Shown piece after piece: positions 1 to 47,380 of a DNA stretch of 47,380 nt. Source of the stretch: Candidatus Woesearchaeota archaeon (GTDB taxonomy: Archaea > Nanobdellota > Nanobdellia > Woesearchaeales > SKGA01); assembly GCA_021734105.1 (NCBI GenBank), contig JAIPJP010000008.1, positions 1 to 47,380 of the forward strand. The letters run 5' to 3'. Numbering within the stretch: position 1 is the first letter of the stretch; every line of letters begins with the position of its first letter. Under the pieces are notes generated by a model. That model was not told the origin of the DNA. It saw only the letters and a list, made by a program, of their open reading frames with translations, and searched no databases. The position numbers and the translations under genes were made by a program.

Positions 1-1264
1 ATTTTGCCTGAGTATGAACTTGAGTAATCTTTTGCATTGCTTTAATCATATGAGGTTCTCCATGAACTGGAACAACTAATTCTGGCTCAAGAAGAGAAAC
101 CAAAAACCGATGATCTTTTGCAAAGGCATGACCTGAAACATGAACATCGGTAAACATAGATACCTTTTTCTTATGGAGTTTATCTTCTAATAATTGCCTG
201 TGTTTAATAGAAATGGGAACAGGAATAATTTGACAAGAAAAAATAACTACATCTTCTTTAGTAAATGGAAATAATCCGTCAGCCATACGATTTAAGACCG
301 CTTGTGGTTCGCCCTGATGACCCGTTACAATTAAAAAATAATCTTGAGGATTATGAAGTTTCTCAAAAAAAACTTTTGCTTGACTTGCATATTTAAGAAC
401 AATGCCTCGCTTTTCTAAATTAACAACATCAGCATTTTTTGCTGCAGTAATATAGCGAGCAAGAGAACGTCCGATAAAAACAACTTTACGCTTTAGCGTA
501 TCAGCAATAGCACATAATTCTTTCAAACGATAAATATGTGAAGAAAAAGTTGAAGCAATAATTGCGCGATGAGAAGTTAGTTTTGGTACCAAATCATTAA
601 GTTGCTCTTGCACACAAAACTCCGAAGGAGCATGTTCATTTCTCGGCGCATACAAAGAATCAAGAATAAGAAGTTTTACCTTACCCTTAAGTTCTTGCAA
701 ACGAGTTATATCTGTTGGATTCTCAAACGGAGGATGCTGATCATTTTTAAAATCATTTGCGTAAAGAACTACACCATCTTTTGTGTGGACTGCAATTACA
801 ACCGAATGTGGCGTGGAATGCGCAACGGGAATAAATTCAATAGTTATATCATTAATAACGAATGTACTTTTTTGCTCGTGCTCAACAACAGTAACTTGCT
901 TTCCTCGGTCTTGTGCAAGCGAGCGAATAAGTTGTCCTGTAAAGGGGGTTGCATGCACGCTACAATTAAAACGATTCGCTAAAAAAGGAATACCTGCAAC
1001 ATGGTCTAAATGCGCATGAGAACAAATAATACCCACAACATCATGCTTGCGTTTTCTTAAATGGCGAATATCGGGAAGCGCGCCAGCAGTAATAAATCGT
1101 CTTACTGAATGTTTCTTTTGCGGAAAATCAGTTTCTGTAAGTTCTACAAATCGCTCGAGATGAAAACCCATATCAAGAATAATTATCTTGCCATCAATAT
1201 CAAGTGCAAAACAATTCCGACCAATTTCATTAACCCCGCCAAGAGGAATAAGTGTGAAAGTCAT
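1..1264 (-). CDS. rnj: Archaeal ribonuclease J, C-terminal end cut by the window edge
   Basis: Metallo-beta-lactamase/beta-CASP ribonuclease of the archaeal RNase J family, which degrades RNA 5'->3' and acts in RNA turnover. I translated the minus strand from ATG at 1264; it stays open to base 1, giving about 421 residues. Visible motifs are LGGVNEIGRN at the N terminus, the zinc-binding SHAHLDH around residue 80, PVAHSTPHS with a metal-ligand histidine, VTGHQGEP in the beta-CASP region and PVHGEPH near the truncated end. Only a few dozen C-terminal residues should be missing. No clear Shine-Dalgarno precedes the start. A tRNA-Leu gene lies upstream on the same strand, separated by a repeat region. 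Family assignment is secure; 5'-exonuclease activity is inferred from the family. Confidence 0.93.
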   Translation of the reverse strand, partial: MTFTLIPLGGVNEIGRNCFALDIDGKIIILDMGFHLERFVELTETDFPQKKHSVRRFITAGALPDIRHLRKRKHDVVGIICSHAHLDHVAGIPFLANRFNCSVHATPFTGQLIRSLAQDRGKQVTVVEHEQKSTFVINDITIEFIPVAHSTPHSVVIAVHTKDGVVLYANDFKNDQHPPFENPTDITRLQELKGKVKLLILDSLYAPRNEHAPSEFCVQEQLNDLVPKLTSHRAIIASTFSSHIYRLKELCAIADTLKRKVVFIGRSLARYITAAKNADVVNLEKRGIVLKYASQAKVFFEKLHNPQDYFLIVTGHQGEPQAVLNRMADGLFPFTKEDVVIFSCQIIPVPISIKHRQLLEDKLHKKKVSMFTDVHVSGHAFAKDHRFLVSLLEPELVVPVHGEPHMIKAMQKITQVHTQAK

Positions 1265-1313
1265 TGTAATTGTGTATAGGCTTGAGCGAAGCAAAACCTA
1301 CTTGTTCTTTGCC

Positions 1314-1334
1314 AGGTTTCTTTCTAAGAAACCT
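1314..1334 (-). terminator. Perfect 9-bp hairpin next to a tRNA-3'-end-like copy
   Basis: AGGTTTCTT (1314-1322), three-base loop, AAGAAACCT (1326-1334). It abuts GCGAGGAGAG, the same 10 bases that end the tRNA-Leu gene. It could be a transcription end or processing hairpin for the tRNA or repeat transcript on the minus strand; that role is inferred. Confidence 0.5.
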
Positions 1335-1470
1335 GCGAGGAGAGGCAGCGAAAACCAAAAAGATTTTCTGGTCTCTCCCAACGCATTTTTAACAACAAAA
1401 ATGCAAGGAGAGGCAGCGAAAACCAAAAAGATTTTCTGGTCTCTCCCAACGCATTTTTAACAACAAAAAT
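1335..1470. repeat. Two tandem copies of a 68-bp unit carrying a tRNA-Leu 3'-end copy
   Basis: Unit 1 spans 1335-1402 and unit 2 spans 1403-1470; they are nearly identical (GCGAGG versus GCAAGG at the start). Each unit begins with GC(G/A)AGGAGAG, which in the minus orientation is the last ten bases of the tRNA-Leu acceptor/T-stem, and ends with a GCATTTTT/AAAAATGC hairpin (1383-1404 and 1451-1472). The next unit would start at 1471, which is the real tRNA 3' end. The structure fits duplication of the tRNA 3' end plus downstream hairpin, by slippage, unequal crossover or integration. A + strand open frame across it looks spurious. Confidence 0.85.
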
Positions 1471-1553
1471 GCGAGGAGAGGGTTTCGAACCCACGTAAGC
1501 ACTAAGCTACCGGATTTTGAGTCCGGCCCGTTTGACCACTCCGGCATCCCCGC
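1470..1553 (-). tRNA. tRNA-Leu (anticodon CAA)
   Basis: Minus-strand cloverleaf of 84 nt. The acceptor GCGGGGA (1553-1547) pairs with TCCTCGC (1477-1471) with one G-T wobble. The anticodon arm is CCGGA-CTCAAAA-TCCGG, giving CAA, which reads UUG. A long variable arm (GTAGCTTAGTGCTTAC) marks a class II leucine tRNA. The discriminator is A and CCA is not encoded. The T arm GTGGG-TTCGAAA-CCCTC has one T-T mismatch in the stem. No intron is seen. TTTATAAA at 1591-1598 is a plausible TATA box for it. Confidence 0.95.
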
Positions 1554-1590
1554 GAAATTATTTATATTAAGTGAAAAGAATAAGAAACCG

Positions 1591-1598
1591 TTTATAAA
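1591..1598 (-). promoter_or_regulatory. TATA box, probable tRNA-Leu promoter
   Basis: TTTATAAA lies about 40 bases before the tRNA 5' end, so transcription would start about 15 bases ahead of the mature tRNA and need RNase P trimming. The box is visible; its assignment is inferred from position. Confidence 0.5.
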
Positions 1599-1603
1599 AA
1601 CTT

Positions 1604-1993
1604 CTACAAGTCAAGACTATCAATCTTTTTTTCAATAAGTGCTATTGCTTCCTGAAGCTTATCCAGTTTATTTCCTGCAAGAGGAATTGATTTAGTGAGC
1701 GTCCTTGAATCTTTTTTTGCATTTTTTTTAGTAGAATCACTTTGTTTTACCGCATTTTTTACTTCCTCAACTAGCAAATCTTTATGCGGAAGAATTTTTT
1801 CCATATAATTAAATGAATCAATAACTGATTTTGTTTGTTTTCGAAGATGATTTAATAAATGCTGTTTTCGTTCACGAATATCTTTTACTAGTAAATATTG
1901 GCTTGTTAAGAGAAGTACTTGTTTTGCTATTTGTAATCGCTCTAATTCAACACGCGACGGGTCATCAATTCGTACAAAATATTCATCTGCCAT
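1604..1993 (-). CDS. Small coiled-coil protein, unknown function
   Basis: 129 residues, not recognised. The N terminus (MADEYFVRIDDPSRVELERL) is followed by heptad-like helical sequence to about residue 75, a Lys/Asp/Ser-rich linker, and a second predicted helix ending LIEKKIDSLDL. There is no signal peptide or membrane segment, so it should be cytosolic. It is the last gene of a compact three-gene minus-strand operon and starts 2 bases after the stop of the upstream gene. The helical, Leu/Lys/Glu-rich composition suggests a structural or partner-binding role with the two upstream products; this is inference. Confidence 0.75.
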   Translation of the reverse strand: MADEYFVRIDDPSRVELERLQIAKQVLLLTSQYLLVKDIRERKQHLLNHLRKQTKSVIDSFNYMEKILPHKDLLVEEVKNAVKQSDSTKKNAKKDSRTLTKSIPLAGNKLDKLQEAIALIEKKIDSLDL

Positions 1994-1995
1994 AA

Positions 1996-2223
1996 TTATA
2001 CATCCGGTTCAAATAATGTTTTATCAAGCTCTAATAATCGCTCTTCAGCTTCTTGCATATTTTCTTCCCAGGCAGCAAGCGTTTGTTCTTCTTCCTCTCG
2101 AAGATTTTTTATTTCATCAAGTGTTGCGCGAACATCGCCCAACTCTTTTTTGAGATCATCAATGGTATGTAATACATCTTTGTACTCGCCAATTTTAATA
2201 AACATAGGAGGTTTTTTGCTCAT
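1996..2223 (-). CDS. 75-aa acidic coiled-coil protein, unknown function
   Basis: Start set at ATG 2223 because AAGGTG sits about 7 bases upstream; an in-frame GTG at 2232 would add three residues. The short N-terminal motif KKPPMFIKIGEYKDV is followed by one long, strongly charged coiled coil (heptads through LEEIKN-like and EEERLLELDK-like stretches) ending in a short acidic tail. Not recognised as a named family. It lies between two other coiled-coil/low-complexity genes, so the three probably form one complex; that is inference from operon structure. Confidence 0.75.
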   Translation of the reverse strand: MSKKPPMFIKIGEYKDVLHTIDDLKKELGDVRATLDEIKNLREEEEQTLAAWEENMQEAEERLLELDKTLFEPDV

Positions 2224-2225
2224 AG

Positions 2226-3212
2226 TTAACACCTTTTTGTTAATGATTCTATCGTCATAATTTTTTCAAATGAACTACGTAAAAATACTTCTGCATGATC
2301 TAAATTAGTTGTGACTTGTTCTTCTATTTCCAAAAGCCGCTCTTGAGTTGATAATTGCTCACCTAACATTTCTTGTGTAGAGCGTAACGCAGAAAGAAGT
2401 TCTACATACCTCTCTTTTTTTACATAAATTCCTTCAAATATCTTTCCAGAACCAGGCCGAGCAGGATAGGCCATTACATCTGCAAGCGACTGATTATTCG
2501 TTGCTGATGCATCTGAAGATACATTTGAAGATACGCTCTTGTTTGAAGAAGCACTACCTTGCGTGGACAATACATCATCTTCTGTTGTACCCTCTTTTGC
2601 AGGAATAATTGCGGTTAATTCATTATCCTGAGCCACATCAGTTTGTTGCTTTACATCATTTATTGGTTGACCAACAAGCTGCTCTGTTGATTGCTCTTCC
2701 GAAGCAGTCGTTTCTAGCGGCGCAACATCAGTTGATAAGGATGAAGAAGATGAAGATACTTGCTCTTCAGAAACTGAAGAACTCGCAGTATTAGCTAATG
2801 CGGATGCAGCTTTGGGCGCAGAAGGAGTGACTGAATCAAGAGGAATAGCTGCTTCAGGAGAAGTAGTAAGCTCTGGTGTTGGTGTATCTTGTAATGGGTG
2901 CATATCTTGGTTAAATGAGTTATTTTCTGTGTCCGTTGCATCCAAAGAAGTTATCTCATTAGAAGGCGGAGTTGTAGATGCAGGAGGCGAGGATGGGTCC
3001 TGAGCAGAAGTATCTGCAACAGCAGAAGCAGAGGTATGCAAGTTGAATTGAGTGGCCGAATCTAATTCTTGCGACAAATTAGACGTTGCAGACATGGAAT
3101 CATTTGTTAACGAGTCATGCATTTTAGAAGCCGTATTTGCCAAACTATCTGAAAGAACCTTGTTTGCACTAGCAACAGTATCTTTCTTTTTAAACAATCC
3201 TTTAAATGACAC
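2226..3212 (-). CDS. Ser/Thr-rich protein with conserved-looking helical C-terminal domain, unknown function
   Basis: 328 residues starting with GTG at 3212, with AGAGGT upstream. A short basic N terminus (FKGLFKKKD) leads into roughly 200 residues of Ser/Thr/Ala/Gln/Asp-rich, repeat-like, probably disordered sequence. An ordered C-terminal domain of about 80 residues begins at GKIFEGIYVKKERYVELL and is helical with heptads. There is no signal peptide or transmembrane helix, so the Ser/Thr-rich region should be cytosolic. First gene of the three-gene operon. It resembles a scaffold with a long linker; no function can be assigned. Confidence 0.72.
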   Translation of the reverse strand: MSFKGLFKKKDTVASANKVLSDSLANTASKMHDSLTNDSMSATSNLSQELDSATQFNLHTSASAVADTSAQDPSSPPASTTPPSNEITSLDATDTENNSFNQDMHPLQDTPTPELTTSPEAAIPLDSVTPSAPKAASALANTASSSVSEEQVSSSSSSLSTDVAPLETTASEEQSTEQLVGQPINDVKQQTDVAQDNELTAIIPAKEGTTEDDVLSTQGSASSNKSVSSNVSSDASATNNQSLADVMAYPARPGSGKIFEGIYVKKERYVELLSALRSTQEMLGEQLSTQERLLEIEEQVTTNLDHAEVFLRSSFEKIMTIESLTKRC

Positions 3213-3352
3213 CCTACAACCTCTTTTTAAAGAAATAGCTCCTAAGACTATTAAAAGTTTTGTTACCCTTACAAAGAAACAATTTTTGTAGAGAAGCGCT
3301 TATTCTTGAAAATATTCCGGAAAAAACGCCGTTATGAATTTTAAGCAGCACC

Positions 3353-3368
3353 TGTACATAACAGTACA
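3353..3368 (+). promoter_or_regulatory. Inverted repeat overlapping a start codon
   Basis: TGTAC-ATAACA-GTACA runs into the ATG of the surface protein gene (3368). TTTTAA at about 3339-3344 is at TATA distance, so the gene is probably leaderless and the dyad would overlap its transcription start. An operator role is inferred. Confidence 0.4.
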
Positions 3369-4987
3369 TGAAACGTAAGACAAAAATAATTATTATGCTA
3401 TTGTTTTGCCTACTTGTTACACCAGTTATTGCTCAGAACGCGCAAACACTCATTGTTAAAAACGAAACAATCTCATTTACACTTTTACAAAACCATGCTT
3501 GCGGACTTGAAGAAAATTTATTTCGTATTGACCGACTCAATTATAGCGTTGGCATCGAACGTCTTGCATTTACGTATACACAAGAAACAAGAACACAAGA
3601 CAACTTGCTTAGTAAGATAGACGTACATAAAAACCTCAATTTGTATACGGCCACAAAAACAAGTTTTAGTCAAATTACAACAAACCAAACATACACTATA
3701 GGAATAGAATATCAAAATCAAACCTTGTGGTGGAGCATCCAAGGCAATTGCTCGCCAATTTTAGCAGAAAATAATTCTTTAGAATCTACAAGCAATAACA
3801 CAAGCATAAACAACACAACAATAGCAAACAATACAGAAGATAACTTGACAAATACCCTAAACACCACATTAAAAAATGATAGTGCAAATACAACAAACAT
3901 AACAAACAACACAAGTACAAACAATATCAACATAAATAATACAATAGAAAAAAACAATAGTACAAACACAACAAGCACGACAAACATAACAAACAACATC
4001 CAGCTCAATAATACAGAAGAAAATAAAACAACAACTGAACAAAACTTAAGTCAAAACTCAAGTGCGAACTGCTTTGAGTATGCCCACATATACACTGATA
4101 AAGACATCTATGCTGTTGGTGAAAAAATGAATATGCAATTTTATATCTCTCCCCTTAGCGAATCATTTAGTATCACCTATGAAATTAAAGATCTTTACGG
4201 ACAGAGTATTAAAAAAAATTATACCACCAACAACCTTCATACAAAAACACACACGTGGAAATCAATAGATGCGCAAGAACGAGTATATTTTATCTATGCA
4301 GTATTTGAAGATGAATGTAGTATACAAAAAGAAGAAAAAATTATTGTTGTTCAAAATAGAAATTATGAAGAACCAATCATAGACGAAACAATAAACTTAT
4401 ATGAACTTAACGAAGAATTTATTGAAAATATTACTATTTCAACAATTACTCTACAAGAAGATGAGGCAATCGTATTACTCACACTCCAACGAGGAAATAG
4501 TCGTAAAACAACAGTTACCTGCAAATATACAGATCAGCAAAATAGGCGAATACAAGACGATAGTAAAATAAAACTATTAACAAAAAATCAAAAAATATCA
4601 ACTACCCTGCATTTATCAGCAAAAAGTGAGAAAGGAATCTTGTTTTGCGAGGGGCTTGGCGTTACGGCAACAGCAGAAATACTTTTTCCACCACAAGAAA
4701 CAACTATAGACAAGCAAGAAGAAACAGCAAGTAATCAAACAACAACTCAAACAAATAAACAACAAACAAACGAGGTCAATGTTAGCTCATTACTTCTTCC
4801 AAAAATAACACCCATACAAAATGATAGTAATGAGCTCACCGGATTTGCTATTGTCAGCAACACTACAAGACAACAAAAACAAACAATGCACATCATTCTT
4901 ATTGGCCTTTGCATACTTAGTTTAACAAGCATTTTGTCATACAAGCTCTTTACTGCTCGAAAAACGAGAATAGAGCAAGACCAATAG
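3368..4987 (+). CDS. Secreted, C-terminally anchored surface protein, heavily N-glycosylation-prone
   Basis: 539 residues. The N terminus is a signal peptide (MKRKTK, hydrophobic core to about residue 20, likely cleavage near VIAQNA). A beta-type domain lies at about 25-130. An Asn/Thr-rich segment of about 105 residues (about 130-235) holds roughly twenty N-x-S/T sequons. A second folded region (about 235-445) has several cysteines and FYIS/YAVFEDEC-type beta strands. A Thr/Gln linker precedes one transmembrane helix near the C terminus (IILIGLCILSLTSILSY) and a short basic tail. Topology is type I: outside domain, single anchor. Likely part of the cell envelope; the family is not recognised. 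The codons in the Asn/Thr region are simple-sequence AAC/ACA-rich. Confidence 0.85.
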   Translation: MKRKTKIIIMLLFCLLVTPVIAQNAQTLIVKNETISFTLLQNHACGLEENLFRIDRLNYSVGIERLAFTYTQETRTQDNLLSKIDVHKNLNLYTATKTSFSQITTNQTYTIGIEYQNQTLWWSIQGNCSPILAENNSLESTSNNTSINNTTIANNTEDNLTNTLNTTLKNDSANTTNITNNTSTNNININNTIEKNNSTNTTSTTNITNNIQLNNTEENKTTTEQNLSQNSSANCFEYAHIYTDKDIYAVGEKMNMQFYISPLSESFSITYEIKDLYGQSIKKNYTTNNLHTKTHTWKSIDAQERVYFIYAVFEDECSIQKEEKIIVVQNRNYEEPIIDETINLYELNEEFIENITISTITLQEDEAIVLLTLQRGNSRKTTVTCKYTDQQNRRIQDDSKIKLLTKNQKISTTLHLSAKSEKGILFCEGLGVTATAEILFPPQETTIDKQEETASNQTTTQTNKQQTNEVNVSSLLLPKITPIQNDSNELTGFAIVSNTTRQQKQTMHIILIGLCILSLTSILSYKLFTARKTRIEQDQ

Positions 4988-4988
4988 G

Positions 4989-4997
4989 TTTATAAAA
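4989..4997 (+). promoter_or_regulatory. TATA box of the scpB operon
   Basis: TTTATAAAA is centred 27-28 bases before ATG 5021, so the transcript probably begins at or next to the start codon (leaderless). It also supports the 5021 start. Confidence 0.6.
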
Positions 4998-5020
4998 TCA
5001 GACTTGTTAGACTGGAAATT

Positions 5021-5620
5021 ATGAACTCTAAAGAAATAAAGAAATATATTGATGATAATTATCTATACGTTCGTGTTATGTTCGAAGTAGTCGGTCGACC
5101 AAAAGAACATGTTCAAACAACAGTAAAATCATTTGTTGAAAAAATAAAACAAGATGAAGAGCTCGTTTTTGTTTCTGAAGATTATGATGAAGCAGAAGAA
5201 GTTGAAGATGGTGTTTTTGGCGCAATAGCTGAAACTGAACTACTCGTGCCAAACGCAGAAAAACTTACCTGGCTTTGTATTAACTTTACACCAGCATCGC
5301 TTGAGATTCTTGAGCCATCACAAATTACTATCGAGCAAAAAGAACTTACTAATTGGTATAACGATTTACTTTCTCGACTACATGAAATAGGTGTTAACCA
5401 TAAAGCACTAGGTAGCCAATATCAAGGATTAGTTAGAAATTTTAACGCAATGACAAGAAATGCAATACTCCTAGTACTTAAAGAATCGGCAGAATTAGAA
5501 CAAATAGCAAAACGAATAGGTATGACCAGCGAACATACTGAACAATTCCTTGAAGCACTCATTAAAGAGAAAAAAATTAAAAAGGATAAAAACAAATATC
5601 AAGTTATATCCTCAAGGTAA
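5021..5620 (+). CDS. Unknown protein with C-terminal helix-turn-helix-like segment, scpB operon
   Basis: 199 residues, not matched to a named family. The N-terminal half (to about residue 125) looks alpha/beta: YLYVRVMFEVVGRPKEHV, an acidic turn, then LTWLCINFTPASLEIL. A helical link follows, and the last 50 residues resemble a small winged helix (ELEQIAKRIGMTSEHTEQF, then a basic wing KKDKNKYQV). It ends 2 bases before scpB, so the two are co-translated. In bacteria ScpB acts with ScpA and SMC; this is not an obvious ScpA, but its position makes it a candidate functional partner. That is inference from adjacency only. Confidence 0.75.
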   Translation: MNSKEIKKYIDDNYLYVRVMFEVVGRPKEHVQTTVKSFVEKIKQDEELVFVSEDYDEAEEVEDGVFGAIAETELLVPNAEKLTWLCINFTPASLEILEPSQITIEQKELTNWYNDLLSRLHEIGVNHKALGSQYQGLVRNFNAMTRNAILLVLKESAELEQIAKRIGMTSEHTEQFLEALIKEKKIKKDKNKYQVISSR

Positions 5621-5622
5621 CA

Positions 5623-6537
5623 ATGGAAGACTTACGTAACCGTATTGAAGCAATATTATTTGCATCAGGAAAAGGCGTCACTGAAGAAGAACTCGCTGGT
5701 TACTGTGAAGCAAACCTTGCAACAATAAAAAAATCGCTTTCTTATTTACAAAAAGATCTTGATGGACGAATGGGTAGTCTTATTATTTCTTTACATAATA
5801 ATCGCTGGAAAATGACTGTTCGAGGAAAATATCTCAAAGATGTAGAAAGTATCGTTAGCGAAACAGAATTACCTTCTCCAGTACTCCGTACACTTGCAGT
5901 GATAGCATACAAAAGCCCGGTTCTTCAAGCAGATATTATTCATATGAGAGGGCAAAGCGCATATGAACATATCAAAGAATTAACAAAACAAAAATTTGTT
6001 ACAAAAGAAGAACGTGGACGAAGCTTTCTTATTAAAATCACTGATAAATTCTACAACTATTTTGATGTTGAAGGCGATGAAGAAATCCAAGACGTATTCT
6101 CTAAACTTCGAGAAAAACAAAAGACGCTTGGCGACTTAGAAATCATAGACGTTAAATTAGAAAAGAAAGAACAAGAAGAAAAAAAAGAAGAAGATAAAAC
6201 GCATCTTGGAGAACTTGACGTTGTCGATGTCGCTCCGCGAACACGAGAAAAAACAAAAGAAGATGAACAAGAAGAAAAAACATTCTTAGCACGAATAGAT
6301 GAAAGTATCAATCAAATTAGCAAACGAGTGGAAGAACATAAACTTCCAAATAGAGAACGAAAAGAACAAGAAGAAGCAAACAACATAATAGAACAAGAAG
6401 AAACATCTCAAGACTCAACAGAAGAACGAGAAGAAGAAAAACAAAAAACTCAACAAGAAGCTGAAGAAAATCCATTAAGTACAATGGAAAAGTTTGCTGA
6501 AAAAACAGAAGATCAAAAAGAGGACGATTATTTATGA
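5623..6537 (+). CDS. scpB: ScpB-like segregation and condensation protein
   Basis: 304 residues. Residues 1-150 match ScpB, two winged helices that bind the kleisin ScpA in the SMC-ScpAB complex compacting and segregating chromosomes: LRNRIEAILFASGKGVTEEEL at the start, then LRTLAVIAYKSPVLQADI and a RSFLIKITDKFYNYFD-type end. The remaining 140 residues are a Glu/Lys-rich, probably coiled-coil or disordered tail that bacterial ScpB lacks at this length. It starts 2 bases after the upstream gene, and its stop overlaps the start of the next (ATGA). No ScpA or SMC gene is in the window. Confidence 0.88.
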   Translation: MEDLRNRIEAILFASGKGVTEEELAGYCEANLATIKKSLSYLQKDLDGRMGSLIISLHNNRWKMTVRGKYLKDVESIVSETELPSPVLRTLAVIAYKSPVLQADIIHMRGQSAYEHIKELTKQKFVTKEERGRSFLIKITDKFYNYFDVEGDEEIQDVFSKLREKQKTLGDLEIIDVKLEKKEQEEKKEEDKTHLGELDVVDVAPRTREKTKEDEQEEKTFLARIDESINQISKRVEEHKLPNRERKEQEEANNIIEQEETSQDSTEEREEEKQKTQQEAEENPLSTMEKFAEKTEDQKEDDYL

Positions 6538-6683
6538 TTGTTCTAGTGCGCTGTCCAAAATGCAAACAAACTATGCGATACGAACCTCGAAATAATCTTA
6601 TTTCTAAACGAAAAACATGTGTCTATTGTGGTCGAAATTTCGCAGTTAATCAAGACACATTTATTAAAACAGAAGAGGCCTAA
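6534..6683 (+). CDS. 49-aa zinc-ribbon protein
   Basis: Found by translating the gap after scpB. ATG at 6534 overlaps the scpB stop as ATGA. The product begins MIVLVRCPKCKQTMRYEP and continues with TCVYCGRNFAVNQ, giving a CPxC...CxYC zinc ribbon, and ends KTEEA. The tight coupling and intact zinc motif argue for a real gene. Function is unknown; such ribbons bind nucleic acid or protein. It is probably translated with the two upstream genes. Confidence 0.75.
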   Translation: MIVLVRCPKCKQTMRYEPRNNLISKRKTCVYCGRNFAVNQDTFIKTEEA

Positions 6684-6725
6684 AAACTACCTAAAAACCA
6701 CTCTAGAAAAGGCCTATCCGTAAGA

Positions 6726-6734
6726 CTTATAAAT
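6726..6734 (+). promoter_or_regulatory. TATA box of gyrA
   Basis: CTTATAAAT places the transcription start near 6757, leaving a leader of about 30 nt that carries the AAGG ribosome-binding site at about 6775-6778. Confidence 0.55.
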
Positions 6735-6787
6735 CGATGATTATTCTGTTTTAACAGAGAATTCAAGCAAAATTAAGGCGTGTGCGA

Positions 6788-9232
6788 ATGGAAGAACAAA
6801 GCGATAAACAAGACAAAAAAAAAGACCAAATTCTCTTGGCAACTATTGAAAAAGAAATGAAAACAGCATATTTAGATTATGCTATGTCTGTTATTGTCGG
6901 TCGAGCCCTTCCAGATGTTCGAGACGGACTTAAACCAGTCCATCGACGCATTCTTTATGCAATGAATGAGATGGGCATCACCTTTTCTAAATCATTTAAA
7001 AAATCAGCAAGAATAGTAGGTGAAGTATTAGGTAAATATCATCCTCATGGAGATAGCGCAGTCTATGAAAGTTTAGTCCGAATGGCGCAAGACTTCGCAC
7101 TTCGATACCCACTCATTAAAGGACAAGGAAACTTTGGAAGTATCGATGGAGATAGCGCAGCAGCAATGCGTTATACAGAAGCAAAACTTGCAAAAATCAG
7201 CACATCAATGCTTACTGATATTGAAAAAGAAACTATTGATTTTCGACCAAACTTTGATGAAAGTCTAGAAGAGCCAAGCGTACTTCCAAACAGCATGCCT
7301 AATCTTTTAGTTAACGGATCAAACGGAATAGCTGTGGGAATGGCAACAAATATTCCGCCACATAACCTTTCAGAAGTTATCGATGCAATTGTGGCACTCA
7401 TTAACGATGAAGAACTTGGCATACTCGATCTTACAGCATATATCAAAGCGCCTGACTTCCCAACAGGCGGCAAAATTATAGGAACTGCGGGCGTTATGCA
7501 AGCATATAATAGTGGACGAGGAAAAGTGCGCGTCCGAGCAACTATACACATTGAACAAGTGCGTGGACAAGATGCAATCATTATTACTGAAATTCCCTAT
7601 CAAGTAAACAAAACAACACTTATTGAACAAATCGCAGAAGGTGTAAGAGAAGAACGAATTGAACATATTCGAGATATTAGAGATGAATCTGATAGAACAG
7701 GTATGCGCATAGTTATCGAACTTAAAAAAGACGCAAATACAGATGTCGTGCAAAATCAATTACTTAAACATTCAAGACTTCAAACAACATTAAGTATTAT
7801 TTTTCTTGCGATTGTCGACAAAGAACCAAAAGTACTTAATCTTAAAGAAATAATTCAACATTTTATCAACCATCGAAAAGAAGTCGTGACGAGAAGAACA
7901 ATATTTGAACTTAAAAAAGCAGAGAAAAAAGCACATTTACTTGAAGGACTCACCAAGGCGTTGGATAACATCGATGCAGTCATAACACTCATTAAGCAAG
8001 CAAAAGCAGCACAAGATGCAAAAGACGAATTAATGAGTACTTACACATTTAGTGAAGAACAAGCACAAGCAATTCTTGATATGAAACTACAAAAACTTAC
8101 TAACCTTGAGCAAGGAAAAATCAGAGAAGATTACGACACAACAATTAGACTTATCGCAGAACTCAAAGCAATATTAGCAAGTGATGAAAAAATTAAAAAT
8201 ATTATCAAACAAGAACTCATTCAACTCAAAGAACAATACGGTGATGCGCGAAGAACAAAAATTGAATATGTTGAAGATGAAGAAATTGAAGATGAAGATC
8301 TTATCCCGCAAGAAAATCAAGTTGTAACCATCACCAAATCTGGCTATGCAAAACGACTACCTATTGATACCTATAAAGTCCAAAATAGAGGAGGAAAAGG
8401 AGTTATTGGTACAAGTATGAAAGAAGAAGATATTGTTGAACATCTCTTCATTGCAAACACGCACTCCCATTTACTTATTTTTACTGACAAAGGAAAAGTA
8501 TATTGGCTCAAAGTCTATAAAATGCCAGAAGGTTCCCGACAAGCAAAAGGAAAAGCCCTTGTTAATCTTGTGCAAATGGAATCAACAGAGAAAGTTGCAG
8601 CAGTTATCCCTGTAAACGAATTCGTCGCAACAGACTATCTTTTGTTAGTTACAAAAAAAGGGATTATTAAAAAAACATCACTTGAAGCATACTCTCGACC
8701 ACGACAAACTGGAATAATTGGGATTACCCTTGATGAAGGCGATAGTGTAGTAAACGTCCTTAAAACTAACGGCTCACAAAACATACTCCTCGCAAGTAAA
8801 CATGGTCAAGCGATACGATTTAACGAACAAGATGCGCGACCAATTGGTAGAACGAGCAGAGGCGTACGCGGAATGATGCTTGAACAAGACGATACTATTA
8901 TTGGCGCAGTCATCGCACATGATGAAGATACTATTCTTACCATCACACAAAACGGCTACGGCAAAAGAACACCAATTACTGACTACCGCCTCATTAACAG
9001 AGGAGGAAAAGGAGTGCGAAATATCATTTGTAGCGAGCGAAACGGACATGTTGCAAGTATCCGAGCAGTAAATGGTGCTGAAGAAGCACTACTTATTAGC
9101 CAAAAAGGCATTATTATTCGAACAGGAGTTACTCAAATAAGTGTAATAGGCCGAAATACGCAAGGACTGCGCATCATGAGACTCACTGCTGGCGATTATG
9201 TAAAAGCAATAGCTCTTGTACAACTCGAATAG
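6788..9232 (+). CDS. gyrA: DNA gyrase subunit A
   Basis: 814 residues from ATG 6788; AAGG 9 bases upstream favours this over an in-frame GTG at 6782. Gyrase A cuts and rejoins DNA for negative supercoiling, with GyrB as ATPase. The breakage-reunion domain is canonical: the [20 protein letters not shown] block near residue 30, [11 protein letters not shown], and the catalytic tyrosine in [11 protein letters not shown] (Tyr129). The C-terminal beta-pinwheel shows blade repeats, with the GyrA-box QNRGGKG after residue 520 and a second NRGGKG near the end. Length matches bacterial GyrA. Gyrase in archaea is regarded as acquired from bacteria. gyrB is not in the window. Confidence 0.98.
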
Positions 9233-9299
9233 GTCTTTTTAAGCGTTTTTTAAACTAAGGAAGGAAAGATTTTTAAGAATAAAGCAATGAGAATAAGCC

Positions 9300-9824
9300 A
9301 TGCAACTCAAAGAAACAACACTTAAAGAGAAAGGATGGAATGATGAAGAAATTGAGCGTGCTCGAGAAATTCTAATCAGAGCAGAAGAAAAAAAACATCC
9401 AAGAAAACTAGCAATTGAAAAAATGCTCTTTTGGTTTATGCTGGGTATCATCGTCGTAGGAACTATTCTTGGCGCGTGGATTATCGAACCATTACTTCTC
9501 GTTACCACCCAAACACAAGCAATTATTAGTGTTGTCATCTTTGGCCTCCTTTTTGGAAGCTTAGCAACCATTCTTTTTCGAGATATAGAACAACTCCAAA
9601 CACATCATCACATCGTATTATCACTCATCATACCTTTAACTGCAATACTTACTAGCATCATTATCACCAAACAAGCAAAAATTATAGCAACAGCTCTTGC
9701 GCTTAAAACAAATCATAATCCTTACATTTTAGGAATTGCGTATGCAGTTACCTCCCTTATTCCCTACATTATTTTTATGAGCATACAGAGGAAAGAACAA
9801 CGTGCAACTCAAAACATGGCTTAA
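9300..9824 (+). CDS. Small four-helix membrane protein, unknown function
   Basis: 174 residues. A charged amphipathic N terminus of about 38 residues (KGWNDEEIERAREIL) precedes four hydrophobic segments: FWFMLGIIVVGTILGAW, AIISVVIFGLLFGSLATIL, IVLSLIIPLTAILTSIII and ILGIAYAVTSLIPYIIFM. The C terminus is short and basic. Not recognised. The next gene starts 25 bases downstream (or overlaps it by 23 bases if an upstream GTG is used), so it is co-transcribed with the small gene and radB. Confidence 0.75.
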   Translation: MQLKETTLKEKGWNDEEIERAREILIRAEEKKHPRKLAIEKMLFWFMLGIIVVGTILGAWIIEPLLLVTTQTQAIISVVIFGLLFGSLATILFRDIEQLQTHHHIVLSLIIPLTAILTSIIITKQAKIIATALALKTNHNPYILGIAYAVTSLIPYIIFMSIQRKEQRATQNMA

Positions 9825-9849
9825 ACATTACATCACTTTTAAGGATTGC

Positions 9850-10197
9850 ATGAAAAAACAAATAGTTAACATGCAAGAAACTAATGAAGAACTTATTATT
9901 ACAGAAAAAAAAGAGCAAAAAACATATTTTGTTGCGGAAACACTCCAAGAACTCCTTAATAAAAAAGCAAAACAGAAGACCTACCTCGTTTGTTTAAACA
10001 GCAAAGAAAATATTAAAACACTCATTAAAAATTGGAATATACTTATTAAACGAAAAGAAGTCACCATTTTATTTGCTCATCCTGAAAACAACGAAGTATG
10101 GCTTATTAATCCAACAACGCATCACAACATTACTGAAAAAGAAAGCTTAGAAGAAGGTATTACTGCGCTTCATACAAGTATTTCTACAATAAACTAA
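9850..10197 (+). CDS. 115-aa conserved-looking protein upstream of radB, unknown function
   Basis: I start it at ATG 9850 because AAGGA lies 6 bases upstream; an in-frame GTG at 9802 overlaps the previous gene and would add 16 residues. The sequence suggests a small alpha/beta fold: an N-terminal strand (NEELIITEKKE), a helix (AETLQELLNKK), strand TYLVCLN, helix, strand VTILFAHPENNEVWLI and a C-terminal helix. No motif is recognised. It ends one base before radB, so the two are translationally linked and a recombination-related role is possible but unproven. Confidence 0.72.
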   Translation: MKKQIVNMQETNEELIITEKKEQKTYFVAETLQELLNKKAKQKTYLVCLNSKENIKTLIKNWNILIKRKEVTILFAHPENNEVWLINPTTHHNITEKESLEEGITALHTSISTIN

Positions 10198-10198
10198 A

Positions 10199-10885
10199 AT
10201 GGAAACAAAAATTAACACCGGCACCGAGGTATTTGACTGGCTCTTAGAAGGCGGATATGAAAAAGAAGTTATTACTACGATTTATGGACCTGCAGGAAGC
10301 GGAAAAACAAACCTTTGTTTATTGTGTGCAAACTCATTTAAAGGGAAAAAAGTTATTTATGTAGACACTGAAGGCTCATTCTCACTCTCGCGATTTCGCC
10401 AAATCAGCGATAAATACAAGGAATCACTCAAAAATATAATCATTCTAAAACCAACAACATTTCAAGAACAAAAAAAATCATTTGAAAAACTTCGAGAACT
10501 CGTTAACAAAGATGTGGGCATCATTATCGTTGATAGTATTGCTATGCTCTATCGACTTGAAATGGGACAAACAAAAAATGTGTACGATGTGAATAAACAA
10601 CTCGGCATGCAACTCTCTTTTCTTACTGAAATTGCACGAAAAAATAATATACCTGTACTCATCACTAACCAAGTATATCAAGATTTTGAAAATAAAGAAA
10701 AAGTAAATATCGTTGGGGGCGACTTACTCAAATATCAAAGCAAATGCCTCATCGAACTACAAAAAAATACTGATATAACTAGAACCGCTATCGTCCGTAA
10801 ACACCGCTCCATAGAAGAAAACAAACAAATAAAATTTCGAATAACAGATTTGGGTATTGAAGAAGTAAAAGAGGATGGTGCATGA
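10199..10885 (+). CDS. radB: RadB, RecA-family recombination protein
   Basis: 228 residues, the length of RadB, a RadA paralogue without the N-terminal helix-hairpin-helix domain. It assists homologous recombination, probably as a mediator of RadA. Walker A GPAGSGKT is at residues 30-37, YVDTEGSF follows, Walker B is VGIIIVDSIAML, and the ITNQVYQDF block is typical of the RadA/RadB core. The C-terminal strands end RITDLGIEEV. It follows the small gene by one base, and its stop overlaps the next start (ATGA at 10882). Confidence 0.95.
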   Translation: METKINTGTEVFDWLLEGGYEKEVITTIYGPAGSGKTNLCLLCANSFKGKKVIYVDTEGSFSLSRFRQISDKYKESLKNIIILKPTTFQEQKKSFEKLRELVNKDVGIIIVDSIAMLYRLEMGQTKNVYDVNKQLGMQLSFLTEIARKNNIPVLITNQVYQDFENKEKVNIVGGDLLKYQSKCLIELQKNTDITRTAIVRKHRSIEENKQIKFRITDLGIEEVKEDGA

Positions 10886-11913
10886 AAAATTGGAGATATT
10901 GGCCAGACTTATTATTTCAATTTCCACTTGTCGCAAAACTTATCATTAGCTGTTATGCAGCAGGAATGAAACCATACAATCTTCTTAAAGCAGATTTCGG
11001 ACTAGAAGAAGGCAATGTGAATTCTGCATCGAAATATCATATTAATAACAAGTTTGTAACAAAACAATTATTAAAATTTGAACTTATTAAAACAGAAAAT
11101 TCTCCAGCTACAAGAGTAAAAATCCTCCAAGAATTTATGAAAAAACAAAAATTACACTTTCCTATTATCCTTAAGCCCGATACTGGAAGAAGTGGCATGG
11201 GAGCAATTCTTATCAAAAATGTAGAACAAGCAAAAAAATTTCTTAAGGAAATAAAAGTTAACTATCTCGCTCAAGAATACTGCGAATGGCCTTTAGAATA
11301 TGGTATTTTCTATTATAAACTTAATGGCAAACCAAATATCCTCTCTATTAATCAAAAAGTTATTCCAACAATCATAGGAACAGGAAAACACAGTATTAAA
11401 AAAATCATTAAACAAGATAAAGACACTAAACACATTAAACATGCACTAAAAAAACAACTACTTAGGCAAAAACCGAACAAAGGAGAACAAATACAACTCA
11501 CCAATATTGGCAACATTAGCCAAGGAGCAATCTATAAAGATAGAACCTATTTAGCAACACCTGCATTACTCAAAGTTATTGATAAAATCGTCAAAGACAA
11601 AGGATATTACTACGGAAAACTTGATATAAAAACGCCATCAACAAAAGATTTGGGAAAAGGAAACTTTAAAATTATAGAAATTAATGGAATTACCTCATTT
11701 GCTTCTAGTTGTTATGACCCCCAATACAATATTAAAAAAGCATATAAAATGCTTTCAAAACAATATAAAATACTCATGCAAATAGCATTAGAAAATAAAC
11801 ACATAACTATTGAAAAACCAAAAATGATAAAACTCTTAACTAAAACACATGTAGCAGAAAAAAGATTAAAAAAACAACAAAAAATAACCTCTAAACATAA
11901 AACAAATAATTAA
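10882..11913 (+). CDS. ATP-grasp ligase-like protein
   Basis: 343 residues. The ATP-grasp fold is seen in FPIILKPDTGRSGMGAILI (nucleotide-binding strand and flexible loop), the hinge LAQEYCEWPLEYGIFYYKL, and the metal-binding C-terminal FKIIEINGITSFA (Glu and Asn ligands). The order EYGIFYY, GNISQGAIY, YYYGKLDIK and INGITS resembles a family of uncharacterised carboxylate-amine ligase-like ATP-grasp proteins often labelled D-Ala-D-Ala-ligase-like. The N terminus is hydrophobic and aromatic and may sit at the membrane. The substrate is unknown. The Lys-rich C-terminal tail is extra. The start overlaps the radB stop. Confidence 0.85.
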   Translation: MKNWRYWPDLLFQFPLVAKLIISCYAAGMKPYNLLKADFGLEEGNVNSASKYHINNKFVTKQLLKFELIKTENSPATRVKILQEFMKKQKLHFPIILKPDTGRSGMGAILIKNVEQAKKFLKEIKVNYLAQEYCEWPLEYGIFYYKLNGKPNILSINQKVIPTIIGTGKHSIKKIIKQDKDTKHIKHALKKQLLRQKPNKGEQIQLTNIGNISQGAIYKDRTYLATPALLKVIDKIVKDKGYYYGKLDIKTPSTKDLGKGNFKIIEINGITSFASSCYDPQYNIKKAYKMLSKQYKILMQIALENKHITIEKPKMIKLLTKTHVAEKRLKKQQKITSKHKTNN

Positions 11914-11921
11914 AATAAAAT

Positions 11922-12521
11922 TTATTCTTCAGTAAATTGCTCAATATCGTGTTCGAACACTTGACCCTTATTGATAATTCCTTTGATTTCGAGATATGTT
12001 TTAGCAAGCAACCAAAATACCAATCCTAAACTTTTTTTACCTTTATTATTACAAGGAATAACCAAATCAATATTATTTACTTGATTATTTGTATCACAAA
12101 GCGCAATTATCGGAAGCCCCATACTCAACGCATCATTTACTGCGTTCTTATCTGGGCCTACATCAGTTAATACCATAATTTTTGCTTCTGTAAAGTTCTT
12201 TAGCTGCGCATTAGTTAAAATTCCGGGAGGATAACGACCCGGAAAACATTTTGAGCCCGTTGCTTTTGCAAACATACGAACAGGCCGCCAACCATTTTCT
12301 CGACGAGAAACAACAAGAATTTCATCAGGATCGTAATGCGCAAGCAATTGTGCAGCCACACGAATACGATTATCAATTTGTTTAATATTAAGAACAGAAA
12401 GTCCATCTGGTCTTGTTTTATAGATAAAATTCTCCATATATTTAGTTCTAAATTTAGTACCGATGTGAATACCGCTCTTTAGATAATCCTCATTAGGAAT
12501 CAATAGTTCTTCATCTGTCAT
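11922..12521 (-). CDS. rps2: Small-subunit ribosomal protein uS2
   Basis: 199 residues from ATG 12521, chosen because GAGG lies just upstream and the protein then begins MTDEELLIPNEDYLKSG, as in archaeal uS2; upstream in-frame codons would add an unlikely extension. Hallmarks are GIHIGTKFRTKYM, the FIYKTRPDGLSVLNI block, and RRENGWRPVRMFAKATG through GRYPPGILTN. It binds 16S rRNA on the small-subunit body. Not part of the big ribosomal cluster; it ends 8 bases from the convergent ATP-grasp gene. A long leader lies upstream. Confidence 0.97.
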   Translation of the reverse strand: MTDEELLIPNEDYLKSGIHIGTKFRTKYMENFIYKTRPDGLSVLNIKQIDNRIRVAAQLLAHYDPDEILVVSRRENGWRPVRMFAKATGSKCFPGRYPPGILTNAQLKNFTEAKIMVLTDVGPDKNAVNDALSMGLPIIALCDTNNQVNNIDLVIPCNNKGKKSLGLVFWLLAKTYLEIKGIINKGQVFEHDIEQFTEE

Positions 12522-12813
12522 TTTATGTCCTCTTATATGCATAGAAATTAGAATTTCTTGCACGTTATTATTACCTGGCGTGCGAACCACTAGGTTCTTT
12601 ACAAGCCTGTAAAACGCCTTAAAATGACGTCAAAATCAAAACAATACATGTTTGTTTATTGTTGATATCGAATTAATCCTCATTGACCATCAACTGATTT
12701 TTAGAGACTTGCAAACAGGTTATACTAGAAGAGAAACCCAATACCATTTATAAACGTTATTGTCAACTTAACAACAGGTGGCTTAGCTAAAACAAACTAC
12801 GCTAACAAATCCA
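12522..12813 (-). promoter_or_regulatory. uS2 upstream region: TATA box and long possible leader
   Basis: TTTATAAA at 12747-12754 is the best TATA box, implying a start near 12723 and about 200 nt of leader before ATG 12521. The leader can form a hairpin with arms ACAATA (12641-12646) and TATTGT (12657-12662) plus flanking pairs. No convincing small gene or known RNA family is seen. The TATA sequence is palindromic, so direction is inferred from the gene order. Confidence 0.35.
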
Positions 12814-13155
12814 TTAATCGTCTTCCTCACCAAAATCTTCAGAATCGCCTTCAGTAGTTAATAAATGAGAGACATCTTCAGCAGGATCTTTAGGTTTTGG
12901 TTTAGGTTTAGGCAAGAAATCCTCTTTAGCAGGCTCTTTTAGTTTTTCAATAAGCTCGCCAAACGATACTTTGGGCAAGACTTTAGTTATCTTTATTTTT
13001 ACAAAATCGCCTTTTTCTACGCCTGGAACAAAGACTACAAACCCCTTTATACGAAGAACGCCGTCGCCTTTCTCACCCACCGAAGCAATAATCCCGGTGT
13101 GCTCTTCTCCAACAGCAATCGGTGGAGCTTGGTCTTGAAAGAATTTTGGTTTCAT
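12814..13155 (-). CDS. TRAM-domain RNA-binding protein
   Basis: 113 residues. Residues 12-65 form a TRAM domain (a five-stranded OB-like RNA-binding fold): PIAVGEEHTGIIASVGEKGDG, then IKGFVVFVPGVEKGDFVKIKI. Stand-alone TRAM proteins are abundant in archaea and have been proposed as RNA chaperones. The last 40 residues are a Pro/Lys stretch (PKPKPKPKDP) followed by an acidic tail ending EDFGEEDD. TTTAAA near 13182 is about 28 bases before ATG 13155, so the transcript is probably leaderless. Confidence 0.9.
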   Translation of the reverse strand: MKPKFFQDQAPPIAVGEEHTGIIASVGEKGDGVLRIKGFVVFVPGVEKGDFVKIKITKVLPKVSFGELIEKLKEPAKEDFLPKPKPKPKDPAEDVSHLLTTEGDSEDFGEEDD

Positions 13156-13287
13156 TAGTTATCACAGAAAAATACTTTGTTGTTTAAATAATTTTGCCTA
13201 TAAGACAACAAATGCACACTACAAAAAATAATACTGCTAACAAATATACTTGAAAAAAATAAAAATAAAAAAAAATAGTTCATCAAA

Positions 13288-14097
13288 TTACGCCTTCACC
13301 TTTAACGTATCCCACGCAAGCTCAAATAATTGTTCTAGAGCTGAAGCAAAAAATACAGTGTTAACCCAAATACCAATATCATAGGTTGGGTGAACATCAT
13401 CATCATTCATTACCATAAAAATTACTTCAGTACCATCTACAACAACGAAACGTGCACTAATGTGGTCAATGTGACGAACTTCTGCAATGCCCTCTAAATC
13501 TTTTGCAACCGCTTTAGCTTCATCGGTTTTTAATGGCGCAGCAATACGAATTTTTACACCACGTTTTACAAGTTCTTCAAATAACGGCTTAAGCCCTTCC
13601 GCTTTACGAACAAGACCTTGTGTTGTTGTCATCATCGTGACCGTTTCTTCAGCACTTCGAATAGTAAACTCGATGTGATTATATAAATTCAGCCGACCTC
13701 GAAGAGAACCTGAAAGATCAGTTGGCTCAACAAGTTCAACACCTTGCGTATGTAATGAATTTAACTCATCAATAAGATCTGTTCCTTTAAGATCATCAAG
13801 TTTTTTTATGTGTGTCTCAGTAGACGTTACTAGATTTTTCTTTACACGTTCTAAAACTTCTTTTGGTGGAACTGCAATATATTTAATTGGCTTTCCAATC
13901 TTCATCACTACAAATCCTTTCTTTTCAAGAGACTCTAAAACATCGTAACTTCGTGAACGTGGCACGTTCGCAATGTCTGAGAGTTCGCCTGCAGTACTCA
14001 CGCCTCTAGAGAGAAGAGCAGTCCACACCTTGGCCTCATATAAATTTAATGAGAAGTAGCGTCGTAACTTACTCAAAAACTCTTCTTTAACTATCAT
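13288..14097 (-). CDS. TrmB-family transcriptional regulator
   Basis: 269 residues. The N-terminal winged helix (about 10-75) contains LNLYEAKVWTALLSRG and VPRSRSYDVLESLEKKGFV, the TrmB signature. A coiled linker (about 85-110) leads into a phospholipase-D-like effector domain with VTMMTTTQGLVRKAEG, RGVKIRIAAPL and HISARFVVVDGTEVIFM. TrmB regulators usually sense sugars or metabolites; the ligand cannot be read here. A strong GGAGGG precedes the start. A perfect 8-bp inverted repeat overlaps the promoter, suggesting autoregulation. Confidence 0.93.
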   Translation of the reverse strand: MIVKEEFLSKLRRYFSLNLYEAKVWTALLSRGVSTAGELSDIANVPRSRSYDVLESLEKKGFVVMKIGKPIKYIAVPPKEVLERVKKNLVTSTETHIKKLDDLKGTDLIDELNSLHTQGVELVEPTDLSGSLRGRLNLYNHIEFTIRSAEETVTMMTTTQGLVRKAEGLKPLFEELVKRGVKIRIAAPLKTDEAKAVAKDLEGIAEVRHIDHISARFVVVDGTEVIFMVMNDDDVHPTYDIGIWVNTVFFASALEQLFELAWDTLKVKA

Positions 14098-14154
14098 ATT
14101 TTACCCTCCAAAAGGAAACCTCACCCCTTTCAATTCTTCAATGGCGAATAACTA

Positions 14155-14199
14155 CTATTTATATGTTACTATTGTTTATCTCGCAAAAATGGTAACATA
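14155..14199 (-). promoter_or_regulatory. trmB-family gene promoter with inverted repeat
   Basis: TATGTTAC (14162-14169) and GTAACATA (14192-14199) form a perfect 8-bp inverted repeat separated by 22 bases. The TATA-like TATAAATAG (minus strand, 14163-14155) touches the left arm. This is the expected layout for an autoregulator binding next to the TATA box; binding itself is inferred. Confidence 0.5.
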
Positions 14200-14308
14200 C
14201 AAAAAAGTATACTGGGGCTTAAAACTAAAGAAAATAAGCTTTACAGCAGGTGAAAAATCACTTCTTTTGAGGCACGACCAATTTAAAAAATAAGCAACGA
14301 GTGCCAGA

Positions 14309-15136
14309 TTATGTTTTAGAAACTATATAAAATAATTCGTTGGGTATTTGCAAAGTTTCATACGACCACCCTTGTTTAACACAAAATTTCTCAAACCATG
14401 TGCGTCGCTGCGCACCAATAATATTCTTTCCTCCAATAGAAACTAAAGAAAAAGAAACTACAAAAAATGAAGCAGAAATTCTACTAAGAATTAGTTTTGA
14501 AACATTACGTTCACGCAACTCAAAAGAATCAAGTGCTTTAAATAAAAAACAAACATCAACAGCAAATCCTTTCACCCATAATAAAAAATCTTCACTAACT
14601 ACATCAATTGCTTTACCATACCCTTGCTGATTTTTCTTTTTAAAAAAAGTTGTCACCCTAGCCATATCACTAGATGAAAGATCACACGCAATATACTCTT
14701 GAGGACGAAGAGGAAAATAATCAAGCGTGAAAGGTGTAAAACCACACGCAACATCAAGCAAAGAAAATTTTTCGGGCAAGCCCTTCGCTACGAGTTTATC
14801 AAACAACAAATCATAAATCGTGCCTATATAATCATATCGCTCGTTAGTTGATTGGTGCGCTTGCAAAATAGTATCGACGTCATCAAAATTATTTTTTGCT
14901 AATTGTTTTCTCATAAAAACCCCATATAACTCTCGAAGATTTTTTCTTGTTTGAGAAACAATGTTTTTACAAATGGCGCTTTTCTTAAACTTCTCAAATG
15001 TCTCGTATTTATCAGGAATTTGAAAGTTTTTTTGAAGAATAATTTTTTCAATAAATGCATCATCAAGTGTAGCAAGCTCTGGTTTTTCTTTAATGAGCTT
15101 GACAAGTTGTGTAGAAAATCTTAATTGGTTTTCCAT
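14309..15136 (-). CDS. FmrO-type 16S rRNA methyltransferase homologue
   Basis: 275 residues. The order of motifs matches the FmrO/Arm/Rmt family, which methylates N7 of G1405 in bacterial 16S rRNA and confers aminoglycoside resistance: an N-terminal helical domain, HQSTNER at 94-100 (compare HxSTRER), SAM-binding LLDVACGFTP at 126-135 with acidic IACDLS after it, FKALDSFE at 199-206, and SFSLVSIGGK at 228-237 followed by WFEKF. The target in this archaeon is unknown and may be the equivalent decoding-site base. ATG 15136 lies inside the end of the pelota gene (16-base overlap), so the two are co-translated. Family assignment is from my own motif reading. Confidence 0.8.
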   Translation of the reverse strand: MENQLRFSTQLVKLIKEKPELATLDDAFIEKIILQKNFQIPDKYETFEKFKKSAICKNIVSQTRKNLRELYGVFMRKQLAKNNFDDVDTILQAHQSTNERYDYIGTIYDLLFDKLVAKGLPEKFSLLDVACGFTPFTLDYFPLRPQEYIACDLSSSDMARVTTFFKKKNQQGYGKAIDVVSEDFLLWVKGFAVDVCFLFKALDSFELRERNVSKLILSRISASFFVVSFSLVSIGGKNIIGAQRRTWFEKFCVKQGWSYETLQIPNELFYIVSKT

Positions 15137-16167
15137 CGTAATACTCCGACAATGCCACCTAACCCATCAATGGTTTTTGTTGTTGATTCAGCATGTAAAA
15201 ACAGAACCTTCCCTTTGGACGCATCAACAAGTTTAAGAAGTTCATCTAAAGATTCATAGGATTTCTCTTCTTTTTTCTTAAGCAGAAAAGATTCACTTAC
15301 ACCTAATTTCTCAATAGCTCCGCTTTGCGCTGCGCGCGCAACATCATTAAAACCATATGCTAACAAATCTTCATCGAGTTTTTTTAATATTTCACCAACA
15401 AGCGACTCTTCTTTTTGGAGACGTTGATTTGCTAAAAGTTGGTGAAGCTCTGGACGAGTCAATAACCTATTCACGCTTGCAAAAGAAACCTCTGGCGTGG
15501 AAATAAAAATGGCTTGCTTTTTAAGCTCGGGACTTAGTTTTTCTTGCACATATTTTTTCCAAAAATCTGCGCTGGCAAACACTATGCCTGTTATTTTGTG
15601 CTGCGTTCGGTAATCAGTGACTTTTTGCAAGATTTGGCCATACAACGATTCATTAGAAGATTGTTCATATTGTTTTTTTGCTACAGCAACTTTTATCTCG
15701 GCCAGATGTTCTATGCCTGTTTGCCTCACCATAGAGAACAATGCGTGTTCTCGATCATACTGTACAATAATAACTGATTGAGAACTATTTGCTAAAGCTT
15801 CATTAAGTTTTTCAATCAAGTACATGGGCCATAACTCTTTGCGAAGCGTAAATGAATCATTAACGCTAATACCAAATGTGTGATAAGAACCGTGAGGAAC
15901 TTCTTCGGGACCTTTAAGAACAATTCCTTTCACGCGAAGCTCGTTTGCATCAGCTAATTCAACAGATTCTATTTTCAGCGTTAATACCATTTTTTTGCGA
16001 ACAACTTTTGCATTAGTATCAGAACCACCTAATTTGAGCTTTCGCTCAGTCTTCATAGTCATTTCATTACCAGGCTCTATAAGATGAGTGAGATACCATA
16101 AATCATCTGCCAGGGTAACTTTAAGCGATACTGTTCCGTGCTTGAAATCTTTTTTTAAAGATATCAT
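15121..16167 (-). CDS. pelA: Pelota (aPelota), ribosome-rescue factor
   Basis: 348 residues, full length for Pelota/Dom34, which enters stalled ribosomes with an EF1A-like GTPase and promotes splitting with ABCE1. The N-terminal domain shows DDLWYLTHLIEPGNEMTMKT and RKLKLGGSDTNAKVVRKKM. The central domain has VIIVQYDREHALF, and the C-terminal eRF1-like domain has VLFLHAESTTKTIDGLGGIVGVLRW (split here). The GGQ loop is absent, as expected for Pelota. TTTTTTAAA near 16190 is about 26 bases before the start, so the transcript is likely leaderless. It overlaps the downstream methyltransferase gene. Confidence 0.96.
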   Translation of the reverse strand: MISLKKDFKHGTVSLKVTLADDLWYLTHLIEPGNEMTMKTERKLKLGGSDTNAKVVRKKMVLTLKIESVELADANELRVKGIVLKGPEEVPHGSYHTFGISVNDSFTLRKELWPMYLIEKLNEALANSSQSVIIVQYDREHALFSMVRQTGIEHLAEIKVAVAKKQYEQSSNESLYGQILQKVTDYRTQHKITGIVFASADFWKKYVQEKLSPELKKQAIFISTPEVSFASVNRLLTRPELHQLLANQRLQKEESLVGEILKKLDEDLLAYGFNDVARAAQSGAIEKLGVSESFLLKKKEEKSYESLDELLKLVDASKGKVLFLHAESTTKTIDGLGGIVGVLRWKTN

Positions 16168-16260
16168 AAGAAGAAAAAGTCGTTTGGAGTTTAAAAAAGT
16201 ATAGAAAAAACGCTCAAAAACAATTGTTTGTGACGATGAAAATAAAAAAAAGAAAAAAAA

Positions 16261-17193
16261 TTACGCATCCTTTAAACCATGTTCAGTTACTTCATAAATA
16301 CATTCTGCATCAGCAAGATTTGGTGCATCGACTAATTTTGCAACGCGCGTTCCTTTTTTTCCTTTCCGTAAATAAATCCGAAACGTGCTGTTGTGTGCAA
16401 CAATATGTCCACCAATTGCTTCAGTTGGATCACCAAAAAATGCATCTGGCTTTGACATAACTTGATTAGTTACAAAAACACAGGCATTATGTAAATCAGC
16501 CATTTTTGCAAGGACGTGCATATGCTTATTGAGTTTCTGTTGACGTTCAGCAAGCGTACCGCGACCAACGAACTCTGCTCGAAAATGTGCTATTAACGAA
16601 TCAACAACAATAACACGAACCTTTTGACCTTCTTTAACTAAATCATCAACTTTTTCAGCAAGCAACATCTGATGATCTGAATTAAATGCTCGAGCAACAC
16701 GAATATTTTTCAAAACATCATCACCATCAAGACCAAATCCTATGGCGAGTTGCTTGATACGCTCAGGTCGAAAAGTATTTTCTGTATCAATATACACTGC
16801 AACAGCATCTGGTTCTTTCACTTGACAACTCACGCAAAGCACGTGCGCAATTTGTGTTTTTGAACTACCATATTGACCAAAACATTCGTTAATTGCACCT
16901 GTTTCAAAGCCACCTTCGAGCATATCATCAAAGCTTTGCGCCCCAGTACTAATCTTAATTACTTTTGCTCGCTTTGCTAAAAGATCTTCGCCTGATTGAA
17001 AACCCATATCCATCATGCTGCGAGCAGCTTGAATCATTTTTCTTGCGGCAACTTCAGTAACTCCGCTCGCATTACCTAGCTCGGCAGGCGTTGCAACAGC
17101 TATTGCCATTAAATTATCAAAGCCGCCCGCTTCAAGCTTTTCTACTGTTGCTGCACCTACGCCCGGTAAATCTTCAACTCGTGGTCCGTTCAT
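16261..17193 (-). CDS. radA: RadA recombinase
   Basis: 310 residues from ATG 17193, chosen because AGGTGA lies 8 bases upstream. RadA forms filaments on single-stranded DNA and catalyses strand exchange. The N-terminal helix-hairpin-helix domain begins PRVEDLPGVGAATVEKL; the RecA core contains Walker B VIVVDSLIAHFRAEF, the L1/L2 region and VTNQVMSKPD, and ends DLADAECIYEVTEHGL-like. Walker A reads GQYGSSKT (106-113): the glycine before the lysine is replaced by serine, unlike the usual GEFGSGKT. The start follows the upstream stop with one base between (TAAAATG), so it is co-translated with the 92-aa gene. Confidence 0.96.
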   Translation of the reverse strand: MNGPRVEDLPGVGAATVEKLEAGGFDNLMAIAVATPAELGNASGVTEVAARKMIQAARSMMDMGFQSGEDLLAKRAKVIKISTGAQSFDDMLEGGFETGAINECFGQYGSSKTQIAHVLCVSCQVKEPDAVAVYIDTENTFRPERIKQLAIGFGLDGDDVLKNIRVARAFNSDHQMLLAEKVDDLVKEGQKVRVIVVDSLIAHFRAEFVGRGTLAERQQKLNKHMHVLAKMADLHNACVFVTNQVMSKPDAFFGDPTEAIGGHIVAHNSTFRIYLRKGKKGTRVAKLVDAPNLADAECIYEVTEHGLKDA

Positions 17194-17194
17194 T

Positions 17195-17473
17195 TTAATC
17201 TTCACCTATAATATCGCCTTCTTCTTTGATGCTAATATATTCGAAAGCTTTATTGAGCACTAACGCTGCTTTGGGCAAATCATTAACTCGAAAAGAATTC
17301 GTTGTTTGCCAGATATTTTCTTTGTCCTTATAGGAACGCTCTAGCGTGATTGTACGAAATAAGTTTGACGTACCATCTTTTGTTTTTCCTTCATTTGCCC
17401 AGATTGTTGCTGTTACTGGACTTGCCCGAAACTTTCTTTCCGGCGTATTTTTATCTATATTTACTTTTTCCAT
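17195..17473 (-). CDS. Small conserved-looking protein upstream of radA
   Basis: 92 residues, beginning MEKVNIDKNTPERKFRASPV, then TATIWANEG, NLFRTITLERSYKDKENIW, TTNSFRVNDLPKAALVLNKA and an acidic end. The alternating strands and aromatic/basic pattern look like a small beta-sheet nucleic-acid-binding fold, and I recall similar small archaeal proteins, but I cannot name the family with certainty. A strong AAGGAGGT precedes the start. It is the promoter-proximal gene of the radA operon, which suggests a role with single-stranded DNA or recombination. Function is inference. Confidence 0.75.
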   Translation of the reverse strand: MEKVNIDKNTPERKFRASPVTATIWANEGKTKDGTSNLFRTITLERSYKDKENIWQTTNSFRVNDLPKAALVLNKAFEYISIKEEGDIIGED

Positions 17474-17557
17474 TTGGCTTTACCTCCTTGGTTTCCCTTC
17501 TTATTTCACCCACAAACAATGTTGTGAGGGGGGGTGCCTTAGCATAGGGATAGAAAT

Positions 17558-17588
17558 GGACATTTATATACCTTGTGCGACGATGTCC
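17558..17588 (-). promoter_or_regulatory. radA operon promoter inside an inverted repeat
   Basis: The minus strand reads GTATATAAATG (about 17572-17562), a good TATA box for the 92-aa gene and radA, with a leader of roughly 65 nt that ends in AAGGAGGT. The region is flanked by GGACAT (17558-17563) and ATGTCC (17583-17588), an inverted repeat that could be an operator. Confidence 0.5.
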
Positions 17589-17635
17589 AGTGAAGAAGTC
17601 AAATGAAGCTGTTCGTCTTAAAAAAAATAAAGATC

Positions 17636-17818
17636 AGTCTCAGAATAGTCTCAGTCTCAAAACAACCAGTCTCAAAGTTGAAAGTTGAGACTGGCGAACA
17701 CCCCCTTATTTCCTATGGAAACCAAATCTTACCAGTCTCAAAAATAAAAAATAGTCTCAAAAATAGTCTCAAAACAGTCTTGAGACAGTCTCTATATGAG
17801 TGAGACTGAGATGAGACT
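17636..17818. repeat. Array of AGTCTCA/TGAGACT motifs in a divergent control region
   Basis: Direct AGTCTCA copies at 17636, 17647, 17653, 17668, 17734, 17753 and 17765. Inverted TGAGACT copies at 17686, 17801 and 17812, plus a one-base variant (TGAGACA) at 17781. That is ten exact copies in 183 bases, mostly in a CAGTCTCAAA context. The array lies between the divergent radA-operon promoter and the TATA box of the helix-turn-helix gene, with the last copy ending 7 bases before AATTTTAAATAA. Spacing is irregular (6 to 48 bases) and there are no unique spacers, so it is not CRISPR. It looks like a multi-site binding array. An in-frame + strand open frame over it (17603-17803) is a by-product. 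Confidence 0.88.
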
Positions 17819-17824
17819 GCGGAA

Positions 17825-17834
17825 AATTTTAAAT
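17825..17834 (+). promoter_or_regulatory. TATA box of the helix-turn-helix gene
   Basis: AATTTTAAATAA-type sequence centred about 28 bases before ATG 17858, indicating a leaderless transcript. The final TGAGACT copy of the array sits directly upstream, where archaeal BRE and activator sites lie. Confidence 0.6.
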
Positions 17835-17857
17835 AAACAAAACCATTTCCGTAAGTA

Positions 17858-18367
17858 ATGAAAGATTTATTTCTCCAAAAAGAGTTCAAAAAGCCAGTTG
17901 AAAAAGAACTCTACAAACTAGTACAACGCGTAGAAAAGCTAAAAAATGCTCTCGTAGAACTTGAAGAAAAAACAGAAGAAACAATAGAAGAAGAAATTAT
18001 AACAGATAACCTAGTTGAAGAACCTATTAAAGAAGCAATTATCACTCAAGAAGAACCAGACTATATCGTCTTAGAAAGCCCAAAACAAAAGCAACAGGTA
18101 AGTATAGCTGCTTTAGAACAAGAGGCAATCGCGACAGTAACGAAAAATAAAAAAACCATTATCAAACAAAAAATCATTGGCGTTGCAAACAAAAACCGCG
18201 TCACCGCAAAACAACTCAAAGAAATCGTCGTTGATAAACATACATATTGCTCTAAAGCAACATTTTATCGTTATCTTACAGAACTACGTAAAGAGCGACG
18301 ATTAGAAGCTATTCAAATAAATAATAAGGAATACCTGTATGGTATCCAAAAAGAATACAATATTTAA
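17858..18367 (+). CDS. Helix-turn-helix protein downstream of the AGTCTCA array
   Basis: 169 residues, no named family recognised. Residues 1-50 form an N-terminal coiled coil (VEKELYKLVQRVEKLKNAL), probably for dimerisation. An acidic Glu/Ile-rich linker follows to about 95. The basic C-terminal domain (about 100-169) reads as a winged helix: RVTAKQLKEIVVDKHTYCS, recognition-helix-like KATFYRYLTELRKE and wing NNKEYLYG. This architecture suits a DNA-binding dimer, and the ten-copy motif array ends just before its promoter, so autoregulation or an origin/partition-type role is plausible but unproven. Its stop overlaps the stop of eL14 on the other strand by four bases. Confidence 0.8.
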   Translation: MKDLFLQKEFKKPVEKELYKLVQRVEKLKNALVELEEKTEETIEEEIITDNLVEEPIKEAIITQEEPDYIVLESPKQKQQVSIAALEQEAIATVTKNKKTIIKQKIIGVANKNRVTAKQLKEIVVDKHTYCSKATFYRYLTELRKERRLEAIQINNKEYLYGIQKEYNI

Positions 18368-18696
18368 GCCTTTGTAGATGCTTTTTTTGCTGATTTCTTC
18401 GTGTCTTTTGACACCATTCGAACTTTTTGAGGTTTAACGGCTGCTTTTTTTGGTTTAGTTGCTACGTATTTCACATTTACCGTTTCAAAAGCTTTTGCAA
18501 CATCAGCTTCACTAGCGCCTTTCTTTATATCTAGCTTTGATGCTAAAGGTTCGAGATGAGCAACATTACATTTTCTTCGACGCGTTTCGCCGTCAACAAA
18601 CACATAAACATCATCAACAACATCAATAATAACACATTTTTTTCCTGCGTCTCGACCTGCTAATTTTATACATACAGTTCCTATTTCAAATAACAT
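18364..18696 (-). CDS. rpl14e: Large-subunit ribosomal protein eL14
   Basis: 110 residues. FEIGTVCIKLAGRDAGKKCVIIDV-type opening with VFVDGETRRRKCNVAHLEPL is the archaeal L14e signature (SH3-like KOW fold). The remaining half is a Lys/Ala-rich tail ending KKSAKKASTKA, longer than in many archaea. AAGGAGA precedes the start. It is the last gene of the ribosomal cluster, with a short GC hairpin (AGAGCG at 18720, CGCTCT at 18736) in the gap after eL34. Confidence 0.95.
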   Translation of the reverse strand: MLFEIGTVCIKLAGRDAGKKCVIIDVVDDVYVFVDGETRRRKCNVAHLEPLASKLDIKKGASEADVAKAFETVNVKYVATKPKKAAVKPQKVRMVSKDTKKSAKKASTKA

Positions 18697-18762
18697 TTTG
18701 CGTCTCCTTCATCTCGTTTAGAGCGGGTCGCCCTTCGCTCTTATGATGGATGAAAAATCGTT

Positions 18763-19035
18763 TTATTGGGTTTCACGAGCTTCTTCTTTAATTAGCTGTC
18801 GTGATGCCCGACTACCTAAAACACCGCCATAAGGGCGCTGCGGTCGTCTCATTGTTTTTGGCAGCTTCGCTAACTGATTTGGCGTTTTGCGAGGCACTCC
18901 ATGAAGCGGTTCACCAGTTATTGCGCATCGCGCAGCACCAGGATTCCTTGGTTCATAGCGTTTTACTGCCTTTCCTCCGGGTACGCGTTTCATAACACGT
19001 CGGAGCGTTCTTGATTTAAACATTCCTCTAGGCAT
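18763..19035 (-). CDS. rpl34e: Large-subunit ribosomal protein eL34
   Basis: 90 residues from ATG 19035, giving MPRGMFKSRTLRRVMKRVPG, the normal archaeal L34e start. An upstream ATG at 19059 is rejected because it lies within the TATA sequence. The rest is typical: RYEPRNPGAARCAITGEPLHG and TMRRPQRPYGGVLGSRASR. There is no Shine-Dalgarno, but TTTATAAAT lies about 27 bases upstream, so the gene appears leaderless and has its own promoter downstream of the SecY/DUF106 genes. The zinc-ligand set is incomplete, as in other archaeal L34e. Confidence 0.95.
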   Translation of the reverse strand: MPRGMFKSRTLRRVMKRVPGGKAVKRYEPRNPGAARCAITGEPLHGVPRKTPNQLAKLPKTMRRPQRPYGGVLGSRASRQLIKEEARETQ

Positions 19036-19056
19036 AACAGGGAAGAAATCAAGTTT

Positions 19057-19066
19057 CATTTATAAA
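19057..19066 (-). promoter_or_regulatory. TATA box of eL34
   Basis: Minus strand CTTTATAAAT, centred about 27 bases before ATG 19035. It supports the shorter start and a separate transcription unit for eL34-eL14. Confidence 0.6.
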
Positions 19067-19104
19067 GATTGCCGTGTAGCAAGAAATTCACCACTATGCA
19101 TATT

Positions 19105-19890
19105 TTAAGCTAATTTTAGCGCTTTTCTTAGCGCTGTTGAAAATATTAATGAAAAAAGAATGTAAGCACCAAGCCAACCAGCATTTTTAATAAGAGGTAA
19201 ATCTTTGAACAAAAAGATATTTCTAAACACGTAAAGTTTTTCATTCCCAATGGTAATTTTCTTAAATATTTCTGAATTAACAAGAACAACAGGATCTTCA
19301 TAAATAACATCTTCAGATATAGTTACTAAAAAAAATTGTTCCTCGCCAGACGACTCGTGAAGCAGAGATAATTCATATGAACCTTTTGGCCCTTTAATTC
19401 CTGTCCACGTCGCCGCATCATTTATAGTTGTCTGAGTAAGATTACTTAAAACAGTGAGATTATCAGGAACCACTAATGAGACTTGACCAGAGACCTCTTC
19501 TTGAAACGTTGCTGAAACATTGAATGATGTATTGGGAACAAGCGGAGCAAAAGCTAAATTTGCCCCCAGCCAACCAAAAAAAATTAACAAGGGAATAATG
19601 GTATAAAACGTTGTCTTAAACGAAGATTTCATAAACTCGCCATTAAGTTTCATTAAATCCTTTTGCACTTTCATTGCTTTTTCAGGACTATCTTTAAGCG
19701 TCTTTAATTTAGCTTGATACCTTTTCATGTCTGCTTTAAGACGTTTTAATTTTTCCTGATCTGTTGCAAACATGTGAATTAAAGTAGTGAATACAGAAAC
19801 AATAATACTAACTATGAGAAGTGTTGCAAAGGGACCTGCCCATTGAAGGAGTGGACCTAGAACCGGATCCAATATATTTGCTAAAGCCAT
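19105..19890 (-). CDS. DUF106 / Oxa1-YidC-superfamily membrane insertase
   Basis: 261 residues. It resembles archaeal DUF106 proteins, relatives of YidC/Oxa1, EMC3 and TMCO1 that insert membrane proteins beside SecY. An N-terminal transmembrane helix (LLIVSIIVSVFTTLIHMF) is followed by a charged coiled coil (about 44-90) and a second hydrophobic hairpin (FYTIIPLLIFFGWLGANLAF); a C-terminal helix is GAYILFSLIFSTALRKAL. Between the last two lies a beta-rich soluble domain of about 110 residues. It starts 4 bases after secY ends, as expected for a Sec partner. Confidence 0.88.
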   Translation of the reverse strand: MALANILDPVLGPLLQWAGPFATLLIVSIIVSVFTTLIHMFATDQEKLKRLKADMKRYQAKLKTLKDSPEKAMKVQKDLMKLNGEFMKSSFKTTFYTIIPLLIFFGWLGANLAFAPLVPNTSFNVSATFQEEVSGQVSLVVPDNLTVLSNLTQTTINDAATWTGIKGPKGSYELSLLHESSGEEQFFLVTISEDVIYEDPVVLVNSEIFKKITIGNEKLYVFRNIFLFKDLPLIKNAGWLGAYILFSLIFSTALRKALKLA

Positions 19891-19893
19891 ATT

Positions 19894-21249
19894 TTATTTT
19901 CCCATCATTTTACGAAGCATCGGATTCATATCTTCCATGTGTTGCTTAGCAATATCTTCGTAAAGTTTGTAAATAATCATTACCGTAAGTAATAAACCAG
20001 TACCACTACCAAATGCGCCCGTCATGTCCGCAATAGATGCAAGAAAGCCTATAAAAATTCCGCCCATTATTGTTAACGGATAAATATATTTTTTAAGAAG
20101 CCTTTCTAACACTCTCTGATCTTTTCTAAAACCAGGAATTTGCAACCCAGATGACATCATTTGCTTTGCCTGTGAACGAGGATCAAGACCTGATGTTTGC
20201 ATCCAAAACCAACTAAACAGTACTGATGCGCCAACAAAAAATAACATGTAAGTAATACTCTGAACAACCAATAATCCAGTCACGTTACGTTGAATAATGT
20301 GCTGTAAAAGATTGGTATTCGTTAAGAAAGGAATAACATTTGCACTAAACCAACTCGTTCCGCCGCCAATAGAACTAAACAATTGTAAATTAGCAACGAG
20401 CGCTGAAACTAAAATAACAGGAAGAACATTGGTATATACAAAGTTTAAGGGCCATCTCACCCCATGACCTCTAATTCTTCCAAAAGATAAGGGAATCTCC
20501 ACTTTCATTGCTTGAGCGAAGACTACTACTGCAAAAATTAACAGTGTTGCAACTAACATACTCAATTCTAACCCTGCTGCGGTTGCTTGACCACTTGAAA
20601 GCGCTTGCAATAATTTAGGAATAGCACCCGCATACGCTTCTTGATTGACCACAACAGCCGTTCCTGTTGCTTCAATTGGATGCAATGGACTTAATGCTTG
20701 AATAAAAATTTGTTGAGATACACCCGCAGCAATAAATAAGGATACGCCGCTACCAAAACCCCATTTATTTAAGAGATCATCAAGAAAAACAATAATAACG
20801 CCACCAATAAACAGTTGGAGAATAACAGCACCACTATAACCCGCAATTGGCTGAAGACCTCCTAATTTAACATAAATAATACCCTCTAAAAGAATGAAAA
20901 AATACGTTAAAATTTTTTGCGTTCCTTGAAATAATGCTTTACCTTCTGCAGTAGATGTGTCGATGCCAATAAGGCCCGAACCTGCCAAAAGTTGCAACAC
21001 AATAGACGCGGTTACGATAGGCCCAATACCTAAGGATATAATAGAACCAAAACTTGCACCAAGTACTACAGATAAAAATTGAAAATTACGAAGAGGAGCA
21101 GCGTCTAAACCAAAAAGAGGAATTGCTCCTAAAATAAAGAAAATTAAAAGTACTAAGCCTGTCCAGATAAGCTTTTGTTTGAAAGAAACGTGTTTTTGCG
21201 TTGGAGACTTCACTTCCGGAAGGAACCGAAGTAAATCTTTGTAGGCCAT
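19894..21249 (-). CDS. secY: Preprotein translocase subunit SecY (Sec61 alpha)
   Basis: 451 residues from ATG 21249 (MAYKDLLRFLPEV); an in-frame GTG at 21264 is less likely. SecY is the ten-helix channel for secretion and membrane insertion. Archaeal features are LPEVKSPTQKHVSFKQKLIWT at the N terminus (split), the PLFGLDAAPLRNFQF plug-preceding segment, GSIISLGIGPIVTASIVLQLL and RGHGVRWPLNFVYTNVLPVIL before the late helices, and SGLDPRSQAKQM. It follows uL15 as in all spc-type operons and is coupled to the DUF106 gene. Confidence 0.98.
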   Translation of the reverse strand: MAYKDLLRFLPEVKSPTQKHVSFKQKLIWTGLVLLIFFILGAIPLFGLDAAPLRNFQFLSVVLGASFGSIISLGIGPIVTASIVLQLLAGSGLIGIDTSTAEGKALFQGTQKILTYFFILLEGIIYVKLGGLQPIAGYSGAVILQLFIGGVIIVFLDDLLNKWGFGSGVSLFIAAGVSQQIFIQALSPLHPIEATGTAVVVNQEAYAGAIPKLLQALSSGQATAAGLELSMLVATLLIFAVVVFAQAMKVEIPLSFGRIRGHGVRWPLNFVYTNVLPVILVSALVANLQLFSSIGGGTSWFSANVIPFLTNTNLLQHIIQRNVTGLLVVQSITYMLFFVGASVLFSWFWMQTSGLDPRSQAKQMMSSGLQIPGFRKDQRVLERLLKKYIYPLTIMGGIFIGFLASIADMTGAFGSGTGLLLTVMIIYKLYEDIAKQHMEDMNPMLRKMMGK

Positions 21250-21290
21250 ACTCTTTGTTCTCACAATAAGTTAGTTAAAAAACTTTCCAT

Positions 21291-21845
21291 CTACTCAACA
21301 TCACTAACAGCTACTTTTTCAGAAACCTGCTTATTAGCTTTCTGTTTCGCGGAGTTATTGTCCAGATTATCTTCTTTTTCTTGATCTAAGGAAGAAACGT
21401 CTGAAGATTTAAGGATTACTTCGCCGCCAGCGAGTTTAATTTTTTCAATAGCACCAGCCGTTGCAAATGCAACAGTAATGACATACGCAGCAACTGGTTT
21501 TCCAGTACCTAAAAGTTTGTCAAAGTTAGCTGCAGATAAATCTATTGTAATTTTATCTTGCTCTTGTTTAGCAACACCTTTTGCAACAAGCGCGTTCATA
21601 GATGAATTAATTTGTGTAATACTTATAGGGTTACTATTTTTTGTGGTTGGATTTGTAAAACCAAATTTCCCAGCCATCTTTTCATTTTTCCAATAGGAAG
21701 GTTTTTTTGCATCACCACGTTTTCCTGAACCAGCATTACCACGACCTCCTCGGTGACCTGCACCACGCCATTTCTTTTTTTCGCCATGACCGTGAGTAAA
21801 CGATCCTCGGTGTCTGCTATTTTTTCTACGAAGGTTATTAGTCAT
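21291..21845 (-). CDS. rpl15: Large-subunit ribosomal protein uL15
   Basis: 184 residues. The Gly/Arg-rich extended N terminus (RGSFTHGHGEKKKWRGAGHR, GGRGNAGSGKRGDAKKPSYW) binds 23S rRNA; the globular part has PISITQINSSMNALV and the TAGAIEKIKLAGGEVIL end typical of archaeal L15. An extra tail of about 35 acidic/polar residues follows. Last ribosomal gene before secY. Confidence 0.97.
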   Translation of the reverse strand: MTNNLRRKNSRHRGSFTHGHGEKKKWRGAGHRGGRGNAGSGKRGDAKKPSYWKNEKMAGKFGFTNPTTKNSNPISITQINSSMNALVAKGVAKQEQDKITIDLSAANFDKLLGTGKPVAAYVITVAFATAGAIEKIKLAGGEVILKSSDVSSLDQEKEDNLDNNSAKQKANKQVSEKVAVSDVE

Positions 21846-21857
21846 TATATATCACAC

Positions 21858-22220
21858 TTATATCATTTTTTTGAGTAAAATATTAATTGCTTCTTTTCGG
21901 TCACCTAAAACACCACCAGCAACAAATGATTGTTTAATACCTTTCTTTTCAAATCCACCAATTGGAGGAGCAAGGAAAAATACCTTATTCTCTTTACTTT
22001 TTGTACCTCGCTTTGTGATAAGTTCAGCGAGTAATTCTTCACTTACAGGACCAAAGGTAATATAACTCTGAGCTTTTTTAAGCATCCCTCGAATAACAGG
22101 CGTATCATCAACAATTACACAGGCATGTTTTTTTCGTATATTAAGATATGCTAACGTTTCTTTAATATCGCGATTAACACCAACAAGACCGCGAACAAGA
22201 ATTACTGCAATTTTATTCAT
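21858..22220 (-). CDS. rpl30: Large-subunit ribosomal protein uL30
   Basis: 120 residues from ATG 22220. A longer in-frame opening overlaps uS5 by 120 bases and is rejected because the family begins MNKIAVILVRGLVGVNRDI. Other marks are RGMLKKAQSYITFGPVSEEL, LAPPIGGFEKKGIKQSF and the GGVLGDRKEAINILLKKMI end. The start lies 8 bases inside the end of uS5, so the two are translationally coupled. Confidence 0.96.
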   Translation of the reverse strand: MNKIAVILVRGLVGVNRDIKETLAYLNIRKKHACVIVDDTPVIRGMLKKAQSYITFGPVSEELLAELITKRGTKSKENKVFFLAPPIGGFEKKGIKQSFVAGGVLGDRKEAINILLKKMI

Positions 22221-23124
22221 TTTTGCTAGCCTCCTGTTTTTTTGCTTTGTGTGAGTCAGATTTTTCTTCCTTAGCTGCAATCTTAGTCGTTGTTTTAGCA
22301 TTTTTAACTGGCTCGGTAGTTTTCTGCAGTTCATCAGTTACTGATGCAGTTGCTTTTTCTTCAGCGGAAACTACAGGTTCTTTTTCCTCAACAAGTAATG
22401 GTTTTTGAATAGGGCCATACGAACCTTCACTAACAGCAAGCACATCTCGCTGTTTGGGTTGCACACTCATCTGAGAAAGCTTTCTTAATGCTTGCATAGT
22501 TGCTTTAATAACATTAATTTTGTTTTTCTTTTGACCAAAACTCTTTGACCATACATTTTGAATACCGGCAGCCTTTAAGATTTTTGCAACTTCCTTGTCA
22601 CAAATTAAACCCTTGCCTTTAGGAGCTGGTTTTAAAATTATTTTATACGAACCACATTTGCCTTCAACTGCGAATGGAATAGAATGAGGTTCTGTACTTT
22701 GATCTTCCCAAGAACCTGTACCTCGACGAATCATCATCATATTTAATTTAGCTTGACGAAACGCTTTTTCTCGTGCTGGAACAGTTTCTTTAGATTTACC
22801 ATAACCAACACCAACATGACCATTACCATCGCCAGCAACTGCAAAGGTTGCAAACTTAGGTCTATTACCTTCGCGCGTCTTCTTTTGAGTTTGACGAAAA
22901 ACTCTTCGTTGACCACCACCAAATTTACCTTTTGCTTGACCAATAAGTAAAAGCTCCGACTCGGTTTTTAACAAGGCATCGATAATTTCTGTTTCTAAAA
23001 TTCGTCGACCATGACCTAAAATTTCATCAATGTCTTTTATTTCTCCTGACTTTACTTTTCGACCTAACTCAGTCTTTGGCTGCCAAGATGTTACGTCAAA
23101 TGCTTTTTGTATTTCTTCACGCAT
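22213..23124 (-). CDS. rps5: Small-subunit ribosomal protein uS5 with long charged tail
   Basis: 303 residues from ATG 23124, with AAGGTGA 7 bases upstream; an in-frame GTG (23133) is part of that ribosome-binding site. The S5 core is clear: SWQPKTELGRKVKSGEI, RRVFRQTQKKTREGNRPKF, VAVAGDGNGHVGVGYGKSKE-like, and EDQSTEPHSIPFAVEGKCGS. After about residue 225 comes a tail of roughly 75 residues rich in Glu, Lys, Ala and Thr that typical archaeal S5 lacks. uS5 sits at the mRNA entry and decoding region. Confidence 0.97.
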   Translation of the reverse strand: MREEIQKAFDVTSWQPKTELGRKVKSGEIKDIDEILGHGRRILETEIIDALLKTESELLLIGQAKGKFGGGQRRVFRQTQKKTREGNRPKFATFAVAGDGNGHVGVGYGKSKETVPAREKAFRQAKLNMMMIRRGTGSWEDQSTEPHSIPFAVEGKCGSYKIILKPAPKGKGLICDKEVAKILKAAGIQNVWSKSFGQKKNKINVIKATMQALRKLSQMSVQPKQRDVLAVSEGSYGPIQKPLLVEEKEPVVSAEEKATASVTDELQKTTEPVKNAKTTTKIAAKEEKSDSHKAKKQEASKNE

Positions 23125-23134
23125 GAATGTCACC

Positions 23135-23650
23135 TTATGATAATATTTTTTTCTTCACGTCTTCAAATGTTTTTGTGATAGTTTTTGCCTTAGTATTATA
23201 CTCTGCGATGTGTTTTCCAGACAATCTTTCTTCGCTTGGAAAAATTTCGTCTGAACTAGGAACAATAATACCTGCATCAATAACTCCTTTAAGCGTTGCA
23301 TAAATTTTTGAGCCCTTCTTGAGCGTTTGCAAACCAACATCAAGAATTGCCTCTTTAACACCTTTCTTTTCTGCTTGAACCCCTGCGACCAAACCTGCTA
23401 AATAGCATGCGGGAAGAGATTTCTTTGAAAAACTCCAACCAAATTTTTCTAATTTACTTGAATGAAACGTTTCTATAACCTTATCTCCATTTGGTTGATA
23501 ATTAATAAATTGAACAATAACAGCGCTGTTAGATCGACGAATAACTAAACGAGTCTTATTACTTTTAAGAAGCTCTAAACGCTTCTTGTAATTAGTTTTG
23601 CCTTCTCGTTTTCGTCTAAATCCTAATGTATATATAGCATTTTTAGCCAT
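23135..23650 (-). CDS. rpl18: Large-subunit ribosomal protein uL18
   Basis: 171 residues from ATG 23650 (MAKNAIYTLGFRRKREGKTN); the longer frame runs back into eL19 and is rejected. It binds 5S rRNA: YKKRLELLKSNKTRLVIRRS, the AVIVQFINYQPNGDKVI strand pair and the CYLAGLVAGVQAEKKGV block are diagnostic. The start lies 4 bases after the eL19 stop. Confidence 0.96.
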   Translation of the reverse strand: MAKNAIYTLGFRRKREGKTNYKKRLELLKSNKTRLVIRRSNSAVIVQFINYQPNGDKVIETFHSSKLEKFGWSFSKKSLPACYLAGLVAGVQAEKKGVKEAILDVGLQTLKKGSKIYATLKGVIDAGIIVPSSDEIFPSEERLSGKHIAEYNTKAKTITKTFEDVKKKILS

Positions 23651-23654
23651 TCTT

Positions 23655-24113
23655 TTACTTCTCCTTTTGCTGTAATAAATTTTGTTCTTTAATATAAACT
23701 TTGATATGACGTCTATTACGGAAGAAACCGCCTTTTGCCTTACGATATAATTGTTTATACGTTTCTTCTGAAACAATTTTTCCAACACGTAACTGCGTTA
23801 ACAACACTCGTTGCGCACGAATTTTTGCCATCCATGCTTCTTTTCGAGGAACAAGAGCTGTTTTTTTGCCTTTCTTTTTACCAGGTCCTCGTTGTAAACC
23901 TTTACTTCTTTGAATTGCTCGATGATTAGCTCTTGCTCGAGAAACACCTTTTGCTTGTTCTTTAGCAACAACACCTTCACTAATTAATGCACGAATATCT
24001 GCTTTTGTAATTGCTTCTTTAATGTCGGCTAACCTATCTGGTGCAAACCATACTCTCTTAGGCGAACATTTTAGGATGTCTCCAGCCAATCGTTTTTGTA
24101 CATTAAGTTTCAT
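23655..24113 (-). CDS. rpl19e: Large-subunit ribosomal protein eL19
   Basis: 152 residues. MKLNVQKRLAGDILKCSPKR and VWFAPDRLADIKEAITKADI, the RGPGKKKGKKTALVPRKEAW basic block and LYRKAKGGFFRNRRHIKVYI near the end are the archaeal L19e signature. It lies between eL32 and uL18 in the standard order. Confidence 0.97.
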   Translation of the reverse strand: MKLNVQKRLAGDILKCSPKRVWFAPDRLADIKEAITKADIRALISEGVVAKEQAKGVSRARANHRAIQRSKGLQRGPGKKKGKKTALVPRKEAWMAKIRAQRVLLTQLRVGKIVSEETYKQLYRKAKGGFFRNRRHIKVYIKEQNLLQQKEK

Positions 24114-24122
24114 AAGTATTAC

Positions 24123-24767
24123 CTATTCTTTTTTTGTCAGCACTTTATCATGCTCTTTTTTTTCTTCAACCTTAGCATCATTATTAATTGCTTCCTGCTT
24201 TTCTACATGCGGGTTGTTGATATTTTGTTTATCAGCAGTATCTTTTTCTTTCTCGCTCTTTTCTTTATCCTTAGCTTCTTTTGCTGCTTTTGCAGCTTTT
24301 TCTTTTGCTTTAGCCTTGGATTCTTTTCTTTTTGTTATTTCTTTTCGCTTAGCAGATTTTAGAGCGAGTTTTTCATCAATTGCTGATCTTGCTACTTTTG
24401 CATCAAGATTAATAAGTGTAAAATTATTTTTTTCTATAAAGTCAAGTAAAACTATTCGTTTTCTGCCGCCAACAGTGCTTGCAATAATAACACCATCTTT
24501 TTTTGCATTAAGAGTGGTAAAATCTTTTAAATTTGCAACAACGTTTTGTGTTAAACCTTCTTTTGATAAACCACGAACGTCTACAGGCGAACTATATCCT
24601 GTGGAACGAATTTTTGCATAACCTTTTCTGTGAAGTCGCATTTTATTTTGTCGACCTTTAGGTCTTCGCCAACCAGTTCCAACTCGCTTCTTCTTATGAG
24701 CATCATGTCTAGTAAATGTGGGTTTCTTACTCTTGAGTATTTTTCTGATTGCGAGTAGTTGTTTCAT
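24123..24767 (-). CDS. rpl32e: Large-subunit ribosomal protein eL32 with Lys/Glu-rich tail
   Basis: 214 residues. The core (about 1-130) has PTFTRHDAHKKKRVGTGWRR, RPKGRQNKMRLHRKGYAKI and the late IIASTVGGRKRIVLLDFI segment of archaeal L32e. The last 80 residues are an Ala/Lys/Glu repeat-like tail (AKAKEKAAKAAKEAKDKEKS) with further Asn- and Glu-rich sequence, clearly beyond the family's normal length. AGGTGA lies 6 bases before the start. Confidence 0.96.
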   Translation of the reverse strand: MKQLLAIRKILKSKKPTFTRHDAHKKKRVGTGWRRPKGRQNKMRLHRKGYAKIRSTGYSSPVDVRGLSKEGLTQNVVANLKDFTTLNAKKDGVIIASTVGGRKRIVLLDFIEKNNFTLINLDAKVARSAIDEKLALKSAKRKEITKRKESKAKAKEKAAKAAKEAKDKEKSEKEKDTADKQNINNPHVEKQEAINNDAKVEEKKEHDKVLTKKE

Positions 24768-24777
24768 TGATTGTCAC

Positions 24778-25323
24778 CTATAATTTTTTACCATCTTTTT
24801 CTACAATATAAATACCATCTTGAAATCGACGACGATCAAAACCGTTTCGTCTAGTAAGTTTTTCTATAGATGCTGCTGCTTGCGCAACTAATTCTTTGTT
24901 AATACCTGACACCAAAATCATATCTCCATCAAGTTTTACGTCAACACCATCTTTGAAAGTTAACGTTCGAGGAACAGCTTCGCCAATAAAATTTTTTACT
25001 TCCATTCCAGGTCCTTTAATAGAAACATTCATAGGGAAGTGACCTGAACAAACACGTAATTTATACTCATGACCTTTTGTTACACCACAAATAAGATTTT
25101 TTACGTGAGCTTTGAATGTATTTAGCACTTTCTTTTCTGCTTTAGTAAATAGTTTTACATTAAACGTTACACCTTCAGATGCAACACCAACAATAACCTT
25201 GGGATGGATGAGATTTCTTTTTACTTCGCCTTTTGAACCTTTTATTGTTAACACTCCTTGATTTACCTGAGCAGTTACGCCTTCAGGCAGAGGAATTGTT
25301 TCACTTATATTTTCAAATTTCAT
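24778..25323 (-). CDS. rpl6: Large-subunit ribosomal protein uL6
   Basis: 181 residues. Two tandem L6 domains: IPLPEGVTAQVNQGVLTIKG with SKGEVKRNLIHP in the first, and HFPMNVSIKGPGMEVKNFIG with EAVPRTLTFKDGVDV in the second, ending RRRFQDGIYIVEKDGKKL. Length and order are standard; it follows uS8. Confidence 0.98.
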   Translation of the reverse strand: MKFENISETIPLPEGVTAQVNQGVLTIKGSKGEVKRNLIHPKVIVGVASEGVTFNVKLFTKAEKKVLNTFKAHVKNLICGVTKGHEYKLRVCSGHFPMNVSIKGPGMEVKNFIGEAVPRTLTFKDGVDVKLDGDMILVSGINKELVAQAAASIEKLTRRNGFDRRRFQDGIYIVEKDGKKL

Positions 25324-25336
25324 TTTTTTACGATTT

Positions 25337-25729
25337 CTAGTAACAATAACTAATGAGTCGTCCTCCGACGCCTTTTTCTTTTGCTTCTGTGTGAACCATC
25401 AAACCTTGATTTGTGGAAACGATTAATATGCCAAATCCTCTTGCAGGAAGATAACTTTTTTCAAATTTTTCATAATCATCAATTTTAATTGCAAACCTAG
25501 GTTTTACAACACCACAAGCATTTAAATGACCAATAAGATTAATAATAAGATAATTGCCTTTTGCATCGATAACTTCTTCGACAGCCCCAATATATCCTTG
25601 ATTACTCATAATTGCTAATACTTTTTTAATAACATTTGAACTCATTTTTGTTGTTACACGCTGTTTGCCAACGCGTTTAGCGTTATTAATTTGCGATAAT
25701 ATGCTTGCTAAAGGATCGTTTAATGACAT
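25337..25729 (-). CDS. rps8: Small-subunit ribosomal protein uS8
   Basis: 130 residues, the archaeal S8 length. NDPLASILSQINNAKRVGKQ opens the protein, and LPARGFGILIVSTNQGLMVH then EAKEKGVGGRLISYCY close it. It binds the central domain of 16S rRNA and in many species its mRNA; the gene follows uS14. Confidence 0.97.
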   Translation of the reverse strand: MSLNDPLASILSQINNAKRVGKQRVTTKMSSNVIKKVLAIMSNQGYIGAVEEVIDAKGNYLIINLIGHLNACGVVKPRFAIKIDDYEKFEKSYLPARGFGILIVSTNQGLMVHTEAKEKGVGGRLISYCY

Positions 25730-25741
25730 TTTCTTTTTCTC

Positions 25742-25972
25742 CTAATCAAATTTTTTAAAACCGAGTTTTAGTGCATTATCTCGAAAGCATTGACGACATA
25801 TACTCATGCCGTATTTTGAAATGTGACCGCCTGTTCGTCCACAAACTTCGCATTTTTTGGTTGACTCACCAAATTTTCTTTCTCGTGGAAGATTGTGTTT
25901 AAGATACTTTTGGTGTTTGCCTGGCTTTTTGCCAATTTGTTTGAGTACTTTTGTATGGTCTGATGTGGTCAT
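25742..25972 (-). CDS. rps14: Small-subunit ribosomal protein uS14, zinc-binding type
   Basis: 76 residues from ATG 25972, 2 bases from the uL5 stop; a longer frame into uL5 is rejected. Zinc ligands are CEVC and CRQC around the RTGGHISKYGMSI turn, followed by the conserved FRDNALKLGFKKFD end. This is the short zinc form usual in archaea. Confidence 0.96.
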   Translation of the reverse strand: MTTSDHTKVLKQIGKKPGKHQKYLKHNLPRERKFGESTKKCEVCGRTGGHISKYGMSICRQCFRDNALKLGFKKFD

Positions 25973-25973
25973 C

Positions 25974-26483
25974 TTATTCCTCCATTGCAACACCGAAGTT
26001 ATCGGCCATGAATTTAATCGCATCTTCTTTGGTAATAAGGTGTGATTTTCCTACAGCTACTTTTTTCACTTTTCTTTTCTTTACTCTAAAACCAGGTCTG
26101 GATAAAGTAAGGGAAACTTGTAAACCTAAAATTCCAATTTCAGTATCGTACTTAACTTCTGGAATATCAACATACTCATGAATACCAAATGAAATATTAC
26201 CATAATTATCAAACCAAGATGATTTTATTTTATTTTCTTTTGCTGCAAGTAATCGTTTTACTAAATCTTTTGTTTCATCTCCTCGAAGAGTTATTTTTGC
26301 TCCAATTGGAAGTCCTGGTCGAAGACCCCATGCTGCTAGTCTTTTGTTAGTGATAGTTTGCACTGGGTCAATGCCTGTGATATTTTTGAGGAGTTTAACA
26401 GCTCTTTGAAGGACTTTTTCATCTCGTCCAGCGCCGACGTTGAGTGTTAATTTCTCAATTTTAATTTCTTTCATCACATTCAT
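25974..26483 (-). CDS. rpl5: Large-subunit ribosomal protein uL5
   Basis: 169 residues from ATG 26483; ATG 26474 (MKEIKIEKLTLNVGAG) is equally possible because neither has a clear ribosome-binding site. Diagnostic parts are ITNKRLAAWGLRPGLPIGAK, VTLRGDE-like strand and SFGIHEYVDIPEVKYDTEIG. It binds 5S rRNA at the central protuberance. Confidence 0.96.
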   Translation of the reverse strand: MNVMKEIKIEKLTLNVGAGRDEKVLQRAVKLLKNITGIDPVQTITNKRLAAWGLRPGLPIGAKITLRGDETKDLVKRLLAAKENKIKSSWFDNYGNISFGIHEYVDIPEVKYDTEIGILGLQVSLTLSRPGFRVKKRKVKKVAVGKSHLITKEDAIKFMADNFGVAMEE

Positions 26484-26485
26484 TT

Positions 26486-27175
26486 TTATTGCACCGTAAT
26501 AAGTGATTTTTCTTTACCGACAACAACTACAGATTCTTTTTTAGTTTTGAATAGAACATTATCTATTTTTACTGTAATCGTAGATGCTTCAATGGACTCA
26601 ATAACAGCAATTTTGCCCACGTGAGATCCGCTTTCAAGGAAAATTAAAGCTCCTTTTTGCAAAGCAAGATGATTTATAATTTTTTGCGATGGCAAATCAA
26701 CAATTAATGAATCGCCAACTTTGTACGTATCTTTATCAACAAGAACATTTCGTCCATCAATAAGATTAAGCTGCATCTTCCCTTTTCTAAGAGCTGTTTT
26801 ACCGATAATTTTACACACCTTCTGGCTTGCTTCTTTATCATCTACTTTAACAACAGCTAATTTACTTTTCTGGGTAATTGTTAAACGATAATATTCTTTA
26901 ACTTTAGGAAGAGAAACTACTCCAAAAAGCCCTACAGGTTGTTTATTATCATGAACGGCTCGACCATCAATAAGACAATCTTTGTTATGTAAGATAAACT
27001 TCACTTCTTTTGTGGTATTTGCAACTTTAATTAGGTCTCTTAAAACAACGGTAAGTGGTAGATGATGATATTTGTTGTTTGGTCCGGGATGAGGCCGAGC
27101 TACAAAGGGTAATGTTTTTTTGCTAATAGGCCATGTCCTTGGAGATGCTAATCGTTTCAAATGTTGTTTTACCAT
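26486..27175 (-). CDS. rps4e: Small-subunit ribosomal protein eS4
   Basis: 229 residues. The S4 RNA-binding domain and KOW part of archaeal S4e are recognisable: HLKRLASPRTWPISKKTLPF, RPHPGPNNKYHHLPLTVVLR, DCLIDGRAVHDNKQPVGLFG and a C-terminal VGKIAVIESIE strand. It precedes uL5 and starts 3 bases after uL24. Confidence 0.97.
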   Translation of the reverse strand: MVKQHLKRLASPRTWPISKKTLPFVARPHPGPNNKYHHLPLTVVLRDLIKVANTTKEVKFILHNKDCLIDGRAVHDNKQPVGLFGVVSLPKVKEYYRLTITQKSKLAVVKVDDKEASQKVCKIIGKTALRKGKMQLNLIDGRNVLVDKDTYKVGDSLIVDLPSQKIINHLALQKGALIFLESGSHVGKIAVIESIEASTITVKIDNVLFKTKKESVVVVGKEKSLITVQ

Positions 27176-27177
27176 TT

Positions 27178-27561
27178 TTATTTCTCTTCAGTTTTTTGTT
27201 TTTTGAATCGTCGCTTATCTTCTGCTAAACTAATAAGCTGTAAATTTGATGGATGCAAAGGATAGGGAACTTTTCCACCGTCTTTTTTTACTATTTCAAT
27301 TCCTGTAACAAATACTTGTTCACGAACAGGAGAAACTTTTTCTACGGTTCCAGATTGTCCTTTAAACGAACCTCGAAGCGCTTTTACTTTATCGCCTTTT
27401 CGTACACGAACAGCACGCGTTTCATGTTTTTTTCGTAAGTCTTTTGCCAAAGATACATTCATGAATTTACTACGGATATGTGCTGGGGCGTTAAACCGAT
27501 ACTTACGTTGTTTGCGCGGTTGTACGCTTTTGATCCATTCAATTGAAAATCCTGATTTCAT
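27178..27561 (-). CDS. rpl24: Large-subunit ribosomal protein uL24
   Basis: 127 residues. SVQPRKQRKYRFNAPAHIRS and VRVRKGDKVKALRGSFKGQS (KOW motif) with GTVEKVSPVREQVFVTGIEI define L24. AAAGGT precedes the start. The tail is Lys/Arg-rich. Confidence 0.97.
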   Translation of the reverse strand: MKSGFSIEWIKSVQPRKQRKYRFNAPAHIRSKFMNVSLAKDLRKKHETRAVRVRKGDKVKALRGSFKGQSGTVEKVSPVREQVFVTGIEIVKKDGGKVPYPLHPSNLQLISLAEDKRRFKKQKTEEK

Positions 27562-27576
27562 TTTTTATACCTTTTT

Positions 27577-27978
27577 TTATATAATAGTGTTTGCTACTTT
27601 TGCAACGGCTGGCCATTTATTTGCAGCTTCTTTTGCAATTGGTCCTTTGAAAATTGTTCCTTTCGGATTACCTTTTTCATCTTTAAGTACAACTGCGGAG
27701 TTATCTTCAAAAGTTACTCGAGTTCCATCAGGTCTTCGATATTCTTTTTTCTGACGCACAATAATTGCAAAAACAACTGTTTTTCTCATATCAGGTCTGC
27801 CTTTTTTTACAGATGCAATCACCATATCGCCAACACCTGCACCAGGTACTCGACCTTTTACGGTTTTTTTTCGCTTTACACCTGTAATTTTGATAACTTT
27901 CGCTCCAGAGTTATCACAGGTTTCAATGATTGAGCCTGTTTGTAAGCCCTCTGTTATTTTTGCTTTGACTGCTTTCAT
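27577..27978 (-). CDS. rpl14: Large-subunit ribosomal protein uL14
   Basis: 133 residues from ATG 27978 (MKAVKAKITEGLQTGSIIET); a longer opening overlaps uS17 and is rejected. CDNSGAKVIKITGVKRKKTV and RVPGAGVGDMVIASVKKGRP are the L14 core, and the IFKGPIAKEAANKWPAVAKV end matches the archaeal form. It contacts eL24/uL19-type proteins at the subunit interface. Confidence 0.97.
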   Translation of the reverse strand: MKAVKAKITEGLQTGSIIETCDNSGAKVIKITGVKRKKTVKGRVPGAGVGDMVIASVKKGRPDMRKTVVFAIIVRQKKEYRRPDGTRVTFEDNSAVVLKDEKGNPKGTIFKGPIAKEAANKWPAVAKVANTII

Positions 27979-27979
27979 T

Positions 27980-28243
27980 TTACTCTGCCTTTTGCACAAT
28001 TTCGATTACAATGAAATTTTTAGTTTTTGAAAGAGGTTTTGTTTCTTGAATTTTAACGATGTCTCCTTCCTGAGCATGTATCTCTTCTGGATTGTGCGCT
28101 GCAACTTTTGATCGTCGTTTTTCAAAACGTTCGTATTTAGGAATTTGAACTCGCCGTTCCCATTCTACAACAACAGTATGGTGCATTTTAGCACTAACAA
28201 CTTTTCCTGTGAATGTTTTTCCTCTTACGCTGATGTTGTTCAT
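27980..28243 (-). CDS. rps17: Small-subunit ribosomal protein uS17
   Basis: 87 residues. RGKTFTGKVVSAKMHHTVVV and RRVQIPKYERFEKRRSKVAA with DIVKIQETKPLSKTKNFIVI make an OB-fold S17. Its start overlaps the end of the RNase P protein gene by 4 bases. Confidence 0.97.
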   Translation of the reverse strand: MNNISVRGKTFTGKVVSAKMHHTVVVEWERRVQIPKYERFEKRRSKVAAHNPEEIHAQEGDIVKIQETKPLSKTKNFIVIEIVQKAE

Positions 28244-28485
28244 TGTTTTTTTCCTCTTGATTTGATTCGATCTTCGGTTCGTTTTACGATGGTTTCTCCG
28301 TTGATCTTTTTTTGGTTAATAGTAAATGTCACGCCCGATTTAAGGATGGTTTTTTCAACCCCGTCGACAAGTAACGCCATTGTGTTTTTTGTTTCGTTAA
28401 CAATAATGCCCTTAAGACCGACATAGGACTTATTTTTTGCCTCCAATATCGTGCATTTTTTTCCGATGTAATTCTCACTTTCCAC
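28240..28485 (-). CDS. rnp1: Ribonuclease P protein component 1 (Rpp29/Pop4)
   Basis: 81 residues. It matches archaeal Rnp1, the Sm-like protein that binds the RNase P RNA specificity domain: GKKCTILEAKNKSYVGLKGI, VNETKNTMALLVDGVEKTIL and VKRTEDRIKSRGKKQ at the end. This position between aIF1 and uS17 is standard in archaeal operons. It overlaps both neighbours by a few bases, indicating tight translational coupling. The RNase P RNA is not in the window. Confidence 0.93.
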   Translation of the reverse strand: MESENYIGKKCTILEAKNKSYVGLKGIIVNETKNTMALLVDGVEKTILKSGVTFTINQKKINGETIVKRTEDRIKSRGKKQ

Positions 28486-28792
28486 TTTTCAATTGAATGG
28501 TTTCTGGCGCAAACCCAAATTCGACCAACGCATCTTTTATTGTTTTGATGTGGTTTCCTTGAAGTTCAATAACATCTTTTTTTGCAGTTCCCCCGCATGC
28601 GAATTTGTTCTTTAATTTTTTTGCAACATCTTTGATATTGATTTCGCTTGCGTTGATACCTTCGATAATGGTATATTGTTTGCCAAATTTCTTTTTAATG
28701 ATGGCAACTGTTATCTTTTGATTTTCTTTTGCTATATTATCCCATGCGGAAAGTTCCTTGGGAAGACCTGTTATGGGGTCAAATTCAACCAT
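28475..28792 (-). CDS. Translation initiation factor aIF1 (SUI1 family)
   Basis: 105 residues. The SUI1 fold is clear: FDPITGLPKEL with WDNI at the start, ITVAIIKKKFGKQYTIIEGI, the NKFACGGTAKKDVIELQGNH loop that reaches the P site, and IKDALVEFGFAPETIQL. It monitors start-codon selection on the small subunit. The Cys in FACGGT is usual. It overlaps uL29 by 8 bases and Rpp29 by 11 bases. Confidence 0.95.
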   Translation of the reverse strand: MVEFDPITGLPKELSAWDNIAKENQKITVAIIKKKFGKQYTIIEGINASEINIKDVAKKLKNKFACGGTAKKDVIELQGNHIKTIKDALVEFGFAPETIQLKSGK

Positions 28793-28985
28793 TGTTTGGT
28801 GTTTCCTCGTTTTTTAGCGCAGATAATTTTGCTATTGTGCGCTTTAATTGTTTTATCTGACCAGGACTTTTTAATGTTGTTCCTGTAATCACTTGGCCAT
28901 TGAGTTTGATAAGTTCTTGTTTTGCTTCAAGAAATTTTTTTTCTTTGTCAGCTGCGCTAAGAGCTTTTAAATCTTTAAACTTCAT
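28785..28985 (-). CDS. rpl29: Large-subunit ribosomal protein uL29
   Basis: 66 residues, two-helix protein near the exit tunnel. KFKDLKALSAADKEKKFLEA and KQELIKLNGQVITGTTLKSP, then GQIKQLKRTIAKLSALKNEE, match L29. The start overlaps the uS3 stop (28982) and the stop overlaps aIF1. Confidence 0.95.
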   Translation of the reverse strand: MKFKDLKALSAADKEKKFLEAKQELIKLNGQVITGTTLKSPGQIKQLKRTIAKLSALKNEETPNNG

Positions 28986-29806
28986 TCTTCCTTAGCCTCC
29001 ACTTTATCGTTGTTCGGCTTCTTATCAGTTTCTTTTGATTCTTCTTTTTTAGTAACTTTTTTTGATGATTTTTTAGTAGTTTTTTTCGTTGACTTCTTTG
29101 TTGTAGCTTTCGGCTTTTCAACGCTTTTATTCTTAACATCATCTACTGATTCTTCATCAGGCAGTATTTTTGTTTCTACTTCTTCAACAATGGGTCCAGC
29201 TAAAGCATCTTCGTCATTAAACGTAATTTGATCGGGGAGTTTGGTTGTTCCAGGCATAATTCTCACTTGTACGCCAACAATCCCTGTTTTAAGTTTTGCA
29301 AATTCCTTTGCTGTATCAACACCTGTAATTGCCAAATCGCCACACTTCTTCATATAGCCATCAACAAATCGCCATGTTTTTGCACGAGAAGAAGGAATTT
29401 TTCCTGAAATGAGTATTTCTACACCAAGTGCTCCTGCTCGCATAACTGATTCTAAAGTTTTATGACCAATGCCTTTGAAACGTTGTGTACCAAATCGTTC
29501 TAATTGATTAACGATCATTTCGGCTATAACACCTGCATCAAGACTAAAATCAGTAATTTCTTCGATTTCAATTTGAGGATTTTCGAGCTGAAACTGTTCT
29601 CTGAGTTCTCTTGTAAGTCTTTGAATAGTAGCGCCACCACGACCAACTACAAGGCCAGGTCTGCTAGCGGAAATAATAATTTTTTCTCCAAGGCTTGTTC
29701 TTTGAAGTTTTACATTGCTAAGGCCAACTCTGCTTAATTCTTTTTTAACATATTCCTTGATTTGGAACTCCTTGAAATTTTGTGCGATGAATTTTCTCTC
29801 AATCAA
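28982..29806 (-). CDS. rps3: Small-subunit ribosomal protein uS3 with Lys/Thr-rich tail
   Basis: 274 residues from TTG 29806. GAGGTGG lies about 7 bases upstream, and the frame then reads IERKFIAQNFKEFQIKEYVK as in archaeal S3; the in-frame GTG at 29815 is within the ribosome-binding site. KH domain SRPGLVVGRGGATIQRLTRE and the C-terminal half GIVGVQVRIMPGTTKLPDQI are clear. The last 65 residues, ATTKKSTKKTTKKSSKKVTK and more, are a basic then acidic low-complexity tail. Confidence 0.95.
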   Translation of the reverse strand: MIERKFIAQNFKEFQIKEYVKKELSRVGLSNVKLQRTSLGEKIIISASRPGLVVGRGGATIQRLTRELREQFQLENPQIEIEEITDFSLDAGVIAEMIVNQLERFGTQRFKGIGHKTLESVMRAGALGVEILISGKIPSSRAKTWRFVDGYMKKCGDLAITGVDTAKEFAKLKTGIVGVQVRIMPGTTKLPDQITFNDEDALAGPIVEEVETKILPDEESVDDVKNKSVEKPKATTKKSTKKTTKKSSKKVTKKEESKETDKKPNNDKVEAKEE

Positions 29807-29857
29807 AAAAACCACCTCGGTTTTTTTGGTGTTCCAAAAATTTTATTTTTGTAACAA

Positions 29858-30472
29858 TCATTGTTTAGCCTCCGGCTCTTCATCAACAGATTTCTCTTCT
29901 GCTGTAGGTGATTTTGTTTGAATAGATAATTCTTTTTCTTCTAAAACTTTTTCTGATTGTGTTTCTGATTCTACTTTTGTTTCTAGTTTAGGAATGGTGG
30001 ATTTTGATTGTTGAGAGGATTTTTTCTTGGGGGATTTTTCTTTTACTTCAACTTCTTGTAAAACGACTTCAATATGTGTTCTTTTCATTACTCGTCGTCG
30101 TTGGCGTCCTTGATGCATAGGAGTTGCAGCTTTATGAGCGCAAATATGAATTAGTTTTAATTCTTCGGCAAGACCTTTGTTTGCAGCGTTGGAAAGAGCT
30201 GATTTAATAACATCACCAATTGCTCGTGCTGCTTTAAGAGGATAACGACCTGAAGCCATACCTGGTCTGTGACCTACACCATCAGTAAACCGTGTAAAAG
30301 GAACTGCTTCTTCTTTTCTTTCTACACGAGCAAGAAAAGCAATAGCTTTGTCAGCATTCATACCACGAACTTTATTACAAATGTTAATTGCAGTTTTCAC
30401 AGAAATATCTAGGTTAGAACCATATGCTTTTGCCGTGTCGCTGCCAACATTTTTAAATGTGTAGTTCGTCAT
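29858..30472 (-). CDS. rpl22: Large-subunit ribosomal protein uL22 with acidic tail
   Basis: 204 residues. The core has KAYGSNLDISVKTAINICNK, the AVPFTRFTDGVGHRPGMASG block (archaeal form) and HICAHKAATPMHQGRQRRRV in the tunnel-lining hook region. About 50 extra residues rich in Ser, Lys and Glu follow (TIPKLETKVESETQSEKVLE). It lines the exit tunnel. Confidence 0.96.
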   Translation of the reverse strand: MTNYTFKNVGSDTAKAYGSNLDISVKTAINICNKVRGMNADKAIAFLARVERKEEAVPFTRFTDGVGHRPGMASGRYPLKAARAIGDVIKSALSNAANKGLAEELKLIHICAHKAATPMHQGRQRRRVMKRTHIEVVLQEVEVKEKSPKKKSSQQSKSTIPKLETKVESETQSEKVLEEKELSIQTKSPTAEEKSVDEEPEAKQ

Positions 30473-30482
30473 TTTTTAATCC

Positions 30483-30845
30483 TTATTTTTTAGGTTTGTT
30501 TGTTACACCAACACTGGTGTGTGATGCTCTTTTTCTGGTTAAAGCGAAATCGCCAAGATAGTGACCAAGCATTTCTTCTTGAATTATAATTGCTTCAAAA
30601 CTTTTACCTGTATGTACTTGAATAGTTTTTCCCACCATTATTGGTAAAATAACCATGTCGCGCAGATGCGTTTTAACATTATTTTTCTTTTGCAGTTTTG
30701 CAATAAGCTTTTTCTTCTCGTCGCTAAAACCTCTTTTAAAAGAGCGTCGCTGACGGGTTGGAAGTAACAACATGAACTCGTCAATAGATAATTCTTTGAG
30801 TTCTTCAATTGTTTTTCCTTTGAATTTGAAAATTTTTAGTGCCAT
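30483..30845 (-). CDS. rps19: Small-subunit ribosomal protein uS19
   Basis: 120 residues. LSIDEFMLLLPTRQRRSFKR opens the archaeal form, and HLRDMVILPIMVGKTIQVHT with LGDFALTRKRASHTSVGVTN closes the S19 core. The head-domain protein binds 16S rRNA with uS13. Confidence 0.97.
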   Translation of the reverse strand: MALKIFKFKGKTIEELKELSIDEFMLLLPTRQRRSFKRGFSDEKKKLIAKLQKKNNVKTHLRDMVILPIMVGKTIQVHTGKSFEAIIIQEEMLGHYLGDFALTRKRASHTSVGVTNKPKK

Positions 30846-30857
30846 TTTATATTAACC

Positions 30858-31568
30858 TTAAATCCTTTTTCCTCGAGCTCGACCAGTTTTTCGAGGTCTG
30901 ATTGCACCAACAAGTCGTCCAGGTGGAGCATTCTTAGGTGCTGGTTTAGCTTTTGATTTTCTTAATGTTCTCTTGTTACCGAATGGATGCGCAACTGCGT
31001 TCATAGCGCTTGCAGACACAACTGGCCAGTATTTATTACGAGCTTTAGCTGCATAAAATTTCTTACCTGCTTTAAGGAATGGTTTCTCAACGCGTCCGCC
31101 ACCTGCAGCAACGCCAATGGTTGCTCTACAATCAGGATGAAATTTCTTTTGTTTACGTGATGGTAATTGAATAGTAACTCCGTCTTTTGCCTTTGAAATA
31201 ACTCTTGCTGTAGTTCCACTACCACGAACAAATTTGCCGCCATCATTTGGTCTGCCTTCAATATTAAATATAGCAACACCTTCAGGAATATCTTTTAATG
31301 CAAGAACATTTCCATGAGCAAGAGGAGCATCTTGCATCTTGATTTCATCACCAACTGCAATTCCTTCTGCAGCAATAGTGTAACCCGCAATACCATCTTC
31401 ATAAAAAACTTGTGCTAAAGGAGCCGTGTGACCTGCACAATGAACAATATCTACAACTACAGCGCTTTCTTTAGCTAAAACTTTTGCCTCTCCTTTAAAC
31501 TTAAAGGATGGAGCTGTAAAGGTTGCTTTACCTTTACCTCGTTTTTGTGCTGTAATTGGTTTTCCCAT
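30858..31568 (-). CDS. rpl2: Large-subunit ribosomal protein uL2
   Basis: 236 residues. It is the archaeal L2 form: GKPITAQKRGKGKATFTAPS start, VVDIVHCAGHTAPLAQVFYE, then RKQKKFHPDCRATIGVAAGG and the essential SASAMNAVAHPFGNKRTL near the peptidyl-transferase centre. AAGGAAA precedes the start. Confidence 0.98.
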   Translation of the reverse strand: MGKPITAQKRGKGKATFTAPSFKFKGEAKVLAKESAVVVDIVHCAGHTAPLAQVFYEDGIAGYTIAAEGIAVGDEIKMQDAPLAHGNVLALKDIPEGVAIFNIEGRPNDGGKFVRGSGTTARVISKAKDGVTIQLPSRKQKKFHPDCRATIGVAAGGGRVEKPFLKAGKKFYAAKARNKYWPVVSASAMNAVAHPFGNKRTLRKSKAKPAPKNAPPGRLVGAIRPRKTGRARGKRI

Positions 31569-31578
31569 TCTCTTTTCC

Positions 31579-31824
31579 TTACATGAGTTCTAGTTTTGTT
31601 GCGATGTCAACTGCAGGCGTTTCGTCTGTGAACGTAACATACGCTTTCTTTTTTGAATCAGGACCGATGAACGTATTTACTTTTTTTACTTTAGCTTTAA
31701 ACAAGAGTTCAATTTCTGCTTTAATTTCTGCTTTTGTTGCTTTTTGATCAACAATGAATACGAGTTTATTTTCACTTTCCATTAAACGGATAGCTTTTTC
31801 TGTTGAAAGCGGTGCTTTAATCAT
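31579..31824 (-). CDS. rpl23: Large-subunit ribosomal protein uL23
   Basis: 81 residues. IKAPLSTEKAIRLMESENKL and VFIVDQKATKAEIKAEIELL, then FKAKVKKVNTFIGPDSKKKA, are L23; it sits at the tunnel exit and docks SRP and the translocon. The start overlaps the uL4 stop by 4 bases (31821). Confidence 0.97.
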   Translation of the reverse strand: MIKAPLSTEKAIRLMESENKLVFIVDQKATKAEIKAEIELLFKAKVKKVNTFIGPDSKKKAYVTFTDETPAVDIATKLELM

Positions 31825-32651
31825 TGGACAACACCTTTCTTTTTGTCAAGAAATAATTGTTGCTCTTTGAGCACATCTAGAGCAATGTCTGTAAATAGCG
31901 TTACGCGTCCAACATGTGTTCCTGGCGCGAGGAGCTCTGCGTTTAATGCATTTACTGGAACTACATCGGTCCCAGGAAGATTTGCTCCTGCTTTAAGAAG
32001 CGGACAATCTTTTGAAACAACAAATAATACGGATTTTTTAGTAATAGTTTTTCGACCGCGTGCTTTACCTTTACCTGCACGAATACTCGTTATATTTGCG
32101 CGTTCAAGTTCTCGTGTAAAACCAAGCGCTTGTAATGCAGCTACAACATCTTTTGTTTTTGCTAACTCTTCAAAAGAAGCATCGAGTGCTAAAGGATAAC
32201 TTGCTGGAATGTGATGACCCCGAGCTTTTACAAGATTTGCATCAACGGATGCTGCTAAAGCACTTCTAATTGCCTTTCTTTTTTCTCGGGTGTTAATTTT
32301 TTGATCCCATTCTTTTTCCGCTTTAGGAGGATGAGCTCGACGACCACCAACAGTTTGTGGCGCGGTTGCTCCGACATAATAAAATCGCGTACCTCGACGA
32401 TTCAAAACTTTTCGAGGAGTTCGGGACTGACCAATACCATATGTGCTTTTGTATTTATGTCGTCGTTTTGAAAGGAAAGATGAATATCGTTGACCAGCAC
32501 CAGGCATAGCGCCATATTTTTGTCTACGTGCTGCTTGCAAGGAAAGAACTGCTCGTTTGACAAGGTCTATTCTTACCGGCTCATTAAATTGAACTGGCAA
32601 GTCTACTGATTTTTTTTCAGTATTTGCTTTGTCAAAAACTTTTATTTTCAT
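31821..32651 (-). CDS. rpl4: Large-subunit ribosomal protein uL4
   Basis: 276 residues of the archaeal/eukaryotic L4 type. AGQRYSSFLSKRRHKYKSTY and RTPRKVLNRRGTRFYYVGAT belong to the tunnel loop; GGRRAHPPKAEKEWDQKINT, then AIRSALAASVDANLVKARGH and NITSIRAGKGKARGRKTITK, follow in the expected order. Confidence 0.97.
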   Translation of the reverse strand: MKIKVFDKANTEKKSVDLPVQFNEPVRIDLVKRAVLSLQAARRQKYGAMPGAGQRYSSFLSKRRHKYKSTYGIGQSRTPRKVLNRRGTRFYYVGATAPQTVGGRRAHPPKAEKEWDQKINTREKRKAIRSALAASVDANLVKARGHHIPASYPLALDASFEELAKTKDVVAALQALGFTRELERANITSIRAGKGKARGRKTITKKSVLFVVSKDCPLLKAGANLPGTDVVPVNALNAELLAPGTHVGRVTLFTDIALDVLKEQQLFLDKKKGVVQ

Positions 32652-32660
32652 TTATTCACC

Positions 32661-33647
32661 TTAATTTCCTTGTTTTGATTCAGTACTAATAAATTCAATA
32701 GTAGGTAATGCCTTAGATTTGGAAGGTCTTGTCGCTGGCGTTAATAATATTAGTCGTTTTTTTGGACCGGGAACAGAGCCTCTTACTAAAAGATAGGTTG
32801 ATTTTACGTTACCATAATTAATAAACCCACTTGAAGGATTTACTTTTTCTGCGTCGTCGTAAATACCTAGGATGAGATTGTTATGTTGAAAACGTTGATG
32901 ATACCCAGTTTGGCCTGCAAAAGCCATTCTATACATCGTATGACCTTGCGCAATCCACGCACCGAGTGAACCAGGACCTCGTTTCGTTTTCTCGGATTTT
33001 TTTGCTCGAAGACTAACACCAAAACGCTTTACAGGGCCTTGATATCCTTTTCCTTTGGTTACTGCTCGAGCATCAACTTTTGCACCTTCTGCTAAAACAT
33101 CTTTTACATTAATTTCTTTTCCAAGGTTTTCTTTTACAAAAGCGAGTTGTTCTTGAACACTACCGCCAATGGGTAGTTCAAAAACTTCGGGCGTTTTTTT
33201 ATTAACACCTGTAAGATTGGGTTGAGTATATACTTGTATAGTAATTGCAAGTACAGCAGTTAAGTCTATAGATTCAAGATCTGCAGCAATAGAAAGTTTC
33301 TTTGATTGTGGTGCTTTTCGAGAGAAGAATTTATCAGTTTTAAAAAAAAGTTCGGATGAAACAGCTCGACCGTATCCGACTGCTTTGTAAAAACGAACAG
33401 AAGCAATCCTTAGTGGAGGACATTCGATAACAGTTACGGGCATGCTCACGCGCTCTCCTTTAGTGATAGAATGTTTATGATTATCAAGTACTACAACATG
33501 AGTCATTCCTGCTTTGTAACCAGCAAACGCCAAAGGCTTTACTTCTTTGCTTTTAACAGGACTGCGAACTTTAGCATATTGCCTAGTAGCTCTTTTTCGA
33601 GGCCATACTTGCATGCTTCCATGTCGCGGATTTAATTTTTTACCCAT
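32661..33647 (-). CDS. rpl3: Large-subunit ribosomal protein uL3
   Basis: 328 residues. Archaeal L3: RHGSMQVWPRKRATRQYAKV start, AFAGYKAGMTHVVVLDNHKH and VTKGKGYQGPVKRFGVSLRA, with MAFAGQTGYHQRFQHNNLIL and FINYGNVKSTYLLVRGSVPG later. It is the first gene of the S10-spc cluster and is preceded by a leader of about 120 nt. Confidence 0.98.
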   Translation of the reverse strand: MGKKLNPRHGSMQVWPRKRATRQYAKVRSPVKSKEVKPLAFAGYKAGMTHVVVLDNHKHSITKGERVSMPVTVIECPPLRIASVRFYKAVGYGRAVSSELFFKTDKFFSRKAPQSKKLSIAADLESIDLTAVLAITIQVYTQPNLTGVNKKTPEVFELPIGGSVQEQLAFVKENLGKEINVKDVLAEGAKVDARAVTKGKGYQGPVKRFGVSLRAKKSEKTKRGPGSLGAWIAQGHTMYRMAFAGQTGYHQRFQHNNLILGIYDDAEKVNPSSGFINYGNVKSTYLLVRGSVPGPKKRLILLTPATRPSKSKALPTIEFISTESKQGN

Positions 33648-33804
33648 TTGTCTAAACCTTTAATGAATAGTTATATCTGAAAATAATTCAACTCTTTTTA
33701 GAAACCGATATGATGCGGTACTGAAAAAGGCTTTATTTTCAGGCCAACGTAATCGCAATAAACAATTTGCGAGCAACGAGGAGAAACGACAGACTCTTTA
33801 TAAA
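33648..33804 (-). promoter_or_regulatory. Promoter and long leader of the uL3 operon
   Basis: TTTATAAA at 33797-33804 is the best promoter for the whole ribosomal cluster; a start near 33770 leaves a leader of about 120 nt before ATG 33647. The leader contains a 7-bp hairpin, CTGAAAA (33721-33727) with TTTTCAG (33736-33742). Long leaders of ribosomal operons often bind a ribosomal protein for feedback; that role is inferred here. Confidence 0.45.
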
Positions 33805-33908
33805 TGTTTCCGTTAAGAATAACTAAAACCCCAAACAAAGACTAAAATAAGCTCCCGAAGCCCAAAAACGTATTAAAATGGATTCCATTATCTTAAAAAA
33901 GACCGAAT

Positions 33909-35555
33909 TTACTCCTTTTTACTATTTTTTTCTTGTTCTTTTTGTGTCTGCGATGTAGAGTTCTGTTCTTTTGCACGTGCTAACGAGTCTTTAGCAGATT
34001 TTTTTGTTGTCGTCGATACTTTCTTTTTACTCTTCTTTTTACCTAATTCTGCTTTTCGTTTAGCATACATTGCAGGATTACGAATACGAGGACAAAAATC
34101 ATCGGGTTTACATACAAGCAAGGAAATATAATAATCTTTATTAGAACAATTTGGCGGCGGCATCGGCGCCTTACCTTTTTTTATTTGAAAAAGCTGACCT
34201 TTTAAATATTGTTCTTTAAGCGGTTCTGGATTTTGTTCATTCCAAGTATAAACAAAATCTTTAATCTGCTCAGCAGACCAACCAGAAACACGAAGAAAAT
34301 TAACAAGAATAAACAACGCTCGTTTCTTTCCATCCTTAAGACCTGCCAAAATATTTTTAATACAAGGAGGAAAATAATCTTCTGAAATTGCATCGGTAGG
34401 CACATCAATAATTTTCGTTTGTCGCTTTTCTTCTTCCCAGGGAACATAGGTATCATCAAATGCGCGAACGAGTAATTGAGCGCCCTCGCCAGGAACAGCA
34501 AGGGATCTATCTAAAAAAGGAATAGTAAAAGAAATATTTTCTGGCTTTGCAATATCTTTTTCAAATGTTAAAATATCTTCCACGCGAATAGGCACAGAAA
34601 CTAAACCTGATTTTTCATGAAGTGCATACGGCATACGATATAGGTGACGAGAAGCAATAAGCACCGTATCTACTTCAACAACAGCGAGTAAATTAAATTT
34701 GGGTTCTGGCTTATTTGTTGAACCACAATGAGGACAGCCAATGCTTGACCTATTTTGTTTTGATGAAACAGGATAAGAACATTTTTCGCAACGAATTAAT
34801 TCAGGCGCACCTTTTGGTTTATTGATAAAACCGCATTGCTCGCATTGATAAACTAATTTTGTTTGCCGATTCTTTTGTTGTTCAAAAACCTTGTTACAAT
34901 CAACACATTGGTGAGCTACTAATGTCTTGTTGTTTTTTTGAAGTATCGCTTCAAAATCAGCAAAAGAAAATTCATGTTTACCAGCAAAAATTACTTTTTG
35001 TTCTTGATCAAGTACTTGGGCACAATTTTCTGTCAAATAGGAAAGTAAGTACGAAGCAATTTTTCGAGGACCTTCAGGAAATAAATCTTTTGTCAAACAC
35101 ATTTGTCCTTCAAAAGGAATTTGTGAAGGAAATGATTCAAAAGGAACAGCAATATGAAATCCTTTATTGCCAGAAAATTTTACTGTTGCTGCAGTGATAC
35201 CATGATCTTGCAGAGCTTTCACAAATAAATGAGATGTGAGTTTAGATAACCTCCAATCAGGACAATCAATATCTAAAATTAAATCCCAACCTATGCGAAG
35301 CGCATCTAAATCTTTTCGCGAGGCGCCTGTTGCGATCGCTAAGGGATTCTCCCATAACTCTTCAGAACAATGAAAAGACGTTGCTTTCTTTTTAGCAAGC
35401 TCAAAAACATCATTTTCGTATGTTAAGACATCAGGACGCTTACCAAATTTTGCTAAACCATACATCACACTCACTTCTTTATTCTCTGCATGAGCAACGA
35501 TGTGCTGGCGAACCTTAAGATGCTTGTAGTGAGATAGAGAAGTTGCAATAAACAT
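33909..35555 (-). CDS. priS: Fused archaeal DNA primase: PriS catalytic core plus PriL-type C-terminal domain
   Basis: 548 residues from ATG 35555 (MFIATSLSHYKHLKVRQHIV). It makes primers for replication. The catalytic part has FGKRPDVLTYENDV, ATSFHCSEELW, metal-binding DLILDID (Asp95, Asp97), SGNKGFH (128-134) and late DTVLIASRHLYRMPYALH. Inserted at about 215-280 are two zinc ribbons (Cys217/220/238/241 and 256/259/274/277). Residues 395-490 resemble the PriL iron-sulphur domain: FPPCIKNIL (Cys398) then Cys470, Cys482 and Cys488. PriS and PriL are normally separate; Nanoarchaeum equitans has a comparable fused primase. A Lys/Ser-rich tail ends the protein. Located 128 bases from hef. Confidence 0.92.
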   Translation of the reverse strand: MFIATSLSHYKHLKVRQHIVAHAENKEVSVMYGLAKFGKRPDVLTYENDVFELAKKKATSFHCSEELWENPLAIATGASRKDLDALRIGWDLILDIDCPDWRLSKLTSHLFVKALQDHGITAATVKFSGNKGFHIAVPFESFPSQIPFEGQMCLTKDLFPEGPRKIASYLLSYLTENCAQVLDQEQKVIFAGKHEFSFADFEAILQKNNKTLVAHQCVDCNKVFEQQKNRQTKLVYQCEQCGFINKPKGAPELIRCEKCSYPVSSKQNRSSIGCPHCGSTNKPEPKFNLLAVVEVDTVLIASRHLYRMPYALHEKSGLVSVPIRVEDILTFEKDIAKPENISFTIPFLDRSLAVPGEGAQLLVRAFDDTYVPWEEEKRQTKIIDVPTDAISEDYFPPCIKNILAGLKDGKKRALFILVNFLRVSGWSAEQIKDFVYTWNEQNPEPLKEQYLKGQLFQIKKGKAPMPPPNCSNKDYYISLLVCKPDDFCPRIRNPAMYAKRKAELGKKKSKKKVSTTTKKSAKDSLARAKEQNSTSQTQKEQEKNSKKE

Positions 35556-35706
35556 TTTGAATAGTATAAGTAAGACCATAAATAAAAATGTTTCTGTTCT
35601 GAAAATTTCAAGTAAAAATACAACGATGCAACCTTATAGAACAATAAAAACAAAATGATTTTTGATTTTAGCAAAAAAACAAACGTTTCCTACACAAATC
35701 CTGTTT

Positions 35707-37932
35707 TTAAGCATCAGTATATTCTTGTTTAGCGGCTTTATACGATTGGCTAAAAAGACCATATAATTCATCGGCTTTTTTCTTTCCAATAAGAGGCACC
35801 TCTAAAAGCTCTTCTTTAGATGCATTAATGAGTGCATAAATCGAATCAAATTTTTCAAGCAATGCTTTTGCAAGCGCCCCGCCAATTTGCGGAAAACTAC
35901 TGACAACATATTCTTGTAATGTCTGTTTATCAAATGGTTTTGCAGAATGAAACGTAAACGAACCTTTATTTTCTTCTTGTTCTCGACGAGCAATAGCAAG
36001 AAGAAGTTTGGCTGTTTCTATCGGAGAAAACGTTCGAAGCAAAGGAATTTTATAAGATGTCACAATAGTTGCATACATACCAAGAACCGCTGCTTGTTCA
36101 ACTTTTCGAAGTGAGGAAAAATTATCAATTCCTTCTAAAATTAAAAGAGGTTTTTCATATTGTGCGAGTGAACGAAGCTGAGATAATAATCGCCCATCAA
36201 TAATAGATGTTAAAAAATCATCCATTTGTTTATACTCGACACAAACATCTTTAGAAAGTACAAAGTCACCCACTTGTAATTGTTTAAGCTCTAAATTGAC
36301 CTCTTGCGCAAGCAAGGCTTTGAGCACTGGCGAACCTTTTTCTCTAAAATCAGCAAAAAGTTTTATATTTTCTTCTGAAGCAAAGGAAGATAATTTTTTT
36401 TGCGATATAGGCTTATTAAAAATCAATGATTTTTCAACTGTACCATTCACCTTATCAAGCGCGCGAAACATTCGCTTTTCTTTATGAAAGGCAGCCCAAC
36501 GATTTACTTCATCACGAGTATTCTTTGCAACAAAAACAGTGACAAAGCCTTTAGTGTGACGACCCGTTCTTCCACGACGCTGCACAGAACGAATAGCGCT
36601 TGGCAGGGGCTCAAAGAAAAAGACATGATCAACGGAAGGAATATCTAAACCTTCTTCAGCAACACTTGTTGCAATAAGAATATTAAACTCCCCGTTTCTA
36701 AAACGACGAAGAATCTCTTTTTGTTCTTTTTGTGTTAAACCTTTGCCATTCTTTTTTGCCTGACCAAAAAACAATTCATTTGAACTCGTTATATCTTTTT
36801 GTAAACGAATTGCGGTATCGCGAAAATGAGTAAAAATAATTATTTTTATAGCGGGATTTTTTGTAACTAGCGCATTAACTTGTTGTATAAGTTGTTCTAG
36901 CTTCGGATGTTCTTTACCTTCGGCAATCAAATCTCTTGTCTTCGCAAACGCAGCAAGAAACAGAGGATCTTTTGCTAGAGATTTTACTGCTTTGGTTTTT
37001 CCTTGACGTGCAGCAATAAGAACTGAATGAAAATAAGCATGAAGCGCATGAAGCGACTGCGTCTCTGCAAGTTCTAATGCGTGTTGAAGCTTAAGACTTT
37101 GCGCAAGCAAACTCATCGCATGCAAAAGTTCAAAAGATGTTTCTCCTTGACTAATACGAACATGAATATCTCGCTGCAAAAGTAAAAGTGCGCTTTTTGT
37201 ATACGAAGATGGGGGTTTAGGTAGTAAACCGTACGATGCGACTTGAGCGAGTTTTTCTGCATGGCAGCTTTTAAGATAATTCACAATTGCTAAAACTTCC
37301 GACGTTAGTAAGACTTCTTCCCAACAAATCGTTGTTTCTTGAGTAAAACCCTTTACATCAGCATCGGTGCTTTTTCGATATTGAACTTTTCGGATGTATA
37401 AATTTTTACATACCTCATTTATTTTATCTTCGTCAGCACCAGGTGATGCAGTAAGTGCGATGATACGCTGATGCGTTGCTTGTTCAACATATTTTTCAGC
37501 AAGAAAGGTGTATGCATAATCACCTATTGCGCGATGCGCTTCATCAAAAATTAACAAAGATACATCACTAAAAGAAATTTTTCCACTGAGCAAATCATTC
37601 TCTAGTGTTTGGGGTGTTGAAAAAACTATTCTTGCACGCAACCATTGCTCTTGACGTTTTTGCGGAGAAACATTTCCTGTAAATAACACAAAATCTTCTT
37701 CTGGAAGTAAAAGCGATTCTTGAAATACACGAAGTTGTTGTTCAACGAGCGGTTTTGTTGGAGCAAGAAACACCAATTTCTTATGAGGAAAATTAATTAA
37801 ACGTTGCGCTGCAAGAAGAAGCGAAATTGCTGTTTTCCCAAGACCTGTTGGCAACACTACCAACGTGTTATTATCTTTAGCAATCTGAAAAATTGCGTAT
37901 TGATAAGGTCGAGGAATTATTCCATGAAGCAT
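35707..37932 (-). CDS. hef: Hef helicase/nuclease (XPF/FANCM family)
   Basis: 741 residues with all three parts of archaeal Hef, which processes stalled forks. The superfamily 2 helicase (1-490) has LPTGLGKT (27-34), DEAH (130-133), TASPG and QRRGRTGR (451-458). The XPF-like nuclease domain (about 520-650) has FADFRE, GDFVLS and VEYKQMDD (565-572), then SIIDGRLLSQL. Tandem helix-hairpin-helix motifs fill about 670-730. The nuclease signature ERKxxxD reads EYKxxxD here (Arg to Tyr at 567). TATTTAAATA about 28 bases before ATG suggests a leaderless start. Divergent from the PolD large-subunit gene. Confidence 0.96.
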   Translation of the reverse strand: MLHGIIPRPYQYAIFQIAKDNNTLVVLPTGLGKTAISLLLAAQRLINFPHKKLVFLAPTKPLVEQQLRVFQESLLLPEEDFVLFTGNVSPQKRQEQWLRARIVFSTPQTLENDLLSGKISFSDVSLLIFDEAHRAIGDYAYTFLAEKYVEQATHQRIIALTASPGADEDKINEVCKNLYIRKVQYRKSTDADVKGFTQETTICWEEVLLTSEVLAIVNYLKSCHAEKLAQVASYGLLPKPPSSYTKSALLLLQRDIHVRISQGETSFELLHAMSLLAQSLKLQHALELAETQSLHALHAYFHSVLIAARQGKTKAVKSLAKDPLFLAAFAKTRDLIAEGKEHPKLEQLIQQVNALVTKNPAIKIIIFTHFRDTAIRLQKDITSSNELFFGQAKKNGKGLTQKEQKEILRRFRNGEFNILIATSVAEEGLDIPSVDHVFFFEPLPSAIRSVQRRGRTGRHTKGFVTVFVAKNTRDEVNRWAAFHKEKRMFRALDKVNGTVEKSLIFNKPISQKKLSSFASEENIKLFADFREKGSPVLKALLAQEVNLELKQLQVGDFVLSKDVCVEYKQMDDFLTSIIDGRLLSQLRSLAQYEKPLLILEGIDNFSSLRKVEQAAVLGMYATIVTSYKIPLLRTFSPIETAKLLLAIARREQEENKGSFTFHSAKPFDKQTLQEYVVSSFPQIGGALAKALLEKFDSIYALINASKEELLEVPLIGKKKADELYGLFSQSYKAAKQEYTDA

Positions 37933-37954
37933 AATTTCCTTAAATGAGATTGAG

Positions 37955-37965
37955 TATTTAAATAT
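37955..37965 (-). promoter_or_regulatory. TATA box of hef
   Basis: TATTTAAATAT centred about 28 bases before ATG 37932, consistent with a leaderless hef transcript. Confidence 0.55.
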
Positions 37966-37980
37966 GCGGGCCGTACATGA

Positions 37981-37996
37981 CCAGTGGAAAACACTG
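37981..37996. promoter_or_regulatory. ORB-like inverted repeat between hef and polD
   Basis: CCAGTGGAAAACACTG contains the inverted repeat CAGTG-GAAAA-CACTG and resembles the core of archaeal origin-recognition boxes (TTCCAGTGGAAA). It is in the divergent hef/DP2 promoter region. Binding by Orc1/Cdc6 or a regulator is inferred from similarity to the consensus as I recall it. Confidence 0.4.
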
Positions 37997-38090
37997 TTTA
38001 TTTTTTATTAGACAGATTTAAATAGTTTTAAACCATTCTTTTTCTTAAACTCCAGCCTCTTTACGGCAACGACAAAACAAGTGAATTTTT

Positions 38091-41000
38091 ATGGTTGAAA
38101 CAGACATTGCTTCTAGCCCTCGTATTAAAAAATATTTTGACTATTTAGAGAATAATACGCAATTAGCATATGCTGTTGCAAAGAAAGCTCGAATGAAACA
38201 TTTCGATCCAGAAGACTATGTAGAAATTAAACTTGCAAAAAATATGGCTGAGCGAGTAGTAGGTATTATTTCTGTTGTCGCGCCACAAATTGTTGAAAGT
38301 GGTGTTGTAGAACGCATCATGGAACTTGAAAAAAAATATGGCAGTCAAGACTGGCGAGTAGCGTTTAGAATTGCACACGAAATTGCAGAAGAAAAATATT
38401 GTAAATTTAAAGATAAAAAAGAAGCGATTGAAGTTGGCGTACGAACAGGATTTGCATATGTTACTGTGGGAGTTGTTTCAAGTCCGCTTGAAGGACTTAC
38501 TTCTATTGAAATTAAACCTCGACGAGATGGAAAAGGAGAATTTTTTAAAATTAATTACGCGGGCCCAATCAGAAATGCAGGAGGTACCGCTGCTGCAACA
38601 AGCGTTCTTATTGCTGATTATGTAAGAAAAAAAATGGGTTATGCAAAATACGATCCTGATGAAAAAGAAGTCAGACGATGTTACGCAGAACTTGAAGATT
38701 ATCATCAATATGTTGCAAATTTGCAATATTTTCCATTCAAAGAAGAAACAGAATATTTGCTTAAGCGAATACCTGTAGAAATTGCGGGGGATCCTAGTGA
38801 AAAACGAGAACTTTCTAATGCATCGCTTAAAGATTTGCCAAGAGTTGAAACTAATTTTTTGCGGAGCGGCTATTGTTTAATTCACTCATCTTGTATTCCT
38901 TTAAAAGCTGCGAAGCTATGGAAACAGCTTGACAAATGGGGAGAAGAAATGGGTATGGATGATTGGGCATTTATGCCTGAATACTTGAAACTCCAAAAAG
39001 AACTACGAGCAAAAAACTCAACAACTACAACAAAAGAAGAAAACGACGATACAAAAATAAAACCAGATGGTACATTTGTTAAAGACATTGTTGGAGGACG
39101 ACCAGTCCTTGGACACCCTATGCAAAGCGGTAGTTTTCGATTACGCTATGGTCGAGGAAGAGCGAGTGGTTATTCTGGACAAAGCATTCACCCCGCGACT
39201 ATGAGTGTTCTTAACGACCTTATTGCAACAGGAACACAACTTAAAGTGGAGCGACCAGGAAAAGCAGCAGCATTCACCCCTTGCGATCATCTCATGGGTC
39301 CTATTGTTAAACTCCATAACGGTAGCGTTGTTGCTGTAAAAACTGAAGAAGAAGGGAAAAAAATTACTAAAGAAGTAAAAGAAATTATTTATTTGGGGGA
39401 TGTACTCATTAACTATGGTGATTTTTTAGACCGTGCGCATCCACTCCTGCCACCAGGATATTGCGAAGAATATTGGATAGAACATGTTAAGAAAGCATTA
39501 GCAGAAAAACAAAGTAATTCGCTTTCTGATCAAGCTACAATACTGGGGCTTTCAAACGACATTACTAAACAATTATTTGCACAACCAATCATCACACCGA
39601 TATCGTTTGCAGCTGCAAAAAAAATCACTCAAGAACTTAACGTGCCATTACATCCTGCACATACATTCTTCTATAGAGAAATTACTCGACAACAACTCAA
39701 AGATTTTGTTGGGTGGCTTGGTCACGCACAATATTTGCTTGAAACACCAAAAATAATCTTGCCACTTAAACAAGAATTCTTAGAAGGTAAACGGGCACTT
39801 GAACTCTTAGGTGTGCCACACGATGTTGTTGAAGAACGCGTGAGCATAATTTCGGATGCAGCTAATGCGCTAAGTACAACCCTTAATATTCGCAGTCAAC
39901 TCGATGCAAAAGATGTTTTAGAACTTATTGATGAAGAAGAACATACAACTAAAACAACGCTTGAACTCATCACACATCTTGCACCTTATACTGTTAAAGA
40001 TAAATCCGGTGTTTTTATTGGCGCACGAATGGGACGACCGGAAAAAGCAAAAATGAGAAAAATGACGGGCTCACCGCATTGTTTATTTCCGGTTGGTGAT
40101 GATGGAGGTCGCCTACGAAGCTTTCAGTCGGCACTTAGTGCGGGCAAAGTAACAAGCACGTTTCCCATTTACTTTTGTTCACATTGCAAAAATAAAACAC
40201 CACTATCTATTTGTGAAATGTGCGAAACACCAACAAAACGACGAAAAATTAATAGAAAAACAAAGGAAGACGTCGACATAGAAACAGCAACAAAAGAAGA
40301 AGGAGATTTTATTGATTATAAAGAATGGAGCGTTCCAATTAAAAGCATATTTGACTATTGCTTAAAAAAAATGAATACGCGCATCTATCCTGATCTAATT
40401 AAAGGTGTACGAGGAACCATAGGAAGAACACACACACCAGAACATTTACTCAAAGGAATACTGCGAGCAAAACACAACGTGCACGTAAACAAAGACGGTA
40501 CTATTCGATACGATGCAAGTGAACTCACCCTCACCCATTTTAAACCAAAAGAAATAGGAACTAGTGTTGAACAACTCAAAAAGCTCGGATACGAAAAAGA
40601 TATTTATAACAAAGAACTTGCTAACGAAAATCAAATTCTTGAACTTCTTGCTCAAGACGTTGTGCTTCCAGCAAGTAAAAGCTCGCCTGATGATGGATCG
40701 GATATAGTGCTTTTAAACACCGCAAAATTCATTGATGATGAACTTAAAACAATGTATGGACAACAAGCATTTTTTAAAGCAAATAATCCGATTGATCTTG
40801 TCGGACATCTTATTGTGGGTCTAGCACCACACACTTCAGCAGGCATGGTTGGTCGCATCATAGGATTTAGTAAAACACAAGGATTACTTGCCCACCCACT
40901 TTATCATGCCGCTATGCGACGAGACTGCGATGGTGATGAAAGCTGTGTTTTTTTATTGTTGGATGCATTTCTTAATTTTTCACAACATTATTTACCCACA

Positions 41001-41672
41001 AGCAGAGGAGGAACAATGGATGCGCCAATCGTACTCACAACCATTCTTAATCCTGCAGAAGTTGACGATATGGCCTTTCATATGGATATCGCGGGAAGTT
41101 ATCCACTTGAATTTTATGAAGCGTGCGAGGCATACAAAAATCCGTGGGATGTCAAAATTGAACTTATAGAACATAATCTATTTACTGAAAAACAATTTGA
41201 AGGACAATTATTTACGCATGACACAACAGATATTAATGCAGGTGTGCTTTGCTCAGCTTATAAACTTCTTCCATCCATGAAAGAAAAAATAGAAAGTCAA
41301 ATGGATCTTGCTAAAAAAATACGTGCGGTGAACGAAACAGATGTTGCTCGGCTCGTCATCGAAAAACATTTTATCAGGGATACAAAGGGTAATCTGAGAA
41401 AATATTCTTTACAACAATTTCGATGCGTTGGATGTAATGAAAAATTTCGACGACCACCACTTATCGGCAAATGCACAAGCTGTGGAGGAAAAATTATTTT
41501 TACCATATCAGAAGGAAGCATCATGAAATATCTTGAAATGAGCATAGAACTTGCTGAAGAATTTAACGTTTCGCCATATCTTAAAGAATCATTGTATCTT
41601 ACTAAAAAACGAACACTTGATGTGTTTGGAAAGGAAAAAGAAAAACAAACAGGACTGGGAACCTTTATGTAA
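38091..41672 (+). CDS. polC: DNA polymerase D large subunit DP2
   Basis: 1193 residues, full length and without an intein. DP2 is the polymerase subunit of the archaeal replicative PolD. The N terminus has RIKKYFDYLENNTQLAYAVA; RTGFAYVTVGVVSSPLEGL, NYAGPIRNAGGTAAATSV, SGSFRLRYGRGRASGYSG and FIGARMGRPEKAKMRKMTG follow in family order. The double-psi-beta-barrel active site is MRRDCDGDES with Asp945, Asp947 and Asp949. Two zinc clusters are visible (CSHCKNKTPLSICEMC and CVGCNEKF...CTSCG), and the C terminus binds DP1/PCNA in the family. Divergent from hef. Confidence 0.98.
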   Translation: MVETDIASSPRIKKYFDYLENNTQLAYAVAKKARMKHFDPEDYVEIKLAKNMAERVVGIISVVAPQIVESGVVERIMELEKKYGSQDWRVAFRIAHEIAEEKYCKFKDKKEAIEVGVRTGFAYVTVGVVSSPLEGLTSIEIKPRRDGKGEFFKINYAGPIRNAGGTAAATSVLIADYVRKKMGYAKYDPDEKEVRRCYAELEDYHQYVANLQYFPFKEETEYLLKRIPVEIAGDPSEKRELSNASLKDLPRVETNFLRSGYCLIHSSCIPLKAAKLWKQLDKWGEEMGMDDWAFMPEYLKLQKELRAKNSTTTTKEENDDTKIKPDGTFVKDIVGGRPVLGHPMQSGSFRLRYGRGRASGYSGQSIHPATMSVLNDLIATGTQLKVERPGKAAAFTPCDHLMGPIVKLHNGSVVAVKTEEEGKKITKEVKEIIYLGDVLINYGDFLDRAHPLLPPGYCEEYWIEHVKKALAEKQSNSLSDQATILGLSNDITKQLFAQPIITPISFAAAKKITQELNVPLHPAHTFFYREITRQQLKDFVGWLGHAQYLLETPKIILPLKQEFLEGKRALELLGVPHDVVEERVSIISDAANALSTTLNIRSQLDAKDVLELIDEEEHTTKTTLELITHLAPYTVKDKSGVFIGARMGRPEKAKMRKMTGSPHCLFPVGDDGGRLRSFQSALSAGKVTSTFPIYFCSHCKNKTPLSICEMCETPTKRRKINRKTKEDVDIETATKEEGDFIDYKEWSVPIKSIFDYCLKKMNTRIYPDLIKGVRGTIGRTHTPEHLLKGILRAKHNVHVNKDGTIRYDASELTLTHFKPKEIGTSVEQLKKLGYEKDIYNKELANENQILELLAQDVVLPASKSSPDDGSDIVLLNTAKFIDDELKTMYGQQAFFKANNPIDLVGHLIVGLAPHTSAGMVGRIIGFSKTQGLLAHPLYHAAMRRDCDGDESCVFLLLDAFLNFSQHYLPTSRGGTMDAPIVLTTILNPAEVDDMAFHMDIAGSYPLEFYEACEAYKNPWDVKIELIEHNLFTEKQFEGQLFTHDTTDINAGVLCSAYKLLPSMKEKIESQMDLAKKIRAVNETDVARLVIEKHFIRDTKGNLRKYSLQQFRCVGCNEKFRRPPLIGKCTSCGGKIIFTISEGSIMKYLEMSIELAEEFNVSPYLKESLYLTKKRTLDVFGKEKEKQTGLGTFM

Positions 41673-41905
41673 AACCTCGCAATAACGAGCCTTCGACTCG
41701 TTGATAATAACTACCGCAACCATATAGAGTCCGAACCAATCAACAACAAGCAAAAAATTATGGTGTAATCTATCTAATAAAAGTAGACGCTGTGATTCAA
41801 GTAACCTGAATAAACAGGTCTACATAATGAACAATAAAAAGGTTCATTTTAAACAAAGCCATTATATGTAAAGCTTTAAAAAGAAGCCACTCTTTCTTCT
41901 CATCT
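41673..41905 (+). other. Intergenic region after DP2 with small hairpins
   Basis: An ACGAG/CTCGT hairpin lies just after the DP2 stop (about 41694-41710) and may mark transcription ending. CCTG/CAGG and ATGAAC/GTTCAT hairpins follow (about 41806-41852). No tRNA, ORF or known RNA family is recognised in this stretch. Confidence 0.35.
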
Positions 41906-42313
41906 ATGGATTATGAAGCACTTCTTGCAAAAGCACGCGAAGCACTCCCTGAAAACATAAATTCGGGAGAACGATTCGAAATACCTAAAATAAAGGGTCA
42001 TTTGCAAGGAAATAAAACCATAATAAGTAATTTTGGACAAATAGCAACAACAACAGGTAGAAAAGTAGAACTTCTCGTTAAATATATTGAAAAACAACTC
42101 GCAACAAAAGCAGTTATAAAAGACAATTTTGTTATTTTTAACACAAAACTCTCCGCTTCAAAAATTAATGAACGAGTACAACAATTTGTCGATCAATTTG
42201 TTATTTGTAAAGAATGTGGTAAACCAGATACAAAACTATCCAAAGATTCAGGAATATTCTTTGTTCGATGTAGCGCTTGTGGTGCTAAATATTCTATTAA
42301 TTCTAAATTATAA
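41906..42313 (+). CDS. Translation initiation factor aIF2 subunit beta
   Basis: 135 residues. It is the beta subunit of the GTP-dependent factor that brings initiator tRNA to the ribosome. The alpha/beta domain has RFEIPKIKGHLQGNKTIISN and FGQIATTTGRKVELLVKYIE; the zinc ribbon is CKECGKPDTKL...CSACGAKYSI. The length is normal for archaea. It stands apart from the ribosomal cluster. Confidence 0.96.
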   Translation: MDYEALLAKAREALPENINSGERFEIPKIKGHLQGNKTIISNFGQIATTTGRKVELLVKYIEKQLATKAVIKDNFVIFNTKLSASKINERVQQFVDQFVICKECGKPDTKLSKDSGIFFVRCSACGAKYSINSKL

Positions 42314-42481
42314 TACTCTTTAGCACGCTAATTTGCCTGAATAGATTTTAACAGGATAATATAAAAACAACCAATTAATGACAAAAGTAATTTAATATAT
42401 CATAAATAAAAATATTTTTATGAAACTTAAAAAGTCACAAACACCAACTTTTAAATAGCAAAAGTCTCAGAACATAAACAA
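42314..42481 (+). promoter_or_regulatory. Upstream region of a membrane-protein gene
   Basis: TTTTAAATAG (about 42449-42458) lies 28 bases before ATG 42482, so the gene is probably leaderless. One AGTCTCA (42463-42469) falls between the TATA box and the start codon, the same 7-mer as the array at 17636-17818. A single copy can occur by chance. Confidence 0.4.
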
Positions 42482-43204
42482 ATGGCTCTAGGAAAACGAA
42501 TAAAAAGAGAATTTCATATTAGTCTTAAAGAGAAGAAAGGCATGTTTATTACTGCCTTTGTGGGTGCTCTAGTCATTTTTATGTTTGCTTGGCGAGTAAC
42601 TAATTATACTCTTAGAACAGGCATTCTCTCATTTCTTGCGATAGTAATTCTGGGTCTTGTGAGTATGTATATGTTTGTTGCAGGAGCAAAAATTGTTGCC
42701 AACATCAGAGGCTATGAAGCGCAATACGCTCATTGGACAAACGGCCTGCTCACTGGATTTGTTGTCTCGTTTATCAGCTACGGACTCATTCCCATAGTCC
42801 TCCCAGGTAATATTGAAATTAAAACAATTGATAGGCTCAGACATGGCAAAGTTTATTTTGGAGAAAACAAAAAAGATATCTTTTTCGTGTTGGGGTCTGC
42901 AGTACTCGCCTCGTTATTTACATCGTTTATCTTCTTTTATATCTTTCTTTTCACTAAAATACAATTATTTTATTATGGAGTAATATTTAATGCAATTATT
43001 GCTTTTATGTCTTTACTTCCCTTTACTCAAAACATTGGAGCAACATTATTTTTCGCTCGAAAAAACAATTATTTCGGACTCCTAGGACTAACAGCAATCT
43101 ATTTTCTAGTTATTATCTCATCATCAGTTTTGCCTCTTATTATCCTCATCATTGGAGCAATTGCTTATTGGATTATTATTGGAATAAAAAACAAAAAGAA
43201 GTAA
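42482..43204 (+). CDS. Polytopic membrane protein, possibly a degenerate M50-like relative
   Basis: 240 residues with about six hydrophobic segments, including FITAFVGALVIFMFAW, FLAIVILGLVSMYMFV, FVVSFISYGLIPIVL, FFVLGSAVLASLFTSFIFFY and the C-terminal SSSVLPLIILIIGAIAYWII. The layout (IDRLRHGKVYFGENKKDI, then a helix and ending FNAIIAFMSLLPFTQNIGAT) loosely recalls site-2-protease-type membrane peptidases, but no HExxH motif is present, so protease activity is not supported. The function is unknown. Confidence 0.7.
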   Translation: MALGKRIKREFHISLKEKKGMFITAFVGALVIFMFAWRVTNYTLRTGILSFLAIVILGLVSMYMFVAGAKIVANIRGYEAQYAHWTNGLLTGFVVSFISYGLIPIVLPGNIEIKTIDRLRHGKVYFGENKKDIFFVLGSAVLASLFTSFIFFYIFLFTKIQLFYYGVIFNAIIAFMSLLPFTQNIGATLFFARKNNYFGLLGLTAIYFLVIISSSVLPLIILIIGAIAYWIIIGIKNKKK

Positions 43205-43238
43205 AAAAAATAAACAAAAAAAGCGCACGTATTTTATT

Positions 43239-43511
43239 CTAAGCAACTACAGAATAAAATCCTTTTAAAAATAAATAAATCCCTGCAATAATACAAAGAA
43301 ATTTTATAGGAAATAACACAGTAAATATTGCTAATACTCCAATACCAATATCAATCATACTCATTATGTCTCCTTTAAATGCAACCCCTTTTGCAATTAA
43401 ATAAAGCCCACTACCAAGAAGTAAGCGAAGAGGAGCTAGGTGGGCTGGCGCTAAAAAAAGCATAACAGCAACAAACATATCTAACACCCCAAAAAATTTG
43501 AATAAAAACAT
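43239..43511 (-). CDS. Small three-helix membrane protein, unknown function
   Basis: 90 residues, hydrophobic: FKFFGVLDMFVAVMLFLAPA, LRLLLGSGLYLIAKGVAF, and MSMIDIGIGVLAIFTVLFPI leading into IIAGIYLFLKGFYSVVA. It has three to four membrane segments with small charged loops. Not recognised. It converges on the preceding gene with a gap of 34 bases. A small integral membrane protein is the safest description. Confidence 0.65.
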   Translation of the reverse strand: MFLFKFFGVLDMFVAVMLFLAPAHLAPLRLLLGSGLYLIAKGVAFKGDIMSMIDIGIGVLAIFTVLFPIKFLCIIAGIYLFLKGFYSVVA

Positions 43512-43699
43512 AAAAAAACAAAATTAGCCACCATATATAATTATTTCTAGAAAAAAAGCTCTAATAAAGAAACATCTTGTGTTATGAAGATTTAATCTTA
43601 CTCTGCCTAAAAAATTAAACAAAAAAATTATTCTTAAATTGCTTTAAAATGATAATTGTTGTTTAGACATACATCAATCCTATAAAAATGGGTAATTAA
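43512..43699. other. AT-rich gap, nothing recognised
   Basis: 188 bases between two minus-strand genes. I see no tRNA, repeat or convincing ORF. It must hold the promoter of the small membrane-protein gene (ATATATAA at about 43534-43541 is a candidate). Confidence 0.4.
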
Positions 43700-44191
43700 T
43701 TATTCCAAATAAATCTTTTTATACAGTGCGATAAAATGTTCGGACGCAATAGCAATTCCAGCATCACTAAATGCTGTTGCGAGTTTTTCCCCTTTAGTAT
43801 CTTCTTCTGATTCAGGAGCAAAAAAATCAAGCAAATTGTCAAGCAATTGATAATATAAATATCTCTCGTTAATTAATAACACCACGTTCTTTTTATCTGC
43901 AGTAATCTTGCCCGTATTTAAAGAAATTTTAATATCCTCATTAATTAAAAAATTGCCCTTAAGAGAAAACCCCCTCTTTAAAAATTCTGCTGTGATAAGC
44001 TGTCGAATACAATCTTTTTTTGAAAGAGAAAAATCAATCGGAGAAACAATAACTAATTCATTAATTGGGGGAACTTGAATTATACGACCCAAATAATTTT
44101 TTACTTTTTGCTTAACCTTCCCTTTCACCCAATCATTTTCAACCAAGTAAGCATATTGTTTTTCTTTTACCTTTTTTGCTCGAACAAACAT
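43700..44191 (-). CDS. Unknown protein with a transposase-like N-terminal segment, orc1-polD operon
   Basis: 163 residues. The first 38 residues (MFVRAKKVKEKQYAYLVEND, then KVKQKVKNYLGRII) resemble the N terminus of IS1634-type transposases and many short archaeal proteins; no DDE catalytic region follows. The remainder is alpha/beta with VVLLINERYLYYQLLDNLLD and an acidic stretch. It lies 12 bases after the DP1 gene in the same direction and is probably co-transcribed. Function unknown; it could be a domesticated nucleic-acid-binding module. Confidence 0.72.
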   Translation of the reverse strand: MFVRAKKVKEKQYAYLVENDWVKGKVKQKVKNYLGRIIQVPPINELVIVSPIDFSLSKKDCIRQLITAEFLKRGFSLKGNFLINEDIKISLNTGKITADKKNVVLLINERYLYYQLLDNLLDFFAPESEEDTKGEKLATAFSDAGIAIASEHFIALYKKIYLE

Positions 44192-44203
44192 CTTATTTGA
44201 GGC

Positions 44204-45757
44204 TTAATTTGCAGCAGCCTTTGCAGCTTTTTCTTTAACTTCTTTTTCTTTTAAGGATTTTAATTCAGCAACAGACGTCGCGTCCGCACGAGTACTAAAA
44301 TTCATCACCTTGATTTCTCTTGATTTTAATGAAAGCGCCAAAATTCTGGCTGGCTGGGGTTCAAGACCTCGCTTTTCTTGATCTTCTGTGATTTCAGTCC
44401 ATCCTGAACTGTTAATACAAGTCACATTACGATAGTTTTTTACTTGCGCCCTGTGAATATGACCTGTTACAAAAATATCTGGAATGGGGTCTATAACAAG
44501 AGGATCTTCTTGGGTGTCAGGAATATATAATGTTGAACCATGTGATGGCGCAAGATGTCGACGTTTAAGTAAATAAATCATAATATCATCCGCAACTTTT
44601 TGACCGCCTGCGGCACGAAGTGATGGAATTGCGTCTGAATAATAAATTAATGAATAACCATGATACATTAACACATCAATACCGGAAAATTCTTTAGTTA
44701 CATCAACAGCCACATAAGCAGGATTAGAAACCAAAATGACATTCTCCATATCCCATAATGCTTTACCATATTCTTTATCAATAGGAAGTTGGGGTTCGGC
44801 AATTCGCCCCACATCGTGATTTCCTGGACAAATAATTATTTTTATGTGAGAAGGAATTTTTTTAAGGTATTCGGCCGCAACATCATATTGTCCTTTACAA
44901 TTATCAATTTCTAAATCTTCTTCTTGACTGGGATAAATTCCAACGCCCTCAATAACATCACCAACAATAAAAACATATTTTACTTTTTTTGCAATTTCTC
45001 GCTGCTCAAGCGTACCTAATTTTCCATTAAGCCAAAGCAAAACCCTATGAAATTCTTTTCGTAAAAATTCTTTTGAACCCATATGAAAATCACCAAAAAA
45101 AATCGCATAATTATCAAGAGGAGATTTTTTTAATTCTTTACTTAGAGGAACGTCGGGCTGCACTATAGTATTAGCAAAAACAATATCTTTACCAGAAGAT
45201 CCCATTACCCCAATTACTTCATCAAGCGTTAAATCTTTTGCTAAGGAAAGAAGTTCAATATTATCTTTATGAATTAATACTTTGGTTGTTCCAGTTAAAT
45301 CTTCTAATTCTAAAATAACATGACCATTTTTTGTTACATCTTTTTCTAATACCATACCAATAATAGATGTTTTTTCTTTTTCTGATCTTCCTCTTAATCT
45401 ATTAATAGATGTTAGACCAACTAATTCTGGACGAGATTTAAGCATTCTCTCTAAAGATTTAAAACGAATGGTAAAATATTTTACAAAATCTTTAACTTGG
45501 TGTTTACCTGGTGTTTTCTCGTGGGATTTAATTATGGAAATTCTACTATTATTTGAGTTTTTAAATTCTTTTTGAGAAATAATACCTAATGCAGAAATAT
45601 CAATCTCGGGAAAATATTTTTTAAAAAAAAATAATAATTGATTATTTCGTTCTTCTTTTTCAGATATACTAAATAATTTTTCAAGTTTATAAGATATATC
45701 TTCATCTATTAATTCTCCTTGATCAATAAGATAATTTGTAACTGTTTTTACATCCAT
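44204..45757 (-). CDS. polB: DNA polymerase D small subunit DP1 (3'-5' exonuclease)
   Basis: 517 residues from ATG 45757; a longer opening overlaps orc1. DP1 is the proofreading subunit of PolD. The N terminus is helical, an OB fold (VTKNGHVILELEDLTGTTKV) follows, and a calcineurin-like phosphoesterase domain has FFGDFHMGSKEF, VGDVIEGVG, ICPGNHDVGR, LMYHGYSLIY and VTGHIHRAQV, the intact metal ligands. The C terminus (NFSTRADATSVAEL, then a Lys/Glu/Ala-rich end) is slightly extended. The start lies 2 bases after the orc1 stop (45759), so the pair is co-translated. Confidence 0.97.
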   Translation of the reverse strand: MDVKTVTNYLIDQGELIDEDISYKLEKLFSISEKEERNNQLLFFFKKYFPEIDISALGIISQKEFKNSNNSRISIIKSHEKTPGKHQVKDFVKYFTIRFKSLERMLKSRPELVGLTSINRLRGRSEKEKTSIIGMVLEKDVTKNGHVILELEDLTGTTKVLIHKDNIELLSLAKDLTLDEVIGVMGSSGKDIVFANTIVQPDVPLSKELKKSPLDNYAIFFGDFHMGSKEFLRKEFHRVLLWLNGKLGTLEQREIAKKVKYVFIVGDVIEGVGIYPSQEEDLEIDNCKGQYDVAAEYLKKIPSHIKIIICPGNHDVGRIAEPQLPIDKEYGKALWDMENVILVSNPAYVAVDVTKEFSGIDVLMYHGYSLIYYSDAIPSLRAAGGQKVADDIMIYLLKRRHLAPSHGSTLYIPDTQEDPLVIDPIPDIFVTGHIHRAQVKNYRNVTCINSSGWTEITEDQEKRGLEPQPARILALSLKSREIKVMNFSTRADATSVAELKSLKEKEVKEKAAKAAAN

Positions 45758-45758
45758 T

Positions 45759-46988
45759 TTATAATAAATCCTTAAGTTCAACACCTAACTCTTTTGCAAG
45801 CAATAATTGCACTTTATCAGCTAATTGTGAAGGTACACCCACGTGAATTTCTCGTGTTCTACCATGACGACCTTTAGAAATAACTTTAGCATTAATTAAA
45901 CCAAGCATATCAAGTTCTGCAACAATATCTGAAATTCTGCGTTGTGTAATTGGCTTTAAACCAAATCGAGGACAAAGATCTTTATACACGTCATAGACAT
46001 CACCTGTAAATACCCCTTTATTTTTAGATGTACGAAGTAAAAGAAAAATGGAAAGCATCGTTGCTTGAAATTGTTTTGGTTGTGTTTCAACTACATCAAT
46101 AATTCTATCTCGCTCGATTTTTTCTTCAGCCATATCAATATGTTTAATTTCTATACGATTTGATTTTCCCCGCTCAGCAAGTTCTCCTGCAACACGAAGT
46201 AAATCGATCGCGCGACGCGCATCACCATGTTCTCTTGCAGCATATGCTGCACATTTAGGAATAACCCCTTCATCAAGAACACTTTTTTTAAAAGCAACAT
46301 TAGATCGATTCCTTAAAATATCTTGAATTTGTAGTGCATTATAGGGTGGAAAAATTAATTCTTCTTCAGATAATGAACTTTTTACTCGAGGATCAATATG
46401 ATTAGCAAACATTAAATCATTACTAATACCAATTATTGCAACTTGTGATTGTTTAAGTTCAGAATTAATTCTTGTTAAATTATAAATAACTTCATCTCCT
46501 GTTTTTTTTACAAGCTGATCAATTTCATCAAGAATTAAAATAAGAATTTGGTCTTCTTCATTTAAAGCTGCATAAAAGGATTTATATACTTCATCTGTGG
46601 GTAAGCCCGTTGCTGGAATGTGTTTTCCAAATTCTCGAGCAATTTCTGCAATAAGACGATATTCTGTATCTGCAACACGTTTTAATTTACAATTAATATA
46701 TATAATTTTTACAGCTACATTATTTTCTTTTGCAACATTAGTAATATTATCAACAGTATATTTTACTGAAAGTGTTTTACCTGTACCTGTTTTTCCATAA
46801 ATAAACAGATTAGATGGTTTTTCAAGTTTTAATGCAGGTGCTAAAATTTCAGCAATCTGTTCTATTTGTTCATCGCGATGAGCTATATCTTCAGGAACAT
46901 AAGATGCTTGCATTGACTTTTTATCAGCAAATAATGAATCTTGCTTTAAAAAATTCTTAAAATATGAAGATAATCCTTCTTTTGCCAT
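45759..46988 (-). CDS. cdc6: Origin-recognition/loader protein Orc1/Cdc6
   Basis: 409 residues from ATG 46988 (MAKEGLSSYFKNFL); TATA is about 28 bases upstream, and an in-frame TTG at 47000 is not used. It binds replication origins and loads MCM. The AAA+ part has NLFIYGKTGTGKTLSVKY (Walker A) and ILILILDEIDQLVKKTGDE (Walker B), sensor GISNDLMFANHIDPRVKSSL and the late AAREHGDARRAIDLLRVAGE. The winged-helix domain (from about 300) ends with GLINAKVISKGRHGRTREIH. It heads the orc1-DP1 operon next to a candidate origin. Confidence 0.98.
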   Translation of the reverse strand: MAKEGLSSYFKNFLKQDSLFADKKSMQASYVPEDIAHRDEQIEQIAEILAPALKLEKPSNLFIYGKTGTGKTLSVKYTVDNITNVAKENNVAVKIIYINCKLKRVADTEYRLIAEIAREFGKHIPATGLPTDEVYKSFYAALNEEDQILILILDEIDQLVKKTGDEVIYNLTRINSELKQSQVAIIGISNDLMFANHIDPRVKSSLSEEELIFPPYNALQIQDILRNRSNVAFKKSVLDEGVIPKCAAYAAREHGDARRAIDLLRVAGELAERGKSNRIEIKHIDMAEEKIERDRIIDVVETQPKQFQATMLSIFLLLRTSKNKGVFTGDVYDVYKDLCPRFGLKPITQRRISDIVAELDMLGLINAKVISKGRHGRTREIHVGVPSQLADKVQLLLAKELGVELKDLL

Positions 46989-47240
46989 GGTTTTCCACAA
47001 GAAGCAAGGGGTTTATATATCTATTGCGTATGGAAAATGGTGTATTGTAAAATATATATTCAATGACTAAAATAAACCTATTAATAAAATAATTATCAAA
47101 TAAGAAGATTTATACTCATTAAATTAATATATTTCTGTTAAGAAGTGTCACACCTTAATTTCTTATGGAAAATATAAATATTAAAAAAATGATTGTATAT
47201 ATTAACTGATATTAAAAAAAATTATATAAAATTAATAGAA
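46989..47240. other. Candidate replication origin upstream of orc1/cdc6
   Basis: A strongly AT-rich stretch (about 47040-47240) starting at the orc1 promoter. TTTATATAT (47012-47020) is the orc1 TATA box. TATGGAAAAT occurs at 47029-47038 and 47164-47173, and the related TGTGGAAAAC lies on the minus strand at about 46991-47000; they partly resemble origin-recognition-box cores. Archaeal origins commonly lie next to orc1/cdc6, but no full ORB with a G-tract is seen, so this is a candidate. Confidence 0.5.
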
Positions 47241-47380
47241 TAGGGCTTGTTCAAAGTGATTGCTCTCCAGAGCCAGTAAAGCAAAGATTTACTGCTTTGA
47301 CTTAGCTTCTCAAGATTGTAGGTGATGATTTGCCATGCGAATTCTCTTTTTTTCATGTAGTGTAGTTTGCTTCGCAAACT
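47222..47380 (-). CDS. C-terminal end of an unknown protein, possibly a transposase, cut by the window edge
   Basis: The minus-strand frame is open from 47380 to TAA at 47224-47222 and gives 52 residues: SLRSKLHYMKKREFAWQIIT, then YNLEKLSQ, SLLYWLWRAITLNKPYS. The dense aromatic/basic pattern (FAWQIITYNLEKL) resembles the C termini of DDE transposases. The frame contains a perfect AGTTTGC-TTC-GCAAACT hairpin at 47364-47380 and an inverted repeat CAGTAAA/TTTACTG at 47274-47294. Without the rest of the gene I cannot name the family; an ordinary gene is also possible. Confidence 0.4.
   Translation of the reverse strand, partial: SLRSKLHYMKKREFAWQIITYNLEKLSQSSKSLLYWLWRAITLNKPYSINFI

Follow-up and report, generated by a model that had tools for sequence, protein, structure and literature searches.

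We report that a cluster of AGTCTCA repeats in a Woesearchaeales genome is probably the cognate multi-site platform of the winged-helix protein encoded beside it, a platform that surrounds a box for Orc1/Cdc6, would also serve as the operator of that gene, and may tune replication initiation. Repeat and protein are paired in dozens of related species, and the pairing has the look of a replication-control component that has so far escaped description. The cluster lies in the window, the whole stretch of 47,380 nucleotides that was analysed, and the features around it are given in Table 1.

Table 1. Features of the window that bear on the repeat array
Feature	Position	Strand	Remarks
AGTCTCA iteron-like array	17636..17818	both	10 exact copies: 7 (+), 3 (-)
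Eleventh core GTCTCA inside array	17781-17786	-	6-mer only
ORB (Orc1/Cdc6-type recognition box) TTTCCATAGGAAATAAGGGGGT	17700..17721	-	array centre
TATA-like TTTTAAATA of winged-helix gene	about 17827..17835	+	just past last repeat; predicted from sequence
169-aa coiled-coil/winged-helix protein	17858..18367	+	class A, unnamed family; ORF
Divergent conserved 92-aa ORF	17195..17473	-	first in radA cluster; ORF, neighbourhood comparison
radA (RadA/Rad51 family)	16261..17205	-	PF08423, 4.7e-86
eRF1-domain protein	15121..16167	-	downstream of radA; domain match
DNA polymerase D small subunit (DP1)	44204..45784	-	adjoins cdc6; named from sequence and conserved cdc6-DP1 pairing
orc1/cdc6	45759..46988	-	product presumed to recognize the ORB in the array
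AT-rich region upstream of cdc6	46994..47169		two ORB-like sites; presumed main origin, from skew in relatives

The array and its central ORB

An exact recount returned the seven AGTCTCA and three reverse copies of the original prediction, ten in a span of 183 bp; when the window was simulated 60 times under a first-order Markov model, no stretch of 183 bp contained more than two. Clusters elsewhere in the genome were also checked for, as had been proposed, and the array proved to be the sole cluster: pairs of AGTCTCA within 30 bp of each other occurred nowhere else in the 1.07 Mb of the organism's own Woesearchaeales genome (42 contigs). In two relatives, G121 and G068, the array locus was the densest GTCTCA cluster of either genome, and GTCTCA was neither enriched nor avoided genome-wide (432 copies versus 444 expected and 102 versus 96 expected, respectively). 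Phasing of the repeats is irregular in the window's own array. No mention of AGTCTCA was found in the literature searched.

The repeats of the original prediction stood, but the ORB at the center of the array had been overlooked. The two halves of the array are separated on the minus strand by TTTCCATAGGAAATAAGGGGG, which is the sole zero-mismatch match to TTTCCNNNGGAAANNNNGGGG in the organism's own genome. The site scores 17/20 against the common archaeal ORB motif of DoriC as printed in PMC4164010, versus a simulated maximum of 16. Moreover, ORBs of the pattern TTCCNNNGGAAANNNNGGGG are present in 96 of 193 genomes of the order, and the reversed pattern is present in almost none.

Three kinds of ORB site were distinguished among the loci read, namely, those at cdc6, those at tbp-mcm, and those at a winged-helix gene with a GTCTCA array; the original picture of the locus was thus incomplete in that the ORB-bearing cdc6-DP1 and tbp-mcm loci had not been seen either. 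The cdc6-adjacent loci (n = 39) usually have DP1 alongside and never an array. Where an ORB lies near neither cdc6 nor a winged-helix gene (56 loci), it sits in about 40 cases upstream of the TBP gene, with MCM following. Array loci, defined by at least four GTCTCA copies in 300 bp, have the winged-helix gene in 27/27 cases and cdc6 in 0/27, with part of the 27 collected via the winged-helix gene and L084, L103, L114, L141, and L152 collected via the ORB alone. The array shares the ORB of an archaeal origin of the orc1/cdc6 type and lacks the adjacent orc1/cdc6 gene, which lies 28 kb away in the window and is absent from the array loci. The ORB-like sites upstream of cdc6 in the window (46994-47013, plus strand, and 47150-47169, minus strand) each score 15/20, a value also reached by chance. 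We note that an ORB or ORB-like box precedes the tbp-mcm pair at about 40 loci within L075-L184 and in the organism's own genome (G000:C30:2492-3303).

The neighborhood of the array varies. The radA genes adjoin it in the window's family and at L007 only, and other families have other neighbors. Because that neighborhood is confined to close relatives, control of radA, which had been proposed for the 169-aa protein, was rejected as a general function. An FmrO-like rRNA methyltransferase gene (window positions 14309-15136; PF07091, 3.5e-15) adjoins the gene of the eRF1-domain protein.

Repeat motif and protein family

The predicted structure of the 169-aa protein (AlphaFold, mean pLDDT 83) consists of an N-terminal helix at residues 11-57, a low-confidence linker, and a C-terminal winged helix, in agreement with the coiled coil, linker, and winged-helix-like C terminus read originally from the translation. 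Foldseek returned generic winged helices only, and the family had no convincing match in Pfam, NCBIfam, or PHROG. Comparison with Rep initiator families gave no credible match, the one hit being that of a single member at E = 0.009, and no relation to known partition proteins was detected. Homologues were found in 54 of 98 genomes of the order by single-sequence search, and a profile matched 68 of 236 genomes in a sample of the phylum, 67 of the 68 belonging to the same order. A family tree, built on few columns and with many open forks, places class A and class B on the two sides of one branch with support of 99/99.

A check of homologues for the motif, as originally proposed, came out positive. 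At least two GTCTCA copies lie beside the gene at 35 of 37 class A loci, the loci without an array being L142 and L290, and the motif shifts with the recognition helix, which reads SKA(T/S)FYRY in class A and SKSSFYR(L/I) in class B. At 13 of the 14 class B loci there are at least two copies of GTCCCA or TTCCCA. Counted by repeat copy, class A has 260 GTCTCA versus 10 GTCCCA and class B has 31 GTCTCA versus 62 GTCCCA and a further 52 TTCCCA; over these copies, which are not independent, the Fisher test gives p of about 1e-35. The motif split is not absolute, as at least two GTCTCA copies also occur at 6 of the 14 class B loci. The ORB core was present at no class B locus and at only 22 of the 37 class A loci, and thus the ORB may be dispensable or degenerate in the others. 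Because class B differs in its recognition helix and has mostly GTCCCA/TTCCCA arrays, the repeat tracks the protein. This covariation is the best evidence for binding and strongly suggests it, and we consider it very likely that the 169-aa protein binds the array.

Class B loci have a further repeat. Each of the 14 class B loci (e.g., L023, L026, L028, L030, L036, and L067) has at least three copies of the 8-mer AAAGTGAG/CTCACTTT beside its array, mostly oriented alike and separated by tens to about 200 bp; class A loci never have more than one copy. A second coiled-coil, helix-turn-helix-like gene lies near the class B gene in some cases; it diverges from that gene in L030 and L032 and follows it in the same direction in L028.

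One family member is encoded by a mobile element. L315 is a 3.5-kb circular element with a 127-bp terminal repeat, in which the family gene (L315:237-695) carries phased GTCTCA repeats inside its own coding sequence and adjoins a resolvase and a NikA-like protein; no plasmid records encoding the L315 protein were found. Phased GTCTCA was found in 98 phage contigs versus 52 for a reversed control pattern, and the family protein was present among the phage-array contigs in L315 only, L316 having come via a protein search. The phage arrays are mostly unrelated repeats and were rejected as evidence. Four phage-like contigs (L370, L371, L376, and L389) have dense GTCTCA at the end of a large replication ATPase/primase-like gene.

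Position relative to promoter and origin

Close same-strand repeats are most often spaced 11 bp apart (64 of about 130 pairs), which is one helical turn. Upstream arrays of class A mostly stop about 36 to 54 nt short of the start codon, and archaeal TATA/BRE elements are located at about that distance. Most arrays thus reach up to the promoter of the winged-helix gene itself, and on that ground its autoregulation is likely. Class A repeats are found upstream only at 29 loci, downstream only at 5, and on both sides at 1; the clearest downstream arrays (L071, L141, L293, L299, and L310) have the ORB core downstream as well, and in class B, downstream repeats occur in G013 (L030/L243). Since six class A genomes have repeats also or only downstream, the locus appears to be more than an operator. 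Autoregulation, as originally predicted, fits the promoter-region position of most arrays but is not the whole story.

Whether the array marks the main origin was addressed by skew in two relatives with long contigs, as such a test would need a less fragmented genome than the window's own. In G121, the array was suggested as main origin by raw GC skew and gene orientation, which both have their minimum near 873 kb, at 2.7 kb from the ORB of the array. The raw skew there is driven by gene orientation, however, and the candidate was rejected after correction for gene strand. Strand-corrected third-position GC in G121 had its minimum at 671 kb, which is neither cdc6 nor the array. The strand-corrected AT skew at fourfold sites, run after the third-position test, had its minimum at 470,287, about 0.6 kb from the cdc6 ORB at 469,655, and its maximum near 1,066 kb, and its sign was unchanged at the array. 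In G068, read to 800 kb of 1.0 Mb, the strand-corrected GC residual has its peak at 497,101, beside cdc6; at the array (379,605), the slope of the residual changes but its sign does not. The skew inflection of an archaeal oriC was thus absent from the array in both relatives. Because the corrected extrema lie at cdc6 and no sign change occurs at the array, the array is probably not the main origin, and we favor cdc6 as the main origin in G121 and G068. No description of an origin in Woesearchaeota or DPANN was found in literature searches.

Function of the locus

How the locus might act can be outlined. The coiled-coil/winged-helix protein would load along the direct repeats, which in relatives are typically 11 bp apart, and the protein-coated repeats would flank the central ORB on either side while Orc1/Cdc6 binds the ORB itself. 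The array would double as operator of the winged-helix gene, as its usual end at that gene's promoter suggests. Through the ORB, Orc1/Cdc6 would be connected with the locus much as it would be with cdc6 and tbp-mcm, and the locus would most likely sense or tune replication initiation, either by titrating or pairing with Orc1/Cdc6 or by organizing origin-proximal DNA. A role in replication control, to which the ORB points only indirectly, has in our estimate an even chance. Best supported is a cognate pair of protein and array with an Orc1/Cdc6 box at its center, probably autoregulated in most species, that belongs to the set of ORB-carrying replication genes and acts away from the main origin. 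Only tentatively do we propose the fuller form, a dedicated Woesearchaeales replication-control system in which a new winged-helix family coats its own array round an Orc1/Cdc6 box off-origin and adjusts initiation and in which the sister class has swapped the motif.

Other readings explain part of the evidence. An ordinary autoregulated transcription factor gene, with an Orc1/Cdc6 site in its promoter and a function in gene regulation only, would suit arrays that usually end at the gene's own promoter, and the ORBs ahead of cdc6 and tbp-mcm would suit a regulon under ORB control. About ten copies, placed to either side of an ORB, exceed the needs of an operator, however, and the downstream repeats of the six class A genomes and of class B G013 also make this reading unlikely. 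Many phased sites in one cluster per genome where checked, an array that may precede or follow the gene, a coiled coil in the protein, and the extra oriented CTCACTTT series of class B would instead agree with a centromere-like or nucleoid-organizing site, which the protein would coat to segregate or anchor the chromosome, perhaps together with a partner encoded elsewhere. Such a site leaves the ORB unexplained, the family matched no known partition protein in the searches, and no ParA/SegA-type ATPase, adjacent in ParABS and SegAB systems, is encoded among the neighbors scanned in the window; we regard it as quite unlikely.

A second replication origin, where the winged-helix protein would be a WhiP-like or plasmid Rep-like initiator working with Orc1/Cdc6 at the ORB, might be read from an ORB flanked by phased direct repeats with a linked winged-helix gene, from the tendency of the whole module to change sides, moving from upstream of the gene to downstream of it, from the circular L315 with its family member and internal repeats, and from the raw G121 minima near the array. 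The corrected extrema of G121 and G068 lie at cdc6, however, with no sign change at the array, and cdc6 is absent from the array loci. We therefore hold a second origin to be quite unlikely, although the array may still be a minor origin used weakly or conditionally.

To our knowledge, very few archaea have described accessory origin proteins. A comparable case is UBP-ucm of Sulfolobus origins (PMC12141716), where an accessory protein binds a motif of its own next to the ORBs, but UBP has more than 300 genomic sites with a short single motif (PMC12141716), whereas here one many-site cluster is linked to the protein's own gene. At WhiP-oriC3 of Sulfolobus (PMC4010727), a winged-helix gene also adjoins a putative replication site; oriC3, however, has no ORBs (reviewed in PMC4010727), and the searches run with our protein gave only generic winged-helix matches, with no homology to WhiP among them. 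Archaeal origins with ORBs adjoining orc1/cdc6 (PMC4010727, PMC4164010) resemble the array in their canonical-type ORB and intergenic position. The array locus differs in having no cdc6 and in carrying what would be another protein's cognate array, and here cdc6-DP1 has its own ORBs and, in relatives, the skew extremum. Iteron plasmid replicons also have direct repeats spaced by about one helical turn, a linked winged-helix gene, and some inverted copies near the promoter, but the array locus has no credible Rep family match, is chromosomal and ORB centered, and shows no skew sign change in two genomes.

A 2025 paper on UBP raises the question of analogues in divergent lineages (PMC12141716). 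The present locus, from an order that is large and uncultured, offers a concrete ORB-tied protein-DNA pair, and class A set against class B supplies a ready test of its specificity. Moreover, the likely main origin of two Woesearchaeales genomes is placed at cdc6-DP1, where the skew extrema give precise computed positions, near 470 kb in G121 and near 497 kb in G068.
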